A program made the position numbers and the translations under genes. A stretch of DNA of 64,000 bases from Planctomycetes bacterium syqfu (GTDB lineage Bacteria > Planctomycetota > Phycisphaerae > Phycisphaerales > Phycisphaeraceae), in the NCBI GenBank assembly GCA_020974905.1, contig CP087563.1, positions 6,200,001 to 6,264,000 of the forward strand, written 5' to 3'. Positions 1 through 64,000 of the stretch are shown piece by piece; position 1 is the first letter of the stretch, and each line of letters opens with the position of its first letter. The notes under the pieces are model-generated. The model ran no database searches, was not told the origin of the DNA, and saw nothing but the letters and a program-made list of their open reading frames with translations.

Positions 1-540
1 ACGTCGAGGATGCCACCGCCACCGAGGTTGGGGTCTTTGAGACGACTGGTCGCCGGGGCGCCGGACGCATTGAAAGCAAACTTGGCGTCGATGAAACGAA
101 CATCACCGATTGCGCCGCCTTGAATCAGTTCCAACACCTTGGCAATCTGCGGGTGCGTGCGATACATGTAGGCTTCCATGAAGAAGGTGCCGGCTTCACG
201 GGCAGCCTGGATCATGGCTTCGGTTTGATAGCGGTTCAGACCTGCCGGTTTTTCAGACAGGACATGCTTGCCGGCCTTGGCGCATTTGATGGCCCATTCG
301 GGATGCTGGGTGTGGGGGGTGGCGATGTAGATGGCATCGACGTTTTCATCAGCGATGAGTTCTTCATAGCTGGTGTAACGCGTGGGGATGTTGTACTCAT
401 CGGCAAAGGTGTCAGCCTTACCCGGTGTCCGACTGGCGACGGCGACGAGTTTGCATAGTTTGCTGTGATTCACGCCGTTGGCGAACTGTTTGGCGATGTT
501 GCCCGGGCCGATGATGCCCCAGCGTAGTTTGTCTGACATG
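1..540 (-). CDS. Gfo/Idh/MocA-family NAD(P)-dependent oxidoreductase, C-terminal part outside the window
   Basis: The first 180 codons, read on the minus strand from ATG at 540, start MSDKLRWGIIGPGNIAKQFA. This is the Rossmann dinucleotide-binding motif (GxGxxA) at about residues 9-18. Near residue 95 there is a SEKPAGLN segment, the EKP catalytic-lysine motif of the family. Family members oxidise or reduce sugars, inositols and related ring compounds with NAD(P); the substrate cannot be told from this half. The gene runs off position 1. It diverges from the AraC-type gene starting near 670, a common pairing in sugar-use loci, so that regulator may control it. The frame is open across the whole visible stretch. 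Confidence 0.85.
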
Positions 541-571
541 TTTGAATACTCCGTGTGTTTGGACAAATTGG

Positions 572-650
572 TATGTCACGATTGGCTATAGATTAAACGA
601 GTTATTTCTACTGTCCATTACCCATCTGGTCAATTGTATGTCATAATTGG
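572..650. promoter_or_regulatory. Direct-repeat pair, candidate AraC-type operator
   Basis: TATGTCACGATTGG (572-585) and TATGTCATAATTGG (637-650) are direct repeats matching at 12 of 14 positions and spaced 65 bp start to start, about six helical turns. They lie between the divergent oxidoreductase and AraC-type genes. AraC-family proteins often bind direct repeats. The second copy covers what would be the first codons if the regulator began at TTG 634, which favours the ATG at 670. Confidence 0.45.
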
Positions 651-669
651 TCGTGAGGTTCAAATCGTC

Positions 670-1536
670 ATGAGCAAGAAATCCCAATCCACCCTCCAGC
701 AGGTTGTCGAACGTGCCTGTCGCAATGAAGTGATCCACCGACAGTTTCATTTTAAACAAGGCGGTAGCGGATGGGGCTTTGTCACCAAACCCGAGCATGG
801 ACAGGATTACGTCCGACGTATCAATCATGAGTATATCGGCATCTATGTCCTGCGCGGGCATGGTCGCTATGTGGACCACATGGGCAATGAACACCAGGTC
901 GGTCCCGGTGATCTGATGCACCTGCCACCGGGGCGGGAGCACTCGGTTTACCACATCATGGACGGACAATGGGCGGAGTACTATTTCCCAATGCCCCGTG
1001 AGATGTATGAGACACTTGGCTATCTGCAGGTGGTCAAACCCGACCAGACGCTTTGGCATGTGGGCCTGCATGTCTCAATGATCGAACAATGCGAAAACCA
1101 GTTGGCAATGTTGCGACTGCAGGAAAATGAAGCATGGCTATTTGCACAGGTCACCCTCAGCTCTGCCAACCTGATCATGGCAGCAAGGCAACTCATGCTC
1201 CAACAGGCCTCGCCAACCCAGCAGCAGGTCGGCATCATGCAGGCAAGGCAACAACTCGAAGAAGACTGGGAAGCGCAGTTGTCCTTACAGTCACTGGCCA
1301 AGAATCTGAACATGAGTTACGAGCGATTCCGCAAACTCTTCAAACAATTCGTCGGACACTCACCCGGTGAGTTCCGAATCCTCCGACGCATCGACCGGGC
1401 CAAGACACTGCTGCTCAAACAATACACCGTGGCGGAGACGGCAGGGCAGTTGGGCTATCCCGATGCGTTCAGTTTCTCCAAACAATTCAAACGCTACACC
1501 GGCATGAGTCCGACGCAGTTCAAGCGGACGATCTGA
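670..1536 (+). CDS. AraC-family transcriptional regulator with N-terminal cupin sensor domain
   Basis: 288 aa from ATG 670; GTGAGG at 653-658 is a reasonable ribosome-binding site. An in-frame TTG at 634 would add 12 residues but overlaps a putative operator. The N-terminal half has a cupin pattern (GHGRYVDHMGNEH, then GPGDLMHLPPGREHSV), the usual effector-sensing barrel. The last 100 residues hold the two helix-turn-helix units of the AraC domain: LSLQSLAKNLNMSYERFRKL, then VAETAGQLGYPDAFSFSKQF and the closing TGMSPTQFK. It probably controls the divergent oxidoreductase operon in response to a sugar or related ligand, which cannot be named. A bidirectional terminator follows. Confidence 0.88.
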   Translation: MSKKSQSTLQQVVERACRNEVIHRQFHFKQGGSGWGFVTKPEHGQDYVRRINHEYIGIYVLRGHGRYVDHMGNEHQVGPGDLMHLPPGREHSVYHIMDGQWAEYYFPMPREMYETLGYLQVVKPDQTLWHVGLHVSMIEQCENQLAMLRLQENEAWLFAQVTLSSANLIMAARQLMLQQASPTQQQVGIMQARQQLEEDWEAQLSLQSLAKNLNMSYERFRKLFKQFVGHSPGEFRILRRIDRAKTLLLKQYTVAETAGQLGYPDAFSFSKQFKRYTGMSPTQFKRTI

Positions 1537-1568
1537 CAGGTTACGTTGGGAATCACGTGTAAAAAGAC

Positions 1569-1602
1569 AGGTATCGCACCAATTCGCGATACCTATTCTT
1601 TT
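1569..1602. terminator. Bidirectional rho-independent terminator
   Basis: AGGTATCGC (1569-1577) pairs perfectly with GCGATACCT (1586-1594) across an 8-base loop. A T-rich run follows on the plus strand (ATTCTTTT). An A-run at 1561-1565 gives a T-run on the minus strand. It sits between the convergent AraC-type and chemoreceptor genes. Confidence 0.8.
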
Positions 1603-1624
1603 ATCTTGATTGTGACAGGATGGT

Positions 1625-3517
1625 TTACATCTTGAATTGATTGATCAGATCACGCAGGTTGCATGAGAGTTGACTCAGGGATCCGGCAGCCTCGGCGGTG
1701 TATTCGCTGGATGCCTGGGATTGTTGGGCGCCGTGACTGATGTTTTCGACATTTTGAGCGATCTGTTTGGTTGCCTGCGATTGCTCCTCGGCAGCCGAAG
1801 CGATGGCGGTGACCATGGTTGCGACCTGTTGCGAACCGCTGAGAATGTCCTGCAGTGATTGGCCCGCATTACTTGCCAATTCCACACCGGTATTGACCAC
1901 TTTGGTGCCTTCCTGCATCTGCGTGACTGTGCGACCGGTTTCCTGCTGGATGGCTGTGATCGAGTCTGCGACTTCCTTGGTGGCCTTGGTGGTGCGTTCA
2001 GCCAGTTTGCGGACTTCATCAGCGACGACGGCAAAACCACGACCTGCTTCGCCGGCGCGGGCGGCTTCGATTGCAGCATTCAATGCTAAGAGGTTGGTTT
2101 GATCAGCAATGTCGTTGATCACATCAATAATCTGGCCGATCGATTCGCTGCGAGTGCTCAATTGTTGTAAGTCCACGGCGGTTTTGTTGACGGCCTGGGC
2201 AATGATCTTCATTGATTCAACTGTCTGGTTGACGACATCGCCACCATGGCGTGCTGATTCACCTGCACGGTCGGCGGTTCCTGCGGCGTTGGAACACTGT
2301 TGTGCAACTTCGTTGATGGTGGCTGAGAGTTCCTCGACGGCTGCCGCAACACTGTTGGTATTGGTTGCCTGCGAGTTGGCGTTGTTGGACATCGACTCGG
2401 CGGTTGTCGTCATTTCGTTGGACGCTTCGGTGACTTTCCCCACGGTGTTCTGAATTTCATTGAGAACATGCTTGAGGTCTTCTTCCATCTTGTTGATGGC
2501 AACCGTCATGTCACCCAGTTCATCCTTGCTTCTGATGGCAAGCGGTTCGCCACGCAGGTCACCTGCTGCAATGTCGCGGGCACGCTTGACGATCGGGGCA
2601 ATCGGGCGTGTGATCATGCGTGTCATGATGAAAGAAGCGATCAAGGCTATGGTGATGCCTGCTGCGATACAGGTGATGAGAATCTGCAGGGTGCTTTTGA
2701 TTTTAGCCAACATGGTTTGGCGAATCACGGGAACTTCTTCGTGTGATGCTTCTGCAAGCTTTTCCACGAGTTGCTCCACTTCATGTGTTGCTTTGCGGAA
2801 GATGGCTGTCGTTTCTGCAATCTGACGATCCAATGCCACCAGTTCGTTAAACGACTTTAAATATAAATCCAGATCCTGGTCAATGGCTTTGATGTCGGCT
2901 TCGGGGAGTTTCAGATCGCGAGCCGTCCGCCGACAGTGTTCGACCTGCTTGGCAAGTTTGTCCACGTACTTATCCAGGCCGCGCAACAGGTAGTCCTTTT
3001 CGTGACGACGACACATCAGCATGTCCACGATCAATTGAGGTTGATCAAGTTGCTTGATGCGTTCTTCCATTTTATGGATTGCTTTGCGCATCTGCCCGCG
3101 TAATCCCTGGTCCTGCGTCGAGCCGCGTTGGATGACCATGTCTGCGACTTGCTTGAAGTTGTCATGGTAGGTCTTGACGTGAAGGGCCGCAGTTTGCAAC
3201 TCGGTTTGACGTGCCCCTTTTTCTTTGGGCTGTGCCAGGTTCAGATGATCGATGGTGTTTGTTACCGCCTGCTCGACTTTGCCAACATATTTTTCATCCA
3301 GTCGCATCAGAAAATCTTTTTCCGAACGGCGTGCCTGGAGCATCATCTGTGATGCTTCCTGCATGTTTGTAAGTTGAGGGATTTTTTCGTCCACCAATTG
3401 GGTGGTGTGCGATCCCAGATTTGTCATAAACAGGATGGTTAACCCACACACGGTGGTGAAGATGGCAACGAGGCTAAGGACTGTGAAATAGATTTTTTTA
3501 CCGATCGTGATCCGCAT
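1625..3517 (-). CDS. Methyl-accepting chemotaxis protein with HBM-like sensor domain
   Basis: 630 aa. A membrane segment lies at about residues 10-32, an all-helical periplasmic domain at 35-275, a second membrane segment at about 278-299, a HAMP domain at about 300-352, and a long cytoplasmic signalling domain. The conserved hairpin tip ([19 protein letters not shown]) that contacts CheW and CheA is near residue 475. The sensor domain carries two copies of an RRxEKDxLxR motif ([10 protein letters not shown] and [10 protein letters not shown]), the signature of helical bimodular (HBM) domains, which bind small organic acids in some bacteria. There is no C-terminal pentapeptide for CheR/CheB. 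No che genes are nearby, so it is a stand-alone receptor. The start is supported by a GGAG ribosome-binding site. Confidence 0.93.
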
Positions 3518-3792
3518 CTGTCATTCTCCAAAGGCTGAAACTGAACATATTTTGTGACTTACGATGTGGACCCAAGCTAAGTGTCGGGGTTTTATCTTGT
3601 TGACTTAATCGTGGAACACAGCTTTCGGATAAGACGAATTGATCGCTTTATGCCTACTTTTAAGGATTTTGGAAGTTTGATACGGTTAAGTGCTTAAATA
3701 AAGACATGCTATATCCAGCTACATTTATGTTGGCCTTGGATGAGAAAATCGTATTGGACCCTTCATCTCACCAAAATTTTCTGAACGTACAT
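3518..3792. other. Intergenic region upstream of the chemoreceptor
   Basis: No credible ORF. The right part is AT-rich. Read on the minus strand, a TAAA element followed 17 bases later by TCCGAAAG faintly resembles a sigma-28 promoter for the chemoreceptor, but the spacing is two bases too long and the match is partial. Nothing else was recognised. Confidence 0.3.
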
Positions 3793-3832
3793 TAAAAAAA
3801 ACACCCCGTCCGCATGGCGCGTTGGGGGTGTT
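3793..3832 (-). terminator. Rho-independent terminator of hcp
   Basis: On the minus strand, AACACCCC (3832-3825) pairs with GGGGTGTT (3807-3800) and is followed by a run of Ts (the A-run at 3794-3801 on the plus strand). It lies about 65 bp beyond the hcp stop codon. Confidence 0.8.
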
Positions 3833-3895
3833 GGTTATGAGGTGTGGCTTGTTTTGAATATGTTTTCGTATTCGTTTTTGGATTGGCTTGCAGGC

Positions 3896-5209
3896 TTATG
3901 CCATCGCCAACTCAAGGTCCGCTTTGGCATCTCCGGTGAGACGCAGGCCGTAGTTTTCCTGGAGGATCTTAAAGACATTAGGACTGATAAACGCCGGCGC
4001 TGCCGGGCCGATGGTGATGTTCTTCACGCCCAGACTCAGTAGAGTCAGTAACACGGCAACTGCCTTCTGTTCAAACCAGCTGAGGACGATGGTCAAAGGC
4101 AAGTCGTTGACGCTGCAATCAAATACCTTGGCCAATTCGACCGCAACTTTGATCGCGCCGTATGCATCATTGCATTGTCCCATGTCCATGAGACGGGGCA
4201 GTTCAAGGTGCGTGCCGTAGTCATGATCCATGATGCGATACTTGCCACAACCGAGTGTAAGGATGAACGAATCGTCGGGTGTGCCTGCTGCATAGTCTGA
4301 GTAGTAGTTGCGGCCGGGTTCTGCACCATCACAACCACCGATGACAAAGAAGCGACTGATCTGACCGGCCTTGACGGCTTCGACGATCTCGGGGGCCTTG
4401 GAGAGGATGACGGACTCATGGAAGCCGACGGTGATTTCCTGGGTGAGTGCCTGCTTGCAGGGTTGGCATTGTCTGGCCTTGGCGATCACTTCGGAGAAGT
4501 CATCCGTGACCAATCGCTTGGCGCCGGGGACGGCTGTGGCGCGGGTGGTGAACATGCGATCCTTGTAGCTGTCCTTGGGGATGAGCACACAGTTGGTTGT
4601 GCCGACGATGGCGGCGGGGAACTGTTCGAATTCCACCTTTTGTTTTTGCCAGGGGCCACCGAAGTGTCCTGCAAGGTTGGGATGGTTGTGGAGCTTGGGA
4701 TACATGTGACCGGGGAGCATTTCGCCGTGGGTGTAGACTTTGACGTTTGTTCCCTCGCATTGTTTGAGAATGTTCATCAGATCCAGCAGGTCATGGCCGG
4801 TGACGAGGATGCCGGGGCCTTCCTGCGTCCCACACATGACACTGGCTGGTTCAGGTTGGCCGAAGTTTTCGATGTGTCCTTCCTGAAGCAGTTGCATGAC
4901 GGTGAGATTGTGCTTGCCGCATTCGAGTACCAATTCAAACATGGTGGGGACATCGAAGTTGACGTTGGTCATGGTGGAGAAGAGTGCTTCTTCGATGAAC
5001 GCGGAGACTTCTTCGGAGTGCTTGCCCAGGCGACGGGCGTGGTGAGCGTAAGCTGCCATGCCTTTGACACCGTAGAGCAGGATTTCTTCGAGTGATTGGA
5101 TGTCGATATCTTTACCGCAGACGCCAGCCCGGCCGTTGATTTCGCAGGCGGTGCCGTGAGCGGTTTGTTCACATTGGTTACAGTGCAGGGGGAGTGAGAG
5201 GTGTGACAT
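3896..5209 (-). CDS. hcp: Hybrid cluster protein (hydroxylamine reductase / NO-detoxifying Hcp), short class III-like form
   Basis: 437 aa. Four N-terminal cysteines, C10, C13, C22 and C31 (CNQCEQT...VCGKD), would hold a cubane Fe-S cluster. All usual ligands of the hybrid Fe-S-O cluster appear in order: His in TGHDLLDL, Glu in THGEMLPGH, and Cys in TTNCVLIP, GGCDGAEPG, LGCGKYR and MGQCNDAYGA, then Glu in WFEQKA. Hcp is a cytoplasmic reductase of NO or hydroxylamine in anaerobic nitrosative stress. Class I/II proteins are about 550 aa; the roughly 110-residue deficit between the Cys motif and the hybrid-cluster domain matches class III. It diverges from a Crp/Fnr-type gene and has an FNR-type box at an activating position. 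No hcr reductase gene is adjacent. Confidence 0.93.
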   Translation of the reverse strand: MSHLSLPLHCNQCEQTAHGTACEINGRAGVCGKDIDIQSLEEILLYGVKGMAAYAHHARRLGKHSEEVSAFIEEALFSTMTNVNFDVPTMFELVLECGKHNLTVMQLLQEGHIENFGQPEPASVMCGTQEGPGILVTGHDLLDLMNILKQCEGTNVKVYTHGEMLPGHMYPKLHNHPNLAGHFGGPWQKQKVEFEQFPAAIVGTTNCVLIPKDSYKDRMFTTRATAVPGAKRLVTDDFSEVIAKARQCQPCKQALTQEITVGFHESVILSKAPEIVEAVKAGQISRFFVIGGCDGAEPGRNYYSDYAAGTPDDSFILTLGCGKYRIMDHDYGTHLELPRLMDMGQCNDAYGAIKVAVELAKVFDCSVNDLPLTIVLSWFEQKAVAVLLTLLSLGVKNITIGPAAPAFISPNVFKILQENYGLRLTGDAKADLELAMA

Positions 5210-5264
5210 GTGTTATGATCCTTTGGTTAACGGCGGTTGGATACGGGGTCAGTTCGTTAATTCT

Positions 5265-5314
5265 GATTGTCAGTATCGACATCAAGAGACTTTTTTGCCT
5301 TGATCTGGATCAAG
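5265..5314 (-). promoter_or_regulatory. Class II FNR/DNR/HcpR-type promoter of hcp
   Basis: TTGATctggATCAA at 5300-5313 is a perfect FNR-type palindrome, extended by one pair to CTTGAT...ATCAAG. On the minus strand a -10-like GATACT occupies 5277-5272. This puts the start at about 5265 and the box centre (5306.5) at exactly -41.5, the class II activator position. The hcp ATG is 55 nt further on. The box could also act on the divergent regulator gene. Confidence 0.75.
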
Positions 5315-5347
5315 TCCGTCGAATTTTTTTAATGGTTATTATGTTTC

Positions 5348-5519
5348 ACCGCCAAGACGCCAAGGCCGCCAGGTTCAGAGAGAGATGATTCGATGTTTTT
5401 GATCCAAATCGTGTTATCTCTGGTGCGTTCATGATTGACGCTTGGCTTGATTGAGAAAAGTAAAATCTCGGTTGCGTTTTTGGTCTCACTCAACTTGGCG
5501 TTCTTGGCGTCTTGGCGGT
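5348..5519. repeat. MITE-like palindromic element with CCAAGACG arms
   Basis: ACCGCCAAGACGCCAAG (5348-5364) and its exact reverse complement CTTGGCGTCTTGGCGGT (5503-5519) bound a 172-bp element with no ORF. The arms contain an internal short tandem (GCCAAGAC/GCCAAG). The element separates the hcp promoter from the Crp-type gene and ends 19 bp before its start codon. Confidence 0.7.
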
Positions 5520-5538
5520 TTAAATTAATTGGAGTTGT

Positions 5539-6219
5539 ATGTCACTCGAAGCTTTGAAAATTCTTGCCCGTTGTCACATGTTCGGTCGTGTCAGTGAAGA
5601 GGGGATGCAGGAACTTGCTGCCATGGCACAGGTTCAGAAACTCTCGCGCGGTCAGATTGTCTTTCATCAGGGCGATGAACCACCGGGGATGTTTGTGGTC
5701 GGCTCAGGGACGGTTCGAATTTACAAGATTGCGCCCAACGGCAAAGAACATGTCCTGCATCTGGCGGGCCCGGGTCTGACGTTTGCCGAAGTCGCCGTGA
5801 TGGGTAACTTCCCCTGTCCCGCCTTTGCCGAAGCGATTGAGACCTCGGAAGTGGTGCTTTTGCCGACAGGCCCGTTCATGAAGGCGCTGAAGACCAATCA
5901 TGAGTTGCCGCTGCAGTTACTCACAGGGATGGCCTTCTGGGTGCATCACATGGTCGATACGCTTGAGGATATTGTGCTTCGCGACGCTACGGGGCGGCTG
6001 TGTCGCTATCTCGTGGACACGCATCAGGACGGTGTTGCCACGCTCCCCAAGTTCAAACGTCACTTGGCAAGCAAGCTCAATCTCACCAGCGAGACGCTTT
6101 CACGTGTACTCCGACGTCTACTCGATGAGCAACTTATTGAGCAGGGGGCCTCCAAGGAGCAGATTCGCCTGCTGGACATAGACATGCTCCAGGAGATGGC
6201 CGACGGCGGATATGCCTGA
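5539..6219 (+). CDS. Crp/Fnr-family regulator, DNR/HcpR-like, probably controlling hcp
   Basis: 226 aa with an N-terminal cyclic-nucleotide-binding-like barrel (GQIVFHQGDEPPGMFVVGSG at about 37-56), a dimer helix, and a C-terminal winged helix whose recognition helix is SETLSRVLRRLL. The E-x-x-S-R pattern is the one FNR and DNR use to read TTGAT half-sites, and such a box lies in the shared intergenic region. It lacks the N-terminal cysteine cluster of FNR, so it is unlikely to sense oxygen through Fe-S. DNR and HcpR proteins sense NO, possibly through haem; that function is inferred here from the hcp neighbour. GGAG lies just upstream of ATG 5539. An MITE-like repeat sits between gene and promoter region. 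Confidence 0.88.
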   Translation: MSLEALKILARCHMFGRVSEEGMQELAAMAQVQKLSRGQIVFHQGDEPPGMFVVGSGTVRIYKIAPNGKEHVLHLAGPGLTFAEVAVMGNFPCPAFAEAIETSEVVLLPTGPFMKALKTNHELPLQLLTGMAFWVHHMVDTLEDIVLRDATGRLCRYLVDTHQDGVATLPKFKRHLASKLNLTSETLSRVLRRLLDEQLIEQGASKEQIRLLDIDMLQEMADGGYA

Positions 6220-6268
6220 TCAATAAAAGACCACAACCGTTATATCCGCCAAGGCTTGTGGGAAAACA

Positions 6269-6298
6269 TTGACGTTTGGCAAGGTATCGGGCTAAAAT
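6269..6298 (+). promoter_or_regulatory. Sigma-70-type promoter for the 1,135-aa surface protein
   Basis: TTGACG (6269-6274) and TAAAAT (6293-6298), each 5 of 6 to consensus, are separated by 18 bp. The predicted start near 6305 gives a 90-130-nt leader. The next surface-protein gene has the same architecture at 9851-9880. Confidence 0.6.
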
Positions 6299-6316
6299 AT
6301 ATCTCCCACCTGTAGA

Positions 6317-6431
6317 TGACTGTCCGCGACAGTCAGATAAGCTAAAGCACGACCCGCAATGGGTCGGTACAATAAAGCCCACCCGCTAAAGCATGAACCG
6401 GCCACGGTTTGAACCTGTAGAGAGAGTACAC
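6317..6431 (+). promoter_or_regulatory. Structured 5' leader, candidate riboswitch
   Basis: A perfect 8-bp hairpin (TGACTGTC/GACAGTCA, 6317-6335) is followed by two copies of a unit GCTAAAGCAyGAmCC plus hairpin. One is at 6341-6366 (CGACCC-gcaat-GGGTCG). The second is at 6385-6409 (GAACC-ggccac-GGTTT). A GTACAATAAAGCC joint lies between them. The layout is reminiscent of the GEMM/c-di-GMP-I riboswitch, but the match is too loose to assign. The annotated ATG at 6393 lies inside the second unit. Confidence 0.4.
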
Positions 6432-9400
6432 GTGAGACTGAACAAGATGCCCCGAATCAGAACCAAGCTCCGCAGCCTGATGACGCGCGTGTTACGACGT
6501 TGTGGTTTGGATGAGCAGTCCGTAGGCAGACGTCGCTTAAATGCCCGCCGTGCTGCTTACATCCAACCGCTCGAATCTCGCCAGATGCTCAGTGTGGCCA
6601 TTGAGATGGTCGTCAATCCCACCGGTTCACCGTCCGCGTACGTCGTGGATGGCAGCGATGTCTACGCCAGCCAGGCAGACAGTTTTTCGATTGATTTTTA
6701 TGTTACCTCCAATGAGGGCACGCCAAACAATACGCTCTATAGCTTTGACCTGAATCTCACAGGTACGGACACTGACATCATACTCGATGAATGGCTACGC
6801 AATACGGCACTCTTTCCCAATACCGCAGGTGATGTCTTTAACTTTTCAGATGACACTGTCGACGACGCGGCTTCGGATTATTTTGTCAGCGCTGCAACCG
6901 TTGGGCTAGATGACCGCGATACACTGGACAAGACGGACGCTGGTGACTTCTCCGGTTGGTACATCGGTTCCCTTGAACTCACTTTGCCCAGCACCGTCGG
7001 AGATTACGTCCTCACGTTCACCAGCACGGCTGATGATCAACCTTCCCTCATCACGCACACGGTTACCGATGGCGTTGTCGAAACATCATCCCCCGATGTC
7101 AACGCATTGACATTCCATGTCGTCGAGGCCGCAACGCTGAGCATCGAGGACCTGCCTGATCTGACTGGCGATGCAGACATCGCTTCAACCTTTGGTAGTA
7201 TCGACATCACCACTACGAATGTGGATGGGGCAGAACTCTCACTTTCGGACTTCACGTTGGTTCACGTGGTCAACGGTGTTGAGACGATTGTGATCTCAGA
7301 TCTGGATAACGATACGAACACGGATAACGACTGGGAAGATTTTGCAGGCATCTCTTTGGTCGATGCCGGCGGTGGTGTCTACCAGATCACCGGGCTTGAT
7401 GATGTGATCGAACTTGCGGATGGTGATTACACCTTGACCGCCGTGGCAGCAGGCATCATGAACAACGCAGGTGTACCGCTGATTGCCGATGCCGAAGAAC
7501 TCTTTGAAGTAGACTCGGCTGTACCGCAGGTCACTGTTAATGATCAGACCACCAATGATCGCACACCCACGATCACCGGCACGGTCATTGACCAGACACT
7601 CGACACGATGAGCATCACCATATCGCATGCCAACGATCTGACCTTTGCATCCCAAACCTTCACGCTGGCCAATGGTGACTTCACCATCGACGGCAATGGC
7701 AACTGGACACTTGATGGTAGCAAGCTCTCGGCGCTTGAAGGTGGCACGTATGACGTCCGCGTTGTGGCCGTCGACGAAGTCGGTCAAACCACCGATGAGA
7801 CATACGAAGACAAATTGCTGATCGTTGATGCCTATGAAAACGATGACAGTGATTCCGATGCACCGAGCAATCTCGTTGATGGCAGTCGCCATTACAACCT
7901 GAGCATTCATGAGTCGGGCGATGTGGATTGGAAGTCCTTCGTCCTCGGCGCAGATGCCGATGTTCTTGTGCTTGGCAATGTGATCAGTGGTGATGAGATC
8001 ACCGTCAACTACTATCTCTACAATTCTGTGAACGACTCGATCCCTCAGACACCTAACTATACCTTCACATCAGCGTCCGGGACTCTGAGCCAAACCATTT
8101 CCGGAATGACCGCTGGAACCTATTACATCGAAATTTCAAGTACGGGTGATGGCAATAGCGACGGCACCGCTGGCGTGGTCTACAACTATAACTTCGTCAC
8201 CGGCATCGAAGCCGATCTATCCAACTCCATCTCCGGCTCGATCTACGTCGATGAAAACTTCGACGGTGCCTACAATGCAGGTGATGGTGATGCGTTGGAC
8301 TTGACCGCATGGAACGGCGGACTGGGCGTGCTCGTCGAGTTGTATGCCATGAATGATCTGGACAACCCCGTCGACAGTGTCTATTCCACGGATGGCAGCT
8401 ACACCTTCTCCAACGTGATCAGCGACACCTACCGCGTTCGCATCCAACTCCCCGATGGCACGTTCCAAACCACCAGCAATCCAGCGGATATTCTGCTTGA
8501 TGGTGCAGTCGACGAAACCAATGTGGACTTTGGTCTTCGTGATGTTGAAGTGGCCGATGAATATCTGTTCTATAACAACAGTGTCTACGATGGCAACAAC
8601 GCTTCAGCCAACAGCAATGACGACAATGCCATTGACACCAGTAAGCAAGCTTTGCATCAAGGCGAGACGGCGACATCGGTGAACATCACCGCCAACGAAG
8701 ATGGCGTCAACGGCATTATGTTTGACGTGATTGGTTTGCAGACCGGTTCACTTTCGGCGGGTGACTTCTCATTTAAAATGGGTAATGACAACACACCCGA
8801 CGATGACTGGACCGCTGCACCGACACCTGCATCGATTACGATTCGTGAAGGTGAGGGTGTTAACGGTTCGGATCGCGTGACCATCATCTGGTCAGATGGC
8901 GATATTGCCGACACATGGTTGGAAGTCAAGGTTCTGGCAGGCGGTTCGGTTGGTCTGGCAGAGGATTGGGCGTTTTATTTTGGTAACAACATTGGTGACG
9001 TGAACTTCAGCGAGTTCGTGGGCATTGATGACGTCTTTGATATCTGGAACAACCGCGCGACCTCAAGTGGTCCGCAGCAGGCGACCAGTTACATTTACGA
9101 TTTGAACAAGGACGGCTTTGCTGACATTCAGGATGTCTTTGTGGCCTGGAACAATCGCAAGTCTTCAGCCACCTATGCGGGTTTGCAGAAGATCACACCC
9201 GTCAGTGGATCGCCAATGATGTTGGCTGAAGGTGAAAGTACTGATGCCGATACGCAAGCCGTCAGTCAGTCCGAGGTTCAGCAGATGCTTGCTTATGCGA
9301 TTACCAACTGGCAGGCCACGTTGGCGGACACCGGTCTGGTATGGGCTGCAGATCAGGTTCAGGTGCAGGTTGTCGATCTTGGTGGGCAATATCTCGGTTT

Positions 9401-9800
9401 GGCTTCAGGTTCAACGATCTATATAGATGACGATGCTGCAGGGGCAGGTTGGTTTATTGATACCACGCCGAACCTTAGCGAAGAATACACATGGTCCGAG
9501 CAGCAGCAAACCTGGATCGCCTTGCCAAATACCCAGGCCAGCCAGGGCGTTGACCTGTTAACGGTTCTGACACACGAAATCGGACATACGCTCGGGCTTG
9601 AGGATGTGGCAGACGATGCCCAGTCTTCTGAGCCTGATTCGATCATGACCGATACACTTGCAATAGGTGTCCGCCGCACGGTTCAGACACCTGATCGCAC
9701 GACCCTCGAGGCGTTGGCAATCAACAGTCTCAATGGGGTTGGAGAGAGCCGATTACCGCAATGGTTGTTAAAAAACTATCAATTACAAGTGGTTGATTGA
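6393..9800 (+). CDS. Very large secreted planctomycete surface protein: Ig-like, SdrD_B-like, EF-hand and metzincin-like domains
   Basis: 1,135 aa from ATG 6393. GTG 6432, after a purine-rich GAGAGAG, or ATG 6450 are alternatives, because 6393 lies in a predicted RNA structure. A basic N-terminus leads to LESRQMLS near residue 65, the planctomycete LEPRxLLS-type export motif. In order: unrecognised beta-rich region; a bacterial Ig-like repeat (NDRTPTITGTVIDQTLDTM, about 390-490); an SdrD B-like domain (GSIYVDENFDGAYNAGDGDA, about 615-720); paired dockerin-like EF-hands (GDVNFSEFVGIDDVF and DLNKDGFADIQDVF, about 868-925); and a C-terminal domain with HEIGHTLGLED near 1060 and SIMTD after it. 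That resembles a matrixin or reprolysin zinc site with Asp in place of the third His. It is probably cell-surface bound, calcium binding, and proteolytic or adhesive. Confidence 0.82.
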   Translation: MNRPRFEPVERVHVRLNKMPRIRTKLRSLMTRVLRRCGLDEQSVGRRRLNARRAAYIQPLESRQMLSVAIEMVVNPTGSPSAYVVDGSDVYASQADSFSIDFYVTSNEGTPNNTLYSFDLNLTGTDTDIILDEWLRNTALFPNTAGDVFNFSDDTVDDAASDYFVSAATVGLDDRDTLDKTDAGDFSGWYIGSLELTLPSTVGDYVLTFTSTADDQPSLITHTVTDGVVETSSPDVNALTFHVVEAATLSIEDLPDLTGDADIASTFGSIDITTTNVDGAELSLSDFTLVHVVNGVETIVISDLDNDTNTDNDWEDFAGISLVDAGGGVYQITGLDDVIELADGDYTLTAVAAGIMNNAGVPLIADAEELFEVDSAVPQVTVNDQTTNDRTPTITGTVIDQTLDTMSITISHANDLTFASQTFTLANGDFTIDGNGNWTLDGSKLSALEGGTYDVRVVAVDEVGQTTDETYEDKLLIVDAYENDDSDSDAPSNLVDGSRHYNLSIHESGDVDWKSFVLGADADVLVLGNVISGDEITVNYYLYNSVNDSIPQTPNYTFTSASGTLSQTISGMTAGTYYIEISSTGDGNSDGTAGVVYNYNFVTGIEADLSNSISGSIYVDENFDGAYNAGDGDALDLTAWNGGLGVLVELYAMNDLDNPVDSVYSTDGSYTFSNVISDTYRVRIQLPDGTFQTTSNPADILLDGAVDETNVDFGLRDVEVADEYLFYNNSVYDGNNASANSNDDNAIDTSKQALHQGETATSVNITANEDGVNGIMFDVIGLQTGSLSAGDFSFKMGNDNTPDDDWTAAPTPASITIREGEGVNGSDRVTIIWSDGDIADTWLEVKVLAGGSVGLAEDWAFYFGNNIGDVNFSEFVGIDDVFDIWNNRATSSGPQQATSYIYDLNKDGFADIQDVFVAWNNRKSSATYAGLQKITPVSGSPMMLAEGESTDADTQAVSQSEVQQMLAYAITNWQATLADTGLVWAADQVQVQVVDLGGQYLGLASGSTIYIDDDAAGAGWFIDTTPNLSEEYTWSEQQQTWIALPNTQASQGVDLLTVLTHEIGHTLGLEDVADDAQSSEPDSIMTDTLAIGVRRTVQTPDRTTLEALAINSLNGVGESRLPQWLLKNYQLQVVD

Positions 9801-9850
9801 TAAAATCTTTTGAATCGGTCCAAGTACCTGCCAATCGTCTCAAATGACTT

Positions 9851-9880
9851 TTGACGCTTAATAGGGTACTTGGGTATGAT
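9851..9880 (+). promoter_or_regulatory. Sigma-70-type promoter for the giant autotransporter-like gene
   Basis: TTGACG (9851-9856), an 18-bp spacer, and TATGAT (9875-9880). The -35 and spacer length equal those of the upstream surface-protein promoter. The predicted start near 9887 leaves a leader of about 136 nt. Confidence 0.6.
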
Positions 9881-9886
9881 GTCAAA

Positions 9887-10022
9887 ACCTCTGTCTGATG
9901 ATGGGGGGCATTTTTCGTCCGGGCTATGGGGTTCGGGGCTAATCAATGAGTGAAGTCGAGCGACTGGTCCATGGGATGGACACAGGTCGTGCAAGGGTGA
10001 GACTACTGTAAGGATCGCGATT
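9887..10022 (+). promoter_or_regulatory. Structured leader of the giant surface-protein gene
   Basis: The clearest fold is at about 9958-9987: CGACTGGTCCAT pairs with ATGGACACAGGTCG around a GGG loop with two bulged As. G-rich segments lie upstream. No known RNA family was recognised. No other gene fits here. Confidence 0.3.
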
Positions 10023-13000
10023 GTGAAATACATTTCAGCATTAACGGCTCTATTATTTCTAGTCAGTGGCAATTTGGTCAATGCGGCATCGCCCGTGATT
10101 GATGCAGGCACGCATGTGCTTATCGCTGACTCGCAAACCGGGCAGGACATCATCATTGTGATTTCCGATGATGACGATGAACTGGTCAAAGGTTGGCAGC
10201 CTGCGATTCAAATTGGCGATGGTGCCACCGGCCCACTTGTCACTTACACCGAAGAGCGAACCGGCACGATCTTTGAAACCGAGAACGCGATCCTGGCTGA
10301 CGTCACGCCTGATGATGATGACACCGGAAGCGGTGAACCGGATGCCGCACGTTATGTGACCGGCGATGTTGGTTTTATTGACAACGATCACTCGGTTGTT
10401 GCAAATGGAACATTAATCACCCTGACCATCACCACCGACGGTATCACCTCCGGTCGCTTTGGCATCACCATGACCGACATCACCTTGCCCAACACCAACG
10501 TCGTGAGCACCAAGCTCTTTGACGGTACCGGTAACCAGATCAACGACGCAACGATCAATGATGGTCAACTCGTCATTGGTAACAATCCCCTTGTGATCTG
10601 GAGCGGTGACGACAACGCCAATAACACCAATTTCACCAACGACCGCAACTGGTTGCACATGGCTGCACCCGAAGCGGGCGACACCATTCAGTTCTCCGGC
10701 AGCACCGGCACGACCGTGAACATGGACCAGACGGCCAACACGGCGTATCACAGCATCACTTTTGATAACACGGCTCAGGGATTCATTCTCGACGGTAATG
10801 CCATTGGTATTGATGCTGGTGGTTCCATCACCAACAACTCGACATTGCAGGGCAGCCATGACTTTGGTGAAGGTCCTGAAGCCTTTGGCCAACTGCTTCA
10901 GATGGACATCAAAGCCTCGGGCGATTTGACGCTTGATGCTGCTGCCGGCGACCTGACTTTTGATGACAGCAATATCTCCCTGACCGGATCGAGCACCCTG
11001 ACCATTGACGGTGGGGCAGGCACCACGGTGGACATCCTCAGCAATATCCTGGGATCATCTGCAATCGTCGATGTGCAAACCTCGGGCGACCTGATTCTCG
11101 CGGGTACCAACACGTTCATGACCTTGAACATCAACGGCGGTACCACGGAGTTTGAAGGTGGTAACGCCATGTCCGATACCGGCAGTGTCAATCTTAATAA
11201 CGGGACACTCACCTTTGCGTTTGATGATGCAGCCTACAACGGCGGCGTGGGGGGAAGCCTCTCGGATAGCAACGAAACCGTTGGCAATATCAATACGGCC
11301 TCAGGAACCACCATCAATCTCCAGAATTCAATCCTGCAAATCCAAGGCACCAGCAACATGACACTCGCTGGCACCATCACCGACAATGCCAATCCCGGTG
11401 ATGCGGATGCTGATGGTTATTTTGAAATCGGTACGGCAGGTGGTGTGGCAGTCAACACCGATGCGCAGGTCACCTTCTCGGGGACCAATGATTACAATCT
11501 GGTCACCATCATCGGTAACAACGGCAACGGTTCGAGCATCTTCGGTGCGACGGATACCGCGCCGACCGTGGTCATCACCAGCAACGATTCACTGGGCAAC
11601 GGCTTGATCCTGCTTAACAATGGTACATTGGCCCACAATGACACCGGTGTCACCTACACCTTTGACAACAACGTGGACCTTTATGGTGATATCACCTTCG
11701 ACGGTAACTTCACGTTTACTGATCAATTCAACATGGATACCGAAGCAGGTGATGAAGCTTACGGTGCAGACACCACCAGCACGTCACGCACCGTGACGAT
11801 TGCAGATGGACACACTGTCACTGTCTCAGGTCCGGTCGACGGTACAAAGAAGGTGATCAAGGACGGCAACGGTACCATGGTCTGGTCCGGCAACAATGCG
11901 GATGGCACTTTCTCCGGGGACATTGATGTTAATGATGGTATCTTCCTGATCTCCGGCAATACCAGTGCAGCTGGTGATATCACCATCAACAACGGTGGTA
12001 CCTTCCAGGCCAGCGGTGGCAGTGCCGTCAACGATACCAAGACCGTCGACGTCAATACGGGTGGTGACTTCCAGATTCTCGCTGATGAAACCATCGGATT
12101 CCTGACCGGTGAAGCCGGATCGACGGTTCAAGTGCTTAACAGCAGTGTTCTGACACTCGGCGCAACCGCCGAATCCGATCTGGTCAACTCCACTTATGCG
12201 GGTGTGATCTCGGGTAATGGCGGTTTGCGGATTAATGCGGACGCTCAGGATGATCTTAACGACACGCCCCCCGGCATCGTCAGATTCACCGGTACCAACA
12301 CCTACTCCGGTGCCACTGTCATCGACTCCGGCGCACTGCTCATCGGTAACGGTGGCAGCATTGCCAGCAATGTGACGGTTGCCAACACCGGTATCCTCGG
12401 TGGTCAAGGCACGGTCAACGCTGATGTCACCGTGCTCTCCGGCGGTGAACTGACCGCGGTGGACTCAGACGATCCGACCAACGATAGCGCTGAAACCTTC
12501 AACGTCAACGGTGATGTCGACATTGAAGCGGGTGGTCGGATTTATTCGAACATCGGTTACATTGCTGGCTCAGCGACATACGACCAGATCAACATCACGG
12601 GCACGTTGACTTTGGCCAACGGTGCCATTCTTGATATTGAAGAACTTGCAGGCAGTTCCATGATCGCTGGTGAAGAATTCATCATCGCGACGACGACTGG
12701 TGGCGTGACCAATGCCGGGGCCAATATCGAAGAAGACATTGCAGGTTTCAGCTTCGAAGCCTCCATCGTCAATAACAACCTTGTCCTCACCTCCATGGAA
12801 CAGGTTGAGGCGGTCTGGATCGGTGGTAACGGCAACTTCTCCACCGAAGCGGATTGGGATAACGATCCCGATGGTGTTCAAAGCAACGCACAGGATTTGA
12901 TTCTGGTTTTCGAAGGTACGGGTACAGGCCAGAACTATGCGGTCAATGCTGATGAATCTCCGTATAGCAACATTGGTGGTATTGTCTTCCAGGGCGATAA

Positions 13001-16000
13001 CATCTTCACCATCACCAGTGCAGATGACACACTAGAGTTTAACGACACGTTGTCCGCTGCCATCATCAATAACACAACCAACACCCAGACCATCGAAAAC
13101 GACATGATCACCAGTTCGGTCGTTGATCTGGAAGTCAACGCTGCGTCCGGTGGCCTTGCCTTGTCCGGTGATATCACCAACAACAATCAACTGACCTTCA
13201 CCGGTGCCAACAACACCAATGCATCCGGCGTGATCTCCGGCAGTGGGGCAGTGGTCAAGAATGATGCTGGCATCCTCACCCTCACCGGCACCAACACCTA
13301 CACCGGCGATACCACGCTCAACGCGGGCACCATTGTCGTCGGTAACAACAGTGCTTTGGGTATCGGTGGCACGCTCAACATCGCAGGCGGTACCCTTGAG
13401 TCTGACGACGATGCACGTACCATTGCTAATGACACCAGCGTGACCGGGGACTTTACGGTTTCAGGCGACAATCTGACACTCAGCGGCGACATGAACCTCA
13501 ATGCCGGGACGCATACACTCACCGCCAGCAACACACAGACCACGCTTTCGGGAAGCCTCTCCAACGGTACGCTTGGTAAAAGCGGAACGGGCACAGTGAT
13601 TCTCTCCGGCGCCAACACGCTTTCGGGTTTGAATGTCAATGCCGGTGCCGTCACCGTGAGCAATGCCAACGGTTTGACCGGTATTACAGCTGTGAACCTG
13701 ACAGCGACTGGTGCTCAATTAAACATGGACGGCGTTGATTTGACCATCGACTCACTCGCCGGTGTCGCAGGCACCGTTCTGGATACGCAAGGCAACAAGC
13801 TGACCATCGACGGCAGTGCCACCACGACCTTTGCAGGTGAAATCACCAATGCCGGTGGCGGTCAACTCGAACACGCTGGCACGGGTCAATTGACGCTTTC
13901 CGGTGACAACACCTACGAAGGCACCACCACCATCTCCGACGGTACCGTTGTGATCACCGGTTCGGTCGATGGCAATGTCTATGTCAATGGCGGCACCTTT
14001 GTCATCGGAAATGACGATGCTCTGAATACTGAATCAACCTTGATCATCGGATCAGGTAATCTGCAATCGGACAATGATGCACGCGTTCTCAATGCTGGCG
14101 TGCCGATCTCGGTTGAAGGCGACTTTGCAGTGACCGGTTCCAATGAACTGACACTGGGGGCCGCGGTCAATCTCAACAGCGGGACACGCACCATCACCAT
14201 CACCGAGTCGGATCAAACCACCGCTCTGGCTGGTGTGATCTCATCGGGGGGCTTGGTTAAGTCCGGTGCTGGTCAATTGAATCTCACCGGGGCCAACACC
14301 TTCTCAGACGGATTCACACTCAATGCCGGTACCGTGGGGATTGGAAGTAACAATGCCATGGGCATCGGAACCGTCACCATCAACGGGGGAACGATTGCAG
14401 CGTTAGGTGAAGGGGAAGTTGGTAACGCCGTGACCGTCAATGCAGACTTCACCATTGCTGGTGGCGCGGACATTGATGCCGTGCTCTCCGGTGCGATTGA
14501 TCTTTCCGGCGGTGATGGCGACCATGTCATCAATGTCACAAATCCCGGATCAACTGCGTTCTCCGGCAACATCACCGGGGGTGATTTAACCAAAACAGGC
14601 AGTGGAACATTAACACTGGCTGGAACCAACGATTTTGATGACACCCTCACAGTGACCGAAGGTTCGCTGAACCTGCTTTCCACTGGTGCCACCAGTGACA
14701 ATGACAACCTGACGGTCAGCGATACCGGTTCGGTTGCCATCAATGCGGATACCACCATTAACGCATTGGATAGCTCGGGCTCCGGCAATATTACCATGGG
14801 TGCTGGAACCACATTCACGGTCAGCAGCGGTTCAGCCAGCAATGCCATCGCAGGTGATAATACCACCACGTTGGCGAAAAATGGCTCCGGGACATTGCAG
14901 ATCGCAGGTTCGAATACGTCCTTCTCAGGCACCACCGATCTGAACGCAGGTGTTCTGGAAGTCACCAACAACAATGCGTTAGGCGATAGTGTTCTGAACG
15001 TCGATGGCGGTACACTCACCGGCACGGCCGACGGGATCGACCTGGATAACAATGTCACGCTCAACAGCGACCTGACTGTCGATCAGAACACCGGCATCGG
15101 CCTGACGCTTTCGGGGATTCTCTCCGGTGGCAACGGCTTGTTTAAAGAGGGTGATGGCGATCTGACCCTCTCCGGTGCCAACACCTTTACCGGTGATGCG
15201 GTCGTCAACGGCGGCAGCCTGGCATTGTCCGGCGGTTCTGCCATCGACGACACCGTCAAGGTGAATCTCAATGATGGCTCAGCTGACCTGACACTCAACA
15301 ACAGTGAAACCATCGGTAACCTCATCGGTGGTGGCACCGTCTCGCTGGGGAGCAACACGCTGACCATCGCCAACGCGGACGGCAGCCTCTACGGTGGCGT
15401 GATCTCCGGCACAGGTGGCCTCACACTCGATAGCACAGGTGACATCTTCATGCTTTCCGGTGCCAACACCTACACCGGGGACACCACCATTGCCGCTGGC
15501 ACACTGCTGACGGCTGGGAGCGGTGTTATCGCGGATACCAGTGACGTCAATGTCACCGGCATCTTCACGCTCGGTGGCATTGAAACCGTCGGTGATCTTT
15601 CCGGTAGCGGCACCGTCAACAACGGCGGTAACAATTTCACCTTCGGTGATGACGAAAACACCACCTTCTCAGGCAACATCTCCGGTGCTGGCGATGTGAC
15701 CTACCAGGGCTCAGGTGTCTTCACGCACTCCGGTGACAGTAACTACACCGGTGAGACCAACATCAACGGGGGGACCTTCAATGTCACCGGCACACTCGAC
15801 TCCACCGCATTGACCATCATCAACGGCGCCACGCTGCAGCTCAGCAGAGCCGGTGGCAGTTCACTGGTCGATGATGCTAACATCGAAGTGACCAACGGTA
15901 CCTTCGATGTCGACACCAATCAGAAAATCGCGGACCTGGACCAGACGGCCAACGGCACCACGGAACTCACAGGTAACCTGACCATCGAAGGTGACAATAC

Positions 16001-19000
16001 ATCCACCAGCAATATTGCAGGCAGCATCACCGGCACCGGTGATTTGAACATCAACGGCGAGACCAACGTGATTCTCGCCGGCACCAACAGTTCCACCGGC
16101 AGCACCAACGTCTCGGGTAACAATGAAAGCGAAGTTGCCAGCTACAGCATTCAAGGCACTTCCACCGCAGGCACACTCAACATCAACAGCTTTGGCGAAG
16201 TCGATCTCACCGGCACTGCTGGCGATATCAATGTCAATAACAACGGCCTGCTTCGCACCACGCAAGGTGCAGTGGACACCGCAACCATCAATGGTGATCT
16301 GACCGTCAGTGACGGCGGCACCCTTGATGTGGATATCAGCAACAACAACGGCACACTCACCAACGACGTCTACAACGTCGACGGCAACGTGAACCTGATG
16401 GCCAATTCAATCGTTGCCATCAACGATATCGGCCCCTCTGCCATCGCTTTGGGGAATGCCTTTGAATTCGTGACCTACACAGGCACCAACGACGGTGCTG
16501 CAAACATGGACCAGGTGCGTCTGCAGGAAAGCCTTTCGGACGTCGCATTCAGCATGTCCGACAATGGCAGTGGCCTGAGCCTCACGGCTATCGAAGTTCA
16601 GGACATCGTCTGGGACGGCGAAGGCAATGACGGCCTGTTCTCCACAACCACCAACTGGGATGACGATGTCAACGGCGTCACCTTCAACACCGATACCGCC
16701 AACGCCTATGACCTTGAAGGTTTCGGCCTGACGTTCTCCGGCAGCATGGGGGATGACGAGACCGCAATCAATGCGGATAACGGTGGCAACGGTACGATTA
16801 CCGATTACATCAACATCGCTTCGATTCAGTTTCTCGATACCACCGAATCATTCACGCTTAACGGCTTGAATTTGAACTTCATTGATGGTCAGACCACTGA
16901 CATCATCAATAACTCTTCCAACGATCATAACATCGACAACAACATCGTCACCGGTGACACCTCGATGACCATCAACGCCAATACGGCAGGCCTGGCGATT
17001 GCTGGCGATGTCACCAACAACGGTGGCATCATCGTCACCGGCGCCAACGACACCACCGTGGATGGCATCATCTCGGGGGACGGCTCAATGGCCAAGTCGG
17101 GTAGCGGTACGCTGTCGCTTACGCAGGCCAATACCTACACCGGTGGCACGACACTCACCGCTGGCACCATCGACTTGAGCAACGATGCAAGTTTCGGTAC
17201 CGGCGCCTTGGCACTTAACGGTGGTACCCTCCAAGCAAACGGTGCTCGCAGCATCAACAACGCAACCACCATCGGTGGCAACGTTACCTTTGACGGTGAC
17301 GATATGGACTTCACTGGAGGTGTGAATCTGGGAAGCAGTGGCTCAAGCCGTACGCTTACCATGGACGACGGTACCGACGTGACTTTCTCCAATGTCCTCT
17401 CCGGTTCCAACAACCTCATCAAGAATGGTGACGGTGGCCTGACCCTCTCAGGCGAAAACAGTCACACCGGTGACATCACCGTCAATGACGGCAACCTCAC
17501 ACTTACCGGCAATGCTGCCATGGGTGATGCTGCCTTGTTGACCGTCAACGATGATGGCGATACCAACACCGGTTTGGTGACAGTCACAGATGACGAAACC
17601 ATCGGCGGTTTGGCTGGCAATGGCAATGTCGATATTGATGACAACCTGCTGACGCTGGCTGGCTCGCAGACCACCACCTTCAGCGGTGTGCTCTCCGGTG
17701 CTGGCGGCAATGTGACCTTCTCTGGATCCGGCGTTCAGATGCTGGCAGGTGACAACACTTACACCGGTGACACCACGGTCAGTGGTACCGCGACCGGCAC
17801 CTTGTCGATCACCGGCAGTGTTGATGGCAATGTTGTTCTTCAGGATGGTGACGGCACGTTGCTTCTTGGAGATGATGCCATTGACAGTGCAAGTAACCTC
17901 AACATCCAGGGCGGTAATCTCGGTGCTGCCGAAGCTGGTGCAACCCTTAACAGTAGTACCGATCTGTCGGGCGATCTGACTTTCGTCGGCACCAACGATA
18001 TGACATTGGCAGGTGCCGTTGATTTAAACAGTGGCACGCGCAGCATCGACATCACTGACACCGGCGTGCTGACCGTCAGTGGTGATATGAGCAACGGTCA
18101 AATCGTCAAGAATGGTGCAGGTGAACTGCTGCTTTCCGGCGACAACGCCATGGCTGATACCTTCACCAAACCCGGCGTCCAACTCAATGCAGGACAACTG
18201 ACCCTCGGCAGCGATACCGCATTGGGCGCTGGCTCATTGCATGTCACCGGCGGTACCATCGCTTCAAACAACAACCTGCGTATGGTTGCCAACGCCATGG
18301 CCGTCTATGGTGACTTCAGCTTTGCAGGCAACAACCTTGAAATGTCCGGCGATATCTCGCTGCGTGATAACTCCAATATCGCTGGCACGGATACGGATCA
18401 CACCGTGACCGTCAACAACCAGACCACGCTTTCCGGTGACATCACCGGCGGTGATCTGGAGATTGCCGGTAGCGGCACCCTGATTCTCTCAGGTGACAAT
18501 GACTTTGTCACCGGCGTGACCGTCACCTCAGGCACTTTGAGCATCGACAGCATCGATGCCTTGGCAGACAATGACAGCCTGACCATCAATGGTGGCACCG
18601 CTGATATCAATGCAGCCATCACAGTCTCCGATCTCTCGGGTACCGGCGGCACGCTGAACCTTGATGCGAATCTGACCGTCAGTGATGACACCAGCAACAC
18701 GCTGGCTTCAACCATCACCGGTGCAAGCGACCTGATCTTAAACGGTACCGGCACACAGACCATCAGCGGTGACAACTCTGGCTTCTCCGGTGACACCATA
18801 CTTAGCTCAGGCACCACCGTCGCCGGTTCCGATACCGCCTTTGGTACGGGAACCATCATCGCAAACGGTGGCACACTTCGCTCCGGTGAAACCGCTGTGT
18901 CTCTGGACAACGATATCACGCTTGACGCTGACACCACTTTCCGTGGTGGCTCGCAAATGACTTTGGCCGGTGACATCACCGGTAACAGCACCTTCACCAA

Positions 19001-21329
19001 GAGCGATGCCAATACGGTGACCCTCACGGGTGTCAGTGATTTTGACACCTTGGCCATCCTTGGTGGCGAGGTCATCCTCAATCACACCGGCGGGGGCACA
19101 TTGGCGTCGGATACCGGTTTGACCATCGCCAATAGCGGGTCAACCTTGACCTTGGGCGTGGATCAGACCTTCGGTTTCGTCAACACCAATGCTGATACCC
19201 AGATCAACCTGGGTTCCAACACCCTGACCATCGACTATGACGGTGGTGACAACACCATGGCGGGCGATATCGCTGGCACAGGAGGTTTTGTCAAGGAGGG
19301 GACAAACGAGTTGACCCTCTCAGGCACCAACACCTACACCGGCGATACCATCATCAACGATGGCTCGCTGAGCCTGGCGGGTGGTAATGCAATTGCTGAC
19401 ACCGGCGATGTGATCGTCAACGCTGGCGGTACCTTGAACCTTGATGCAGATGAAACCATCGGCTCACTGGCTGGCAGTGGTGACGTCAACCTCGACACCA
19501 ACACCCTCGGCGTGGGGGGCTCGGTGGATACCAGTTACTCCGGCGTTATCTCCGGCATCGGCGATGTCGACTTCGGTGGCTCGGGTACCTGGACCGTCTC
19601 CGGCCAGAACACCTTCACCGGTGATACCAACATCAACAGTGGCACCATCCATCTGGATGACACCACCGCAGGAACCAACAACATCTTTACCGGTGATGTG
19701 AACATCAACGGCGGTACCCTCACCGGCAACGGTTACCTCGGCGGTTCACTGAACCTTAACTCAGGCACGTTGTCCATCGGTAACTCGACGGGCACCATTC
19801 ATGTCGACGGTGACTTCAACGCTGCTGCCGATGGCAACATGATCTTCGAACTCACCGGCGGCATGCCTGACACAGCAGAAAGTGATGTCGATGGTAGTGA
19901 CGTGCTCAATGTCGATGGCAATGTTGTGCTTGCCAACGGCACGACGCTGACCCTGGTCCTTAACGATGACGATGATCTGGCTGTGGAAGGTGACTACTAT
20001 GACATCATCCTCGCAGGCGGCACCCTGACAGCAGGTGATCTGACACTCATTGATGCAGCTTTGATCCAGACCCATTACGAAGTGATTGACGGCGATACCC
20101 TGCGTGTCTTCCTGGATAACCTGCTGGACTTCGGCGAAGCCACCGCCAATTCGGTCAACCCCTTGATCGGCCAGGCATTGATCCAAGTTGCAGAAGCAGC
20201 TGACAACGGCAACGCTGAAGCCGATGCGTTGGTTGAAGCTTTGGGCGATCTGGATCAGGACGGTCTGAATCAGTATGTCGAAGAACTCAACGATGGTATC
20301 GACGTCTCCGTCCTGGCTAGCCGCAACATCTTCCAGTTGATCCAGACCTTCTCACAGGTTCTGAGCAATCACCTGACGGCTCGTCGCAGTGGCATGCCGG
20401 TCTTCGCTCAGCAGGGCGATACCACCATGCTTGCAGGTCTGACTGACGATCCGCACACGCTGGCACAGGTCGCTGCTCAGCAGGACGAAGCGGCTCCCCG
20501 CACCGTCCCGATGCAGGAATGGGCAGCGTTCGGCAAGCTCTACGGTTTGTTCTCCGATCAGGAAACCACCTCCGGCCGCACCGGTTACTCATCCGATGCT
20601 GTGGGGATTCAACTTGGTATGGATTACCAGGTCAACGAAAACCTGATCGTCGGCTTGTCCTTGGACTACACCTCGACCGATGTCACCTTCGACTCAGGTT
20701 ACGGTGATATGGATATCGACAGTTTCCGTGTGGGCCCGTTTGCCAGTTACTTCACCGATAAGTGGTTCATTGATACAAGCCTGACCTTCGGTGTTCACAG
20801 TTCCGAAAGCACCCGTAACGACACCTCCACGGGAACCCATGACGGTGACTTCGATGCAACGGACATCACCTTGTATCTCGGTGGTGGTTACGATTTCAAA
20901 CTCAGTGAAGCCTGGACACTCACGCCCACCGCATCACTGCGTTACACCTACTACAACCGTGATGCCTACACCGAAACCGGTACCGGCGGGATTGCTTATG
21001 AAGAGTATGACGTCAACACGCTTTACTCACGCTTGGGTGTCCGCCTTGCCTATCAGCTCAACACTATGAACATGCTGATGATCCCGGAACTGATGATCGG
21101 TTGGGAACATGAATACCTCGGCGAAGGTGATTCGATTAACGGTACCTTCTCCGGCGTGGGTGCCTTTAACGTCAACACCGGCAACCCCGATGAAGACAGC
21201 GTTTTCTTCGGTGCTGGCCTCACTGCCATCGTCGATGAACAGTGGACCACCTTCATCCGCTACGAAGGTAATGTCAGTGCAGACGGCGAAACCCACGGCA
21301 TCTCCGGCGGTGTTCGCTTCGAGTTCTAA
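10023..21329 (+). CDS. Giant autotransporter-like surface protein with PATR passenger repeats and C-terminal beta-barrel
   Basis: 3,768 aa from GTG 10023; GTAAGGA lies upstream. The N-terminal signal peptide (MKYISALTALLFLVSGNLVNA) should be cleaved after NAA or NA. The passenger is a long chain of autotransporter-associated beta-strand repeats of the form GTNTYTGDTTLNAGT, predicting a beta-solenoid. Three W-x-G...NW segments start modules near residues 190, 930 and 2195 (VIWSGDD, AVWIGGNGN, IVWDGEGN). The last 280 residues (from about EWAAFGKLYGLFSD) look like a 12-strand autotransporter domain with alternating aromatic strands. They end in GVRFEF, the terminal Phe that BAM recognises. Asp, Asn, Gly and Thr dominate and cysteine is absent from the repeats. 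A role in adhesion or cell aggregation is likely but not shown by sequence. A strong terminator follows. Confidence 0.85.
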   Translation: MKYISALTALLFLVSGNLVNAASPVIDAGTHVLIADSQTGQDIIIVISDDDDELVKGWQPAIQIGDGATGPLVTYTEERTGTIFETENAILADVTPDDDDTGSGEPDAARYVTGDVGFIDNDHSVVANGTLITLTITTDGITSGRFGITMTDITLPNTNVVSTKLFDGTGNQINDATINDGQLVIGNNPLVIWSGDDNANNTNFTNDRNWLHMAAPEAGDTIQFSGSTGTTVNMDQTANTAYHSITFDNTAQGFILDGNAIGIDAGGSITNNSTLQGSHDFGEGPEAFGQLLQMDIKASGDLTLDAAAGDLTFDDSNISLTGSSTLTIDGGAGTTVDILSNILGSSAIVDVQTSGDLILAGTNTFMTLNINGGTTEFEGGNAMSDTGSVNLNNGTLTFAFDDAAYNGGVGGSLSDSNETVGNINTASGTTINLQNSILQIQGTSNMTLAGTITDNANPGDADADGYFEIGTAGGVAVNTDAQVTFSGTNDYNLVTIIGNNGNGSSIFGATDTAPTVVITSNDSLGNGLILLNNGTLAHNDTGVTYTFDNNVDLYGDITFDGNFTFTDQFNMDTEAGDEAYGADTTSTSRTVTIADGHTVTVSGPVDGTKKVIKDGNGTMVWSGNNADGTFSGDIDVNDGIFLISGNTSAAGDITINNGGTFQASGGSAVNDTKTVDVNTGGDFQILADETIGFLTGEAGSTVQVLNSSVLTLGATAESDLVNSTYAGVISGNGGLRINADAQDDLNDTPPGIVRFTGTNTYSGATVIDSGALLIGNGGSIASNVTVANTGILGGQGTVNADVTVLSGGELTAVDSDDPTNDSAETFNVNGDVDIEAGGRIYSNIGYIAGSATYDQINITGTLTLANGAILDIEELAGSSMIAGEEFIIATTTGGVTNAGANIEEDIAGFSFEASIVNNNLVLTSMEQVEAVWIGGNGNFSTEADWDNDPDGVQSNAQDLILVFEGTGTGQNYAVNADESPYSNIGGIVFQGDNIFTITSADDTLEFNDTLSAAIINNTTNTQTIENDMITSSVVDLEVNAASGGLALSGDITNNNQLTFTGANNTNASGVISGSGAVVKNDAGILTLTGTNTYTGDTTLNAGTIVVGNNSALGIGGTLNIAGGTLESDDDARTIANDTSVTGDFTVSGDNLTLSGDMNLNAGTHTLTASNTQTTLSGSLSNGTLGKSGTGTVILSGANTLSGLNVNAGAVTVSNANGLTGITAVNLTATGAQLNMDGVDLTIDSLAGVAGTVLDTQGNKLTIDGSATTTFAGEITNAGGGQLEHAGTGQLTLSGDNTYEGTTTISDGTVVITGSVDGNVYVNGGTFVIGNDDALNTESTLIIGSGNLQSDNDARVLNAGVPISVEGDFAVTGSNELTLGAAVNLNSGTRTITITESDQTTALAGVISSGGLVKSGAGQLNLTGANTFSDGFTLNAGTVGIGSNNAMGIGTVTINGGTIAALGEGEVGNAVTVNADFTIAGGADIDAVLSGAIDLSGGDGDHVINVTNPGSTAFSGNITGGDLTKTGSGTLTLAGTNDFDDTLTVTEGSLNLLSTGATSDNDNLTVSDTGSVAINADTTINALDSSGSGNITMGAGTTFTVSSGSASNAIAGDNTTTLAKNGSGTLQIAGSNTSFSGTTDLNAGVLEVTNNNALGDSVLNVDGGTLTGTADGIDLDNNVTLNSDLTVDQNTGIGLTLSGILSGGNGLFKEGDGDLTLSGANTFTGDAVVNGGSLALSGGSAIDDTVKVNLNDGSADLTLNNSETIGNLIGGGTVSLGSNTLTIANADGSLYGGVISGTGGLTLDSTGDIFMLSGANTYTGDTTIAAGTLLTAGSGVIADTSDVNVTGIFTLGGIETVGDLSGSGTVNNGGNNFTFGDDENTTFSGNISGAGDVTYQGSGVFTHSGDSNYTGETNINGGTFNVTGTLDSTALTIINGATLQLSRAGGSSLVDDANIEVTNGTFDVDTNQKIADLDQTANGTTELTGNLTIEGDNTSTSNIAGSITGTGDLNINGETNVILAGTNSSTGSTNVSGNNESEVASYSIQGTSTAGTLNINSFGEVDLTGTAGDINVNNNGLLRTTQGAVDTATINGDLTVSDGGTLDVDISNNNGTLTNDVYNVDGNVNLMANSIVAINDIGPSAIALGNAFEFVTYTGTNDGAANMDQVRLQESLSDVAFSMSDNGSGLSLTAIEVQDIVWDGEGNDGLFSTTTNWDDDVNGVTFNTDTANAYDLEGFGLTFSGSMGDDETAINADNGGNGTITDYINIASIQFLDTTESFTLNGLNLNFIDGQTTDIINNSSNDHNIDNNIVTGDTSMTINANTAGLAIAGDVTNNGGIIVTGANDTTVDGIISGDGSMAKSGSGTLSLTQANTYTGGTTLTAGTIDLSNDASFGTGALALNGGTLQANGARSINNATTIGGNVTFDGDDMDFTGGVNLGSSGSSRTLTMDDGTDVTFSNVLSGSNNLIKNGDGGLTLSGENSHTGDITVNDGNLTLTGNAAMGDAALLTVNDDGDTNTGLVTVTDDETIGGLAGNGNVDIDDNLLTLAGSQTTTFSGVLSGAGGNVTFSGSGVQMLAGDNTYTGDTTVSGTATGTLSITGSVDGNVVLQDGDGTLLLGDDAIDSASNLNIQGGNLGAAEAGATLNSSTDLSGDLTFVGTNDMTLAGAVDLNSGTRSIDITDTGVLTVSGDMSNGQIVKNGAGELLLSGDNAMADTFTKPGVQLNAGQLTLGSDTALGAGSLHVTGGTIASNNNLRMVANAMAVYGDFSFAGNNLEMSGDISLRDNSNIAGTDTDHTVTVNNQTTLSGDITGGDLEIAGSGTLILSGDNDFVTGVTVTSGTLSIDSIDALADNDSLTINGGTADINAAITVSDLSGTGGTLNLDANLTVSDDTSNTLASTITGASDLILNGTGTQTISGDNSGFSGDTILSSGTTVAGSDTAFGTGTIIANGGTLRSGETAVSLDNDITLDADTTFRGGSQMTLAGDITGNSTFTKSDANTVTLTGVSDFDTLAILGGEVILNHTGGGTLASDTGLTIANSGSTLTLGVDQTFGFVNTNADTQINLGSNTLTIDYDGGDNTMAGDIAGTGGFVKEGTNELTLSGTNTYTGDTIINDGSLSLAGGNAIADTGDVIVNAGGTLNLDADETIGSLAGSGDVNLDTNTLGVGGSVDTSYSGVISGIGDVDFGGSGTWTVSGQNTFTGDTNINSGTIHLDDTTAGTNNIFTGDVNINGGTLTGNGYLGGSLNLNSGTLSIGNSTGTIHVDGDFNAAADGNMIFELTGGMPDTAESDVDGSDVLNVDGNVVLANGTTLTLVLNDDDDLAVEGDYYDIILAGGTLTAGDLTLIDAALIQTHYEVIDGDTLRVFLDNLLDFGEATANSVNPLIGQALIQVAEAADNGNAEADALVEALGDLDQDGLNQYVEELNDGIDVSVLASRNIFQLIQTFSQVLSNHLTARRSGMPVFAQQGDTTMLAGLTDDPHTLAQVAAQQDEAAPRTVPMQEWAAFGKLYGLFSDQETTSGRTGYSSDAVGIQLGMDYQVNENLIVGLSLDYTSTDVTFDSGYGDMDIDSFRVGPFASYFTDKWFIDTSLTFGVHSSESTRNDTSTGTHDGDFDATDITLYLGGGYDFKLSEAWTLTPTASLRYTYYNRDAYTETGTGGIAYEEYDVNTLYSRLGVRLAYQLNTMNMLMIPELMIGWEHEYLGEGDSINGTFSGVGAFNVNTGNPDEDSVFFGAGLTAIVDEQWTTFIRYEGNVSADGETHGISGGVRFEF

Positions 21330-21360
21330 TTTCACTGACATCTCCGACAGTTAACCCCAA

Positions 21361-21389
21361 GCCCGAGACATTGCGTCTCGGGCTTTTTT
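21361..21389 (+). terminator. Rho-independent terminator after the giant gene
   Basis: GCCCGAGAC (21361-21369) pairs with GTCTCGGGC (21375-21383), 5-base loop, followed by six Ts. It lies 32 bp past the stop codon. Confidence 0.92.
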
Positions 21390-21460
21390 CATGCGCATGG
21401 GGAGTTGGCGTGACCCGGTGGTTTACGACATCTGATTGAAAGGTCAACGAATCAAGACAA

Positions 21461-21512
21461 CCGAGCCAAGATGGCTCGGCTATAGACACATCGCCCGGTC
21501 ATCTTGGCCGGG
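21461..21512. repeat. Two short palindromes with constant AAGAT/ATCTT loops
   Basis: CCGAGCC-AAGAT-GGCTCGG (21461-21479) and CCCGGTC-ATCTT-GGCCGGG (21494-21512) lie side by side. The same loop with varied GC-rich arms recurs at 28049, 28105 and 46613, so this is a dispersed family. Confidence 0.65.
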
Positions 21513-21530
21513 GTCTTATACCAATCCTGG

Positions 21531-22512
21531 TAACCTGAGTTTTGGATAAGTCGAAGACAAAAGCGGCCTCCCGCGACGTGGAAGTTATCAGACAACCCAC
21601 ATTGGCAAGGAGGCCACGAATGGATTTTACCGCGCTTTTCGTTGACGTCGACGACTTCTGGCTTAACTTTCAAAACACTTATCATCAACACCTGATCGCT
21701 GATGGTAAACGCCATCGCAACCGCGCAGCACAACTGTCCGTCAGCGAGATGATCACCATCCTCATCGCTTTCCAAACCAGTAACTACCGCACTTTCAAGC
21801 ACTTTTACCTTTATCTCCTGCACGACCGCCGTCGTGATTTTCCGCAACTCACCAGTTGCAACCGCTTCATTCAACGTATCGGCGGCGTGACCTTGCCGCT
21901 ATTTGCCTACCTGATGGCACGCTGTCGCGGTGACGTCACCGGCATTAGCTTCATCGACTCGACCGCACTGAAAGTTTGCTCCAACAAACGAACCAGCCGC
22001 CACCGTGTCTTCGATGGCATCGCGGCTGTCGGCAAGTCCACCATGGGCTGGTTTTACGGTTTCAAACTTCATTTGTTCATCAACGAATGCGGTGAGTTGT
22101 TAGCCTTTACGCTCACGCCGGGCAACGTCGACGACCGCACGCCTGTCGAATCGCTGACGACCAATCTGTGGGGCAAACTCTTTGGCGACAAAGGCTACAT
22201 CAGGCAAAAACTCTTTGACAAACTCTACGCTCGGAGCCTGAAATGGGTCACAAACGTACGGAAAAACATGGCTAATAAGCTCATGGACTGGCATGAGAAG
22301 ATCTTGTTGCGCAAGCGATCGTTGATTGAAACGATCAACTCAAAAACGTTTGCCAGATTGAGCACACCCGACACCGCAGCCCTGCCTACTTCCTGGTCCA
22401 TCTGATGGCAGGATTAGCAGCCTATGCCAAGCCACCCAAGAAGCCTGCGATCAAATGCGACAACCCAACGGTTCCATGCCAAATAATGATCGCTTAAACA
22501 AAACTCAGGTTA
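21531..22512 (+). mobile_element. IS982-family insertion sequence, inactive
   Basis: Perfect 14-bp terminal inverted repeats, TAACCTGAGTTTTG at 21531-21544 and its complement at 22499-22512, bound a 982-bp element holding one transposase frame. Length and layout fit IS982. The flanks (CCTGG before, TGACA after) show no obvious target duplication. The right side abuts a truncated GH9 gene whose 5' part is missing, so insertion was probably accompanied by a deletion. Confidence 0.88.
21620..22497 (+). pseudogene. IS982-family DDE transposase, frameshifted
   Basis: Starts MDFTALFVDVDDF at ATG 21620 after AAGGAGG. The DDE residues are visible in SFIDSTALKVC, LFGDKGYI and [11 protein letters not shown]. 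Right after ETIN the frame breaks and runs to an early stop at 22403-22405. The expected C-terminus ([20 protein letters not shown]..., 53 codons to TAA 22495) continues in another frame from 22336. Re-inserting a second copy of GATCAAC at 22333 restores ETINDQLKN exactly. Loss of one unit of a 7-bp tandem repeat is therefore the likely cause. The shifted protein keeps all three catalytic acids but lacks the normal C-terminus. Confidence 0.85.
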
Positions 22513-23448
22513 TGACATTGGACGCCCCTTTGAGGTCATCGACACGGAAACGGATGAGACCTGCTACAAAGGCAAAGTGACCCTCTCCAAGGCTGCTGAT
22601 GATCTGACGGAGACCAACCGCAAGGTTAATCACAACGGCACGGATGTATACCGCGCCCGCTTTGATGATCTCAAACCCAGTTACAGACCGGCAAGTTCGA
22701 CAAGCTTGGGCACCTGCTTTCGGATGCCCGTAATCTGGCTGCCCTGATGTGCTACATCCATACCGGTCAATCCCATTGGCATGAACTCTTCAAACAAACG
22801 TCCGTCTTCCAGACCAAGCAATATCGCCTAAGCAGTTGGCAGAAATTCGATCAAGCCGATGCTGCTTATCACTACCAGACGTTGCCCGAGGATAAGACCG
22901 ATCCGACGATCCGTGAGCATGCTGCCTATGCCATGCAGAAGGAAGCAGACCGACTCAAGGAAGCAGGGCAGAACACCGCGTTTGACTGGACCGGTGATCC
23001 CAGTGCCGGTGTTGGCTGGGGGCGATTGAGTGTCCCCCAATCCACGACGTTGATTCGCGTTTACCGATTGACGGGTAACAAAGCTTACTACGATGCCACC
23101 ATCGCCAGCACCATGATCGGTACCGGCGCCAACCCCAGTAACATCAGCTACACCACCGGTGTCGGCAGCGAATATGTCAAGGTCGTTCTGCATGTCGATT
23201 CACTGCGACGTGAAATTGCTCCGCCATTGGGACTCACCGTCATGGGACCGATGGAGCAGCGTTTACTCAAGAACTATTGGGCGATGAAATTCGTCAAGCC
23301 CTACGTCTATCCTGTTTGGCAAACCTGGACGACGACCGACGCCTTCTGGCGCGTACCGATTATGGCGAGGACGCGTGAGTACACCATTCATGGCACGCTT
23401 GCACCCAACATCTATGTCTGGGGTTGTCTTGCAGCAACGGGGCGGTGA
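22513..23448 (+). pseudogene. Glycoside hydrolase family 9 (endoglucanase-like) remnant, 5'-truncated and frameshifted
   Basis: Two frames together read like a GH9 protein. The first (22511 to about 22680, YDIGRPFEVIDTETDETCYK...VYRARFDDLKPS) resembles the N-terminal Ig-like domain of GH9 cellulases. After a frameshift near 22675-22690 the second continues to a stop at 23448. It holds features of the C-terminal half of the catalytic domain: GWGRLSVPQS, TGANPSNISYTTGVGSE, VVLHVDSLRREIAPPLGLTV and EYTIHGTLAPNIYVWG. The middle of the (alpha/alpha)6 barrel is missing, as is the usual HHR motif, here LHVDS. The left end is cut by the IS982 element. The gene cannot make a working enzyme. Confidence 0.65.
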
Positions 23449-23959
23449 TGGACTGGATGGGGCGTGATGTTTTACACGTGATGTGGCTCTGTCCCAACCC
23501 CCGCATGATCAAACCGATCTCACGCCCGTTTCGCTCAAGAAACTAAGACGCCAGGTGATGACTTGTCGGTTCACTTGGTTCCTTTACGGGTTTGCTTGAT
23601 ATGTTGCCTTGATTGTCCTGGGCAGTGAATCCAAGTCTATGAACAATGCCTTGCGATGCGCGATTCGTCCTCGCGTTTGATGTGTTCGATGCCTGATCAT
23701 CGATCACGATGTCGCCGTTGATGCGGACTGGATGTGGAGAACTAGCCAGTTTTCCACGAGCGTTCGACAGTTTGTTTTGCGTTGCCGTTGCGGGTCGAAG
23801 TATTTTCAAATGATTGATTTTTGGGATTAAACCTTGTGATTTCCGGGCTAAAAGCAGGTGATCGTAAAAAAAAATGCGATGAACAATGTTCCAGGGGATT
23901 TTTTTTCTTATTTTCACTTCACAGTCCCAAGGTTTCGATTAGAATGTTTTAAGTGAATA
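23449..23959. other. Gene-poor stretch after the GH9 remnant
   Basis: 511 bp with no gene that can be defended. The longest open frame is 124 codons on the minus strand (23917-23543), with no recognisable motif, no ribosome-binding site and low-complexity composition. The right end is AT-rich with A9 and T8 runs near 23867 and 23900. This may be decayed sequence. Confidence 0.5.
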
Positions 23960-23994
23960 ATGGATTGGCCTTCTGAGCAAAGGAGTGCTCAGCG

Positions 23995-24339
23995 ATCCCA
24001 GCAAAAGTAATCGCAACCTGTTTTGCACTTGTCGGTTTTGCCGCGGCTCTTATTGTTGGAGTCTCTGCGGGGTTATCAACCGAAGATATCATATTTCGTG
24101 CAGTGCTTGCGATGTTTCCCTGCTGGTGGATCGGCAGACTCGTCGGGGCGTTGGCGGTGCACACCGTCGAAACGCAAGTTCGAGAGTACAAACTCGCAAG
24201 ACCAATTCCTACGGACTATGAAATGTCTTCGGATGTTGAAGTCCTGGATGATGACGAAGAAGCGTCACTGGATGAACCTTCACCCAATGGCAACAAATCA
24301 GCCTCGACAGAACCGCCAAAGGTCTCTGCCAACAGCTGA
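23995..24339 (+). CDS. Small two-helix membrane protein upstream of fliA; no standard start codon
   Basis: From ATC 23995 the product is 114 aa: PAKVIATCFALVGFAAALIVG forms one membrane helix, AVLAMFPCWWIGRLVGALAV a second, followed by an acidic, low-complexity tail (SSDVEVLDDDEEASLDEPSP). No ATG, GTG or TTG occurs in frame before GTG 24103, which would cut off the first helix. AAGGAG at 23980-23985 lies 9 nt before the ATC. A 16-codon ORF (ATG 23960) enters the same protein if the ribosome slips -1 at AAG|TAA (24005-24010), or if one A has been lost from the A4 run. The gene ends 73 bp before fliA and may be co-transcribed. No family was recognised. Confidence 0.55.
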   Translation: MPAKVIATCFALVGFAAALIVGVSAGLSTEDIIFRAVLAMFPCWWIGRLVGALAVHTVETQVREYKLARPIPTDYEMSSDVEVLDDDEEASLDEPSPNGNKSASTEPPKVSANS

Positions 24340-24412
24340 TTGAACCGACGCATCATCTCGGGATTTAAGGGATTCGAGGGGTAGAAAACACGGGCCGGTC
24401 AAGGAGTGGACC

Positions 24413-25234
24413 ATGGCAAAAGTGAAAACGCAGGACCCGGGAGCCGATTTAATCGACGGCCGGCCTGCACGTGAGGTATGGGATCAATACAAAGCAGAGG
24501 GCGGCGAGTATCTGCGTAATCTGCTGGTGGAAAGATATCTTCCGTTGGTCAAGTACAATGCCGACCGCATTCACACCAAGTTACCCGACGAAGTGGATGT
24601 GGAAGACCTCATGAGTGCAGGCATCTTCGGCTTGATGGATGCAATCGATGCATTTGATCTGGATCGCGGCGTCAAGTTCGAAACCTACTGCGCTCCGCGT
24701 ATCCGCGGCGCTATTCTTGATGAGTTGCGTTCGATGGACTGGGTGCCACGCCTCGTGCGTTCACGCTCCAGCCAGGTGGAACAGGCCCGCAAGTCACTGC
24801 AGATGCAGCATGGCCGCAAGCCTACTGAACATGAGATCGCTGAAAAGCTCAACATGAATCAGGAGGAGTACAACAAGATCCGCAAGGACGCTGGCGCGGT
24901 TGGTGTGGTGAGCTTGTCACGCAAGTGGTTTGAAACCGACTCCAATAAAGACGTCCGTGAAATCGACGTGCTTAAGGATTCAAAACAGGTCAACCCGTTC
25001 TCCACCGTGCAGCAGCGCGATCTCAAGGACATGATCACCAAGGGTCTCTCCCGTGCAGAACGCCTGATCCTGATCCTCTACTACTACGAAGAAATGACCA
25101 TGAAGGAAATCGGCGTGACTCTCGACCTTTCCGAGTCGCGCGTCAGCCAGATGCACAGCAGTATCCTTGCTCGCTTAAAAGCGCAACTCCAGCATCGCGA
25201 CAAGGAACTCAACGAAGAAGATGCCCTGGATTAA
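24413..25234 (+). CDS. fliA: RNA polymerase sigma-28 factor (FliA/WhiG type)
   Basis: 273 aa with a strong AAGGAG seven bases before ATG 24413. Region 2 is typical (YLPLVKYNADRIHTKLPDEV, then DLMSAGIFGLMDAIDAFDLD and VKFETYCAPRIRGAILDELR), including the residues that melt and bind the -10 element. Region 3 is at about 120-160. Region 4 ends in MTMKEIGVTLDLSESRVSQM, the helix-turn-helix for the -35. The intact region 3 and the YCAPRIRGAILDELR signature mark the FliA/WhiG group. It should transcribe late flagellar and chemotaxis genes, such as the cluster at 31.4-43.5 kb. No FlgM anti-sigma gene is in the window. A terminator follows. Confidence 0.93.
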   Translation: MAKVKTQDPGADLIDGRPAREVWDQYKAEGGEYLRNLLVERYLPLVKYNADRIHTKLPDEVDVEDLMSAGIFGLMDAIDAFDLDRGVKFETYCAPRIRGAILDELRSMDWVPRLVRSRSSQVEQARKSLQMQHGRKPTEHEIAEKLNMNQEEYNKIRKDAGAVGVVSLSRKWFETDSNKDVREIDVLKDSKQVNPFSTVQQRDLKDMITKGLSRAERLILILYYYEEMTMKEIGVTLDLSESRVSQMHSSILARLKAQLQHRDKELNEEDALD

Positions 25235-25320
25235 CACCACCGTCAGCGATTCAGTCCACACGCACTTTTCATTTTTTTATTGAATCGCCCGACGTAAGAC
25301 AAACTAATTCTCCGAAACGC

Positions 25321-25357
25321 CGGCCACATCCAAGCGATGTGGCCGCTTTCATTTTCA
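25321..25357 (+). terminator. Rho-independent terminator after fliA
   Basis: CGGCCACATC (25321-25330) pairs perfectly with GATGTGGCCG (25336-25345), loop CAAGC, followed by CTTTCATTTTC. Confidence 0.75.
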
Positions 25358-25579
25358 AGGCATTTTTACCGCTCAGACGCAGAGGACGCAGAGTTACAAG
25401 ACAGAGAAATTAGATGTTTGTGTTCATCTCATTTAGCCGCACCACTTGTTATGCGCGTTCTTGCCAATGGTGTGTCAATCCAATCGCTTCGCAAGCGATG
25501 CTTCTAAATGAAATGAGAAAACAAAAATTCTTCTCTGCGAAACTCTGCGTCCTCTGCGTCTCTGCGGTAAAAATGCCTT
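25357..25579. repeat. MITE-like palindromic element with GACGCAGAG arms
   Basis: The 39-bp arms at 25357-25395 and 25541-25579 are near-perfect inverted repeats (AAGGCATTTTTACCGC... against ...GCGGTAAAAATGCCTT) with internal tandem GACGCAGAG units. No gene lies inside. A second palindrome family is nested in the loop at 25430-25510. Confidence 0.75.
25430..25510. repeat. TTTAGCCGCA palindrome family, copy nested inside another repeat
   Basis: CATTTAG (25430-25436) and CTAAATG (25504-25510) bound a unit beginning ATTTAGCCGCACCACTTGT and containing the hairpin CGCTT-CGC-AAGCG. Related sequence occurs at 28724-28748 and 31004-31099. Confidence 0.55.
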
Positions 25580-25645
25580 GCCTGCCTTTTTCCAACGTCC
25601 GACCAAGTTGACGAAACTGCTTAAAATCGCGACGATAGCCCGACT

Positions 25646-27388
25646 ATGCAAGATCCAACCACCCAATTGTCCATTGCCTTTTCCAAGGCCATTGTCGCTG
25701 CCTTTGGCCAGGAATATGCTTCCGTCGATCCACTGATCAAGCCCTCGGGGAATCCGAAGTTTGGTGATTACCAGGCCAACGTGGCCATGAGCTTGGCCAA
25801 GCGTGTCGGTGATAACCCGCGCAACGTTGCTGCCAAAATTGTTGATAGCATTGATACCGGTGATTGGGGTGAAAAGCTCGAGATTGCCGGCCCCGGGTTT
25901 ATCAATGTCCATCTCAAAACCGATTACCTCGTCAATCAACTCAATGCTGTTTCCGGCGATGAGCATCTGGGGATCGAGCAGGCAGGCAATAGCCAGCGGG
26001 TCGTGGTGGACTACTCTGGACCCAACGTTGCCAAGGAAATGCACGTTGGTCACCTGCGTTCAACAGTCATCGGTGACGCCATTGCCCGCGTGCTTGCCTT
26101 CCAGGGTTACCACGTGATCCGACAGAATCACCTTGGTGACTGGGGCACGCAGTTCGGCATGCTCATCGAAAATCTCATCGATGCTGGCGCCGGTGCCGAC
26201 ACGCATATCTCTGACCTCAAGACGTTTTACCAGGACGCCAAGAAACGTTTCGACGACGAGCCGGAGTTTAAGGATCGTGCCCGCAAACGCGTGGTTGCGC
26301 TGCAGAGCGGTGACGAAAAAACCCTGGAGCTCTGGGGTAAACTCATCGACGAATCCAAGCGACATTTCAACCACGCTTACCAACTGCTTGGTGTGCTTCT
26401 GACCGATGACGATATCCGTGCAGAGAGTTTTTACAACGACAAACTCCCCGAAGTGATCAACGCTTTGGAATCAGCCGGCCAACTCAAGCAAAGCCAGGGT
26501 GCCAAGGTTGTGTATCCCGAAGGTTTCAAAGACGAGGAAGGCAATCCTTTCCCCATGATCGTCTGCAAATCCGATGGCGGATTCCTCTATGCCACCACCG
26601 ACCTGGCAGCATTGCGTTATCGCATGCATGATCTGAAGGCAGATCGCATCGTTTACGTCACCGACTCCCGTCAAAGCCAACACTTTGCCATGGTCTTCCA
26701 GACAGTGAACCAATGTGATTGGAAGCCAGAGAAGGTTCAACTGGATCACGTTGCCTTCGGCACCGTGCTCGGCCCGGACCGTAAACCGTTTAAGACCCGC
26801 AGCGGTGACACCGTCAAACTCATCGACCTGATGGAAGAAGCGGTCAATCGCGCAGCAAGCGTGATGGCTGAAAAAACCAGCGATTTAAGTGCAGATGAGC
26901 AGCAGAACGTTGCCCGCGTTGTCGGTATTGGTGCACTCAAATACGCAGACCTTTCCAGCGACCGCATCAAGGACTATGTGTTTGACTGGGATCGCATGCT
27001 TGCCCTCGAAGGGAACACCGCACCGTATCTCATCAATGCCTACGTGCGTATTCAATCCATCTTCCGTAAAGGTGAGATTGATGTTGCTACGGTTGATGCA
27101 TCGAAGATCAAGCTTGGTGAAGACGCAGAAAAAGCGCTCGCACTCAAGCTGCTTCAATTCGGCAGTGTCGTGCAGTCCGTCGCATCATCGCTCGAACCGC
27201 ATCGCCTTTGCACGTATCTCTACGAACTGGCGTCCGGCTTCCACAGTTTCTACGAGAAATGCCCGGTGCTCAAAGATGGTGTCGAACCTGACATCAAGGA
27301 CAGTCGCCTTGCACTCTCCGGCTTGGTCGCACGCACCCTCAAGGAAGGTTTGAATCTTTTAGGTATCGACGTCGTCGACCGCATGTAA
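25646..27388 (+). CDS. argS: Arginyl-tRNA synthetase
   Basis: 580 aa class I synthetase charging tRNA-Arg. The N-terminal tRNA-binding domain reads KPSGNPKFGDYQANVAMSLA. The HIGH signature follows at about residue 130 (DYSGPNVAKEMHVGHLRSTV). The KMSKS position is degenerate (KPFKTRSGDTVKLIDLMEEA), as in many ArgRS. The DALR anticodon-binding domain closes the protein (SSLEPHRLCTYLYELASGFH). Length is normal. ATG 25646 has no strong ribosome-binding site and lies 66 bp after a palindromic repeat. Confidence 0.96.
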   Translation: MQDPTTQLSIAFSKAIVAAFGQEYASVDPLIKPSGNPKFGDYQANVAMSLAKRVGDNPRNVAAKIVDSIDTGDWGEKLEIAGPGFINVHLKTDYLVNQLNAVSGDEHLGIEQAGNSQRVVVDYSGPNVAKEMHVGHLRSTVIGDAIARVLAFQGYHVIRQNHLGDWGTQFGMLIENLIDAGAGADTHISDLKTFYQDAKKRFDDEPEFKDRARKRVVALQSGDEKTLELWGKLIDESKRHFNHAYQLLGVLLTDDDIRAESFYNDKLPEVINALESAGQLKQSQGAKVVYPEGFKDEEGNPFPMIVCKSDGGFLYATTDLAALRYRMHDLKADRIVYVTDSRQSQHFAMVFQTVNQCDWKPEKVQLDHVAFGTVLGPDRKPFKTRSGDTVKLIDLMEEAVNRAASVMAEKTSDLSADEQQNVARVVGIGALKYADLSSDRIKDYVFDWDRMLALEGNTAPYLINAYVRIQSIFRKGEIDVATVDASKIKLGEDAEKALALKLLQFGSVVQSVASSLEPHRLCTYLYELASGFHSFYEKCPVLKDGVEPDIKDSRLALSGLVARTLKEGLNLLGIDVVDRM

Positions 27389-27476
27389 CCCCCGGAAGCA
27401 ATAGCTGCAACACCACGTGTTGCTGAGAGAGCAAAGCTCTCAATCAAACGCGAATCAAAAACGAAAGCAACACCTC

Positions 27477-28040
27477 ATGCTCAACGTCGCTCTCAAAGAA
27501 TGGTGCATCGTCTGTGACCTTCTACTCGAAGGCAAACTCGCGATTCTTCTCCGCAAGGGGGGCATCTCCGAGCCGGGGGGGGCGGGTGTTTTCGAACTGG
27601 AACACCCTCGCTTTGCACTTTGGCCCAGCTGGGCGCACCAGTTGCCTGATCGCATCAAGGCAGAACACCGCGACCGCGTCCAAGTGTTGGACGAACCCTT
27701 TGAGCAGACGATCACCGGCATTGGTGATGCAACACACATCTGGGAAGTCCCCTCACGTGCAGCCTTCGACAGCCTGGAAGATTTGCACTGTTGGACCAAG
27801 CCGCAGATTGACATGCGTTTTGACTACAAACCCGAGAAGCCGCTGTACCTGATGGCAGTCCGTGCCTGGAAACTCACCGAGCCCAAGACGGTGCTCAACG
27901 TCCCGGACTATGCTGGCTGTCGGAGTTGGGTGCCGCTTGCCGATCAGGACGCCGTCGATGACAGCAAGCTGATTCCTGCGTTGGATGATGATGCGTTTAA
28001 CGCCATCGTCAAACGCGTGAGTCTTGCGATGCAGGGTTGA
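27477..28040 (+). CDS. DUF1802-family protein
   Basis: 187 aa from ATG 27477, chosen because the family begins at this point (LNVALKEWCIVCDLLLEGKL). A TTG at 27417 would add 20 low-complexity residues. The family hallmark LLRKGGISEPGGAGVFELEH is followed by FALWPSWAHQ and, in the second half, EPKTVLNVPDYAGCRSWVPL. The function of DUF1802 proteins is unknown. They are small soluble proteins with a conserved RKGGI loop. It follows argS by 88 bp and may be read through from it. A terminator made of an ATCTT-loop palindrome follows. Confidence 0.75.
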   Translation: MLNVALKEWCIVCDLLLEGKLAILLRKGGISEPGGAGVFELEHPRFALWPSWAHQLPDRIKAEHRDRVQVLDEPFEQTITGIGDATHIWEVPSRAAFDSLEDLHCWTKPQIDMRFDYKPEKPLYLMAVRAWKLTEPKTVLNVPDYAGCRSWVPLADQDAVDDSKLIPALDDDAFNAIVKRVSLAMQG

Positions 28041-28048
28041 TCACCTAG

Positions 28049-28085
28049 CCGAGTCATCTTGACTCGGATGTCTTGTTCTTCTTTT
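28049..28085 (+). terminator. Terminator formed by an ATCTT-loop palindrome
   Basis: CCGAGTC-ATCTT-GACTCGG (28049-28067) followed by a T-rich tract (TCTTGTTCTTCTTTT). It belongs to the palindrome family seen at 21461. Confidence 0.7.
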
Positions 28086-28096
28086 GAAAATACCCA

Positions 28097-28123
28097 TAAA
28101 AAAACCCGGCCAAGATGACCGGG
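28097..28123 (-). terminator. Terminator of purE, same palindrome family
   Basis: The core CCCGGCCAAGATGACCGGG (28105-28123), read on the minus strand, is followed by a run of Ts (A-run 28098-28104). It lies 43 bp beyond the purE stop. Confidence 0.7.
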
Positions 28124-28165
28124 CTATGTGGTTCAGGTTTAAACACCAATTGTTAACGAATGGCT

Positions 28166-28660
28166 TTACTCAGCAGGCACGTCTTCGGGAATCGCAGCCG
28201 TCTGGGCAGCACGATAATCATCAAGCTTCTTGGCCATCTCCGGGTCCGCCGTTGCCAGGATCGACACAGCAAACAACGCAGCATTGACCGCACCGTGAGA
28301 ACCCACAGCAAACGTGGCTACCGGGATACCCTTGGGCATCTGCACCGTGGAAAGCAGGGCATCGAGGCCGCCCATGACTTTACCTTCCATCGGCACACCG
28401 AGGATCGGTAGGCTGGTCAGCGAACCCATGACACCCGCAAGATGGGCTGCCATACCCGCTGCAGCGATGATGCACTTGAGGCCACGCTCTTTGGCGGTGG
28501 AGCCAAATTCATGGGCGCGAGCCGGCGTGCGGTGTGCCGAGCAGACCTTCATTTCATAAGGGATACCGAACTCTTCCAGGATGGCAGCGGCCTTACGCAT
28601 GGTCGGTGCGTCCGACGCGCTACCCATCACGATTCCGACGAGGGGTTTGTTTTCGCTCAT
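28166..28660 (-). CDS. purE: N5-carboxyaminoimidazole ribonucleotide mutase
   Basis: 164 aa from ATG 28660. PurE moves the carboxyl group of N5-CAIR to C4 in purine synthesis. Visible hallmarks are VGIVMGSASDAPTMRKAA, KVCSAHRTPARAHEF with the active-site His, IAAAGMAAHLAGVMGS, and the later VGSHGAVNAALFAVSIL. Length is standard for the octameric class I enzyme. No purK gene is adjacent. A perfect TATAAT ends seven bases before the ATG with no Shine-Dalgarno, suggesting a leaderless mRNA. A TTG at 28684 would add eight residues that overlap this promoter, so ATG 28660 is preferred. Confidence 0.95.
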   Translation of the reverse strand: MSENKPLVGIVMGSASDAPTMRKAAAILEEFGIPYEMKVCSAHRTPARAHEFGSTAKERGLKCIIAAAGMAAHLAGVMGSLTSLPILGVPMEGKVMGGLDALLSTVQMPKGIPVATFAVGSHGAVNAALFAVSILATADPEMAKKLDDYRAAQTAAIPEDVPAE

Positions 28661-28673
28661 GTCCGGGATTATA
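28661..28673 (-). promoter_or_regulatory. purE -10 element, probably leaderless transcript
   Basis: TATAAT at 28673-28668 on the minus strand places the expected start at about 28661, one base from the ATG at 28660. The -35 is poor. No ribosome-binding site fits between. Confidence 0.5.
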
Positions 28674-28723
28674 GCGGATATCAAAAAAGGATAGAAATGG
28701 GTTGAAGATCAGCGTTTTTTTCT

Positions 28724-28748
28724 ATATTTAGCCGCAGCACTTGTGATG
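28724..28748. repeat. Single arm of the TTTAGCCGCA repeat family
   Basis: ATATTTAGCCGCAGCACTTG (from 28724) continues TGATGC and matches the left arms at 25430 and 31004. No matching right arm was seen, so this is a solo arm. Confidence 0.45.
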
Positions 28749-28764
28749 CATTTTCAATCGACAG

Positions 28765-29592
28765 TTAAATCAAATCCAGCCACGCCTCGGGCAGGACTTC
28801 GAGCCAGAAGCGGCCATGGATTTTGCGGACGAAAACCTTGCAGCCGTAGACTTCGGTTAAGGACTCAGGCGTGATCACGTCATCAGGTTTGCCATGCGCG
28901 GTGATCTGCCCATCGCGCAGCAGGATCACCTGAGACGTCGTGGGGGGCAGTTCCTCGACATGATGGGTAATGAACAGCACGGTCGGCGCATCGGGTTTAA
29001 GCAGGATTTGCTGAATGACCGCGATGACCTGCTCTCGGCCTGCAACGTCCATCCCGGCAGTCGGTTCATCGAGAATCAGCAACTCCGGTTTGACGGCCAT
29101 GGCTCGGGCAATCAGGCAGCGACGCTTTTCGCCGGTGGACAGCAGGTTCAACCGGTGATTGATGCGATGCCCAAGTCCGACACTTTGGAGCATGTGTACT
29201 GCGTGGTCGCGTTGGTCAGCGGTGGGGGTATCGTAAAGTCCAATCGTCCCGAAGTACCCGGTGCAGACGGCATCGATGGCCGTGAGGTCCGAATCGACGA
29301 CAGCACCGGAGCTGTGATACTCCGTGGAATCGGTGGAGGGATTGACGATGCCGATGCGTTTGCGCATCTCGATGATGTTGGTTTGGCCGAGGGTGTGCCC
29401 CATGACGACAGCTTTGCCGGAGGTCGGGAACATGGTGCCTGCGATCGCGCGGGTGATGGTGGTCTTGCCTGACCCGTTTGGGCCGAGGATCGCCGAACAG
29501 GTGCCTTTGGACAAGGTGAAACTCACATCCCGCAGGATCGGCGTGCCGTTGCGGGTTAAGCTGACATTCTCAAAAACAACTGCATCGCTCAT
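28765..29592 (-). CDS. ABC transporter ATP-binding protein (stand-alone)
   Basis: 275 aa from ATG 29592, preceded by AAAGG; a GTG at 29628 would add 12 unlikely residues. It has Walker A (LGPNGSGKTT), an unusual Q-loop region (RIGIVNPSTDSTEYHSS), the signature LSTGEKRR in place of LSGGQ, Walker B (LLILDEPTAGMD) and the switch His (FITHHVEELPP). The fold resembles the YlmA/ModF and metal or phosphonate importer group. No membrane or binding-protein gene adjoins it, so its partner and substrate are unknown. The C-terminal end (CKVFVRKIHGRFWLEVLPEA) is a short extension. Confidence 0.88.
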   Translation of the reverse strand: MSDAVVFENVSLTRNGTPILRDVSFTLSKGTCSAILGPNGSGKTTITRAIAGTMFPTSGKAVVMGHTLGQTNIIEMRKRIGIVNPSTDSTEYHSSGAVVDSDLTAIDAVCTGYFGTIGLYDTPTADQRDHAVHMLQSVGLGHRINHRLNLLSTGEKRRCLIARAMAVKPELLILDEPTAGMDVAGREQVIAVIQQILLKPDAPTVLFITHHVEELPPTTSQVILLRDGQITAHGKPDDVITPESLTEVYGCKVFVRKIHGRFWLEVLPEAWLDLI

Positions 29593-29707
29593 GTTTAAAC
29601 GCCTTTCAACAGATGGACACTTTAGCACAACCGGCTATCATCAACATCTGTCAGTGATCCGTGTATCTATATAGATACAACAGTTCAAAAAACTCAACGC
29701 CTTCTTC

Positions 29708-29800
29708 CGTCACTCCCGCGCCCCCGGATGACGAGAGTCCAGTGGAACTTGCAGGTGCCTACAGAATGCCACTGGATTCCCGCCTGCGCGTGAATGACGA
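29708..29800 (-). repeat. CCCGCxxxGCGGG repeat family, divergent copy
   Basis: In reverse orientation this matches the two copies that flank the GIY-YIG gene (60036-60121 and 60542-60626): outer CGTCATTC...GAGTGACG arms, then ...GGGAATCCAGTGGCATTCTG and ...CTTGCAAGTTCCACTGGACT. One outer hairpin is degraded here. Confidence 0.7.
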
Positions 29801-29876
29801 ATTGTGAGTTTGGTTTGAGATGTTTTGGACTGCTGAAAATTCAACACTTTGATCTTCAAGCGAGACGAGGAAGCAC

Positions 29877-30983
29877 ATGCCCCAAAATCCATACCACCAA
29901 TGGCTTGTCGAATTGACCAACACCCCGACCGCAACCGGCAAGGAAGACCGCGTCATCGCATGGATCACCGACTATGTGAAGTCCAAACGCAACGTGGTCA
30001 TGAACACAGACAAGTTCGGCAACCTCGTACTCCGGCGCAAGAATGTCAAGACGACCGACTCACCAATCTATATCACCGCGCATATGGATCACCCTGCATT
30101 TGTGGTCCATGAAATTCTTGATGACAAAACGCTCATCGCTGAGTTTCGTGGAGGTGTGAAGCCGGAGTATTTCGATGGTACGCCGGTGAATCTTTATCAC
30201 GGTAAGGATAAGCCGGTCAAAGGCAAGTGCATCAAGATGCTCGAAGACCCCGACAAACACACGGACTTTGCAGACTATAAACTCACTCGCATCACTTTCA
30301 CGCGCAAGGTCAACGCACAGGTCGGCGATATTCTCACCTGGGCGCTTCCCAAAGCGAAGATCACCAAAGGCATGCTTCACGCACCTGCCGTTGATGACCT
30401 GGGCGGACTGGCAGCAGCGATGGCAGCGTTCGACTCGTTATCACGATGCAGGGAAGATGTCCGCCTGCTCTTTACCCGTGCTGAGGAGATGGCATTTATC
30501 GGCGCCATTGCAGCCTGCAAAGCCAAAACCATCGAGAAAAAAGCACGATTGGTGTGTCTGGAAACCTCCAAGAGTTTTGCCGACTCGCCCATCGGCGGCG
30601 GTCCCATCGTCCGCGTCGGTGACTTTACCAGTACGTTCGATCCTGACCTGACCTATCGCATTAGCAAGATCGCCCGTGAGATGGAAAAGCAAGCCCCGGA
30701 TTTCAAATGGCAACGCAAACTCATGCCCGGTGGCACGTGTGAAGCTTCGGCGTTTGGCAGTTATGGTTACATCAGCACCTGCCTGTGTCTGCCGTTGGGC
30801 AATTATCACAACATGAACGAAGACACGCAGACCATCAAGCCGGAGTTCATCAGTGTGGCTGACTTTGACGGCTTGGTTGAACTGCTTGTCGAAGTGGGTA
30901 GGCAACTGAACAACGCTCAGAAATCCCCGGGTCTCAAGCCGGTTCTCGAAGACCTCTTTGCCAAGCGCAAACGCGTGTTGTGA
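29877..30983 (+). CDS. M42-family metalloaminopeptidase
   Basis: 368 aa. M42 enzymes are cytoplasmic two-metal aminopeptidases forming 12-subunit tetrahedra that trim peptides. Metal ligands and catalytic residues are in order: the HMD motif in YITAHMDHPAFVV, the bridging Asp in HAPAVDDLGGLAA, the catalytic Glu pair in FTRAEEMAFIGA, an acidic ligand in VCLETSKS, and the last His in LPLGNYHNMNE. Length fits the family. A purine-rich GAGGAAG precedes ATG 29877. No peptide transporter adjoins. Specificity, whether for glutamyl, leucyl or other residues, cannot be read from sequence. Confidence 0.85.
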   Translation: MPQNPYHQWLVELTNTPTATGKEDRVIAWITDYVKSKRNVVMNTDKFGNLVLRRKNVKTTDSPIYITAHMDHPAFVVHEILDDKTLIAEFRGGVKPEYFDGTPVNLYHGKDKPVKGKCIKMLEDPDKHTDFADYKLTRITFTRKVNAQVGDILTWALPKAKITKGMLHAPAVDDLGGLAAAMAAFDSLSRCREDVRLLFTRAEEMAFIGAIAACKAKTIEKKARLVCLETSKSFADSPIGGGPIVRVGDFTSTFDPDLTYRISKIAREMEKQAPDFKWQRKLMPGGTCEASAFGSYGYISTCLCLPLGNYHNMNEDTQTIKPEFISVADFDGLVELLVEVGRQLNNAQKSPGLKPVLEDLFAKRKRVL

Positions 30984-31003
30984 CCAATTGATGCCAACGC
31001 TCC

Positions 31004-31099
31004 ATTTAGCTGCATCACTTGTGATGCGCGTGAAAGTGTGCGAATCATTTTCATGCGCATGCTTCAACGGTTAACGCATCACGAGTAATGCGGCTAAAT
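31004..31099. repeat. TTTAGCCGCA palindrome, complete copy
   Basis: The left arm 31004-31028 (ATTTAGCTGCATCACTTGTG...) and right arm 31075-31099 (...TAATGCGGCTAAAT) are 25-bp inverted repeats with three mismatches. The spacer has no ORF. Confidence 0.65.
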
Positions 31100-31404
31100 T
31101 CGCAAAGTGTCGATGCGTTGATTGTGGTGATGCATTCTTTGTTGTCTTCGGCATCCCATCTCCCTGTGAAAAAAAAACCTTGAGCGCAGTTCCATGATCG
31201 TCTTGGTATGGCCCCCTGAGTCATCCTGTCGATGGGCGCATCCTTTGCGCTTTTGGTGCTTGTCTTGCGCAACTTAAGCCGACGCGCAGAAATGAGCAGG
31301 TGGTGCGCAAAGTCGGTTGGGACATATCTGTTGGGCTTGTAAGTGTCTGTTTTTATAGGGTCTAAACGGTTTTTGGGTGATTCTTGGCAAGCTGTTTTGG
31401 CGTT
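31100..31404. other. Non-coding stretch before the flagellar operon
   Basis: No plausible gene. A long minus-strand frame here is a shadow of the first flagellar gene and lacks any motif. A weak hairpin GCGCA-TCCTT-TGCGC plus four Ts at 31236-31254 could end transcription from the M42 gene. Regulator sites for the sigma-54 promoter would be expected in this region, but none was recognised. Confidence 0.35.
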
Positions 31405-31420
31405 TGGTACAGCACTTGCC
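31405..31420 (+). promoter_or_regulatory. Sigma-54 (-24/-12) promoter of the flagellar operon
   Basis: TGGTACAGCACTTGCC has the invariant GG (31406-31407) and GC (31418-31419) exactly 10 bases apart and matches the consensus TGGCACG-N4-TTGC at all but two positions. The start would be near 31431, 43 nt before the first gene. Confidence 0.72.
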
Positions 31421-31473
31421 ATAGGTTCATTGGACGCCACTGCGCCCGAATTGACTTTTTTGAGGAGTGATCC

Positions 31474-31731
31474 GTGACCAAACGCCTGATTGATTTGATG
31501 CAGCAAGCCAACGATCCAGAAATTGGACAGGGGGTCCTGCGTATGGCTCGCCTGGCGGTGACTGCTCATTTCTTTGAGCAGTCCTATCGTGAGAGTCAGG
31601 CTGAACCGTTGCTGCGTTTGGTTGGTACCGATCACGATCCGCAGCCCGCCAAGACCTATCCGATCCACAAGTATCAGCAGGACGATCAGGCCAGCGCACT
31701 TCGTCAGATGGTCGAGGAGGAACAATCATGA
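31474..31731 (+). CDS. Small protein of unknown function leading the flagellar operon
   Basis: 85 aa from GTG 31474, with GAGGAG at 31462-31467 giving good spacing. The sequence is soluble and helical (RLIDLMQQANDPEIGQGVLR...), with a polar C-terminus (QQDDQASALRQMVEEEQ). It overlaps the flgF start by four bases (ATGA), so the two are translationally coupled. It is the first gene behind the sigma-54 promoter, which suggests a role in rod assembly or operon control. No family was recognised, and function is not assigned. Confidence 0.7.
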   Translation: MTKRLIDLMQQANDPEIGQGVLRMARLAVTAHFFEQSYRESQAEPLLRLVGTDHDPQPAKTYPIHKYQQDDQASALRQMVEEEQS

Positions 31732-32510
31732 ATTATGGTTTGTACCTTTCGGCATCAGGCGTTCTGTCCAACACCTATCGTCAGGATGTCTTTGCCAACA
31801 ACTTGGCCAACGCTCAGACGGTTGGTTTTAAGGTTGATGTTCCCAGCATCAAGCAGCGCGATCCCGAGTCCATCGAGGATGATCTTGGTTACATGGTTTC
31901 CAAGGACATGCTCGATCGACTCGGTGGCGGTGTGCTTGCTGGGACCCAATGGACCGCTCACGACCGTGCCCAGTTCAAGCAAACCGACAATCCGTTTGAT
32001 CTGGCGCTTGACGCTGAGCAGACCTACTTTGCCGTTCAGGTGCCCGACAAGCAGGGCAATATGAATGTCGAACTCACCCGTGACGGCCGTTTTACCCGTG
32101 ATTCGCAGGGTTTTCTTGCAACGATCACCGGCGGACACAAGGTTTTGGGCGTGGGCGATGAACCCATTCAACTTCCTGCTGACGGTGATGTGGTGGTGCA
32201 GAATGATGGTTTGATTCTCGTCAACGGTGAAGAAGTCGGCCGTCTGCAGGTCACCGGTGTTCAGGATGCCAACAAGTTGACCAAGCGTGGCCAGAACCTC
32301 TTTGCCATGCCTTCGGATATTGAAGATTTTCGTCAGTTGCCAGACTGTGTCGCCATTTTGCAGGGTTTCACCGAGCAGTCATCCGTCGACCCGATCAAGA
32401 CGTTGATGCAGCTTACCGAAGCGACCAAGACTGCCAACGGCAACGCCAACATGATTAAGTACCAGGACCAACTCATCGACCGTGCAGTGAACACACTCGG
32501 TCGCGTTTAA
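31728..32510 (+). CDS. flgF: Flagellar proximal-rod protein FlgF
   Basis: 260 aa, axial protein of the rod. The N-terminal helix has the shared rod/hook motif (VFANNLANAQTVGFKVD), and the C-terminal helix closes with TLMQLTEATKTANGNANM and QDQLIDRAVNTLGRV. The middle (PFDLALDAEQTYFAVQVPDK...TRDGRFTRDSQGFL) is typical of FlgF/FlgG. It is assigned to FlgF because the next gene is the better FlgG and this one has the shorter core. Secreted by the flagellar type III system, with no signal peptide. It overlaps the preceding small gene by four bases. Confidence 0.88.
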   Translation: MNYGLYLSASGVLSNTYRQDVFANNLANAQTVGFKVDVPSIKQRDPESIEDDLGYMVSKDMLDRLGGGVLAGTQWTAHDRAQFKQTDNPFDLALDAEQTYFAVQVPDKQGNMNVELTRDGRFTRDSQGFLATITGGHKVLGVGDEPIQLPADGDVVVQNDGLILVNGEEVGRLQVTGVQDANKLTKRGQNLFAMPSDIEDFRQLPDCVAILQGFTEQSSVDPIKTLMQLTEATKTANGNANMIKYQDQLIDRAVNTLGRV

Positions 32511-32529
32511 TCGATAGAGGATTTTGACC

Positions 32530-33336
32530 ATGGCCATCGCCGCACTCCATTCAGCATCCTCGGGCCTCTCGGCTCTGTCAACGAGCATTGACGTGATCGC
32601 CAATAATCTGGCGAACTCGAATAATGCTGGTTTTAAGGCATCCCGCGCTAACTTCGAAGACCTGCTCTACGAAGAAAAGATGCAGCCGGGTGTCGAAAAC
32701 GAAAACGGTGATCAGCGCCCCGCTGGCCTGTATGTCGGTTTGGGTACCCGTGTGAGCAACACGCAACTCGACTTTAAAACCGGTAGCCCGCAGCAGACCG
32801 ATCGTCCCCTGGATGTCATGATCAACGGCAACGGTTTCTTTCAGGTCAACATCACCCGTGGTGAAGAAACCACCGCCTACACCCGTAACGGCAACTTCTT
32901 CATCAACTCCGAAGGTGACCTGGTACTGGGCAACTCCAACGGCCCGCGCCTCGAACCGAACATCAACATTCCCGCTGATGCTGAAGATGTGACCATCAGT
33001 GACGACGGTAGAGTGTATGTCACCATCCCCGGTGAAGCCGAACTCCAGGAAGTCGGCCAGTTTGAAGTCGCCAACTTCATCAATCCGCATGGTCTCAAGC
33101 AGATCGGCGGGAATCTGTATCTCGAATCAGACGCTTCCGGCCCGCCCACGGTGGGCAATCCCAATACCGATAATTTTGGTTCGCTAATCCAGAGTACGCT
33201 CGAAGCTTCCAATGTCGATCCGGTCACCGAACTCGTGGAACTGATCAAAGCACAACGCGCTTTTGAAATGAACTCACAGACCATCCAGGCGGCTGACTCC
33301 ACCCTTGAAGTGGTCAGCAACTTGAGAAGATTCTAA
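32530..33336 (+). CDS. flgG: Flagellar distal-rod protein FlgG
   Basis: 268 aa from ATG 32530, after AGAGG; the TTG at 32524 is discounted. N-terminal MAIAALHSASSGLSALST and VIANNLANSNNAGFKASRAN, middle PLDVMINGNGFFQVNI and YTRNGNFFINSEGDLV, and C-terminal SNVDPVTELVELIKAQRAFE with NSQTIQAADSTLEVVSNLRR are classic FlgG. It is slightly longer than the usual 260 aa. It forms the drive shaft through the P- and L-rings. It lies 19 bp after flgF and 65 bp before flgA. Confidence 0.94.
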   Translation: MAIAALHSASSGLSALSTSIDVIANNLANSNNAGFKASRANFEDLLYEEKMQPGVENENGDQRPAGLYVGLGTRVSNTQLDFKTGSPQQTDRPLDVMINGNGFFQVNITRGEETTAYTRNGNFFINSEGDLVLGNSNGPRLEPNINIPADAEDVTISDDGRVYVTIPGEAELQEVGQFEVANFINPHGLKQIGGNLYLESDASGPPTVGNPNTDNFGSLIQSTLEASNVDPVTELVELIKAQRAFEMNSQTIQAADSTLEVVSNLRRF

Positions 33337-33401
33337 GCCCGCGGAAGTAGCAACAGGTAACGCAAGGTAACAGATAACACTGCAAAACAAGGCATAAAAC
33401 C

Positions 33402-34472
33402 ATGAAACGCAACGCAGACAACATCACAATCAACCACAGCTTCGCAGCCATTGCGATGTTGGTGCTGGTTGTCTGCACGCAGGTTTCTGCCTTGGATCGT
33501 GTGCAGCTTAAGTCCGTTGCCAGCAGCGATGACAACCTCGTGCAACTCCGTGAGATCGCATGGCTCACGGGTGATACGGCTGAAAAACTCGGTGGCTCGA
33601 TCGTGACGCAACTGCGTGAGAATCAGGCCGATGCCCGTATCAGCCTGGACACCGTGCGTGATCATCTGACCAACATGGGCGTGAACTGGGGTCGGTTTAA
33701 TCTCAGTGGTGCAACGCAATGCCAGGTGTCCATCGCTTCGGCTCAGGCAGCCAAGCAGACGCCGGCAACGGCGGTGGTCACCAACCCGCAGACACCGATC
33801 CATGTCACCGATGCCATCACCATCAATGAACATGTCCATCGCTTCCTGCTCAACCATACCGGTCTCTCGGACCAGGAACTGGTCATCAAGTATTCCAAGG
33901 CCGATGAAGCGGACTTGGCTCAGGCAGCGTTGACCGATCGCTTTGAAATCGAAGTCATCGGCACAGCCAAACTCGGACAGATCCCGATGATCATCCGTCG
34001 TTGGCGTGGCAATGCAATGGCGGGTGATTTGCGTGTGACCGCGCATGTTGCTCAGAAAACACTGGCAGCAGTGGTCGTCGAAAACGTGCGTCGCGGTCAG
34101 AGCTTTGGGCCGGCAGACGTGCAGGTTCAGGAAGTTTTAATTGATAGTGAACGGACACCGGTTCGCAAGCTGCGTGACGTGGTGGGACACGTTGCAGCGC
34201 GAAATGTCCGTAAAAATCAGGTGCTTTTTGATGACGATGTGCAGTTGCCGGTGATGGTTAACCGCGGTGAGCAGATCACCGTACGTTGCCTAGTCGGCAG
34301 CATGGTCATCCGCACCACCGCACGGGCGATGTCTGATGCGGCGTTAGGTGAATTGGTCGAGCTGCAGAACCAGCGGTCACGCGAAGCCTTCATGGCTCGT
34401 GTGGTGGGGCCGCGTCAGGCTGTGCTTGAAAACGGTTCGGCTCAGGTGAGTCTGGCAGGAGGACAGCGATGA
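33402..34472 (+). CDS. flgA: Flagellar P-ring assembly chaperone FlgA
   Basis: 356 aa with a signal peptide (about residues 12-30, AAIAMLVLVVCTQVSA). The C-terminal third has the SAF/FlgA domain: VVVENVRRGQSFGPADVQVQ, then VGHVAARNVRKNQVLFDDDV and RGEQITVRCLVGSMVIRTTA. FlgA helps FlgI assemble the P-ring in the periplasm. It is longer than the roughly 220-aa enterobacterial protein because of an N-terminal extension, as in other deep-branching groups. Its stop codon overlaps the flgH start by four bases. Confidence 0.9.
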   Translation: MKRNADNITINHSFAAIAMLVLVVCTQVSALDRVQLKSVASSDDNLVQLREIAWLTGDTAEKLGGSIVTQLRENQADARISLDTVRDHLTNMGVNWGRFNLSGATQCQVSIASAQAAKQTPATAVVTNPQTPIHVTDAITINEHVHRFLLNHTGLSDQELVIKYSKADEADLAQAALTDRFEIEVIGTAKLGQIPMIIRRWRGNAMAGDLRVTAHVAQKTLAAVVVENVRRGQSFGPADVQVQEVLIDSERTPVRKLRDVVGHVAARNVRKNQVLFDDDVQLPVMVNRGEQITVRCLVGSMVIRTTARAMSDAALGELVELQNQRSREAFMARVVGPRQAVLENGSAQVSLAGGQR

Positions 34473-35185
34473 AAACGATTTTGTGTCTGACAATCTGCAT
34501 GACACTGCTGGCAAGTGTGAATGGATCTGCCTTGGCGCAGAGTTCTTCGCTTTATGCCAAGCAGTCCAAGCCCGTCATGCCCCAGCCGGTCAAGGGACCT
34601 GATGGCCGCTATGACCGACTGTCTCCCAAGATTTCGCAGGCCAGCTTCTCTGCCGTGCCGCTGCCTGAACCGCGTGGCTATGGATTGCATGACCTGGTGA
34701 CCATCATCATTCGTGAGTCGATTGAAAACGACATCACCTCGACCACTGAAACCAAGAAGTCCATGTCGGTTGACGGTGAAGTGACCAGTTTCCCGAGCAT
34801 TGCCAGCATGCTTGAACTGCGTCCCCGCACCAGTCCGACAACCAACAACCCGACGGTTGGCCTGGAGTTTGACCGCGATTTTTCCGGTGAAGGTTCCCAC
34901 AAGCGGACCGACTCATTTACCACGCGATTGACGGCTCGCATCATCGACATCAAGCCCAACGGCACGTTGGTCCTTGAAGCCCGCAAACGCATTCTTGACG
35001 GTAAGGAAGACGTGACGCTGGTGTTGACGGGTACTTGCCGAAAGGAAGATATCACCTCGGGCAACACGATTCTTTCGACCCAGATTTATGACCTGTATCT
35101 GCGGAAGCAGACCGCGGGTGAGATGAAGAAAGCCTCTGAAAAGGGCGTTTTAACCAAACTTTTGGACACCTTGTTTAACTTCTGA
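34469..35185 (+). CDS. flgH: Flagellar L-ring protein FlgH
   Basis: 238 aa. The N-terminal signal peptide (TILCLTICMTLLASVNGSALA) should be cut before QSSS. The conserved core is present: GLHDLVTIIIRESIENDITS, FDRDFSGEGSHKRTDSFTTR, ARIIDIKPNGTLVLEARKRI, and near the end ITSGNTILSTQIYDLYLRKQ. FlgH forms the outer-membrane L-ring around the rod. In enterics it is a lipoprotein; here no cysteine fits a lipobox, so it is probably not lipidated. It is coupled to flgA and lies 3 bp before flgI. Confidence 0.92.
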   Translation: MKTILCLTICMTLLASVNGSALAQSSSLYAKQSKPVMPQPVKGPDGRYDRLSPKISQASFSAVPLPEPRGYGLHDLVTIIIRESIENDITSTTETKKSMSVDGEVTSFPSIASMLELRPRTSPTTNNPTVGLEFDRDFSGEGSHKRTDSFTTRLTARIIDIKPNGTLVLEARKRILDGKEDVTLVLTGTCRKEDITSGNTILSTQIYDLYLRKQTAGEMKKASEKGVLTKLLDTLFNF

Positions 35186-35188
35186 ACC

Positions 35189-36271
35189 ATGAAAAAGACC
35201 GCATTACAACTCGTTTTGGCCTTGGCCCTGATCGCAGGGTTGGCTGTACGTGCCTCCGCGGTGCAGGTTCAGGATCTGGTCCGCATCAAAGGTGCTGAAG
35301 GCAGCAAACTCGTAGGCATGGGGCTTGTCATGGGCTTGCCCGGTACCGGTGACGGGGGCAAATTCACTCCGGCGATGCAGTCGCTGGCTCGCGTGATTGA
35401 ACACCTTGCTGTGGGTGGCGTGACCGCTTCGGACCTGCGAAATACCAAGAACGTGGCGATGGTTGCCATGACCGTGAACGTGCCTGCCAACGGTGTCCGC
35501 GAAGGCGATCGTTTGGACGTGCATGTGAGCAGTATTGGTCCGGCCAAGAGCCTTGAGGGGGGGCGTCTGTTTTTGATCCCGTTGACTGGCCCGCTGCCCG
35601 GTTCGGATATTTTTGCCTACGCAGAAGGTCCGATCAGCGTTGAAAACATCAACTTGCCCAACACCGGTGTGATCAAGAACGGTGCCCAGATGGTGCAGGA
35701 CATTCGTGCCCAGTACATGGATGATTATGGTCAGGTCACGTTTGTGATTGATGACAAGATTGCCTCCTGGCCGACCGCCAGCAACCTGGCCAGCCACATC
35801 AACGGCGTGATCACGCTGGATGACGGCCCGGATATCGCCCGTGCGGTGGATCCCAAAAACATCGTCGTGCAGCTTCCCCGTGCAGATCAGAACAATCCCG
35901 GTGCGTTTTTGTCTCAGATTCTCACCAGCTACATCGACCCGCCACTGATCGGGACCGGCGCTCGCGTGAAGATCAACGAAGCTGCCGGAACGATCGTCTT
36001 TGGTGCCAATGTGCAGATTTCACCGGTCGTCATTTCGACGCAGGGATTGACCATCACCACAGTCACCCCGCCCATCGAACCGACACCTGAAGTGCCGGTG
36101 GTTGAAACCAATAATTGGGTCTCCATTGACCCTGAAAATCGTGGTGGCACGAAGTTGGCGGACCTGCTTAATGCGTTAAAGCAACTGCGCGTCGAAGCCA
36201 AGGATCGCATTGCCATCGTCAAGGAACTGGACAAAGTCGGCGCCCTGCACGCGGAGTTAATCATCGAGTAA
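35189..36271 (+). CDS. flgI: Flagellar P-ring protein FlgI
   Basis: 360 aa with a signal peptide (ALQLVLALALIAGLAVRASA). Strong FlgI features: VRIKGAEGSKLVGMGLVMGL, GTGDGGKFTPAMQSLARVIE, KNVAMVAMTVNVPANGVREG, LDVHVSSIGPAKSLEGGRLF, and at the end LADLLNALKQLRVEAKDRIA followed by VKELDKVGALHAELIIE. It forms the periplasmic P-ring bushing with help from FlgA. Length is standard. It is packed between flgH and flgJ in the same operon. Confidence 0.95.
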   Translation: MKKTALQLVLALALIAGLAVRASAVQVQDLVRIKGAEGSKLVGMGLVMGLPGTGDGGKFTPAMQSLARVIEHLAVGGVTASDLRNTKNVAMVAMTVNVPANGVREGDRLDVHVSSIGPAKSLEGGRLFLIPLTGPLPGSDIFAYAEGPISVENINLPNTGVIKNGAQMVQDIRAQYMDDYGQVTFVIDDKIASWPTASNLASHINGVITLDDGPDIARAVDPKNIVVQLPRADQNNPGAFLSQILTSYIDPPLIGTGARVKINEAAGTIVFGANVQISPVVISTQGLTITTVTPPIEPTPEVPVVETNNWVSIDPENRGGTKLADLLNALKQLRVEAKDRIAIVKELDKVGALHAELIIE

Positions 36272-36277
36272 CAAGCC

Positions 36278-36685
36278 ATGCAAATGTCAGCGATTTCCAA
36301 CTTGAGCCTTTCCCAAGCACAGATCACCGATGCTGCCAAGCAGTCGCAGCACGGCGACTTTGCTGCGATGCTAAATCGCCCGGGGACCGGCAAGGCAGCG
36401 AATCTTTCGGATGAGCAGAAACGCGAAATCCGTGATGCGGCCGAGCAGTTGGTCTCCAGTGCGTTGATCCTGCCGATGCTGGCGCAGATTCGTGAAAGTT
36501 CACTCAAAAGTGAGCTTTTTCACGGCGGATTCACCGAAGACGCCTTTGGCAGCCAACTGGATACCGAACTGGCTGACCGCATGGTTGCCAAATCCAATTT
36601 CCCGATCGTCGATGCGATTTACCGCAAGATGACCGGCCAAACGGACGCGAAGATCACAGGTAAGGAGGTCAATCTCCGTGGATAA
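36278..36685 (+). CDS. flgJ: FlgJ-type rod-binding protein lacking the muramidase domain
   Basis: 135 aa. The rod-binding (Rod-bind/FlgJ N-terminal) pattern is clear: IRDAAEQLVSSALILPMLAQ, IRESSLKSELFHGGFTEDAF and LDTELADRMVAKSNFPIVDA. Enterobacterial FlgJ is about 310 aa with a C-terminal peptidoglycan hydrolase; that half is absent here, as in many non-gammaproteobacteria, so a separate lytic enzyme must open the wall. It acts as the rod cap in the periplasm. The end overlaps the flgN start by 8 bp. Confidence 0.85.
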   Translation: MQMSAISNLSLSQAQITDAAKQSQHGDFAAMLNRPGTGKAANLSDEQKREIRDAAEQLVSSALILPMLAQIRESSLKSELFHGGFTEDAFGSQLDTELADRMVAKSNFPIVDAIYRKMTGQTDAKITGKEVNLRG

Positions 36686-37193
36686 ACAACTTGAAAAACA
36701 ACTAGGCATTCTTGAACGCAGTCTCCAGGATCTGCTCCAGGCCCACACGTATCTCTCGGACCTGATGGAACAGAAGCGGACGGCGATGCGTGAAGCCAAA
36801 CACGAGCAGGTCGGCAATCTCTGCAAGCTGGAAAATGACCAGTTGCGCAAGATCAGCGACATGGAAAAGAATCGCCTGCAACTCGTGGCAGATATCACTT
36901 TGCTCGTCGAACCTTCTGCCAAGCAGCCGTTCAAATTACTGGAATTGGCAGACCGCCTGCCCGAACCCTGGCGAGGTCGCCTGCTGGTCTTCCGTCACCA
37001 GTTGGCTCAGAAAATGAAGGAAACCCAGGCCAAGACACAGACAACCCAGCAGGCCACCATGCAGTTGGTGAAGCACATGACCGGCATGATGCAGAAAGTC
37101 ACCGCAGCCTGCACCGGCTCCTCGGCGTACTCGGCTCGTGGCCAGGCCTCAACCAACAACGCACGGATCAGTACTTTCAGCATGACCGCCTAA
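36678..37193 (+). CDS. flgN: FlgN-like export chaperone for hook-filament junction proteins
   Basis: 171 aa from GTG 36678, with AAGGAGG at 36662-36668. Long helices with heptad character (LEKQLGILERSLQDLLQAHT, LCKLENDQLRKISDMEKNRL, WRGRLLVFRHQLAQKMKETQ) match FlgN, the cytoplasmic chaperone of FlgK and FlgL. Its position directly before flgK and flgL supports the call, since FlgN proteins are poorly conserved in sequence. The C-terminus (STNNARISTFSMTA) is disordered. Confidence 0.75.
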   Translation: MDKQLEKQLGILERSLQDLLQAHTYLSDLMEQKRTAMREAKHEQVGNLCKLENDQLRKISDMEKNRLQLVADITLLVEPSAKQPFKLLELADRLPEPWRGRLLVFRHQLAQKMKETQAKTQTTQQATMQLVKHMTGMMQKVTAACTGSSAYSARGQASTNNARISTFSMTA

Positions 37194-37213
37194 GGGCGAT
37201 GTGAGATAAGACG

Positions 37214-38914
37214 ATGACACTCAGCAGCGCATTACAAATCGGAAGATCAGGCATTCTGGCCAGCCAGACCGCATTGGAAGTTGCAGGTAACAACCTGGCC
37301 AATATCAATACGCCCGGCTATCACCGCCAGACCGTCTCCCTGAGCACTGCCAACGGCGATCAAATCTCACGTTACATCACCCTCGGTCAGGGTGTCACCG
37401 TCGAGTCGATCACTCGCAATATCTCCGAAGCCCTCGAAGCACGTATCCGTTCGGCCATCTCCAATGGTTCAAGCTCCAAGACCGAGGTCGATGTCCTCTC
37501 GCAGCTTGAAGCGTTGGAAAACGAATTTACCGATGTGGACCTGTCGACGAATCTCTCGGAGTTCTTCGATGCATGGAGTGAGTTAGCCAACACACCTGAT
37601 GATCCGTCCAAGCGAACACTGGTCATCCAGCAGGGCGATAAGCTTTCGTCCTTCATGCAGGATTTGCGCTCCAACATGATCGATTTGCGCGATCAGGTCG
37701 ATGAACAACTCCAGGCGGCAGTCGATTCAGCCAACGATATTCTCAATTCGCTGGCAACGATCAACCTGCAAATCGCCCGTGTGGACGGCGGGACCGGCTC
37801 GGCCAACGACCTGCGTGACGAACGTGACCGTCTGCTGGCTGATCTGAGCCAATACATGGACATCTCAACCGTCGAGCAGAACGATGGTAAGGTCGACGTC
37901 TTCGTCGGCTCCATCCCGCTGATTCTCAACGGCACCAACCGTGGCATCGAACTGGAAAAATCGGCTGACGGTGATGACTTTGACATGCGACTGGTCCTGG
38001 GCTCCGACGGTTCACCGTTGCTCGCTCAGTCCGGGTCGATCAAGGGCTTCATCGATGCCCGTGAAGAACATGTCAACGGTGCGATCGACGAGTTGGACCA
38101 GTTTGCCAACACCCTGATTTACGAAGTGAACAAGCTTCACACGCAAGGTCAGGGCACCGAAGGTTTCACCTCGGTGACGGGTACACAGCAGTTTGCTGAT
38201 TCATCCGCAGTGCTCAACTCCGGCGAAGCCTTTTTGCCGTTCGAAATCGAGCATGGCAGCTTCCAGGTCAATCTCACCCAGACCCAGACCGGGCAGCAGA
38301 ACAGCTACACCATCGATATCGACCTGGACGGCATTGGGGCTGATTCGTCACTTGATGATGTGATGAACCAGCTCAACAACATTCCCAATCTCAGTGCGTC
38401 ACTGACGCCCAATGGTCGTCTGATGATTAAGACATCCGACGAACAGTACGAAGTGACCTTCAGCGATGATTCCACCGGATTCCTGGCAACGGCCGGGATC
38501 AACACATATTTCACCGGTTCCTCGGCTTCGGACATCGGCATTAACAGCGTGCTGGAAAACAACACCAACCTGCTGGCGGTGACCCAGGACCACATCGATG
38601 GTGGCAACACCAACGCGTTGGCCATCGCCGGTCTGCGGACTGCGGAACTGGACAATCTCGGTGGTATCAGTTTGACGGAAATGTGGAACCGTCACGTCGA
38701 AGAATTTGCGGCTCGCGTCGGCCAGGCAGAGAGTGAATACGAGGCGGATCAGATCGTCTCAGCCAATCTCGATGCCCAGCAGCAAGCCATCAGCGGCGTC
38801 AATGCCGACGAGGAAGCCATCAATTTGATCAGCTTCCAACAAGCGTATTCGGGCAGCGCCCGATTTTTGAATGTGGTTAACGAGATGATGCAGACTTTGC
38901 TTCAGTTGCTCTAA
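37214..38914 (+). CDS. flgK: Flagellar hook-associated protein 1 (FlgK)
   Basis: 566 aa, first junction protein between hook and filament. The N-terminal D0 helix has ILASQTALEVAGNNLANINT and PGYHRQTVSLSTANG. The next segment, TPDDPSKRTLVIQQGDKLSS, is typical. The C-terminal helices read ISGVNADEEAINLISFQQAY and FLNVVNEMMQTLLQLL. Secreted by the flagellar system with FlgN. Length is typical. It is 20 bp after flgN and 17 bp before flgL. Confidence 0.95.
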   Translation: MTLSSALQIGRSGILASQTALEVAGNNLANINTPGYHRQTVSLSTANGDQISRYITLGQGVTVESITRNISEALEARIRSAISNGSSSKTEVDVLSQLEALENEFTDVDLSTNLSEFFDAWSELANTPDDPSKRTLVIQQGDKLSSFMQDLRSNMIDLRDQVDEQLQAAVDSANDILNSLATINLQIARVDGGTGSANDLRDERDRLLADLSQYMDISTVEQNDGKVDVFVGSIPLILNGTNRGIELEKSADGDDFDMRLVLGSDGSPLLAQSGSIKGFIDAREEHVNGAIDELDQFANTLIYEVNKLHTQGQGTEGFTSVTGTQQFADSSAVLNSGEAFLPFEIEHGSFQVNLTQTQTGQQNSYTIDIDLDGIGADSSLDDVMNQLNNIPNLSASLTPNGRLMIKTSDEQYEVTFSDDSTGFLATAGINTYFTGSSASDIGINSVLENNTNLLAVTQDHIDGGNTNALAIAGLRTAELDNLGGISLTEMWNRHVEEFAARVGQAESEYEADQIVSANLDAQQQAISGVNADEEAINLISFQQAYSGSARFLNVVNEMMQTLLQLL

Positions 38915-38931
38915 GGACGAATGGATAAGCC

Positions 38932-40893
38932 ATGAGTAGCATCCAATCTGGCAGCTTTACACGCACAAGTTCGCTGATGAGTTCCAATCAGCTGATGTAT
39001 CAATTGCGCCAGATTCAAACCGAGTTGGCCGATGCCCAGAATGCCATTACCAATGGCCAGCAGGTCAACAAACCCTCTGACGCGCCAACGCTGACGTCCG
39101 CCATTTTGCTGGTCATGCAGCAGATGGAAGCGCGCGGTCAGCACGAAAACAATCTCGATTACATCTCCACGATGCTCGACAATGTCGACCAAGCCATGGC
39201 TGACGTTTCGACCATTTCCATCGAAGCACACAGTCTGGCGTTAAGCCAGATCGGCATTGTCTCCGACGAGGAAACCCGCCAGGCAGAAGCTTCTGTCGTG
39301 GACGCTCAACTTAGCGCACTTCTGGACATCGTTAACCGCAAGGTGCTGGATATCGGCCTGTTTAACGGCAATTCCAACAGTGGCAATGAAGCCTTCGTCG
39401 AATTCATGGGCGGTATCCGCTACGTTGGTGCCGAATCCAACCTGATCGCCGAAACGGGTCTGTCTGACGAAGTCGCCTACAACTCCAACGGCCTGGAAGC
39501 CTTCAACGCTCTGGGTTATGTCTACGGTGACCTTGATCTGGACCCCGCTGCAACACCGGCAACGCGTCTGCAGGATGCCGAAGGTGCAACAAGCAACGGT
39601 ATCCGACTTGGCTCACTGCAATTGGATGTCGATGGCACGACGACCACCGTTGATCTGGGCACCGCCCGGACCTTCAACGATGTGATCCTTCGCATCCAGA
39701 ACGCCATCGACAGCATCGACCCGACTGCCGGCACGATCAATATCAGTGACAACGGTTTTGAACTCACCGCGGACAGCGGCCATGAGATCACCATTTCCGA
39801 CTTCCCCGGCGGTGTCGTCGCCCAAGACCTTGGCATCGACCTTTATGCCAATGACGAAACCGTCACTGGTGCCGATGTGCAGGTCAAACTCACCGCCCGT
39901 ACCCCACTGGATGCGTTGGACTTTGGTATCGACTGGGACAGTGGTCTGTCGATCACCCAGGGCGCTGTCACCAAGATCGCGGACTTCTCAGATGCTGAGA
40001 ATATCCAGGATGTGATGAACGTCATCGACGGACTCCACATGGGTGTTCACATGCAGATCAAAGCTGACGGCAGCGGTCTGAACATGGTGACCGAAGTCTC
40101 GGGCATTAACCTGTCCATCGGTGAAGTCAACGGTGGCACCACCGCGACCGATCTTGGCCTGCGGACCTTCAATAACAGCACCAAACTCGCCAGCCTCAAC
40201 AACGGCATCGGCGTCGGTCGCACCGCAGCACAGGATGATATCGAAATCCAGCTTCACGATGGATCACTGATCAGTGTGAATCTCGACGAAGCTGCAACGA
40301 TTGAAGATGTGATCGCTGCAATCACCACCGCAGCTGAAGACCTTGGCTTGAGTGTGGGTTTACCTGGTGATGGGGCGGACCTGAACATCGGTTTTGCCTC
40401 CGAAGGCAACGGCCTGGTGATTGAGGATGGCACGTTTGGTGCAGAGGATTTCAAGATCACCAGCATCAACCTTTCCACCGCCGCCGAAGACCTTGGCATT
40501 GCCGGGAACCTCAAGGATGAATCGGAGATGGCCGGTGAAGACGTGGCCACGGTTCAAGTGGACAGCATTTTTACACATTTAATAAATTTAAAAGAAAGTT
40601 TGCTGCAAAATGACTCGCGTGGCATCTCGCTTGCTGCTGGTAAGCTGGATGGTGACTCAGATTCAGTCACCCAGGTGCGTGCAACGATCGGCGTTCGCAC
40701 GACACGGGCCGAAGAAGCCCTGAATCGCTCGTCAGAACTGGGTATTTCAGAGTCCAGTTTGCTAAACGAGCTACAGGGCGGAGATTTAACGGAGCTTATT
40801 TTGAAATACCAGAATCTCCAATACCAACTGCAGGCAAGTTTGAGCGTGGGAGCGCAAAATTTGCAGATGAGCTTGTTGGACTTTTTGGCCTGA
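38932..40893 (+). CDS. flgL: Flagellar hook-associated protein 3 (FlgL), enlarged
   Basis: 653 aa, against about 300-400 for most FlgL. The N-terminal flagellin-like domain (SNQLMYQLRQIQTELADAQN, ITNGQQVNKPSDAPTLTSAI) and the C-terminal helix (LTELILKYQNLQYQLQASLS, LLDFLA) are conserved. The roughly 370-residue middle holds at least two flagellin hook-IN-like repeats, for example VDLGTARTFNDVILRIQNAI and VNLDEAATIEDVIAAITTAA, each followed by a DLGI or DLGL turn. These inserts would form extra outer domains on the junction. Secreted, no signal peptide. A 157-bp gap with small hairpins, including TGGC-AGGAA-GCCA at 40957-40969, separates it from fliW. Confidence 0.9.
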   Translation: MSSIQSGSFTRTSSLMSSNQLMYQLRQIQTELADAQNAITNGQQVNKPSDAPTLTSAILLVMQQMEARGQHENNLDYISTMLDNVDQAMADVSTISIEAHSLALSQIGIVSDEETRQAEASVVDAQLSALLDIVNRKVLDIGLFNGNSNSGNEAFVEFMGGIRYVGAESNLIAETGLSDEVAYNSNGLEAFNALGYVYGDLDLDPAATPATRLQDAEGATSNGIRLGSLQLDVDGTTTTVDLGTARTFNDVILRIQNAIDSIDPTAGTINISDNGFELTADSGHEITISDFPGGVVAQDLGIDLYANDETVTGADVQVKLTARTPLDALDFGIDWDSGLSITQGAVTKIADFSDAENIQDVMNVIDGLHMGVHMQIKADGSGLNMVTEVSGINLSIGEVNGGTTATDLGLRTFNNSTKLASLNNGIGVGRTAAQDDIEIQLHDGSLISVNLDEAATIEDVIAAITTAAEDLGLSVGLPGDGADLNIGFASEGNGLVIEDGTFGAEDFKITSINLSTAAEDLGIAGNLKDESEMAGEDVATVQVDSIFTHLINLKESLLQNDSRGISLAAGKLDGDSDSVTQVRATIGVRTTRAEEALNRSSELGISESSLLNELQGGDLTELILKYQNLQYQLQASLSVGAQNLQMSLLDFLA

Positions 40894-41050
40894 TTCGGCA
40901 GAAATTGCGCATCTGAGAGGTCTTCGGTCGACCTGACGGATGCTTGAAAAATGAGGTGGCAGGAAGCCAGCTCCAGCAGGTCAATGAATGGAAACGACAC
41001 CTGCTGAACAATCCAGGATGGAAGACCGCGTTAAGAGAAGGATCAGTCAA

Positions 41051-41497
41051 ATGATCGTAAACACAACGAGATTCGGACAAGTGGAAGTGGATGACTCTCG
41101 CGTCATCGTCTTTCCCAAGGGTTTGCTGGGCTTCCCCAGTTACACCCGCTACGTGCTCATTGAGCCGGGCGAAGACAGCTACTTTCTCTGGCTTCAGTCA
41201 ACCCAGACGCCGGACCTGGCGTTTGTGGTCACCGACCCGAGCCTGTTTGTCCCAACGTACAAGGTTCCGATCAAACAGGACCAGATGCGCGAGCTGGGCA
41301 TTGCCTCACTGTCCAGTGCACAGGTCTTCGTGATCGTCAACAAGGTCGATCGCATGCTCACCGGCAACCTGCAGGGACCGCTGGTGATCAACGTGGCGAC
41401 CAAGGTCGGCGAGCAGTTGGTGCTCTCTGATCGTCGGTTTACGACAAGGGTGCCCCTGGTGGAATTGGGAAGCCCGGTGGAAGCGATGTCGGCTTGA
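41051..41497 (+). CDS. fliW: Flagellar assembly factor FliW, CsrA antagonist
   Basis: 148 aa from ATG 41051 (MIVNTTRFGQVEVDDSRVIV), where FliW proteins normally begin; GAAGGA lies upstream. A start at 40988 would add 21 atypical residues. Core motifs: FPKGLLGFPSYTRYVLIEPG, FLWLQSTQTPDLAFVVTDPS and LQGPLVINVATKVGEQLVLS. FliW binds CsrA allosterically and is displaced by unexported flagellin, linking flagellin export to its translation. The order fliW-csrA-fliC here is the expected one for that circuit. Confidence 0.95.
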   Translation: MIVNTTRFGQVEVDDSRVIVFPKGLLGFPSYTRYVLIEPGEDSYFLWLQSTQTPDLAFVVTDPSLFVPTYKVPIKQDQMRELGIASLSSAQVFVIVNKVDRMLTGNLQGPLVINVATKVGEQLVLSDRRFTTRVPLVELGSPVEAMSA

Positions 41498-41534
41498 GAC
41501 TTTTAAGCCGGTTGTGAAGTGTTCAAGTAGTAAC

Positions 41535-41606
41535 CCGATGCACGGAGGCATCGGTAACCAGGCGGGCAGTGACGTAAGCTGACTGCCAAGGCCCACGGAA
41601 GGAGCC
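41535..41606 (+). promoter_or_regulatory. csrA leader with GGA-loop hairpin, probable CsrA autoregulatory site
   Basis: CCGATGC-ACGGAG-GCATCGG (41535-41554) is a perfect 7-bp hairpin with a six-base loop containing GGA, the form CsrA prefers. A second hairpin pairs GGCAGT (41565-41570) with ACTGCC across 11 bases. The Shine-Dalgarno region (GGAAGGAG, 41598-41604) holds two more GGA motifs. Confidence 0.65.
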
Positions 41607-41612
41607 TGTTTC

Positions 41613-41882
41613 ATGCTGGTGCTCTCGCGTCAGCGCGACGAAACGATCATGATCGGCGACGAGATAGAAATCACCGTCGTCGACATCCGTGGTGACAAGG
41701 TCCGTTTGGGGATCAACGCACCGAGATCCATTCAAGTCCACCGCAAGGAGGTCTACGAAGCGATCAAGGCTGAGAATACCCAGGCAAGCCATGTACAAGT
41801 GGATGATTTAAACGTCGCCAACCAAAACCTGAGGAAGATGGGTAAGGCCCCAGGAACCTTACCTGGCACTCAGAAGAAATAG
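41613..41882 (+). CDS. csrA: Carbon storage / translational regulator CsrA
   Basis: 89 aa. [20 protein letters not shown] opens with the conserved beta-1 strand, including the RNA-contacting Arg of [23 protein letters not shown] carries the second RNA-contacting segment (I-x-V-H-R-x-E-V-Y). CsrA dimers bind GGA motifs in RNA loops and block ribosome binding. The tail ([16 protein letters not shown]) extends past the usual 60-75 residues. GGAAGGAG precedes ATG 41613. It lies between fliW and fliC; their leaders contain matching hairpins. Confidence 0.97.
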
Positions 41883-41890
41883 ATTAACGT

Positions 41891-42036
41891 TGCCTTGGAG
41901 ATGACGGATCGTATATCACAAGGCAGGAATAGGAAAAAGCGATGAAACGTGACCACACAACAAAACATAACTGTCAGGATAGTACAGTTCATATCGTTTC
42001 GTCGTGTCTCGATCACGACAATCAAGGAGGATTGTC
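41891..42036 (+). promoter_or_regulatory. fliC mRNA leader with two CsrA-type hairpins, one sequestering the Shine-Dalgarno
   Basis: The hairpin GACAATC-AAGGAG-GATTGTC (42017-42036) is perfect, and its loop is the Shine-Dalgarno core; the ATG follows at once. Upstream, AACTGT (41969-41974) pairs with ACAGTT (41984-41989) and presents AGGATA in the loop. A weaker stem TGCCTTG/CAAGGCA (41891-41925) precedes. Six GGA motifs occur in the csrA-fliC gap. This is the arrangement known for hag in Bacillus subtilis. Confidence 0.75.
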
Positions 42037-43506
42037 ATGACTAGAATTAATACAAACATCGGATCACTCGTCGCTCAGCAAAACTTGGCCAAGAGCAATA
42101 GAGGTTTGGAAACAAGCCTCCAGCGGCTAAGTACAGGACTGAGCATCAACCGCGGTGCGGATAACCCGGCCGGCTTGATCGTCTCGGAACGATTAAGGTC
42201 GGAAATCTCCGCCACCGAGCAGGCGATGAGCAACATCGAGCGTGCGTCCAACGTGATCGCAACAACCGAAGCGTCGCTTTCGGAAATCTCGAATCTGCTC
42301 ATTGATATCCAGGCACTGATTGTCGAAGCCGCGAATACCGGCGGATTCAGCCAGGAGGAAATCGAAGCCAACCAGTTGCAAATCGACTCGGCTATCGACT
42401 CCATCACGCGAATCTCAAACTCGACAACCTTTGCTGGACTTAAACTGCTTAACGGCAACCTGGAATACATCACCTCAGGCGTTGACCCAGCGGTCATCAA
42501 CGATGTGAAGATTTCATCAGTCAACTGGGGAACGGCACCGACCATCCCAATGACCGTCGAAGTCATCGCCTCGGCCGAAACCGCTCAGCTCTTCATCTCA
42601 GGTGGTGGTAACCCCGGTAATCCCGGCACATTCCTTTCCAGTGTCCAGTTTGAAGTGACTGGCCCGGTTGGGGTGCAGGTGATTTCAGTTGCCTCAGGGA
42701 CACCGCTTTCAGCAGTCGTCTTCAATATCAACCAGGTTGCCGATGCCACCGGCGTCTCAGCTTACATGGTCGATCCACTGGACCCGACTTCTGGTATGGT
42801 GCTCAACTCGCAGGCCGTCGGTTCGGATGCCTTTGTCAGTGTCCGCAAACTGGATAACTCATCAGGCGCCTTCTTCCAGACCTTTGATTCGCAGGGCGGT
42901 GCACCGGTTCTTCGTGATACTGGTGAAGATGTCCTGGCCTTGGTCAACGGTAACCTGGCTTTGGGCGACGGTGAAACCATCAGTTTGCGGTCTCAGACCG
43001 TCAATCTCGAGATGACACTTACCCGAGCGGCATCACAGACACTGGGGACCACCGAGTACACCATCATCGGGGGCGGTGCCGACTTCCAGATCGGCCCATC
43101 CATCGACACCTCGCAACGCGTGGGCTTTGGTATCGGCTCGGTCGCAGCCAGTCACCTGGGTAATCAGACCGTCGGTTTCCTCAATTCGGTGGCATCAGGG
43201 GGTGAAAACTCACTGGTTGCAGGCCATCAGGCTGAAGCTTCAATGATTGTCGAAGAAGCCATTGATCAGATTGCGGTTCTGCGTGGTCGACTCGGTGCCT
43301 TCGAACGCAACACCTTGGACACGACGTACAACAGTCAGTCCATCGCGTTGGAAAACCTGACCGCAAGCGAGAGCCGTGTCCGCGATACGGACTTCGCCAA
43401 GGAAACCGCAGAACTCACACGTTCGCAGGTCCTCGTCAGTGCAGGTACCTCCGTCCTGGCTTTGGCCAACAACACATCGCAGAGCGTACTCTCACTACTG
43501 CAATAA
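42037..43506 (+). CDS. fliC: Flagellin
   Basis: 489 aa from ATG 42037 (MTRINTNIGSLVAQQNLAKS); an upstream in-frame start at 42004 would run through the regulatory hairpin and is rejected. The N-terminal D0/D1 domain shows LETSLQRLSTGLSINRGADN with PAGLIVSERLRSEISATEQA, and the C-terminal D1/D0 shows VLRGRLGAFERNTLDTTYNS and SESRVRDTDFAKETAELTRS. The variable middle (about 165-370) is beta-rich and surface exposed. Filament subunit, exported by the flagellar type III system. The translation-control leader and strong terminator frame it as its own unit. No second flagellin gene is in the window. Confidence 0.97.
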   Translation: MTRINTNIGSLVAQQNLAKSNRGLETSLQRLSTGLSINRGADNPAGLIVSERLRSEISATEQAMSNIERASNVIATTEASLSEISNLLIDIQALIVEAANTGGFSQEEIEANQLQIDSAIDSITRISNSTTFAGLKLLNGNLEYITSGVDPAVINDVKISSVNWGTAPTIPMTVEVIASAETAQLFISGGGNPGNPGTFLSSVQFEVTGPVGVQVISVASGTPLSAVVFNINQVADATGVSAYMVDPLDPTSGMVLNSQAVGSDAFVSVRKLDNSSGAFFQTFDSQGGAPVLRDTGEDVLALVNGNLALGDGETISLRSQTVNLEMTLTRAASQTLGTTEYTIIGGGADFQIGPSIDTSQRVGFGIGSVAASHLGNQTVGFLNSVASGGENSLVAGHQAEASMIVEEAIDQIAVLRGRLGAFERNTLDTTYNSQSIALENLTASESRVRDTDFAKETAELTRSQVLVSAGTSVLALANNTSQSVLSLLQ

Positions 43507-43553
43507 ACCGCGCAGGATTGAACACCAATCGCGCAAAAATGATAATCCTCCAA

Positions 43554-43587
43554 AACGCTCAGGTTCACCGACCTGGGCGTTTTTTTT
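43554..43587 (+). terminator. Rho-independent terminator of fliC
   Basis: AACGCTCAGGT (43554-43564) pairs over 11 bp with ACCTGGGCGTT (43571-43581), one G-T pair, loop TCACCG, then eight Ts. Confidence 0.93.
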
Positions 43588-43634
43588 GTATTGCGATGTT
43601 TTGATAACTCATTTTTACTCCTTCGACACAAAAG

Positions 43635-43730
43635 CCGTGACTCTCCCGAGTCACGGGTTGCCTTGTTGGATGTTCGGTGATGCAACCCGTGCCGCAGGAA
43701 CGACAGGTTTTGATTGGTGAAGTAAGGCAA
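43635..43730. other. Structured intergenic element between fliC and a TPR gene
   Basis: CCGTGACTC-TCCC-GAGTCACGG (43635-43656) is a perfect 9-bp hairpin. It is followed by a long-range pair GTTGCCTT (43657-43664) with AAGGCAAC (43723-43730) that encloses about 60 bases. No ORF fits. It could be a small RNA, a leader of the TPR gene, or a repeat; no family was recognised. Confidence 0.35.
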
Positions 43731-43756
43731 CGAGATGTATCGCACAAAAAAACAGG

Positions 43757-44344
43757 ATGTCGCATCCCCATCCAACCGACAAATACATTGTGAGTCGCAA
43801 GAAAACCAAACGTAAAATAAAAGTTCCCCGTAAGCCGCTGTTCCCATCCAGGTCCGATGCTGCCTTGCCGCTGACACCGTTAACCGAAGCGTTGGGTATG
43901 ATGCAGGCAGGGGAGTTGGATATGGCGATGGAACTGGTGGACCAACACATCGCTGCCAATGCCGATGATCCTTTTGCCCATCATCTCAAGGGTTTGATCC
44001 TCCATCGACTTGAACGCTATGCTCAAGCGGTTGCCATGTTCGCACGATCCATCGAACTCGGTGACCCGCAGCCTGCCTGGTATATCAACCTTGGCATCAG
44101 TCAACGCAGTGACGGTGATTGCGGTGCAGCATTGGCATCGTTTCATTCCGCCTTGCAACACGATCCCGACAACGAACCAGCTCATTTTCAGTTGGCGGTG
44201 ACCTACTGCGATATCGCAGAGAACCACCGCGAACAGGGCAATCTCCAAAAAGCCAAAGCTGCATACGAAACAGCAATCCAACACGACAACGAATGTGAAG
44301 AGGCACACGAAGGTTTATCGCAGCTCCCAAATGACCAAGCGTAA
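43757..44344 (+). CDS. TPR-repeat protein
   Basis: 195 aa from ATG 43757; GTG 43790 (VSRKKTKRKIK) is an alternative start, and neither has a good ribosome-binding site. After a very basic N-terminus (RKKTKRKIKVPRKP), about four TPR units follow, for example LGMMQAGELDMAMELVDQHI, GLILHRLERYAQAVAMFARS, and SQRSDGDCGAALASFHSALQ before HDPDNEPAHFQLAVTYCDIA. Soluble, probably a protein-protein adaptor. Partners are unknown. It follows the flagellin gene but has its own unit after the terminator. Confidence 0.75.
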   Translation: MSHPHPTDKYIVSRKKTKRKIKVPRKPLFPSRSDAALPLTPLTEALGMMQAGELDMAMELVDQHIAANADDPFAHHLKGLILHRLERYAQAVAMFARSIELGDPQPAWYINLGISQRSDGDCGAALASFHSALQHDPDNEPAHFQLAVTYCDIAENHREQGNLQKAKAAYETAIQHDNECEEAHEGLSQLPNDQA

Positions 44345-44534
44345 ATCACGTCACGCTCAACACACATGATCAATACGTTGATGCTCGAAAGCGCATTCAC
44401 GTCTTAAATGACCATGCACGCTCCCAGCGTAAAATAAAGCCCTGGGACTTCAGTCCCGGGGACGTTGTGCGATCGCTATTCTGTAAATCAAAAAACACCT
44501 TAAAACAAGCGTTTTTTTTTTGCATTCTCAAGCT
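44345..44534. repeat. Intergenic region with a TTCA-loop palindrome
   Basis: CCTGGGAC-TTCA-GTCCCGGG (44441-44460) is an 8-bp stem with one G-T pair and no T-run, so it is more likely a dispersed palindrome than a terminator. Further right, an A/T-rich stem with A6C and GT8 (about 44491-44520) could end the minus-strand phosphatase gene. No ORF was found. Confidence 0.45.
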
Positions 44535-45512
44535 TTACCCGTTGAGCACCTGCTGGACGACCTTGACAACTTTCGCATGGATCGGGCCGCAGGTTGCGAT
44601 GACGCCACGGTTCTCTTGGAGTTTGCGGCCGTGCGTGAAGTCCAGTGGCTTGCCGGTGACATCGGTGACCGTGCCGCCTGCTTCTTCGACCACGAGTTTA
44701 CCTGCTGCGTGGTCCCAGATTTTTTCACGATAGGTATCACTCGTCGGCAAACGCAGGTAAATCTGCGCATCACCCTTGGCAATGGTCGCATACTTGGCCT
44801 GGCTATCCAGTCGCACCGATTCCTTGGTGATCTCAAGCAACTTTGCAATCTGGGCGGACTGGCTGTGATCGGAGTGACCGGATTCAACGGACTCGCAGAA
44901 ACACGCTGCTGCGGTGTCGGTGATATCGCTGACTTTGATCGGTGTGCCTTCGGTTTCCTGGCTATCCCACAGGGGCAGAATCTGTGCGCCTTGACCCTTG
45001 ATCGCAACCAGCAGTTCTCCGCCGTTGAGATTCGGGCAACCCAGAACACCGAGCACGACTTCGCCTTTTTCGATCAATGCCAGCGCCACAGCATATTGCT
45101 CTTTACGCAAAAAACCCTTCGTGCCATCGATCGGGTCCAATGTCCAGTAGACTTCGGTGTCTGCATGGGCGCCACCCAGATCAATCCAACTGAGCACGGT
45201 CTCTTCATCCACGCAATTCTCGCTGACCGCCTGCACCTGGTCCATCACTGCTTCACGGACATGGGCCTGATCATCTTGTCGGAGTTCCGCTGCATCTTCT
45301 TCACCGACGACCACATCACCGGGGAAGGCATCAGCCAACATCGAGCAGACAATCGCCTGCGAAGCAAAGTCCGCAACCGTCACCGGCGACTTATCTTTTT
45401 TCTCAATGGTTTCAGGGCGAATCAGTTGTTCCTGGACACCTTTACACACTGCAGCAGCCTGGCGGACAGCAGCAAGGGCGACTTGTTTACGTGACATGAG
45501 GTCTAATGCCAT
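44535..45512 (-). CDS. HAL2/CysQ-like 3'(2'),5'-bisphosphate nucleotidase (PAP phosphatase)
   Basis: 325 aa from ATG 45512, after GGAG ten bases upstream. Inositol-monophosphatase fold with lithium-sensitive motifs: SPVTVADFASQAIV, VGEEDAAELR, TLDPIDGTKGFLRKEQYAVA (DPIDGT metal site), and IWDHAAGKLVVEEAGGTVTD. The DGTKGF spelling and length are closer to HAL2/SAL1 enzymes than to inositol phosphatases. These remove the 3'-phosphate from PAP, the by-product of sulfotransferases. A sulfotransferase lies 8 kb away. Divergent from a TPR gene. The substrate is inferred from family, and inositol phosphates remain possible. Confidence 0.85.
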   Translation of the reverse strand: MALDLMSRKQVALAAVRQAAAVCKGVQEQLIRPETIEKKDKSPVTVADFASQAIVCSMLADAFPGDVVVGEEDAAELRQDDQAHVREAVMDQVQAVSENCVDEETVLSWIDLGGAHADTEVYWTLDPIDGTKGFLRKEQYAVALALIEKGEVVLGVLGCPNLNGGELLVAIKGQGAQILPLWDSQETEGTPIKVSDITDTAAACFCESVESGHSDHSQSAQIAKLLEITKESVRLDSQAKYATIAKGDAQIYLRLPTSDTYREKIWDHAAGKLVVEEAGGTVTDVTGKPLDFTHGRKLQENRGVIATCGPIHAKVVKVVQQVLNG

Positions 45513-45631
45513 TTTTTGTTTTCTCCAATGGGATACTTCTGTTCGGGGATGGTATCATGCCTGTGCGAATTGTGCACAGGGAAAGCGAATTTTGGAATAC
45601 TACCTCTTTTATACTGATCTTGAATACGACG

Positions 45632-46498
45632 ATGCCAATCAAGTCGAACGCGCTGGAGCGCATGATCGCTGAGAAGGCGTATGGTGAAGCGCGTGTGCTG
45701 CTTGAGCCGGTTGCCGGTCGTTCGCCCAACGAATACATCTACTGCTTTGAGAACCCCAAGGAATTGTTCATCAAGTTCTGGAATCTCGCTGAATACATGG
45801 GGTACATGGGCATGATGCGCAAACGCGGCGAGGAAGTCGAGCAGGAGATCATCTGGCTTAAGGCTGCGTATCCCAAAGCACATTACTTGCTGGCTCGCAT
45901 CGACATCGCAGCAGGGGACTGGGCCTCCGCTGCTGAGTATCTGAATAACGCTCTGGACATGGAGCCTGATCACCCCGAGTGTCTGACGGACCTCGCTGCT
46001 GTGACCGCGCAGACTGGTGACTTTGAAGAGGCACTGGAACTCTGCGATATGGCCTTGTCCACACGCCCGTATCTCGTTGGACCAGTCAAGCAGCGCGCTC
46101 TGAAAAATCGCTATCAATGTCTGATGCAATTGGGACGCACCGAAGAAGCGCAGCAGATGAAGAACATCGTCTTTCTCACTGCGGATAACGATCAGGTCGA
46201 AGGCAATCTCGATGCCTACCGTCAGGCACATGAGTCGGGCGACATCATCGTGCCTTTAGGTGTGAAGGTGGATAAGGCGATCACACCGATGCCGCTAAAG
46301 AGTCCGTACGATGATCCCGAGCAATGCCGCAAACCCGGTGCCAAGAAACCCGTCCCACCACCACCGACCGGCAAGCCACTACCCGCCTACGCCCAACCCC
46401 AAGCCAAAGGCTATCAGGGCGGCAAAGGTTCCGGCGGTGGCGTTCCAGGGGGCGGGGGTCTCAGCAAGAAAAAATGGTGGGAAGTCTGGAAACGCTGA
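45632..46498 (+). CDS. TPR-containing protein with Pro/Gly-rich tail
   Basis: 288 aa from ATG 45632 (MPIKSNALERMIAEKAYGEA). The open frame starts at 45506, but its first 42 codons are unlike the rest and overlap the divergent phosphatase start. About three TPR units are visible (AHYLLARIDIAAGDWASAAE, HPECLTDLAAVTAQTGDFEE, YQCLMQLGRTEEAQQMKNIV). The tail is PVPPPPTGKPLPAYAQPQ followed by glycine-rich sequence and a basic, Trp-rich end (SKKKWWEVWKR) that could touch membrane or nucleic acid. Function unknown. Confidence 0.72.
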   Translation: MPIKSNALERMIAEKAYGEARVLLEPVAGRSPNEYIYCFENPKELFIKFWNLAEYMGYMGMMRKRGEEVEQEIIWLKAAYPKAHYLLARIDIAAGDWASAAEYLNNALDMEPDHPECLTDLAAVTAQTGDFEEALELCDMALSTRPYLVGPVKQRALKNRYQCLMQLGRTEEAQQMKNIVFLTADNDQVEGNLDAYRQAHESGDIIVPLGVKVDKAITPMPLKSPYDDPEQCRKPGAKKPVPPPPTGKPLPAYAQPQAKGYQGGKGSGGGVPGGGGLSKKKWWEVWKR

Positions 46499-46612
46499 GG
46501 CGTCAAAAATACCTGTTTTTTACAGCGGTTTTTGATGTTTGCGCATTGGCTGTTTGGTATTTAACCTTGTCATATTTCAGACCCAGCCTAGGTGACCAAG
46601 CGATGTATATTG

Positions 46613-46629
46613 CGAGCCATCTTGGCTCG
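46613..46629. repeat. ATCTT-loop palindrome
   Basis: CGAGCC-ATCTT-GGCTCG; fifth member of the family at 21461, 21494, 28049 and 28105. It lies between convergent TPR and HEAT-repeat genes. Confidence 0.6.
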
Positions 46630-46679
46630 GTTGCCTTGGAACGATGACTTTGAAATCCGGCACAACAACCCCATACATC

Positions 46680-48971
46680 TTACCCCCGTGGGAACTTGAT
46701 GATCTGCTTAAACAGCAGCGGGTTGATCTCCTGAAGATACAGTTGCGTTAAGCTGTGCGCCCGAACCGGCTTGCTGTCCTTAACTTTGGCTGAGCAGGCG
46801 CAAGTGTTGCTCTGTGCCTTGATTTTCGGCTGTAGCAAAAGCAGAGTCAGATTTCGATCGCGAAGCAAACGCTCTGTCATGATTGGCACAGGATTCTGAT
46901 CATACATCTCACCCAACGCCCACGCGGCAAAGGGTCCGACCTGCGGATCACTGCCGGGGTTCTGGAGCAATGCGATCAGTGAACCGGTGACCTGCCAATC
47001 GCCTGAGTTCTTGATGGCGCCAATCATGCTCCTTGCAGTCATCGGGTCTTCAAACAATCTTGGATACAGGAGTTGGTTGGCTTGCGGATTGGCCATGCAA
47101 CCCATGCCATCCACGATTGCAGTCTGACTCAGCAGAGCGACGGTTGTGTAGGATTGGGTGAAACCCGTTTTACGGATTTGGGCTTCGTCAATGTTCTCTG
47201 CTGTTTGTTTGAATGCATTTTTTGCAAGTTGCAGACTCATCGGATCACCCAGCATGCCCATCGCCAACGTGAGATAACTTGCAAGTAATGGGTCAGCTGA
47301 CTGCATCTGACTGACCACATCACGCAATGATGTCGAAGCTTCCTGCATGTTGCTTAAGCCCAATCCCAAAACACAACTGCTACGTATGTCCGAGGGTTCA
47401 GTGGGGTCCGATGCAATCCGGGTAAGCAGTCGGAGCATGTATCGGGTTTGTGATCGCATCGCATCATGGCGAATCTCACCAGCGTTGTTGGGCAATCGCC
47501 TCAGATAAAGTCCCATGGCAAGGGCAGCGAATCCGCGCGACGGATCATTCTGCCAATTGACTTTCTCCGCAGGATTGGGGCTCAGTTGCGTCACTGCAAT
47601 CCGCGGGTACGTGCCGATGAGAATGTCACATAGTAACTGGGCGTCTTCGGGGGTTTCGTGATCATCCATATCCAGATCACCGAGTTGGCCCAACGCAATG
47701 AGCCCAAAACGCAGGGCATAACCGACATCATCCTGTTTGGGAAGGTCATAGTCGTGGGCATGATTCAGCCAAGGGTCGAATTTAAAGAGTCGGTTTTCAG
47801 GCTGGCGATGATCGCTTTCCCGGTCGCGGCGGTTTTCCCGTGAAGTCAACTTTGGCAGTGGCACGGAACGGTAGGTTCGCGCGACATTACGCTTTGCCAA
47901 GAGTGCCAACCGGAGATCATTTTTGAATGTCTTGTTGGCATAGGCGACCGCTGCGGAAGTCCGCATGGAAGCAATGTCCTGATCCAACACCGGTGAGCCG
48001 GGCCATTGATTCATGACAAAGCTCAACGCTTTGGGGACTTGGCGGTACTGCACAGGACGGCTGTGATAAATCGGTGTCAGGACATTGAGCACCAAATCTT
48101 CGGTGGCATTGTCCGCCATGGCCAACACCGCCTGATCATAGAGTTCAGGATCAACGGTCATTGTCAAAACGCGTTGTGCCAACGCTCGCGTTCCCGGCGG
48201 ATTGTGCATGCGGATCGCCCACATCGCCAGTCTTGCAAGTTGTAAAGCTTCCTGATCATCGAGTTTCAAACCGGTGAGGTCGGTGATGCTTTCTTGATCG
48301 TTGAGAACGAACAGGCTCACTGTTTGAAGAAGCTGCGGGTCGGATTGTTTGAGCAGTCCAATGCCGATGATCCAGGCGGATGCGTTTTGTGGGTTGAGGG
48401 TTGGCGATTCGTTTTTGGCTTGTTTGACAGTGTTTCTGGCGTTTTTGTCGATGAGTGTCTTTTTGTAAATTTCAATCGATGGTGGATCGCTGATTAATGC
48501 CAGTGATAACCATGCAGCACGTTGGAGATACTCACTGTCGTGTTTGAGCATCGGTTCGATCACCGGCACGGCATCGCGCGCCTGCATACGCCCTAACGCA
48601 AGAATGGCTGCTGAGAGCGTGTTGATATGCTGACTTTCGTTAAGCGTTTTGATCAACGCACGCTGGACGACGGGGGCAGTCATCGTCTGGGGGTTGGCCG
48701 AGCCTGCTTGTTTGAGATAGCGATGCTTGTTGGCTTCCCACCACAAGACCCATGACCATTGCGTGTTGATCCATTCATCACCGTTGTGTTGATAGTCTCC
48801 CCTGTAGATGACCACTTCATCAGCCGTCGGCGCATTGGCATTGTTGCCATACTCCATTTTGACCTGCGAATCACCAATGGTCGCCTGGATCGGCCCGGAG
48901 ATTTGGGCGTGGCCTGTTTGGGGGATGATCAGTGAACACAACAGGGTGATGATGCTTGTGATTTGTCGCAT
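46680..48971 (-). CDS. Exported HEAT-repeat protein
   Basis: 763 aa with a signal peptide (QITSIITLLCSLIIPQTGHA). After a Trp-rich stretch (INTQWSWVLWWEANKHRYLK) come many HEAT/PBS-lyase-like helical repeats, for example LSAAILALGRMQARDAVPVI and YLTLAMGMLGDPMSLQLAKN, and later FAAWALGEMYDQNPVPIMTE. A CAC motif (NTCACSAKV) lies near the C-terminus. Large exported HEAT scaffolds are common in planctomycetes. It is probably periplasmic and binds proteins; nothing indicates an enzyme. Same strand as the M48 gene, 141 bp downstream of it. Confidence 0.78.
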   Translation of the reverse strand: MRQITSIITLLCSLIIPQTGHAQISGPIQATIGDSQVKMEYGNNANAPTADEVVIYRGDYQHNGDEWINTQWSWVLWWEANKHRYLKQAGSANPQTMTAPVVQRALIKTLNESQHINTLSAAILALGRMQARDAVPVIEPMLKHDSEYLQRAAWLSLALISDPPSIEIYKKTLIDKNARNTVKQAKNESPTLNPQNASAWIIGIGLLKQSDPQLLQTVSLFVLNDQESITDLTGLKLDDQEALQLARLAMWAIRMHNPPGTRALAQRVLTMTVDPELYDQAVLAMADNATEDLVLNVLTPIYHSRPVQYRQVPKALSFVMNQWPGSPVLDQDIASMRTSAAVAYANKTFKNDLRLALLAKRNVARTYRSVPLPKLTSRENRRDRESDHRQPENRLFKFDPWLNHAHDYDLPKQDDVGYALRFGLIALGQLGDLDMDDHETPEDAQLLCDILIGTYPRIAVTQLSPNPAEKVNWQNDPSRGFAALAMGLYLRRLPNNAGEIRHDAMRSQTRYMLRLLTRIASDPTEPSDIRSSCVLGLGLSNMQEASTSLRDVVSQMQSADPLLASYLTLAMGMLGDPMSLQLAKNAFKQTAENIDEAQIRKTGFTQSYTTVALLSQTAIVDGMGCMANPQANQLLYPRLFEDPMTARSMIGAIKNSGDWQVTGSLIALLQNPGSDPQVGPFAAWALGEMYDQNPVPIMTERLLRDRNLTLLLLQPKIKAQSNTCACSAKVKDSKPVRAHSLTQLYLQEINPLLFKQIIKFPRG

Positions 48972-49112
48972 GTGAACCGCCTTGGGAGGGAGTTGGGGAT
49001 CACGAAATGGCTGGTGGGATGTTATATTGACTATACCCGCTATTGTCTTGAAGCGGAATAGATAAATCGGATGGATTATTCCAACGTTGTCGTCAATTCG
49101 TCTACTGACACA

Positions 49113-51341
49113 TCAGGCTTGTGCGGGTTGTTGCGGCGTGATGCCTGCCACTTTTTCCACTTTCATCACATGGCCAATCAAATCCGAAAGCAGGCGACCG
49201 CGGTAGGTGAGGCATTTGTCCGAGACGGTTTCGGTCATCTCCATGGTGCTGCCAACATCCTTGGGGTCGGTGAGTCTGGGGACGATGGCTGCGCCGAGAT
49301 TGCCTTCGGGGTTGCCTGTAGCATGGGGGTCTTCACAGGTCATGAGCATTGTGCGCATACCACGCATGATCTTGGTTAAGTCCTGGGTTTGGTTGAGGAC
49401 TTTATTGATGTACATCTCGTCATTTTTGTATGTCTGAATCGACTCAAGCAACGCCAGACATTCCACACGCAGTTCGTTGAGTTGAATCATCCGATCATTC
49501 ACCGCGATGATGGCATGATACGCACGGAATTGTTTTTTACTGTCATGCCGCATGACATCGACGTTTTTCATTTTGTCCAATGCCGGGTGATGCAGCAGTT
49601 TCAGGGCGTTGAGAATGCGTTGGCTCTGGAGTTGGTTGAAAGGTTTGAGCGCGTTGGTGGCATCGTTTTTGGCGTTGGTGAGTTTACGCCGCCTTGCCAT
49701 GATCGCTTCCTTGGTATTGGATGTCAGGTTCACGATTTTCGGTGAATCGCGAATGCCGTATTCCTTGCGGATGAAGAATTGGCGGAGCTTGAGCAGGTCG
49801 GTGTAGACGTCGGTGATTTGCTCGTGCCACTGCTGCATGTCCGGGTTGTCATGGTATTGCTGTGCCTTGGCTGCGAGTTGTTTTTGCAAAGCGACCGCCT
49901 GTTTGACATCCGGGAGTTTGTCGGTGAGATGACCATCAAGTTTGATAGGCAGTAATACACTGTCACTTGTCCCCAGGAACGCTTCGCTTTTGGATTGGCT
50001 GTCCTGGAATTGTTTGTGTTCCTTTTGCAGATCATTGACATTGACAAGTTGGAGTTGGTTGTATTGCTCGCCGAAATTGTGATGCAGAGTATGCAGCGTG
50101 ACGCCGCGACAGAGTTTGTCAAAGTCGACAAACAAATCACTTGCTGGTTGTTTGAAATGGAAAATACCGGGGAATTTTGTTTTCTGGGCGGATTTGATTC
50201 GGCGTCGGTCAGCAGGATGCGTGCTGAAAAGACCAGCCCCCATATCCTGGACCATTTCCTTGATGCCGTTTTTTGCCTTGGCATCCAGTCGCTGGGCATG
50301 GTAGGCAATCAGCCCTGGGATGTTGTCGGGCGCCTGGTTTTCATGGGTGAACTGTCGCATGTGGTCGATGGCCAGTTGCTTGCCGAAGTTGATCCGATGC
50401 AGTTCGTAGACGGTTTGTTCAAAGGCCTTGGCGCCGGCGACGCTGGCTTCGTGGCGGTCTGCATCGTATTCCATCTGTCGCATGAGCATGCAGCTTGCGA
50501 TGTTGCCCACAAACATGAGTATCCAAAGGATGCGACGACTGATCCAGACCATCAGTCGGACAAACGCAACGGAGAGTACGAGCCAACCGGATTCACTGGC
50601 CTGCCCCAGTTCCACCAAAGCTTGATCCCACTTGTCCCGTTCGTAGACCACGCGGGCAAACCAGTGATTGATGGAACTGATGACGTAGCTCAGGCGCATG
50701 CCTGCACCTTGTGAGAAGTGACCGAATTCATGAGCGAGTATGCCTACGAAATGGTTCATCGACAGGCAGGAGACCAGGGGCAGGCCGATGGTCAGTTTCA
50801 GATCATTGCCAAAGAAACTGAGCATGCCTTTGCGGAAGGATGCGGATGCATTGACCTGCGTGTCTACGACAATCTCCCTAGGCACGGGAGCCTTGACCGC
50901 ATGACAGAGATTTTCCACCAGGCCGAACAACTTGGGCTGCTGCTCCGCGGTGACGGTGACAGGGATGTGTTCTTCAAGCTTGGGTGCGAAGAAGGGTTTG
51001 ATCATGAAAAACATCGACACCACACCACCGACAATCGGCAGGCAGTAGAGGATGAACATGAACACCGTCGCACGCGGACTGCGAATCTCCTGAAACATCA
51101 CCACGTCATTGACCGCATGCAGATACACCGCATAACCCAACAGGCCGATGAGTCCCAGGTAAATCACCGGCAAAACCAACATCACCAACACCACCAGCAA
51201 TTGCATGAGTCGGTAAAGAATCGGTGTCCGAACCCGGGGGACATCATTCTGCAAGGCAGCAATCCAGGCTTTGAGGCGCGCGTTGGGATCCTGCGCCCTG
51301 TTGGCAGACGGTGTCGGCTTGGGCGTCGCGATGGTTGTCAT
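49113..51341 (-). CDS. M48-family membrane metalloprotease
   Basis: 742 aa from ATG 51341, with GGGAGG five bases upstream; a longer frame to 51482 overlaps the kinase promoter region. Two membrane helices are near residues 45-80 (LLVVLVMLVLPVIYLGLIGL) and 100-130, then the zinc motif in NHFVGILAHEFGHFSQGAGM (HExxH), two more hydrophobic stretches (WLVLSVAFVRLMVWISRRIL), and the third ligand in MEYDADRHEASVAG (E and D of the M48 ExxxD motif). A long helical cytoplasmic tail of about 400 residues has no known domain. Related to HtpX/Ste24, which degrade or mature membrane proteins. Divergent from the Ser/Thr kinase gene. Confidence 0.85.
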   Translation of the reverse strand: MTTIATPKPTPSANRAQDPNARLKAWIAALQNDVPRVRTPILYRLMQLLVVLVMLVLPVIYLGLIGLLGYAVYLHAVNDVVMFQEIRSPRATVFMFILYCLPIVGGVVSMFFMIKPFFAPKLEEHIPVTVTAEQQPKLFGLVENLCHAVKAPVPREIVVDTQVNASASFRKGMLSFFGNDLKLTIGLPLVSCLSMNHFVGILAHEFGHFSQGAGMRLSYVISSINHWFARVVYERDKWDQALVELGQASESGWLVLSVAFVRLMVWISRRILWILMFVGNIASCMLMRQMEYDADRHEASVAGAKAFEQTVYELHRINFGKQLAIDHMRQFTHENQAPDNIPGLIAYHAQRLDAKAKNGIKEMVQDMGAGLFSTHPADRRRIKSAQKTKFPGIFHFKQPASDLFVDFDKLCRGVTLHTLHHNFGEQYNQLQLVNVNDLQKEHKQFQDSQSKSEAFLGTSDSVLLPIKLDGHLTDKLPDVKQAVALQKQLAAKAQQYHDNPDMQQWHEQITDVYTDLLKLRQFFIRKEYGIRDSPKIVNLTSNTKEAIMARRRKLTNAKNDATNALKPFNQLQSQRILNALKLLHHPALDKMKNVDVMRHDSKKQFRAYHAIIAVNDRMIQLNELRVECLALLESIQTYKNDEMYINKVLNQTQDLTKIMRGMRTMLMTCEDPHATGNPEGNLGAAIVPRLTDPKDVGSTMEMTETVSDKCLTYRGRLLSDLIGHVMKVEKVAGITPQQPAQA

Positions 51342-51490
51342 ATGGCCTCCCGGAAAGAGTGGTTGTGAACCTGAACAATTTACCTGATCACCCCACAATC
51401 GCACAACCCCAAAATCATGACAGACAAGGATGCGGAATTTCATGTGTTTGATCTTGCCAGTCATGGGGTATTCATGGTTCAATACACCCT

Positions 51491-53419
51491 ATGCATCCAG
51501 CGAAACTCGGTCCATATGACATTACGCGCAAGATCGGCGAAGGGGGGATGGGGGCGGTCTATCTCGGTGTCCATTCGGAAGATGGGCGCGAAGCTGCGAT
51601 CAAACTGCTTCCCGGGGAACTGGCTAAGCGGCCGGGCTTTCGTGAACGCTTTGAAGCTGAGATCGAATCCCTGCGCAAACTTGAACATCCAAACATCGTC
51701 CAGCTTTATGGCTATGGCGAAGAACTCAATCAGCTTTTTTATGTCATGGAATACGTCCCCGGCAGGAACCTGCAGGAGGAACTCGACTCGGGGCGACAGT
51801 TCGCCTGGACGCACGTGGTGAACATGGGCATTGGCCTTGCTGAAGCCCTGCGACATGCGCATCTGCATGGCATTATTCACCGTGATATCAAACCTGCCAA
51901 CATCATGACGCTCGAAGACGGCACGCCCAAACTCACGGACTTTGGCATCGCCCGACTGTATGGCGTGGAAGGCTTGACCATGGCAGGGGGCCCGCTGGGG
52001 ACCGCGCATTACATGGCGCCGGAGCAGGCATCGAGCAACAACAAGATCACCGAGCATGCGGACATCTACGCATTGGGCGCAACGTTTTACACGCTGCTTG
52101 CAGGGCGTCCGCCCTTTCAGGCTCAGTCGATGCTCCAGATTCTGGACATGCACAAACGCCAGCCGCCTTTGCCGGTGAACCAGGTTGCCCCGGATGTGCC
52201 CGAGGAATTGAGCGTGGTCATCAGCACGATGCTGGCCAAGAAACCCGAAGACCGCGTTGCCAGTGCGGCCATGCTCATCAAGTCTCTCAAGGCGGTGCGC
52301 GATGCCGTGGCGTTTCGTGAGAACACCATCAAGCCTGTAACACCCAAACCCACCCAACCCCGTGGGCAGCAGGACATCCGCACGCAGATTCTCGGCTCGA
52401 TGGATAAGGATTCACCAACGATCCGACTGGATGACGATCAGACCCTGGCAGGGAATATTGACCCCGACCAAACCCTTGCCACCAGCCTGCCGATCGATCA
52501 GGATGACGACCCCGATGCCACGCTTGTGAGTTCTGACAGTACCGCGATTTCACTGCAAACACAGGGCGATACGCAGATCGGGACAGATGATGATGAACAC
52601 GAACTAACTGAAGAAAAGAAACCTTCCGATCCGCCAAGTTCCATGTTCATCACCGCCGAGCAGGCTCGGCAAATGGACCGTGATCGTGAAGCGGAGGAGG
52701 CGCGCAGCCAGCCACGGACGATTCCTATTTTGAGTATCGCTCTGTTTCTCGTCGGCATCATTGCATCCGGTTTGATATGGCATTGGTCAAGACCGCTGGA
52801 CAAGGCAGAACTCTACAAACGCATCAACAAAATGGCGGACACTTCCGATGCCTACGAGCAATCCGTTTTGCTGGATTACATCGAGCAGTATCAAGCATTG
52901 GCCGCACAGGATGACCCAAACCTGGCGGAGATGGCGCAACTGAAAAATGATCTGGATGTGCAGGACCTGGAACGCAAACTCCGTCAACGGGCAAGGTACC
53001 GACTGAATAACAGTTCATCGTTGAGCATGATCGAACAGGTGTTACTCGATGCGATCCACTTGATTCCCGATGACCCGCAACTGGCAATGGATCGGTTGAC
53101 CGCCTTGCAGACGCTGTATGCGGACCCATCGATCAAACGCAGTAAACAGGAGCAACGGTTACTGGATGTCGCAGACCTGCTCAAGAACCGTGCACAACAG
53201 ACATTGCTCAGCTATCAGACCACGCGCCTTAAAGCCATTGATCAGCAGTTGGAACGAGCCCGCCAGTTCCTTGAGACCAACCCGACCCGTTCGATGCAGG
53301 TTGCCCAGGCAGTCATCACGCTCTACAGCCAACAGGTATGGGCCAGGCAGCAAATCACCGAAGCACAGGCCATCATCCAGCAGGCTCAGACAAAGATCAA
53401 TGCTCCGCAGGGCAATTGA
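51491..53419 (+). CDS. Hanks-type Ser/Thr protein kinase (PknB-like) with membrane anchor
   Basis: 642 aa. The kinase domain at about 9-275 has the glycine loop IGEGGMGAVYLG (16-26), catalytic K38, HRDIKPAN with D132, DFG at D150-G152 and the GTAHYMAPEQ activation segment. A linker of about 130 residues follows that is acidic and repeats D-x-x-T-L (DDDQTLAG, DPDQTLAT, DPDATLVS). One membrane helix (ILSIALFLVGIIASGLIWHW) is near 412-432, then a helical C-terminal region of about 200 residues outside the membrane. The linker threonines look like phospho-sites readable by FHA domains. No strong ribosome-binding site precedes ATG 51491. Confidence 0.93.
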   Translation: MHPAKLGPYDITRKIGEGGMGAVYLGVHSEDGREAAIKLLPGELAKRPGFRERFEAEIESLRKLEHPNIVQLYGYGEELNQLFYVMEYVPGRNLQEELDSGRQFAWTHVVNMGIGLAEALRHAHLHGIIHRDIKPANIMTLEDGTPKLTDFGIARLYGVEGLTMAGGPLGTAHYMAPEQASSNNKITEHADIYALGATFYTLLAGRPPFQAQSMLQILDMHKRQPPLPVNQVAPDVPEELSVVISTMLAKKPEDRVASAAMLIKSLKAVRDAVAFRENTIKPVTPKPTQPRGQQDIRTQILGSMDKDSPTIRLDDDQTLAGNIDPDQTLATSLPIDQDDDPDATLVSSDSTAISLQTQGDTQIGTDDDEHELTEEKKPSDPPSSMFITAEQARQMDRDREAEEARSQPRTIPILSIALFLVGIIASGLIWHWSRPLDKAELYKRINKMADTSDAYEQSVLLDYIEQYQALAAQDDPNLAEMAQLKNDLDVQDLERKLRQRARYRLNNSSSLSMIEQVLLDAIHLIPDDPQLAMDRLTALQTLYADPSIKRSKQEQRLLDVADLLKNRAQQTLLSYQTTRLKAIDQQLERARQFLETNPTRSMQVAQAVITLYSQQVWARQQITEAQAIIQQAQTKINAPQGN

Positions 53420-53475
53420 CCGATGACCCTACACAACGCGACAAATAAAAGTCTCCAGTTGAAAGGCCTTGCTTC

Positions 53476-54246
53476 ATGCACGTGATGATCTCATATCCCA
53501 AGTCCGGCCGAACGTGGGTCCGGTTTATGGTCAACCGCTATCTCATTGAGCGTCTCAAAACACCGACCGATGACGTGGTGGCCGTGGAAAAGTCACTTGA
53601 AAATACCCCTAATCACGTGCTCTGGACGCACTTCAATGGCGCAATGCTCTTCCAGAAACCGTATTGGGATATGGGTTTTGACTATAACCAACTCAAGGCC
53701 TTCCCCTGTGTGTTGCTGGCGCGAAATTTCTATGGCACGATTGCCTCTGCCTACTATCACGGCAGGCTTCGCAAGAACATCTTCACCCACGAACCAAAGG
53801 AATTCCTACGTTGCCCGCGCTACGGCATCGTCAAACTCATCAGCTTCTACAACCAGATCGATGAGATCAAAAACGTCTGTGGCAGCTTCACCGCATTCCG
53901 CTATGAAACACTGCAGAAAGACCCACGCAGCATCTTTGTCCAGATTCTCCAATCGTTGGGCCAACCCATTGATGATGCGATTGTGGATCAGGTGATTGAG
54001 GAAGGCAAACTTGCCAACATGCAGGTCACCGCTGCTGAACCCCGCTATGCAGGTACATGGTTGGGCGAAGTGAATCCCAATGCGGATATGAATGAAAATG
54101 TCACCGTGGGCAACAACAAGAAGTATCACCAACTCTTTGATGCAGAAGACTTGGATTACATCGACAAGATGATCGATGCGTTATTGGTGAATAAGGATGC
54201 CGACTATCTGGAAGGTTGTTTAACCCCGCCACCGATTAAGAAGTGA
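53476..54246 (+). CDS. Sulfotransferase-family protein
   Basis: 256 aa. The N-terminus ISYPKSGRTWVRFMVNRYL is the PAPS 5'-phosphosulfate loop of sulfotransferases. The 3'-phosphate region reads LLARNFYGTIASAYYHGRLR (in place of RDPRDxxxSxYxH), followed by FTAFRYETLQKDP. Enzymes of this fold transfer sulfate from PAPS to carbohydrates or small alcohols. Planctomycetes carry many, linked to sulfated exopolysaccharides. The acceptor is unknown. It is 56 bp after the kinase gene and could be co-transcribed. The PAP by-product could be handled by the HAL2-like enzyme at 44.5 kb. Confidence 0.85.
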   Translation: MHVMISYPKSGRTWVRFMVNRYLIERLKTPTDDVVAVEKSLENTPNHVLWTHFNGAMLFQKPYWDMGFDYNQLKAFPCVLLARNFYGTIASAYYHGRLRKNIFTHEPKEFLRCPRYGIVKLISFYNQIDEIKNVCGSFTAFRYETLQKDPRSIFVQILQSLGQPIDDAIVDQVIEEGKLANMQVTAAEPRYAGTWLGEVNPNADMNENVTVGNNKKYHQLFDAEDLDYIDKMIDALLVNKDADYLEGCLTPPPIKK

Positions 54247-54262
54247 ACCACACACACACCAT

Positions 54263-54357
54263 AAGTCGCCAGATGAGATCGCTGATCGAATCTGACGGGT
54301 CTCCCAACACAAAACGATCAACCGATTTGTCAGATTCGCAAGCTCATCTGGCGGCTT
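54263..54357. repeat. 95-bp imperfect palindrome
   Basis: AAGTCGCCAGATGAG (54263-54277) pairs with CTCATCTGGCGGCTT (54343-54357), one G-T pair. GAATCTGAC (54288-54296) pairs with GTCAGATTC (54329-54337). It sits between a stop codon and a terminator; no ORF. Confidence 0.6.
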
Positions 54358-54373
54358 GAGGTTCAATGACAAA

Positions 54374-54409
54374 TAAAAAACGACGCGGTTGAAGACGCGT
54401 CGTTTTTTT
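54374..54409. terminator. Bidirectional rho-independent terminator
   Basis: ACGACGCG (54380-54387) pairs with CGCGTCGT (54396-54403), loop GTTGAAGA, with seven Ts on the right and an A-run on the left. Serves the convergent sulfotransferase and lipoprotein genes. Confidence 0.9.
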
Positions 54410-54429
54410 CACTTGTTGTTGATGTTGAA

Positions 54430-54633
54430 TCAGAACAAACCCCAGAGGTTTGACCAATCCTTCTTTTTCTTCTGCGGTCGCTGCACGGTCATGTCCGGCG
54501 TCTTGACCTGCTCGGTCATGTGAAACTCATCGACGGTGTAGGACGTCGGCTCGTTGACCACTTCCTTGTAGCATCCGCCGCAAAGAAGTGTCGCAACAAA
54601 CAAGATCATGATATTGCGTTTGATATGTTTCAT
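54430..54633 (-). CDS. Small predicted lipoprotein
   Basis: 67 aa. A basic start (MKHIKRN) is followed by a hydrophobic helix (IMILFVATLLCGGC) ending in a cysteine. The site (C-G-G-C) is a loose lipobox, since position -3 is Cys where Leu is usual. The mature part is short and polar, with a lysine cluster (RPQKKKKDWSNLWGLF). Function unknown. It lies 62 bp downstream of the leuS stop on the same strand, so it may be read from leuS. The terminator at 54374-54409 ends it. Confidence 0.65.
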   Translation of the reverse strand: MKHIKRNIMILFVATLLCGGCYKEVVNEPTSYTVDEFHMTEQVKTPDMTVQRPQKKKKDWSNLWGLF

Positions 54634-54695
54634 GGCACATTCCGATCTATCTCAGACACCAAGCATGGCATGCGTTTGAAAACTCTTCCGGGGCA

Positions 54696-57599
54696 TTAAT
54701 TCGCCACGATATTGACCATGCGTCCCTTGATGACGATGACCTTGCGGACGGTCTTGCCTTGCAGACTCGCAGCGATGCGTTCGTCTTCCTGGGCGATTTT
54801 CCCCATGGTATCATCGTCAGCGTCGGCGGGGACCATGACCTTGCCACGGACTTTGCCGTTGACCTGCACGGGCAGTTCGATCTCGTTTTCGACCAGCATG
54901 GCTTCGTCATACGCAGGCCACGGTGCACGGGCCAGCGATTCGGTGTGACCCATGCGTTTCCAGAGTTCTTCGCACAGATGCGGGGCGATGGGGCTGAGCA
55001 TCAACACGAAATTCTCAGCGACTTCGCGGGGTAGATGCTTGCCTTTACCTTCCTTGACCAACGCGTTGTTCAGTTCAATCATCGCAGCGATGGCGGTGTT
55101 ATAACTCATGCGTTCCATGTCATCGGTGACGCGCTTGATGGTCTTGTGTAACAACTTCTTCATTGCTTCGGGTGCAGCCTCGTCGGTGACCAGCAATTCG
55201 CCGGTGTATTCATCAATGAAGTTACGCCAGACGCGTTGCAGGAATCGGAACGGCCCAGCAATGTCGCGGGTGTTCCAGATTTTGGACTGATCCAGCGGCC
55301 CCATGTACATCTCGTAAACACGCATGGTATCGCAGCCATATTCGTCGCAGACTTCGTCGGGGGTGACCGCGTTTTTCAGGCTCTTACCCATCTTGCCGAA
55401 TTCGCGTTTGACTTCTTTACCTTCGAGGAAGAACTTGCCATCCTTCTCCTCGACCTTGGAAGCTTCGACATAAATGCCGCGTTCATCGGTGTAGGCATAG
55501 GCCTGGATGTAACCCTGGTTAAACAGCTTGCCGAAGGGCTCGGGCGTGCTGACATAACCCAGGTCGAACAAGACCTTGTGCCAGAAGCGAGCGTAAAGCA
55601 GGTGAAGCACAGCATGCTCCGCGCCGCCGACATACAGATCAACACCACCGTTGTGGTATCCGCCGGACTTTTTCTTGCTCTTCATCCAATACTGTTCGGC
55701 TTCGGGTGAGGCGAAGGCTTCGGTGTTCTTCGGATCAAGGAAACGCAGGAAGTACCAGCAGCTACCGGCCCACTGGGGCATGGAGTTGGTTTCGCGCGTG
55801 TAGACCTGACCGTCCATTTGAACCTTCAGCCACTCTTCACCGGCTCGACCCAACGGCGGCTGCGGTGCTGCATCCGGATCATTGCTGGCAGTCGGCTTGA
55901 AGTCTTCCATGTGCGGATGCTCAACCGGCAAATCACTTTCAGCAACCGCGCGAATCGAACCATCTTCGCCATGCAGAATCGGGAACGGTTCCCCCCAGTA
56001 ACGCTGACGGCTGAATAACCAATCGCGCAGTTTGTACTGGACTTTGAACTGGCCGAGTCCCTTGTCAGCCAGCCATTGGGTGATGAGCTTTTTCGCTTCG
56101 TCGGTGGACTTTTCATCGAGCGTGATTTCATCATTGCCCGAGTTGATGGCTGTGCCTTTACCATGGAAGCATTCACCGAAAACGCCCGGGTTTTGCAGGT
56201 ATTTTTCGACCAGTGCTTCGGAACCTTCCGCTGATTCATCAAGCTCCACACCGTTTGCTTTGGCCTGTGCGTCAAGCCAATCAATGTCGGGGAGGACGAC
56301 GGGGATGATGGGAATATTAAAGGCGTTGGCAAAGGCGAAGTCACGTTCGTCATGGGCGGGGACCGCCATGATCGCGCCCGTGCCGTAGCCCATCATCACG
56401 TAGTCGGCAATCCAGATCGGCGTCTTCTTGCCGTTGACCGGGTTGATGGCATAGGCGCCGGTGAACACACCGGACTTCTCTTTGGTCTCTGCCATACGAT
56501 CCACATCGCTGCGGGCTTCTGCTGCCTTTTGATACTCCGCGACTGCTGCCTTGTGTTCGGCGGTGGTGATCTCATCAACCAACGGGTGTTCGGGAGCAAG
56601 GACCATGTACGTCGCACCAAAGAGCGTGTCAGGGCGCGTGGTAAAGACGCGGAGCGTTTCTTCGCTGCCGTCGATATTGAAGTCGACCAGCGCGCCTTCG
56701 GATCGGCCGATCCAGTTGCGTTGCATGATCTTGATCGGTTCAGGCCAGTCCACGCCATCAAGGTCCGCTGCCAGACGTTCAGCATAGGACGTGATGCGCA
56801 ACATCCACTGCTTGAGCGGGCGTTTGAACACCGGGTGATTGCCACGCTCGGACTTACCTTCGTTTGTCACTTCCTCATTGGCAAGCACCGTCCCCAGTGC
56901 AGGGCACCAGTTGACGGGGACTTCTTCGAGGAACGCAAGACGGTTAAAGTCGATGAAGCTGCGTTGATCTTCCGGGCTCAGTTCATGCCACTTGATCGCG
57001 CCCACCGGATCACCTTCCAGACCCGCAAGGCCCTGGGCTTCAGCCAGTTTGAGTTCGCCATTGACATCGACGTAGGCTTCCTCGTTTTCGAGCATCGCAA
57101 CGAGTTCACCAATCGGGCGTGCCTTTTGCTGGGTGGGGTCAAACCAACTGTTAAATAACTGCAGGAAGATCCACTGTGTCCACTTGTAGTAGTCCACGTC
57201 GGTGGTCGACACGCAGCGGTCCCAGTCATAGCTCAAACCAAGCTGCTTAAGCTGCCGGACCATGTTGGCAATGTTCTGCTCGGTGGTCACACGCGGGTGA
57301 ACACCATGCTCGACCGCAAACTGCTCTGCCGGCAAACCAAAGGCATCAAAGCCCATCGGATGCAGCACGTTGTAACCCTGCATGCGCTTGTATCGGCTGA
57401 CGATGTCGGTGGCAATGTAGCCCAGGGGGTGTCCCACATGAAGCCCCACGCCCGAGGGATAGGGGAACATGTCCAAGACGTAATACTTGGGCTGATCAGG
57501 GTTAAAGCCCTCATCACCGGGGTTCAGCGCCTTGAAAGTCTTGTTGGCTTCCCAGTAACTCTGCCACTGCGGTTCAATCGTCTGCGGTTTGTATTGCAT
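54696..57599 (-). CDS. leuS: Leucyl-tRNA synthetase
   Basis: 967 aa from ATG 57599 (MQYKPQTIEPQWQSYWEANK), the normal start of bacterial LeuRS; a frame from 57632 adds 11 unlikely residues. HIGH is in MFPYPSGVGLHVGHPLGYIA. The KMSKS loop is FGKMGKSLKNAVTPDEVCDE, so its third residue is Gly, as in some bacteria. The CP1 editing domain (TRPDTLFGATYMVLAPEHPL, GAIMAVPAHDERDFAFANAF) is complete with its catalytic Asp. The C-terminal domain ends TVRKVIVIKGRMVNIVAN. Slightly longer than the roughly 860-aa E. coli enzyme because of insertions around 170-230 and before KMSKS. Confidence 0.97.
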   Translation of the reverse strand: MQYKPQTIEPQWQSYWEANKTFKALNPGDEGFNPDQPKYYVLDMFPYPSGVGLHVGHPLGYIATDIVSRYKRMQGYNVLHPMGFDAFGLPAEQFAVEHGVHPRVTTEQNIANMVRQLKQLGLSYDWDRCVSTTDVDYYKWTQWIFLQLFNSWFDPTQQKARPIGELVAMLENEEAYVDVNGELKLAEAQGLAGLEGDPVGAIKWHELSPEDQRSFIDFNRLAFLEEVPVNWCPALGTVLANEEVTNEGKSERGNHPVFKRPLKQWMLRITSYAERLAADLDGVDWPEPIKIMQRNWIGRSEGALVDFNIDGSEETLRVFTTRPDTLFGATYMVLAPEHPLVDEITTAEHKAAVAEYQKAAEARSDVDRMAETKEKSGVFTGAYAINPVNGKKTPIWIADYVMMGYGTGAIMAVPAHDERDFAFANAFNIPIIPVVLPDIDWLDAQAKANGVELDESAEGSEALVEKYLQNPGVFGECFHGKGTAINSGNDEITLDEKSTDEAKKLITQWLADKGLGQFKVQYKLRDWLFSRQRYWGEPFPILHGEDGSIRAVAESDLPVEHPHMEDFKPTASNDPDAAPQPPLGRAGEEWLKVQMDGQVYTRETNSMPQWAGSCWYFLRFLDPKNTEAFASPEAEQYWMKSKKKSGGYHNGGVDLYVGGAEHAVLHLLYARFWHKVLFDLGYVSTPEPFGKLFNQGYIQAYAYTDERGIYVEASKVEEKDGKFFLEGKEVKREFGKMGKSLKNAVTPDEVCDEYGCDTMRVYEMYMGPLDQSKIWNTRDIAGPFRFLQRVWRNFIDEYTGELLVTDEAAPEAMKKLLHKTIKRVTDDMERMSYNTAIAAMIELNNALVKEGKGKHLPREVAENFVLMLSPIAPHLCEELWKRMGHTESLARAPWPAYDEAMLVENEIELPVQVNGKVRGKVMVPADADDDTMGKIAQEDERIAASLQGKTVRKVIVIKGRMVNIVAN

Positions 57600-57722
57600 A
57601 TCGTTTTTTCTGTCTCGTGCGTCAAAAATCAAGTTTGCGAAACTGATATTGTGATTGCCAACCGACAGTTAAGCAAGCGGGGGAGGGGATTTGAAATTTT
57701 CTGGTGGTTGTTGGGTTTGATT

Positions 57723-57836
57723 TTAAACGCGAAGGCACGAAGGACACGAAGGTCGCGAAGAAATGCAAATAAAATGATTTGATTCATTCTCTGTCTTGTC
57801 TTCGTGTCCTTCGCGACCTTCGTGTCTTCGCGTTAA
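57723..57836. repeat. MITE-like palindrome with GAAGGACAC tandem arms
   Basis: The left arm (57723-57760) consists of repeats of about nine bases (AACGCGAAGGCACGAAGG...). The right arm (57800-57836) is its near complement (...CTTCGTGTCTTCGCGTTAA), with two inner units swapped in order. It lies between the divergent leuS and dnaB. The remaining 57600-57722 and 57837-57943 hold no ORF. Confidence 0.7.
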
Positions 57837-57943
57837 TGAATTCGTGGCAAAAAATACGGTGAACGTTGAATGGCTGTGGATAAGCTGACGATTTGTAGAA
57901 TCCGCTAAAAAATGGGCGGCTGATCGTGTATCCTGTGCGTTCC

Positions 57944-59371
57944 ATGAGTGAGAAAAGACGCTACAAAAAAGACGATCAGAAGCCGGATATCGACCTGTCG
58001 AAGGTGTTCGACAAGTTGCCCCCCAATGCCTACGAAGCCGAATGCGCGCTGCTGGGCTCGATGATTCTCGATTCACAGGTCATTGGCGACGTCGTGCAGA
58101 TCGTCTCCGGTGAGAAGGATTTTTACAAGGGTTCGCATGGCGTGATCTACAAAACGCTGGTGGACACCTACGATAAAGCCGAACCCGTTGACCTGGTGCA
58201 CCTCAAGCAAAAGCTCGATGACCAGAACCAACTCGATGCCATCGGCGGGGTGGAGTACCTTGTCGAACTCGTCGAAGCCGTGCCCTCCGCACTCAGCGCC
58301 CCGTACTACGCCAAGATGGTCGCAGACAAGGCGGTCCTGCGCGGCCTCATCGGCTCAGCAACCGATATTCTGCATAAGGCGTATCACACCGCTGAACCCG
58401 TCGACAATCAGGTCGACATCGCAGAACAGGCGATTTTCAATCTCCGTCAAAACGGCAACTCCAACGAAGCAACGCTGCTCAAACTCCTGCTCGAAGAAGC
58501 CCTCGACCGCATCGACACCCACGACGGCCGCTCCATCACCGGCGTGGAGACCGGCTACTACGAATTCGACGAAATGACCAGTGGCCTGCAACCCGGTGAA
58601 ATGATCATCCTCGCTGCACGCCCCTCAATGGGCAAAACAGCGTTGGCCTTGAACATCGCGGAAAACATCGCGGTCGAGAACAAGGAAGCCGTTGCCGTCT
58701 TCAGCTTGGAAATGGGTAAAGCCCAACTCGCTGAACGTCTGATGTCTTCACACTCCGGCGTGGACTCGCAGAAAATCCGTAAACGCATGCTCGGGGGCGA
58801 TGACTTCATGCGCTTGCAGGACTCCTGCTCCAAGCTCTCCGAAGCACCGTTGTACATCGATGACACGCCCGGACTTTCCATTCTTGCATTACGAGCTAAA
58901 GCGCGGCGTTTGGCTGCCCGGTACGGCATCAAGGCAATCATGATCGACTATCTCCAACTCATGTCCGACCCCGGCTCAGAATCCCGTCAGCAGGAAGTGT
59001 CCAACATTTCGCGTAACGTCAAGGGTCTCGCTCGTGACCTCAATGTCCCCGTGGTCTGTTTGAGTCAGCTTAACCGTGGTGCTGAAAACCGTGAAGGTCA
59101 CCGCCCGCGCATGGCTGACCTGCGTGAATCAGGCAGTATCGAACAGGACGCTGACGTGATCATGATGCTCCACCGCGAGGAGTATTACCACAACGGCGAT
59201 GAAGAATGGAAACAAGCTCACCCCGAACTCATCGGCACAGCAGAAATCATCATCGCCAAACAACGTAACGGCCCGACCGGTTCCGTGCATCTGCAATTCC
59301 ACGGCGCCACCACACGCTTCAACAACCTCTCCCATGCCGCCGCACCGGGTGGCGGGGTGTCCGCGTTTTAA
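57944..59371 (+). CDS. dnaB: Replicative DNA helicase DnaB
   Basis: 475 aa from ATG 57944 (MSEKRRYKKDDQKPDIDLSK); an upstream GTG at 57926 is less likely. The N-terminal DnaB domain is LPPNAYEAECALLGSMILDS. The RecA-like motor shows Walker A ILAARPSMGKTALALNIAEN near 225, FSLEMGKAQLAERLMSS, Walker B GIKAIMIDYLQLMSDPGSES, and RRGAENREGH-type loop LSQLNRGAENREGHRPRMAD followed by ESGSIEQDADVIMMLHREEY. Hexameric 5'-3' helicase at the fork. Length is standard. No Shine-Dalgarno is evident before the ATG. No rpsR or rplI neighbours as in some phyla. Confidence 0.96.
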   Translation: MSEKRRYKKDDQKPDIDLSKVFDKLPPNAYEAECALLGSMILDSQVIGDVVQIVSGEKDFYKGSHGVIYKTLVDTYDKAEPVDLVHLKQKLDDQNQLDAIGGVEYLVELVEAVPSALSAPYYAKMVADKAVLRGLIGSATDILHKAYHTAEPVDNQVDIAEQAIFNLRQNGNSNEATLLKLLLEEALDRIDTHDGRSITGVETGYYEFDEMTSGLQPGEMIILAARPSMGKTALALNIAENIAVENKEAVAVFSLEMGKAQLAERLMSSHSGVDSQKIRKRMLGGDDFMRLQDSCSKLSEAPLYIDDTPGLSILALRAKARRLAARYGIKAIMIDYLQLMSDPGSESRQQEVSNISRNVKGLARDLNVPVVCLSQLNRGAENREGHRPRMADLRESGSIEQDADVIMMLHREEYYHNGDEEWKQAHPELIGTAEIIIAKQRNGPTGSVHLQFHGATTRFNNLSHAAAPGGGVSAF

Positions 59372-59392
59372 AACAAGATACGGGGGATCGTA

Positions 59393-59959
59393 ATGGATGC
59401 TGTTGATTGTCTTCGAGAGTTTCACGAAGCGATGTATCAATGGGGACTGGCGGCCATTGCCTGGAGCAAAATGCGAGGCAATGAAAAGCAGGATGACGAT
59501 TGGCCTGACTTTGAGGCGTTGGAAAATATGTTTGCCGACCAAGAGGGGCAAGGCATTCCGTTCATGATTAAGTTTGAAGAAGTTGACGAAGATATCGATG
59601 ACGGTGTGGATTGGGATGCCTATTACAAACGAAGAACGCAATTGTCCGCAGCATTGAAAGCGATCTTTGCAAAATATGTCTACGATGGATTAAACGCAGT
59701 GGCGGTCAAAGGGGAAGGCTTCTGCTTTCAAACCAATGAACCGAAATTTAATTGGGCGGTGATGACAGTTGTCTCTACGCGCAACACCAAGACTGGCCAA
59801 ACCATCATTTTGCATGACAGCCGCAAGACAATCATGCCCGTGCTTAAGTACAGAATGATCAATCAGGATGGGCAATGGAAGCTGCACCAGGACTTTCAAT
59901 ATCTGCATAAAATTGGTGATGATTCAAAAGATTGGTTGAGAAGTAAGATTCTTCCTTGA
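59393..59959 (+). CDS. Uncharacterised protein, possibly NTF2-like fold
   Basis: 188 aa. A GGGGGAT precedes ATG 59393, 21 bp after dnaB, suggesting co-transcription. The N-terminal part is helical and acidic (CLREFHEAMYQWGLAAIAWS, FEEVDEDIDDGVDWDAYYKR). The second half alternates beta-like strands ending KYRMINQDGQWKLHQDFQYL. The closing pattern (Y-x-M-x-x-x-D-G-x-W-K-L) is common in NTF2-like proteins, some of which are toxin-immunity proteins. No toxin gene is nearby, so the assignment is weak. Confidence 0.6.
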   Translation: MDAVDCLREFHEAMYQWGLAAIAWSKMRGNEKQDDDWPDFEALENMFADQEGQGIPFMIKFEEVDEDIDDGVDWDAYYKRRTQLSAALKAIFAKYVYDGLNAVAVKGEGFCFQTNEPKFNWAVMTVVSTRNTKTGQTIILHDSRKTIMPVLKYRMINQDGQWKLHQDFQYLHKIGDDSKDWLRSKILP

Positions 59960-60035
59960 AGTATTAGCGAAGCCGCTTCCGCCTGCGGTTCTTAGTAGAA
60001 CAAAATTTGTTAGTTGACGAATCGCCATCACATCT

Positions 60036-60121
60036 CGTCATTCCCGCGAAGGCGGGAATCCAGTGGCATTCTGTTGACGCTTGCAAGTTCCACTGGACTC
60101 CCGCCTGCGCGGGAGTGACGA
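60036..60121 (+). repeat. CCCGCxxxGCGGG palindromic repeat, left copy
   Basis: CGTCATTCCCGCGAAGGCGG and GAATCCAGTGG at the left are mirrored by CCACTGGACTCCCGCCTGCG and CGGGAGTGACGA at the right. This is an 86-bp hairpin-in-hairpin unit. The right copy at 60542 is in the same orientation, and the GIY-YIG gene lies between them. Confidence 0.8.
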
Positions 60122-60203
60122 AAAGTCTATGAGTTTTTAGCGAATAGATGAAACTGTTTGGCTTTATCGACGAAGCCGTGATCAAGCTGGTTATCATAGC
60201 CCC

Positions 60204-60497
60204 ATGTCCACGAAAGAACCATGTGTCTACATTCTGGCAAGTAAGCCCAATGGCACTTTATACATTGGTGTCACCAGTGACTTGGTTCAGCGTGTTTGGC
60301 AACATAAACAGCATCTTGTCGATGGCTTTTCCAAAGAACACGATATTCATCTTCTGGTTTATTTTGAGATGCATGCCACGATGGATTCCGCTATCCAACG
60401 TGAAAAGCAATTAAAGAAATGGAACCGTCAGTGGAAGATCAATTTGATCGAAAAAGACAATCCGCACTGGCATGACTTGTATGAACAAATCTGTTGA
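60204..60497 (+). CDS. GIY-YIG nuclease family protein (UvrC-N/YhbQ-like)
   Basis: 97 aa. VYILASKPNGTLYIGVTSDL has the paired Y-x-I and Y-I-G of the fold, the nearby Arg (DLVQRVWQHK) is the catalytic base region, and HLLVYFEMHATMDSAIQREK carries the conserved Tyr and Glu. It closes with KKWNRQWKINLIEKDNPHWH, typical of this short single-domain group. Such proteins resemble the UvrC N-terminal nuclease; their role is poorly known. Direct copies of an 86-bp palindrome flank it on both sides. Confidence 0.88.
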   Translation: MSTKEPCVYILASKPNGTLYIGVTSDLVQRVWQHKQHLVDGFSKEHDIHLLVYFEMHATMDSAIQREKQLKKWNRQWKINLIEKDNPHWHDLYEQIC

Positions 60498-60541
60498 AGA
60501 CGTTTCGTACCGGTCTAAAGTTTGGTGCCGCTCGACATCGT

Positions 60542-60626
60542 CGTCATTCCCGCGCAGGCGGGAATCCAGTGGCATACTGTTGACGCTTGCAGTTCTCACT
60601 GGACTCCCGCCTGCGCGGGAGTGACG
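60542..60626 (+). repeat. CCCGCxxxGCGGG palindromic repeat, right copy
   Basis: CGTCATTCCCGCGCAGGCGG...CGGGAGTGACG, nearly the same as the 60036 copy and in the same orientation; most differences lie in the central 20 bases. Confidence 0.8.
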
Positions 60627-60675
60627 GATGGTAGTGAGAGCAGAGTGATCAGATTGTTTCGCATCGCAACTGTAT

Positions 60676-61338
60676 TCAGTTTTTGAATTTTCCAATGCTG
60701 GTTTGATCCTGCATCATCTCGACAAAGTGACATGTAAAGTTGTAAAACGTCTGCAACTCCGACATGGTTTTGATGCAACCGGTTCGTATGCAAACTTGAT
60801 TGTTCCTTAAGCTGATTTCTTTGAGTTTGATCTCGCTGCAATCTTGCTCAGCCAATCGATCTAAAACCAGTGCCGTCATTTTGTTGCCGACTCTCCCGAT
60901 CCAACAGTTTTTGCGATATTGCTCTGAAGGTAGGTTCTTCGGAGTGACATGATTCGTGAATGTGTTTGTTCGATGAAACAGATAACCGTCAAGGTCGGCA
61001 ATCTCCGAGAATTGAATGATGGCACAACCGGCTCTTTCGTATCCTGCTCGCGGATTGCCTAGGTTTATAAAAAAATGGATGCAATCATCTTGCCTGCGAA
61101 AATTCCTGTTTGGACATGATGGACTCCAAAAGTCATCAAACAAGTAGGCATCAGACATTGCATGGCTTGCATCGATTATGCAATCACCCGCTGCGTGTTG
61201 TACTTCTGATAAATCGTTGAGCATCTTGTCACATTCAGATCGGACAAGTTTTTTGTTGAGCCGTGATAAGAAGAACATGAGCAACAAGAAAGCACTTGCA
61301 ATTGTGAATATCGCCAAAAAACTAACTTGATCAGTCAT
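60676..61338 (-). CDS. Uncharacterised single-pass membrane protein
   Basis: 220 aa. One N-terminal membrane helix (FLAIFTIASAFLLLMFFLSR) is followed by a basic stop (LNKKLVRS) and a soluble domain with many cysteines (about ten), for example DDFWSPSCPNRNFRRQDDCI, RAGYERAGCAIIQFSEIADL and RTGCIKTMSELQTFYNFTCH. No family was recognised. The start ATG 61338 has no clear ribosome-binding site. The gene stands alone between the repeat region and the phosphatase gene, both with differing base use. Confidence 0.6.
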   Translation of the reverse strand: MTDQVSFLAIFTIASAFLLLMFFLSRLNKKLVRSECDKMLNDLSEVQHAAGDCIIDASHAMSDAYLFDDFWSPSCPNRNFRRQDDCIHFFINLGNPRAGYERAGCAIIQFSEIADLDGYLFHRTNTFTNHVTPKNLPSEQYRKNCWIGRVGNKMTALVLDRLAEQDCSEIKLKEISLRNNQVCIRTGCIKTMSELQTFYNFTCHFVEMMQDQTSIGKFKN

Positions 61339-61398
61339 GTGTATGCTCGGGTGTCACAATCAGTGAAGCATCAATTCGTTTCCAATGGTAACGGTATT

Positions 61399-63108
61399 TT
61401 AGATACTGAAATTCCCACTACCCGTTTGATCACCACTGGTCTTGAGCAGCAAGAACGTCCGGTCATCCGCTCTCGGGGCGTTGCCTTCGTATTCATCCAG
61501 TTGGCGGGTGAGTTTGTTTTGGAGTTCAACCGTGGGCATGTCTGCGTGATTGGTGTAGACGTTGACGAGCATGTCCTGTACGCCGGCGATGTGGAGCATT
61601 TTGTTTTGGTCGTTGATCGACTCGGTCAAGCCATCGGTGTAGAGACAAAGCAACTCGGCAGGCTCAAGCTGGACGGTTTCACTTTCAAACTCGGTGGCAA
61701 TGAAGCCCAGCGGGGGATGCTTGCCAATGGAGAGTTTGCGGACGCTACCATCGGGGCGAATGAGCATGGCGGGGGGATGGCCGGCATTGACCGACTCAAG
61801 CTCGCGGGTGGCGGGATCGAAAATCATCATGTTGGCTGTGACGAACGATTCGCCTGGCAGGGTCTTGATCAAGTACTTGTTAAACCGCGTCATCAAGTCG
61901 GTGAGTGGCAAAGCAAGATCGACTGCGGTGTGAAAGAGTGCGTGCAAAGACGCGGTGACGATGGCGGCCTGCATGCCTTTGCCACAGACATCGCAGATGG
62001 TGATGTAGATTTTGCCTGTGTCGGATTGACGGACGTCGACGTAATCCCCGCCGACGTATTTGCAGGGTTCAAAGCCGATGGCAATGTCGGCCTGATCGAG
62101 CTGGATTTTCAGGGGGATCAGCGCGTTTTGGATGTTGGATGCCTGGCGCAATTCCTTTTCGATGGCCGCTTGTTCCTGAGCCTGCAAACGGGCGACCCAG
62201 GCGGTGTTGGTTTGTTTGTATTGTTCGACTGCGAGGGTTGCCAATGCTAACCAGTCTGCCGTGCCGTACTCGGCGGGGAAGGTGGCATAGAGCACCTGCA
62301 TGGACGTGTCGGTGATGGTGATGGGGCAGGCCAAGGCAGCGAGGGTTTGCTTGTCGTCAGCAAGGGATAATGCCATGACGCTGTCGTCTGCTGATTCGGT
62401 GTTGGTTGCAATGACGGGGGACTGATGTTCGAGCACACCGCGGAGTAAGGTCCGTGAGACGTAGGGTTCTTCGTCACTTCGCCAATTGTGTGCGTACTGC
62501 GGTTCGATCAGCGGGATGGGGGTTGTGTCCGGATCGTTGAGGTCCAGTTCGATGGTGACCGCTGCAATGCCGTGGTAGAGCTTACTGATGAGGATGCGAG
62601 CAAGCTTGAGCAGTCGGTCTGCAGGGTCGGGGGTGTTGAGCAGGTCTTCAGCAAAGCGGATGAGTGTTTGCAGATGGGCTGCATCGATGGGCGGCGCCTG
62701 CTGGGTGTCGAGTCGCGTGATCGGGCCGGTGGGTTTGTCGCTGACGTTCAGGCCATGCATGGAGGTGCCTGCGCGCACGCCACGTCGAGCGGGCATGTCG
62801 CCCTGGACATTGAACTGGAGAATGAAGTGTTCGATCTGGACCGCGTCGTCGGGTGCGAGCATGTGGTCCTGCGTGATGCGTTGGCCGTTGACCAGGGTGC
62901 CGTTGCGTGAGTGCAGGTCTTTGATCCACCAATGCCCATGTGCGTCGGCATAGACTTCGGCATGTTGTCGGCTGACGGTTTGATCCGGCAGGGTGATATC
63001 GACATCAGGCGATCGGCCGATGACTTGCTGAGAACCGACGAGTGGGACCTGCCGGGTGTCGATGCCCTGGGCTTTGATCTGAAAGTAACAGTTGGCAGCT
63101 TGGGTCAT
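61399..63108 (-). CDS. FHA - GAF-like - SpoIIE (PP2C) phosphatase
   Basis: 569 aa. The N-terminal FHA domain has G31-R32-S33, then S46-R47-Q48-H49 and D64-L65-H66-S67-R68-N69-G70-T71, the phosphothreonine pocket. A GAF-like middle covers about 150-320. The C-terminal SpoIIE domain has PCKYVGGDYVDVRQSDTGKI (metal Asp), YITICDVCGKGMQAAIVTAS and LLCLYTDGLTESIND, the last Asp pair in EGNAPRADDRTFLLLK. This is RsbU-like: it dephosphorylates STAS antagonists to free a sigma factor or an effector. The STAS gene just upstream (63357-63728) is the likely substrate. The FHA could dock on a kinase such as the one at 51.5 kb. Confidence 0.92.
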   Translation of the reverse strand: MTQAANCYFQIKAQGIDTRQVPLVGSQQVIGRSPDVDITLPDQTVSRQHAEVYADAHGHWWIKDLHSRNGTLVNGQRITQDHMLAPDDAVQIEHFILQFNVQGDMPARRGVRAGTSMHGLNVSDKPTGPITRLDTQQAPPIDAAHLQTLIRFAEDLLNTPDPADRLLKLARILISKLYHGIAAVTIELDLNDPDTTPIPLIEPQYAHNWRSDEEPYVSRTLLRGVLEHQSPVIATNTESADDSVMALSLADDKQTLAALACPITITDTSMQVLYATFPAEYGTADWLALATLAVEQYKQTNTAWVARLQAQEQAAIEKELRQASNIQNALIPLKIQLDQADIAIGFEPCKYVGGDYVDVRQSDTGKIYITICDVCGKGMQAAIVTASLHALFHTAVDLALPLTDLMTRFNKYLIKTLPGESFVTANMMIFDPATRELESVNAGHPPAMLIRPDGSVRKLSIGKHPPLGFIATEFESETVQLEPAELLCLYTDGLTESINDQNKMLHIAGVQDMLVNVYTNHADMPTVELQNKLTRQLDEYEGNAPRADDRTFLLLKTSGDQTGSGNFSI

Positions 63109-63135
63109 GCTGTCATTGTAGGGCAGGGGGAGGGG

Positions 63136-63356
63136 ATTTCGAATGTTTTGATTTCGAATTTGGGATATTGAATTTTCGCAAGCGTTGTCGTGGGCGGTTG
63201 TATCTTGGCGACGCGAAATGTGCGCGCGGAGATATCGTTGCGCTAAACCGCAAGCGGTTTGTGATGTGTGGATTGGTATGAATGAATCACAGCGATGTCG
63301 TGAAGCATTGGATCAACGCTTGCGACAATTCGAAATTCAAAATTCGAAATGGAAAT
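63136..63356. repeat. MITE-like element with ATTTCGAA/CGCAAGCGTTG inverted arms
   Basis: CGCAAGCGTTG (63177-63187) and CAACGCTTGCG (63314-63324) are exact inverted repeats. Outside them are TTCGAATTT/AAATTCGAA-rich arms (63136-63176; 63325-63354). A central palindrome AAACCGC-AA-GCGGTTT (63245-63260) lies within. No ORF is supported. It separates the phosphatase and STAS genes. Confidence 0.6.
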
Positions 63357-63728
63357 TCAGCCACCGACGAACTTGGGATCCAATGCGGCCTGCGAGGTCT
63401 TGTAGATCTTGAGGACTTTGTCCAGGCGGGTGAGTTTGAAGACTTCCATGAGATTCTTGTCGATGGAGCTTAAACGCAATTCACCCTTGGCGGACTTGAC
63501 GGCTTTGTTGACGGCCATGAGCGTGCCGAGCATGGCTGAGGAAATGTGCTTGACATTTTCAAAGCTGATAAGGATCTTGGGATGGCCGGCCTTTTCGATG
63601 ACGCCAAGCATTTGCTCTTTGATGCGTTCGATGACGATCTGGTCAAGGATATTGGTTTCCATGAATTCGATGATGTGGACTTCACCGATACGTTGAACCA
63701 TCAGTGCGCCGGAGTTCGTTTCAGCCAT
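63357..63728 (-). CDS. STAS-domain anti-sigma-factor antagonist (SpoIIAA/RsbV-like)
   Basis: 123 aa from ATG 63728 (MAETNSGALMVQRIGEVHII), with AAGGG upstream; the frame to 63830 is discounted. STAS features: EFMETNILDQIVIERIKEQM, then ILISFENVKHISSAMLGTLM, where a Ser of the HISSAMLG loop is the expected phosphorylation site (DSSGLG in SpoIIAA), and the closing LSSIDKNLMEVFKLTRLDKV. In partner switching, the unphosphorylated form binds an anti-sigma kinase. The phosphatase downstream (61399-63108) is the likely eraser; no anti-sigma kinase of the RsbW type is in view. Confidence 0.9.
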   Translation of the reverse strand: MAETNSGALMVQRIGEVHIIEFMETNILDQIVIERIKEQMLGVIEKAGHPKILISFENVKHISSAMLGTLMAVNKAVKSAKGELRLSSIDKNLMEVFKLTRLDKVLKIYKTSQAALDPKFVGG

Positions 63729-63807
63729 GATTACTGCCCTTGTGTCTTGCTGATACATATTTTTTTTCAAACGGGGTATCTTGTTAATCGTCCCGTTTTT
63801 ATCATGA

Positions 63808-64000
63808 ATGTCAAGCATGGCCATATACAACAGACCAAACCTCTATCCTTTCATCGTCGCGCAGTCGGTGTCGCTTGAGGCCCAACAGCAGCTGATGGGC
63901 CTTTTCTGGACATTGGCGCTGGCGGTGATTCTGTTATTTCTGTTTGTGGGGATCATGATGGCCATGTTCCGGGTGATCCGGCGGCGGATGCGTCTGAATG
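63808..64000 (+). CDS. Start of a membrane protein, continues beyond the window
   Basis: From ATG 63808 (or ATG 63817, MAIYNRPNLYPFIVAQSVSL), open to the window end. A hydrophobic segment LALAVILLFLFVGIMMAMFR followed by arginines (VIRRRMRLN) marks one membrane helix with a cytoplasmic positive stop. Divergent from the STAS gene by about 80 bp. It is too short to assign to a family. Confidence 0.55.
   Translation, partial: MSSMAIYNRPNLYPFIVAQSVSLEAQQQLMGLFWTLALAVILLFLFVGIMMAMFRVIRRRMRLN

Follow-up and report, generated by a model that had tools for sequence, protein, structure and literature searches.

A predicted FliW-CsrA-flagellin switch in Phycisphaerae with a putative autogenous CsrA hairpin in the csrA leader

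Is flagellin synthesis in a planctomycete governed by CsrA and FliW, and how might the level of CsrA itself be held there? FliW-CsrA-flagellin control is established in Bacillus subtilis and Campylobacter jejuni, and the presence of FliW in Planctomycetes and its possible use on CsrA there have already been published (PMC4682653). The loop has so far been worked out in few phyla. In the open-licence literature, I found no paper with CsrA in Planctomycetes as its subject, and none on CsrA in Phycisphaerae or on csrA autoregulation in a FliW system. The window analysed here is the whole stretch of 64,000 nucleotides, positions 6200001-6264000 of the 7.38-Mb single-contig genome. In the initial annotation, fliW, csrA, and fliC were described as consecutive genes, which is borne out by Pfam profile matches and by their order on the + strand.

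41051 to 41494, + strand: fliW, CsrA antagonist and flagellin sensor (Pfam PF02623, E=2.7e-34)
41613 to 41882, + strand: csrA, 89 amino acids, with a C-terminal extension and with L4, R6, R44, I51, and N55 present (Pfam PF02599, E=8.3e-26)
42037 to 43506, + strand: fliC, flagellin of 489 amino acids, the putatively regulated gene (Pfam PF00669/PF00700; N domain 6e-29, C domain 5.2e-16)

FliW, CsrA, and flagellin are all encoded, here as neighbours. The fliW start at 41051 was my choice; the open frame begins at 40988. The NCBIfam FliW models also match this gene, all below their own curated cut-offs. FlgK is encoded upstream of fliW-csrA-fliC, and a 653-residue frame at 38932, also upstream of fliW, is presumably FlgL-like, by position; a Pfam search of this frame gave no match. 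No Rfam family matched the window at gathering thresholds, and a search by eye of the csrA-fliC gap gave no convincing sigma-28-like promoter.

Is this arrangement common in the order and beyond? Of the 151 genomes of the order, 137 encode FliW, the window's genome included. I retrieved loci from 100 of the 136 relatives that carry FliW, which gives 101 loci with the window, and a flagellin gene follows csrA in 98 of them. The three loci with no downstream flagellin (L070, where the contig ends, L085, and L095) were dropped before the counts. FliW searches of the class and of the phylum matched 71 and 75 genomes, and the sample consists of the matches listed plus 20 regions each. From the 95 further loci, 11 duplicates of order loci, one locus with no FliW match (L202), and five with no csrA match (L160, L164, L175, L195, and L203) were left out of the gap analysis, and 78 remain. 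The distinct fliC leaders number 149, comprising 98 from the order, 39 further ones from the class, and 12 from other classes. In six other-class loci (L165, L169, L173, L182, L183, and L196), the search set the flagellin start one codon late, and these leaders end in ATG.

The CsrA proteins range from 79 to 138 residues, and in all 98 genomes they carry L4, R6, R44, I51, and N55. In C. jejuni CsrA, V51 and N55 contact FliW, and V51 is replaced by isoleucine in some species (PMC7829508). All 98 proteins have the C-terminal extension and the FliW-contact residues (V/I51 and N55). The window's genome has two other CsrA copies, L002 (at 326865) and L003 (at 5209691), which lack the FliW-contact residues 51/55 in translations inspected by eye. 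A 5-bp ACGGAT hairpin lies about 120 nucleotides upstream of the L003 copy.

Directly before the fliC ATG, a perfect 7-bp hairpin with the Shine-Dalgarno (SD) core AAGGAG as its loop had been noted at the outset, and the sequence agrees exactly.

42017 to 42036, + strand: fliC SD hairpin GACAATC-AAGGAG-GATTGTC, candidate high-affinity CsrA site of the CANGGANG type (exact match and comparison with relatives)

The stem arms occupy 42017-42023 and 42030-42036, the loop occupies 42024-42029, and the hairpin abuts the ATG at 42037. The exact hairpin occurs once in the 7.38-Mb genome; five other matches lie within 3 mismatches, all of them with 3. The predicted fold of the fliC leader (-44.5 kcal/mol, z = -2.44, a value reached by 4 of 200 shuffles) includes both this hairpin and the upstream one described below, and it also pairs 41939-41948 with 41996-42005, enclosing the upstream hairpin. 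When five close leaders were aligned by eye, a helix of GTCGTG (42001-42006) and CACGAC (42014-42019) was seen to be similar in the same-genus leaders. Three of its bases also belong to the 5′ arm of the SD stem, and the two structures may compete.

A stem of at least 7 bp around an ANGGAN loop on the SD is present at 40 of the 98 fliC starts of the order; none was seen at the starts of 52 second flagellins, 98 csrA genes, or 47 flgL genes. The 7-bp stem is found in 40 of 42 fliC leaders of the window's family, mostly as GACAATC/GATTGTC; its variants are GACAAAC/GTTTGTC and GACAGTC/GATTGTC. Stems such as GCAATC/GATTGC and CAATC/GATTG are found in other families. Stems of at least 5 bp occur in 79 of 98 order leaders, 22 of 39 further class leaders, and 1 of 12 other-class leaders, and stems of at least 4 bp in 5 of these 12. 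A long fliC SD stem is, as judged from these leaders, a trait of the window's class. Some lineages have lost it. One genus (L061, L066, L068, L073, L080, and L096) has no SD stem and carries an ACGGAG hairpin instead, just upstream of the SD. The stem is weak in one family of the class (L142, L147, L149, L150, L152, L153, and L157) and 3 bp in L017, and there is no GGA near the fliC start of L025.

The pairing was assessed in the 97 distinct ANGGA windows out of the 149 leaders. In the 7-bp stem, 73.5% of cells hold standard pairs versus 64.7% after shuffling, and 67 cells are altered on both sides versus 33.6. The covariation is 0.264 versus 0.139 shuffled, with 0 of 500 shuffles as high and slid versions at 0.06-0.12, although the shuffles overstate the significance since the sequences are related. 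Counting the pairs with any double change gives no separation, since 184 of 500 shuffles reach the observed number. A CsrA consensus site thus lies on the flagellin SD and is structurally conserved, though the stem is missing in some relatives.

Is the fliC hairpin a plain structure that sequesters the SD, such as an RNA thermometer or a case of structure-limited initiation, with no need for CsrA? A 7-bp stem on the SD would alone limit initiation, and the sequence AATC/GATT itself is often kept in the stem. However, the loop is constrained to ANGGA, in which N varies freely. The SD motif reads ANGGA in 142 of the 149 distinct leaders (N = A in 73, C in 42, T in 16, and G in 11), where the ANGGA copy was preferred among several GGAs at one start. 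A uniform rule was also applied to all genes, taking the GGAG/GGAA nearest the start on the operon strand with no preference for ANGGA. Where the base before GGA is not A, the position two bases ahead of GGA is A in 64 of 66 fliC SDs under this rule, versus 22 of 74 other frames of at least 200 codons, which are mechanical calls on the operon strand and not annotated genes. In a looser first control, an A was found at the same position in 60 of 275 frames, these being mechanical frames on both strands, with ANGGA preferred for fliC only. The bias under the uniform rule holds for fliC and is weaker for the csrA SD. Such an A is predicted by CsrA recognition and not by SD pairing; ANGGA and CANGGANG hexaloops are given as the CsrA signature for C. 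jejuni and RsmE (PMC4894983), and the window's fliC and csrA hairpins both match CANGGANG. Moreover, the same loop recurs in a hairpin of the csrA leader that is not on an SD, and a FliW-type csrA adjoins the fliC hairpin. Against these points, a plain SD-sequestering structure is very unlikely. The comparative data give good support to a FliW-CsrA-flagellin translational switch in which the fliC SD carries a CsrA site. There is a strong case that CsrA would block fliC initiation at the SD hairpin, and FliW, going by its family and the CsrA residues, would relieve the block on export.

Does CsrA use a second site on the fliC leader? In B. subtilis, the flagellin leader has two CsrA sites, one of them on the SD (PMC7652899, PMC6529632). 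A similar two-site layout had been proposed for the window, with a second hairpin 28 bp upstream. This hairpin is present, and the measured gap between the two hairpins is 27 nucleotides.

41969 to 41989, + strand: upstream fliC-leader hairpin AACTGT-CAGGATAGT-ACAGTT, candidate weak second CsrA site (sequence and predicted fold)

It has 6 bp (41969-41974 with 41984-41989) and, with one bulged T, a further C-G pair inside. Of the proposed layout, the SD site stands well supported, while the upstream site reads CAGGA, not ANGGA, with its GGA at 41977-41979, and such sites are found in a minority of leaders. In the comparison of csrA-fliC gaps among relatives, which the initial annotation had suggested for Phycisphaerae, the SD stem showed compensatory changes, while the upstream GGA was kept in only two of three same-genus relatives (L010 and L009) and lost in the third (L011).

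CsrA may act on fliC through the SD hairpin only, the window's upstream hairpin being due to chance and the second surface of the dimer being unused or placed on another RNA. The CAGGA loop and the loss in L011 fit this reading, as do some fliC leaders that are merely 20-60 nucleotides long. On the other hand, upstream sites are above chance. The strict hexaloop test with a stem of at least 6 bp gave 3 of 91 leaders versus 0.06 shuffled, GGA in a loop of 4-10 nucleotides with the same stem gave 22 of 91 versus 7.4, and ANGGA in a loop of 4-8 nucleotides gave 23 of 138 versus 1.1. Among upstream hairpins with a stem of at least 5 bp, GGA ranks first of the 64 trinucleotides. Two loci of other classes (L171 and L196) carry an upstream ANGGA hairpin together with an SD stem of at least 4 bp. 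Since these sites exceed chance in a minority of leaders, an upstream site appears to be favoured in some lineages and is not general. For the window, action through the SD hairpin only is a serious possibility, a little short of even odds.

The whole window was scanned for ANGGAN hexaloops with a stem of at least 5 bp. Four matches were found on the + strand and one, of 5 bp, on the - strand. Three of the four are perfect 7-bp stems, at 41535-41554, 42017-42036, and 23973-23992. The first of these, absent from the initial annotation, lies in the csrA leader about 480 nucleotides upstream of the fliC SD hairpin.

41535 to 41554, + strand: CsrA-type hairpin in the csrA leader, CCGATGC-ACGGAG-GCATCGG, loop within CANGGANG (window scan and covariation in relatives)
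41590 to 41606, + strand: csrA SD region GGCCC-ACGGAA-GG(A)GCC, which could form a 5-bp stem if one A is bulged (sequence)

Hairpins with an A.GGA hexaloop and a stem of at least 6 bp occur in 39 of the 98 fliW-csrA gaps of the order, and the next loop class occurs in 3; shuffles gave a mean of 0.19 and a maximum of 2 in 100 rounds. For covariation, sites were chosen by the loop motif alone; 69 of 153 leaders contributed a total of 77 distinct CANGGANG sites. Pairing in the 7-bp stem reaches 81.1% of cells, versus 54.4% shuffled and 28-48% slid. The covariation is 0.606 versus 0.183 shuffled, with wholesale replacement of the stem among relatives. Separation is weak for the count of pair types (reached by 42 of 500 shuffles) and absent for the pairs with a double change (500 of 500). 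The same-genus L011 has CCAGTGC-ATGGAA-GCACTGG in its csrA leader, with two compensatory pair changes. CsrA-type sites are found in the csrA leader at the level of both sequence and structure, and this hairpin is a stronger second element than the upstream fliC site.

In the window, the GGA of the csrA-leader hairpin and that of the csrA SD are 53 nucleotides apart (41544 to 41597). The csrA SD reads ANGGA in 133 of 153 leaders, with C..G closing in 67 of 153. Under the uniform rule, 108 of the 133 are plain AAGGAG-type, and straight stems are 2 bp or shorter in at least 110 of 153 leaders. Since the csrA SD is mostly of the AAGGAG type, it is weak and little discriminating evidence for a CsrA site.

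From the CsrA-type hairpin in the csrA leader, CsrA probably limits its own production. Could the hairpin be an element of mRNA processing or stability, or an attenuator, and not a site of translational autoregulation? It sits in the middle of the operon, and CsrA sites can act on stability and transcription too (PMC7652899). In contrast, the loop is specifically A.GGA, as the 39 leaders against 3 for the next class indicate, and no T-run follows the window's hairpin. A processing, stability, or attenuation role in place of translational autoregulation is thus unlikely, and there are good grounds to expect that CsrA lowers csrA translation. CsrA autoregulation as such is established in Escherichia coli (PMC7652899).

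How does this relate to the spacing of fliW and csrA? In B. subtilis, translation of csrA is coupled to that of fliW by an overlap of the two frames, and a fliW nonsense mutation abolishes CsrA; the tight stoichiometry is partly ascribed to this overlap, and further systems restricting FliW-CsrA abundance have been predicted (PMC6529632). In the window, the two frames neither overlap nor abut, being separated by a gap of 115 nucleotides. The distance from the fliW stop to the csrA start is at least 56 nucleotides in 98 of 98 order loci and 40 of 40 further class loci. In the other planctomycete classes, the gap is below 40 nucleotides in 30 of 38 loci; 14 overlap, 8 of these by 14 nucleotides. 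The overlap suggests translational coupling of fliW and csrA in those classes. A strong csrA-leader hairpin was found in 45 of 98 order loci, 12 of 40 further class loci, and 0 of 38 other-class loci; the majority of class loci lack one by the criterion used (57 of 138 have one). The association of hairpin and gap length has a Fisher p of 2e-6, which is not an independent test because both are confounded with clade. With moderate confidence, drawn from this one clade contrast, CsrA autoregulation may have replaced fliW-csrA coupling in Phycisphaerae.

Taken as a whole, the reading that I favour, at a probability of roughly 0.8, is a FliW-CsrA-flagellin homeostatic switch with an autogenous csrA loop that may have replaced coupling. 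The gene order, the loop motif, the conserved hairpins with compensatory changes, the protein residues, and the gap lengths are its observed basis, from which RNA binding, repression, relief by FliW, autoregulation, and the replacement of coupling are predicted. A CsrA dimer would bind the CANGGANG hexaloop that holds the fliC SD and would block ribosomes. Exported flagellin would free FliW, which would bind the C-terminal extension of CsrA (I51/N55) and lift the block; unexported flagellin would titrate FliW and restore it. On the csrA mRNA, CsrA would bind the ANGGA hairpin in the fliW-csrA gap and probably also the SD, and would thereby limit its own synthesis. This autogenous loop would take the place of the translational coupling seen in Bacillus.

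The third perfect hairpin of the window lies outside the fliW-csrA-fliC operon.

23973 to 23992, + strand: hairpin CTGAGCA-AAGGAG-TGCTCAG on the SD of a small gene (possibly flgV), possible CsrA target (window scan)
23995 to 24339, + strand: small gene, possibly flgV, directly before a sigma-28-like gene (place, and sequence by eye)

The gene that follows encodes a FliA/WhiG-type sigma factor. FlgV is a two-transmembrane flagellar protein encoded beside sigma-28 and recovered from Phycisphaerae (PMC11607428). By eye, two stretches of the small product are hydrophobic, the second of them containing an arginine, and no family model matched the product. By place and hydrophobic stretches, the small gene at 23995 is possibly flgV. 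In the 24 loci resolved among 30 of the family (L217-L246), its SD reads ANGGAG, N being A in 17, C in 5, G in 1, and T in 1. The SD stem has at least 6 bp in 12 of the 24 loci and 0 bp in 3. The start codon is non-AUG in 24 of 24 (ATC in 12, ATT in 9, and ATA in 3) and lies 8-9 nucleotides after the SD, as called by a script that allowed ATN, GTG, and TTG only. Readthrough of an in-frame UGA before this gene was considered and rejected, because the frame-conserved protein begins after the UGA.

Of 52 second flagellins downstream of fliC (L050-L108), 50 carry ANGGA close to the start and only 3 a stem of at least 5 bp; these genes may be weaker CsrA targets. The genome has four more flagellin-like genes outside the fliW-csrA operon (L005, L006, L007, and L008), which lack a strong SD hairpin; a scan of their leaders found no ANGGAN hairpin of at least 5 bp. 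By eye, L006 has ANGGA at its SD and an upstream hairpin of at most 3 bp.

The window's module resembles Hag-FliW-CsrA of B. subtilis in having FliW, a FliW-type CsrA, and flagellin. It differs in the upstream fliC site, which is weak here, and in the 115-nucleotide gap with a CsrA-type hairpin in place of the fliW-csrA overlap. The C. jejuni flaA leader has two ANGGA hexaloops, one on the ribosome-binding site, and the window's fliC leader resembles it in the hexaloop over that site, the CANGGANG motif, and the compensatory changes in relatives (PMC4894983). However, the flaA hexaloops are adjacent, with GGA motifs 21 nucleotides apart, whereas here the distance is 49 nucleotides and the upstream loop is imperfect. 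E. coli csrA has four sites and sRNA antagonists; here there are one candidate hairpin and possibly the SD within a FliW-type system, while FliW is absent from Gammaproteobacteria, E. coli included. The initial annotation had left the switch as either ancient or re-evolved. The gene order kept in 98 of 101 order loci, together with flagellin after csrA in some other-class loci, leans to ancient.

What does this mean for Phycisphaerae? At about an even chance, the homeostat of this class has been rewired: the ancestral coupling was lost, an autogenous ANGGA hairpin sets the CsrA level, and a common hexaloop code links csrA, the main flagellin, and probably the flgV-like gene with its non-AUG start. 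The comparison brings covariation evidence for CsrA sites to the planctomycete phylum. A clade that lacks the fliW-csrA overlap and often has a covarying CsrA-type hairpin in the gap would be a natural setting in which to test how the ratio is kept in a partner-switching homeostat.
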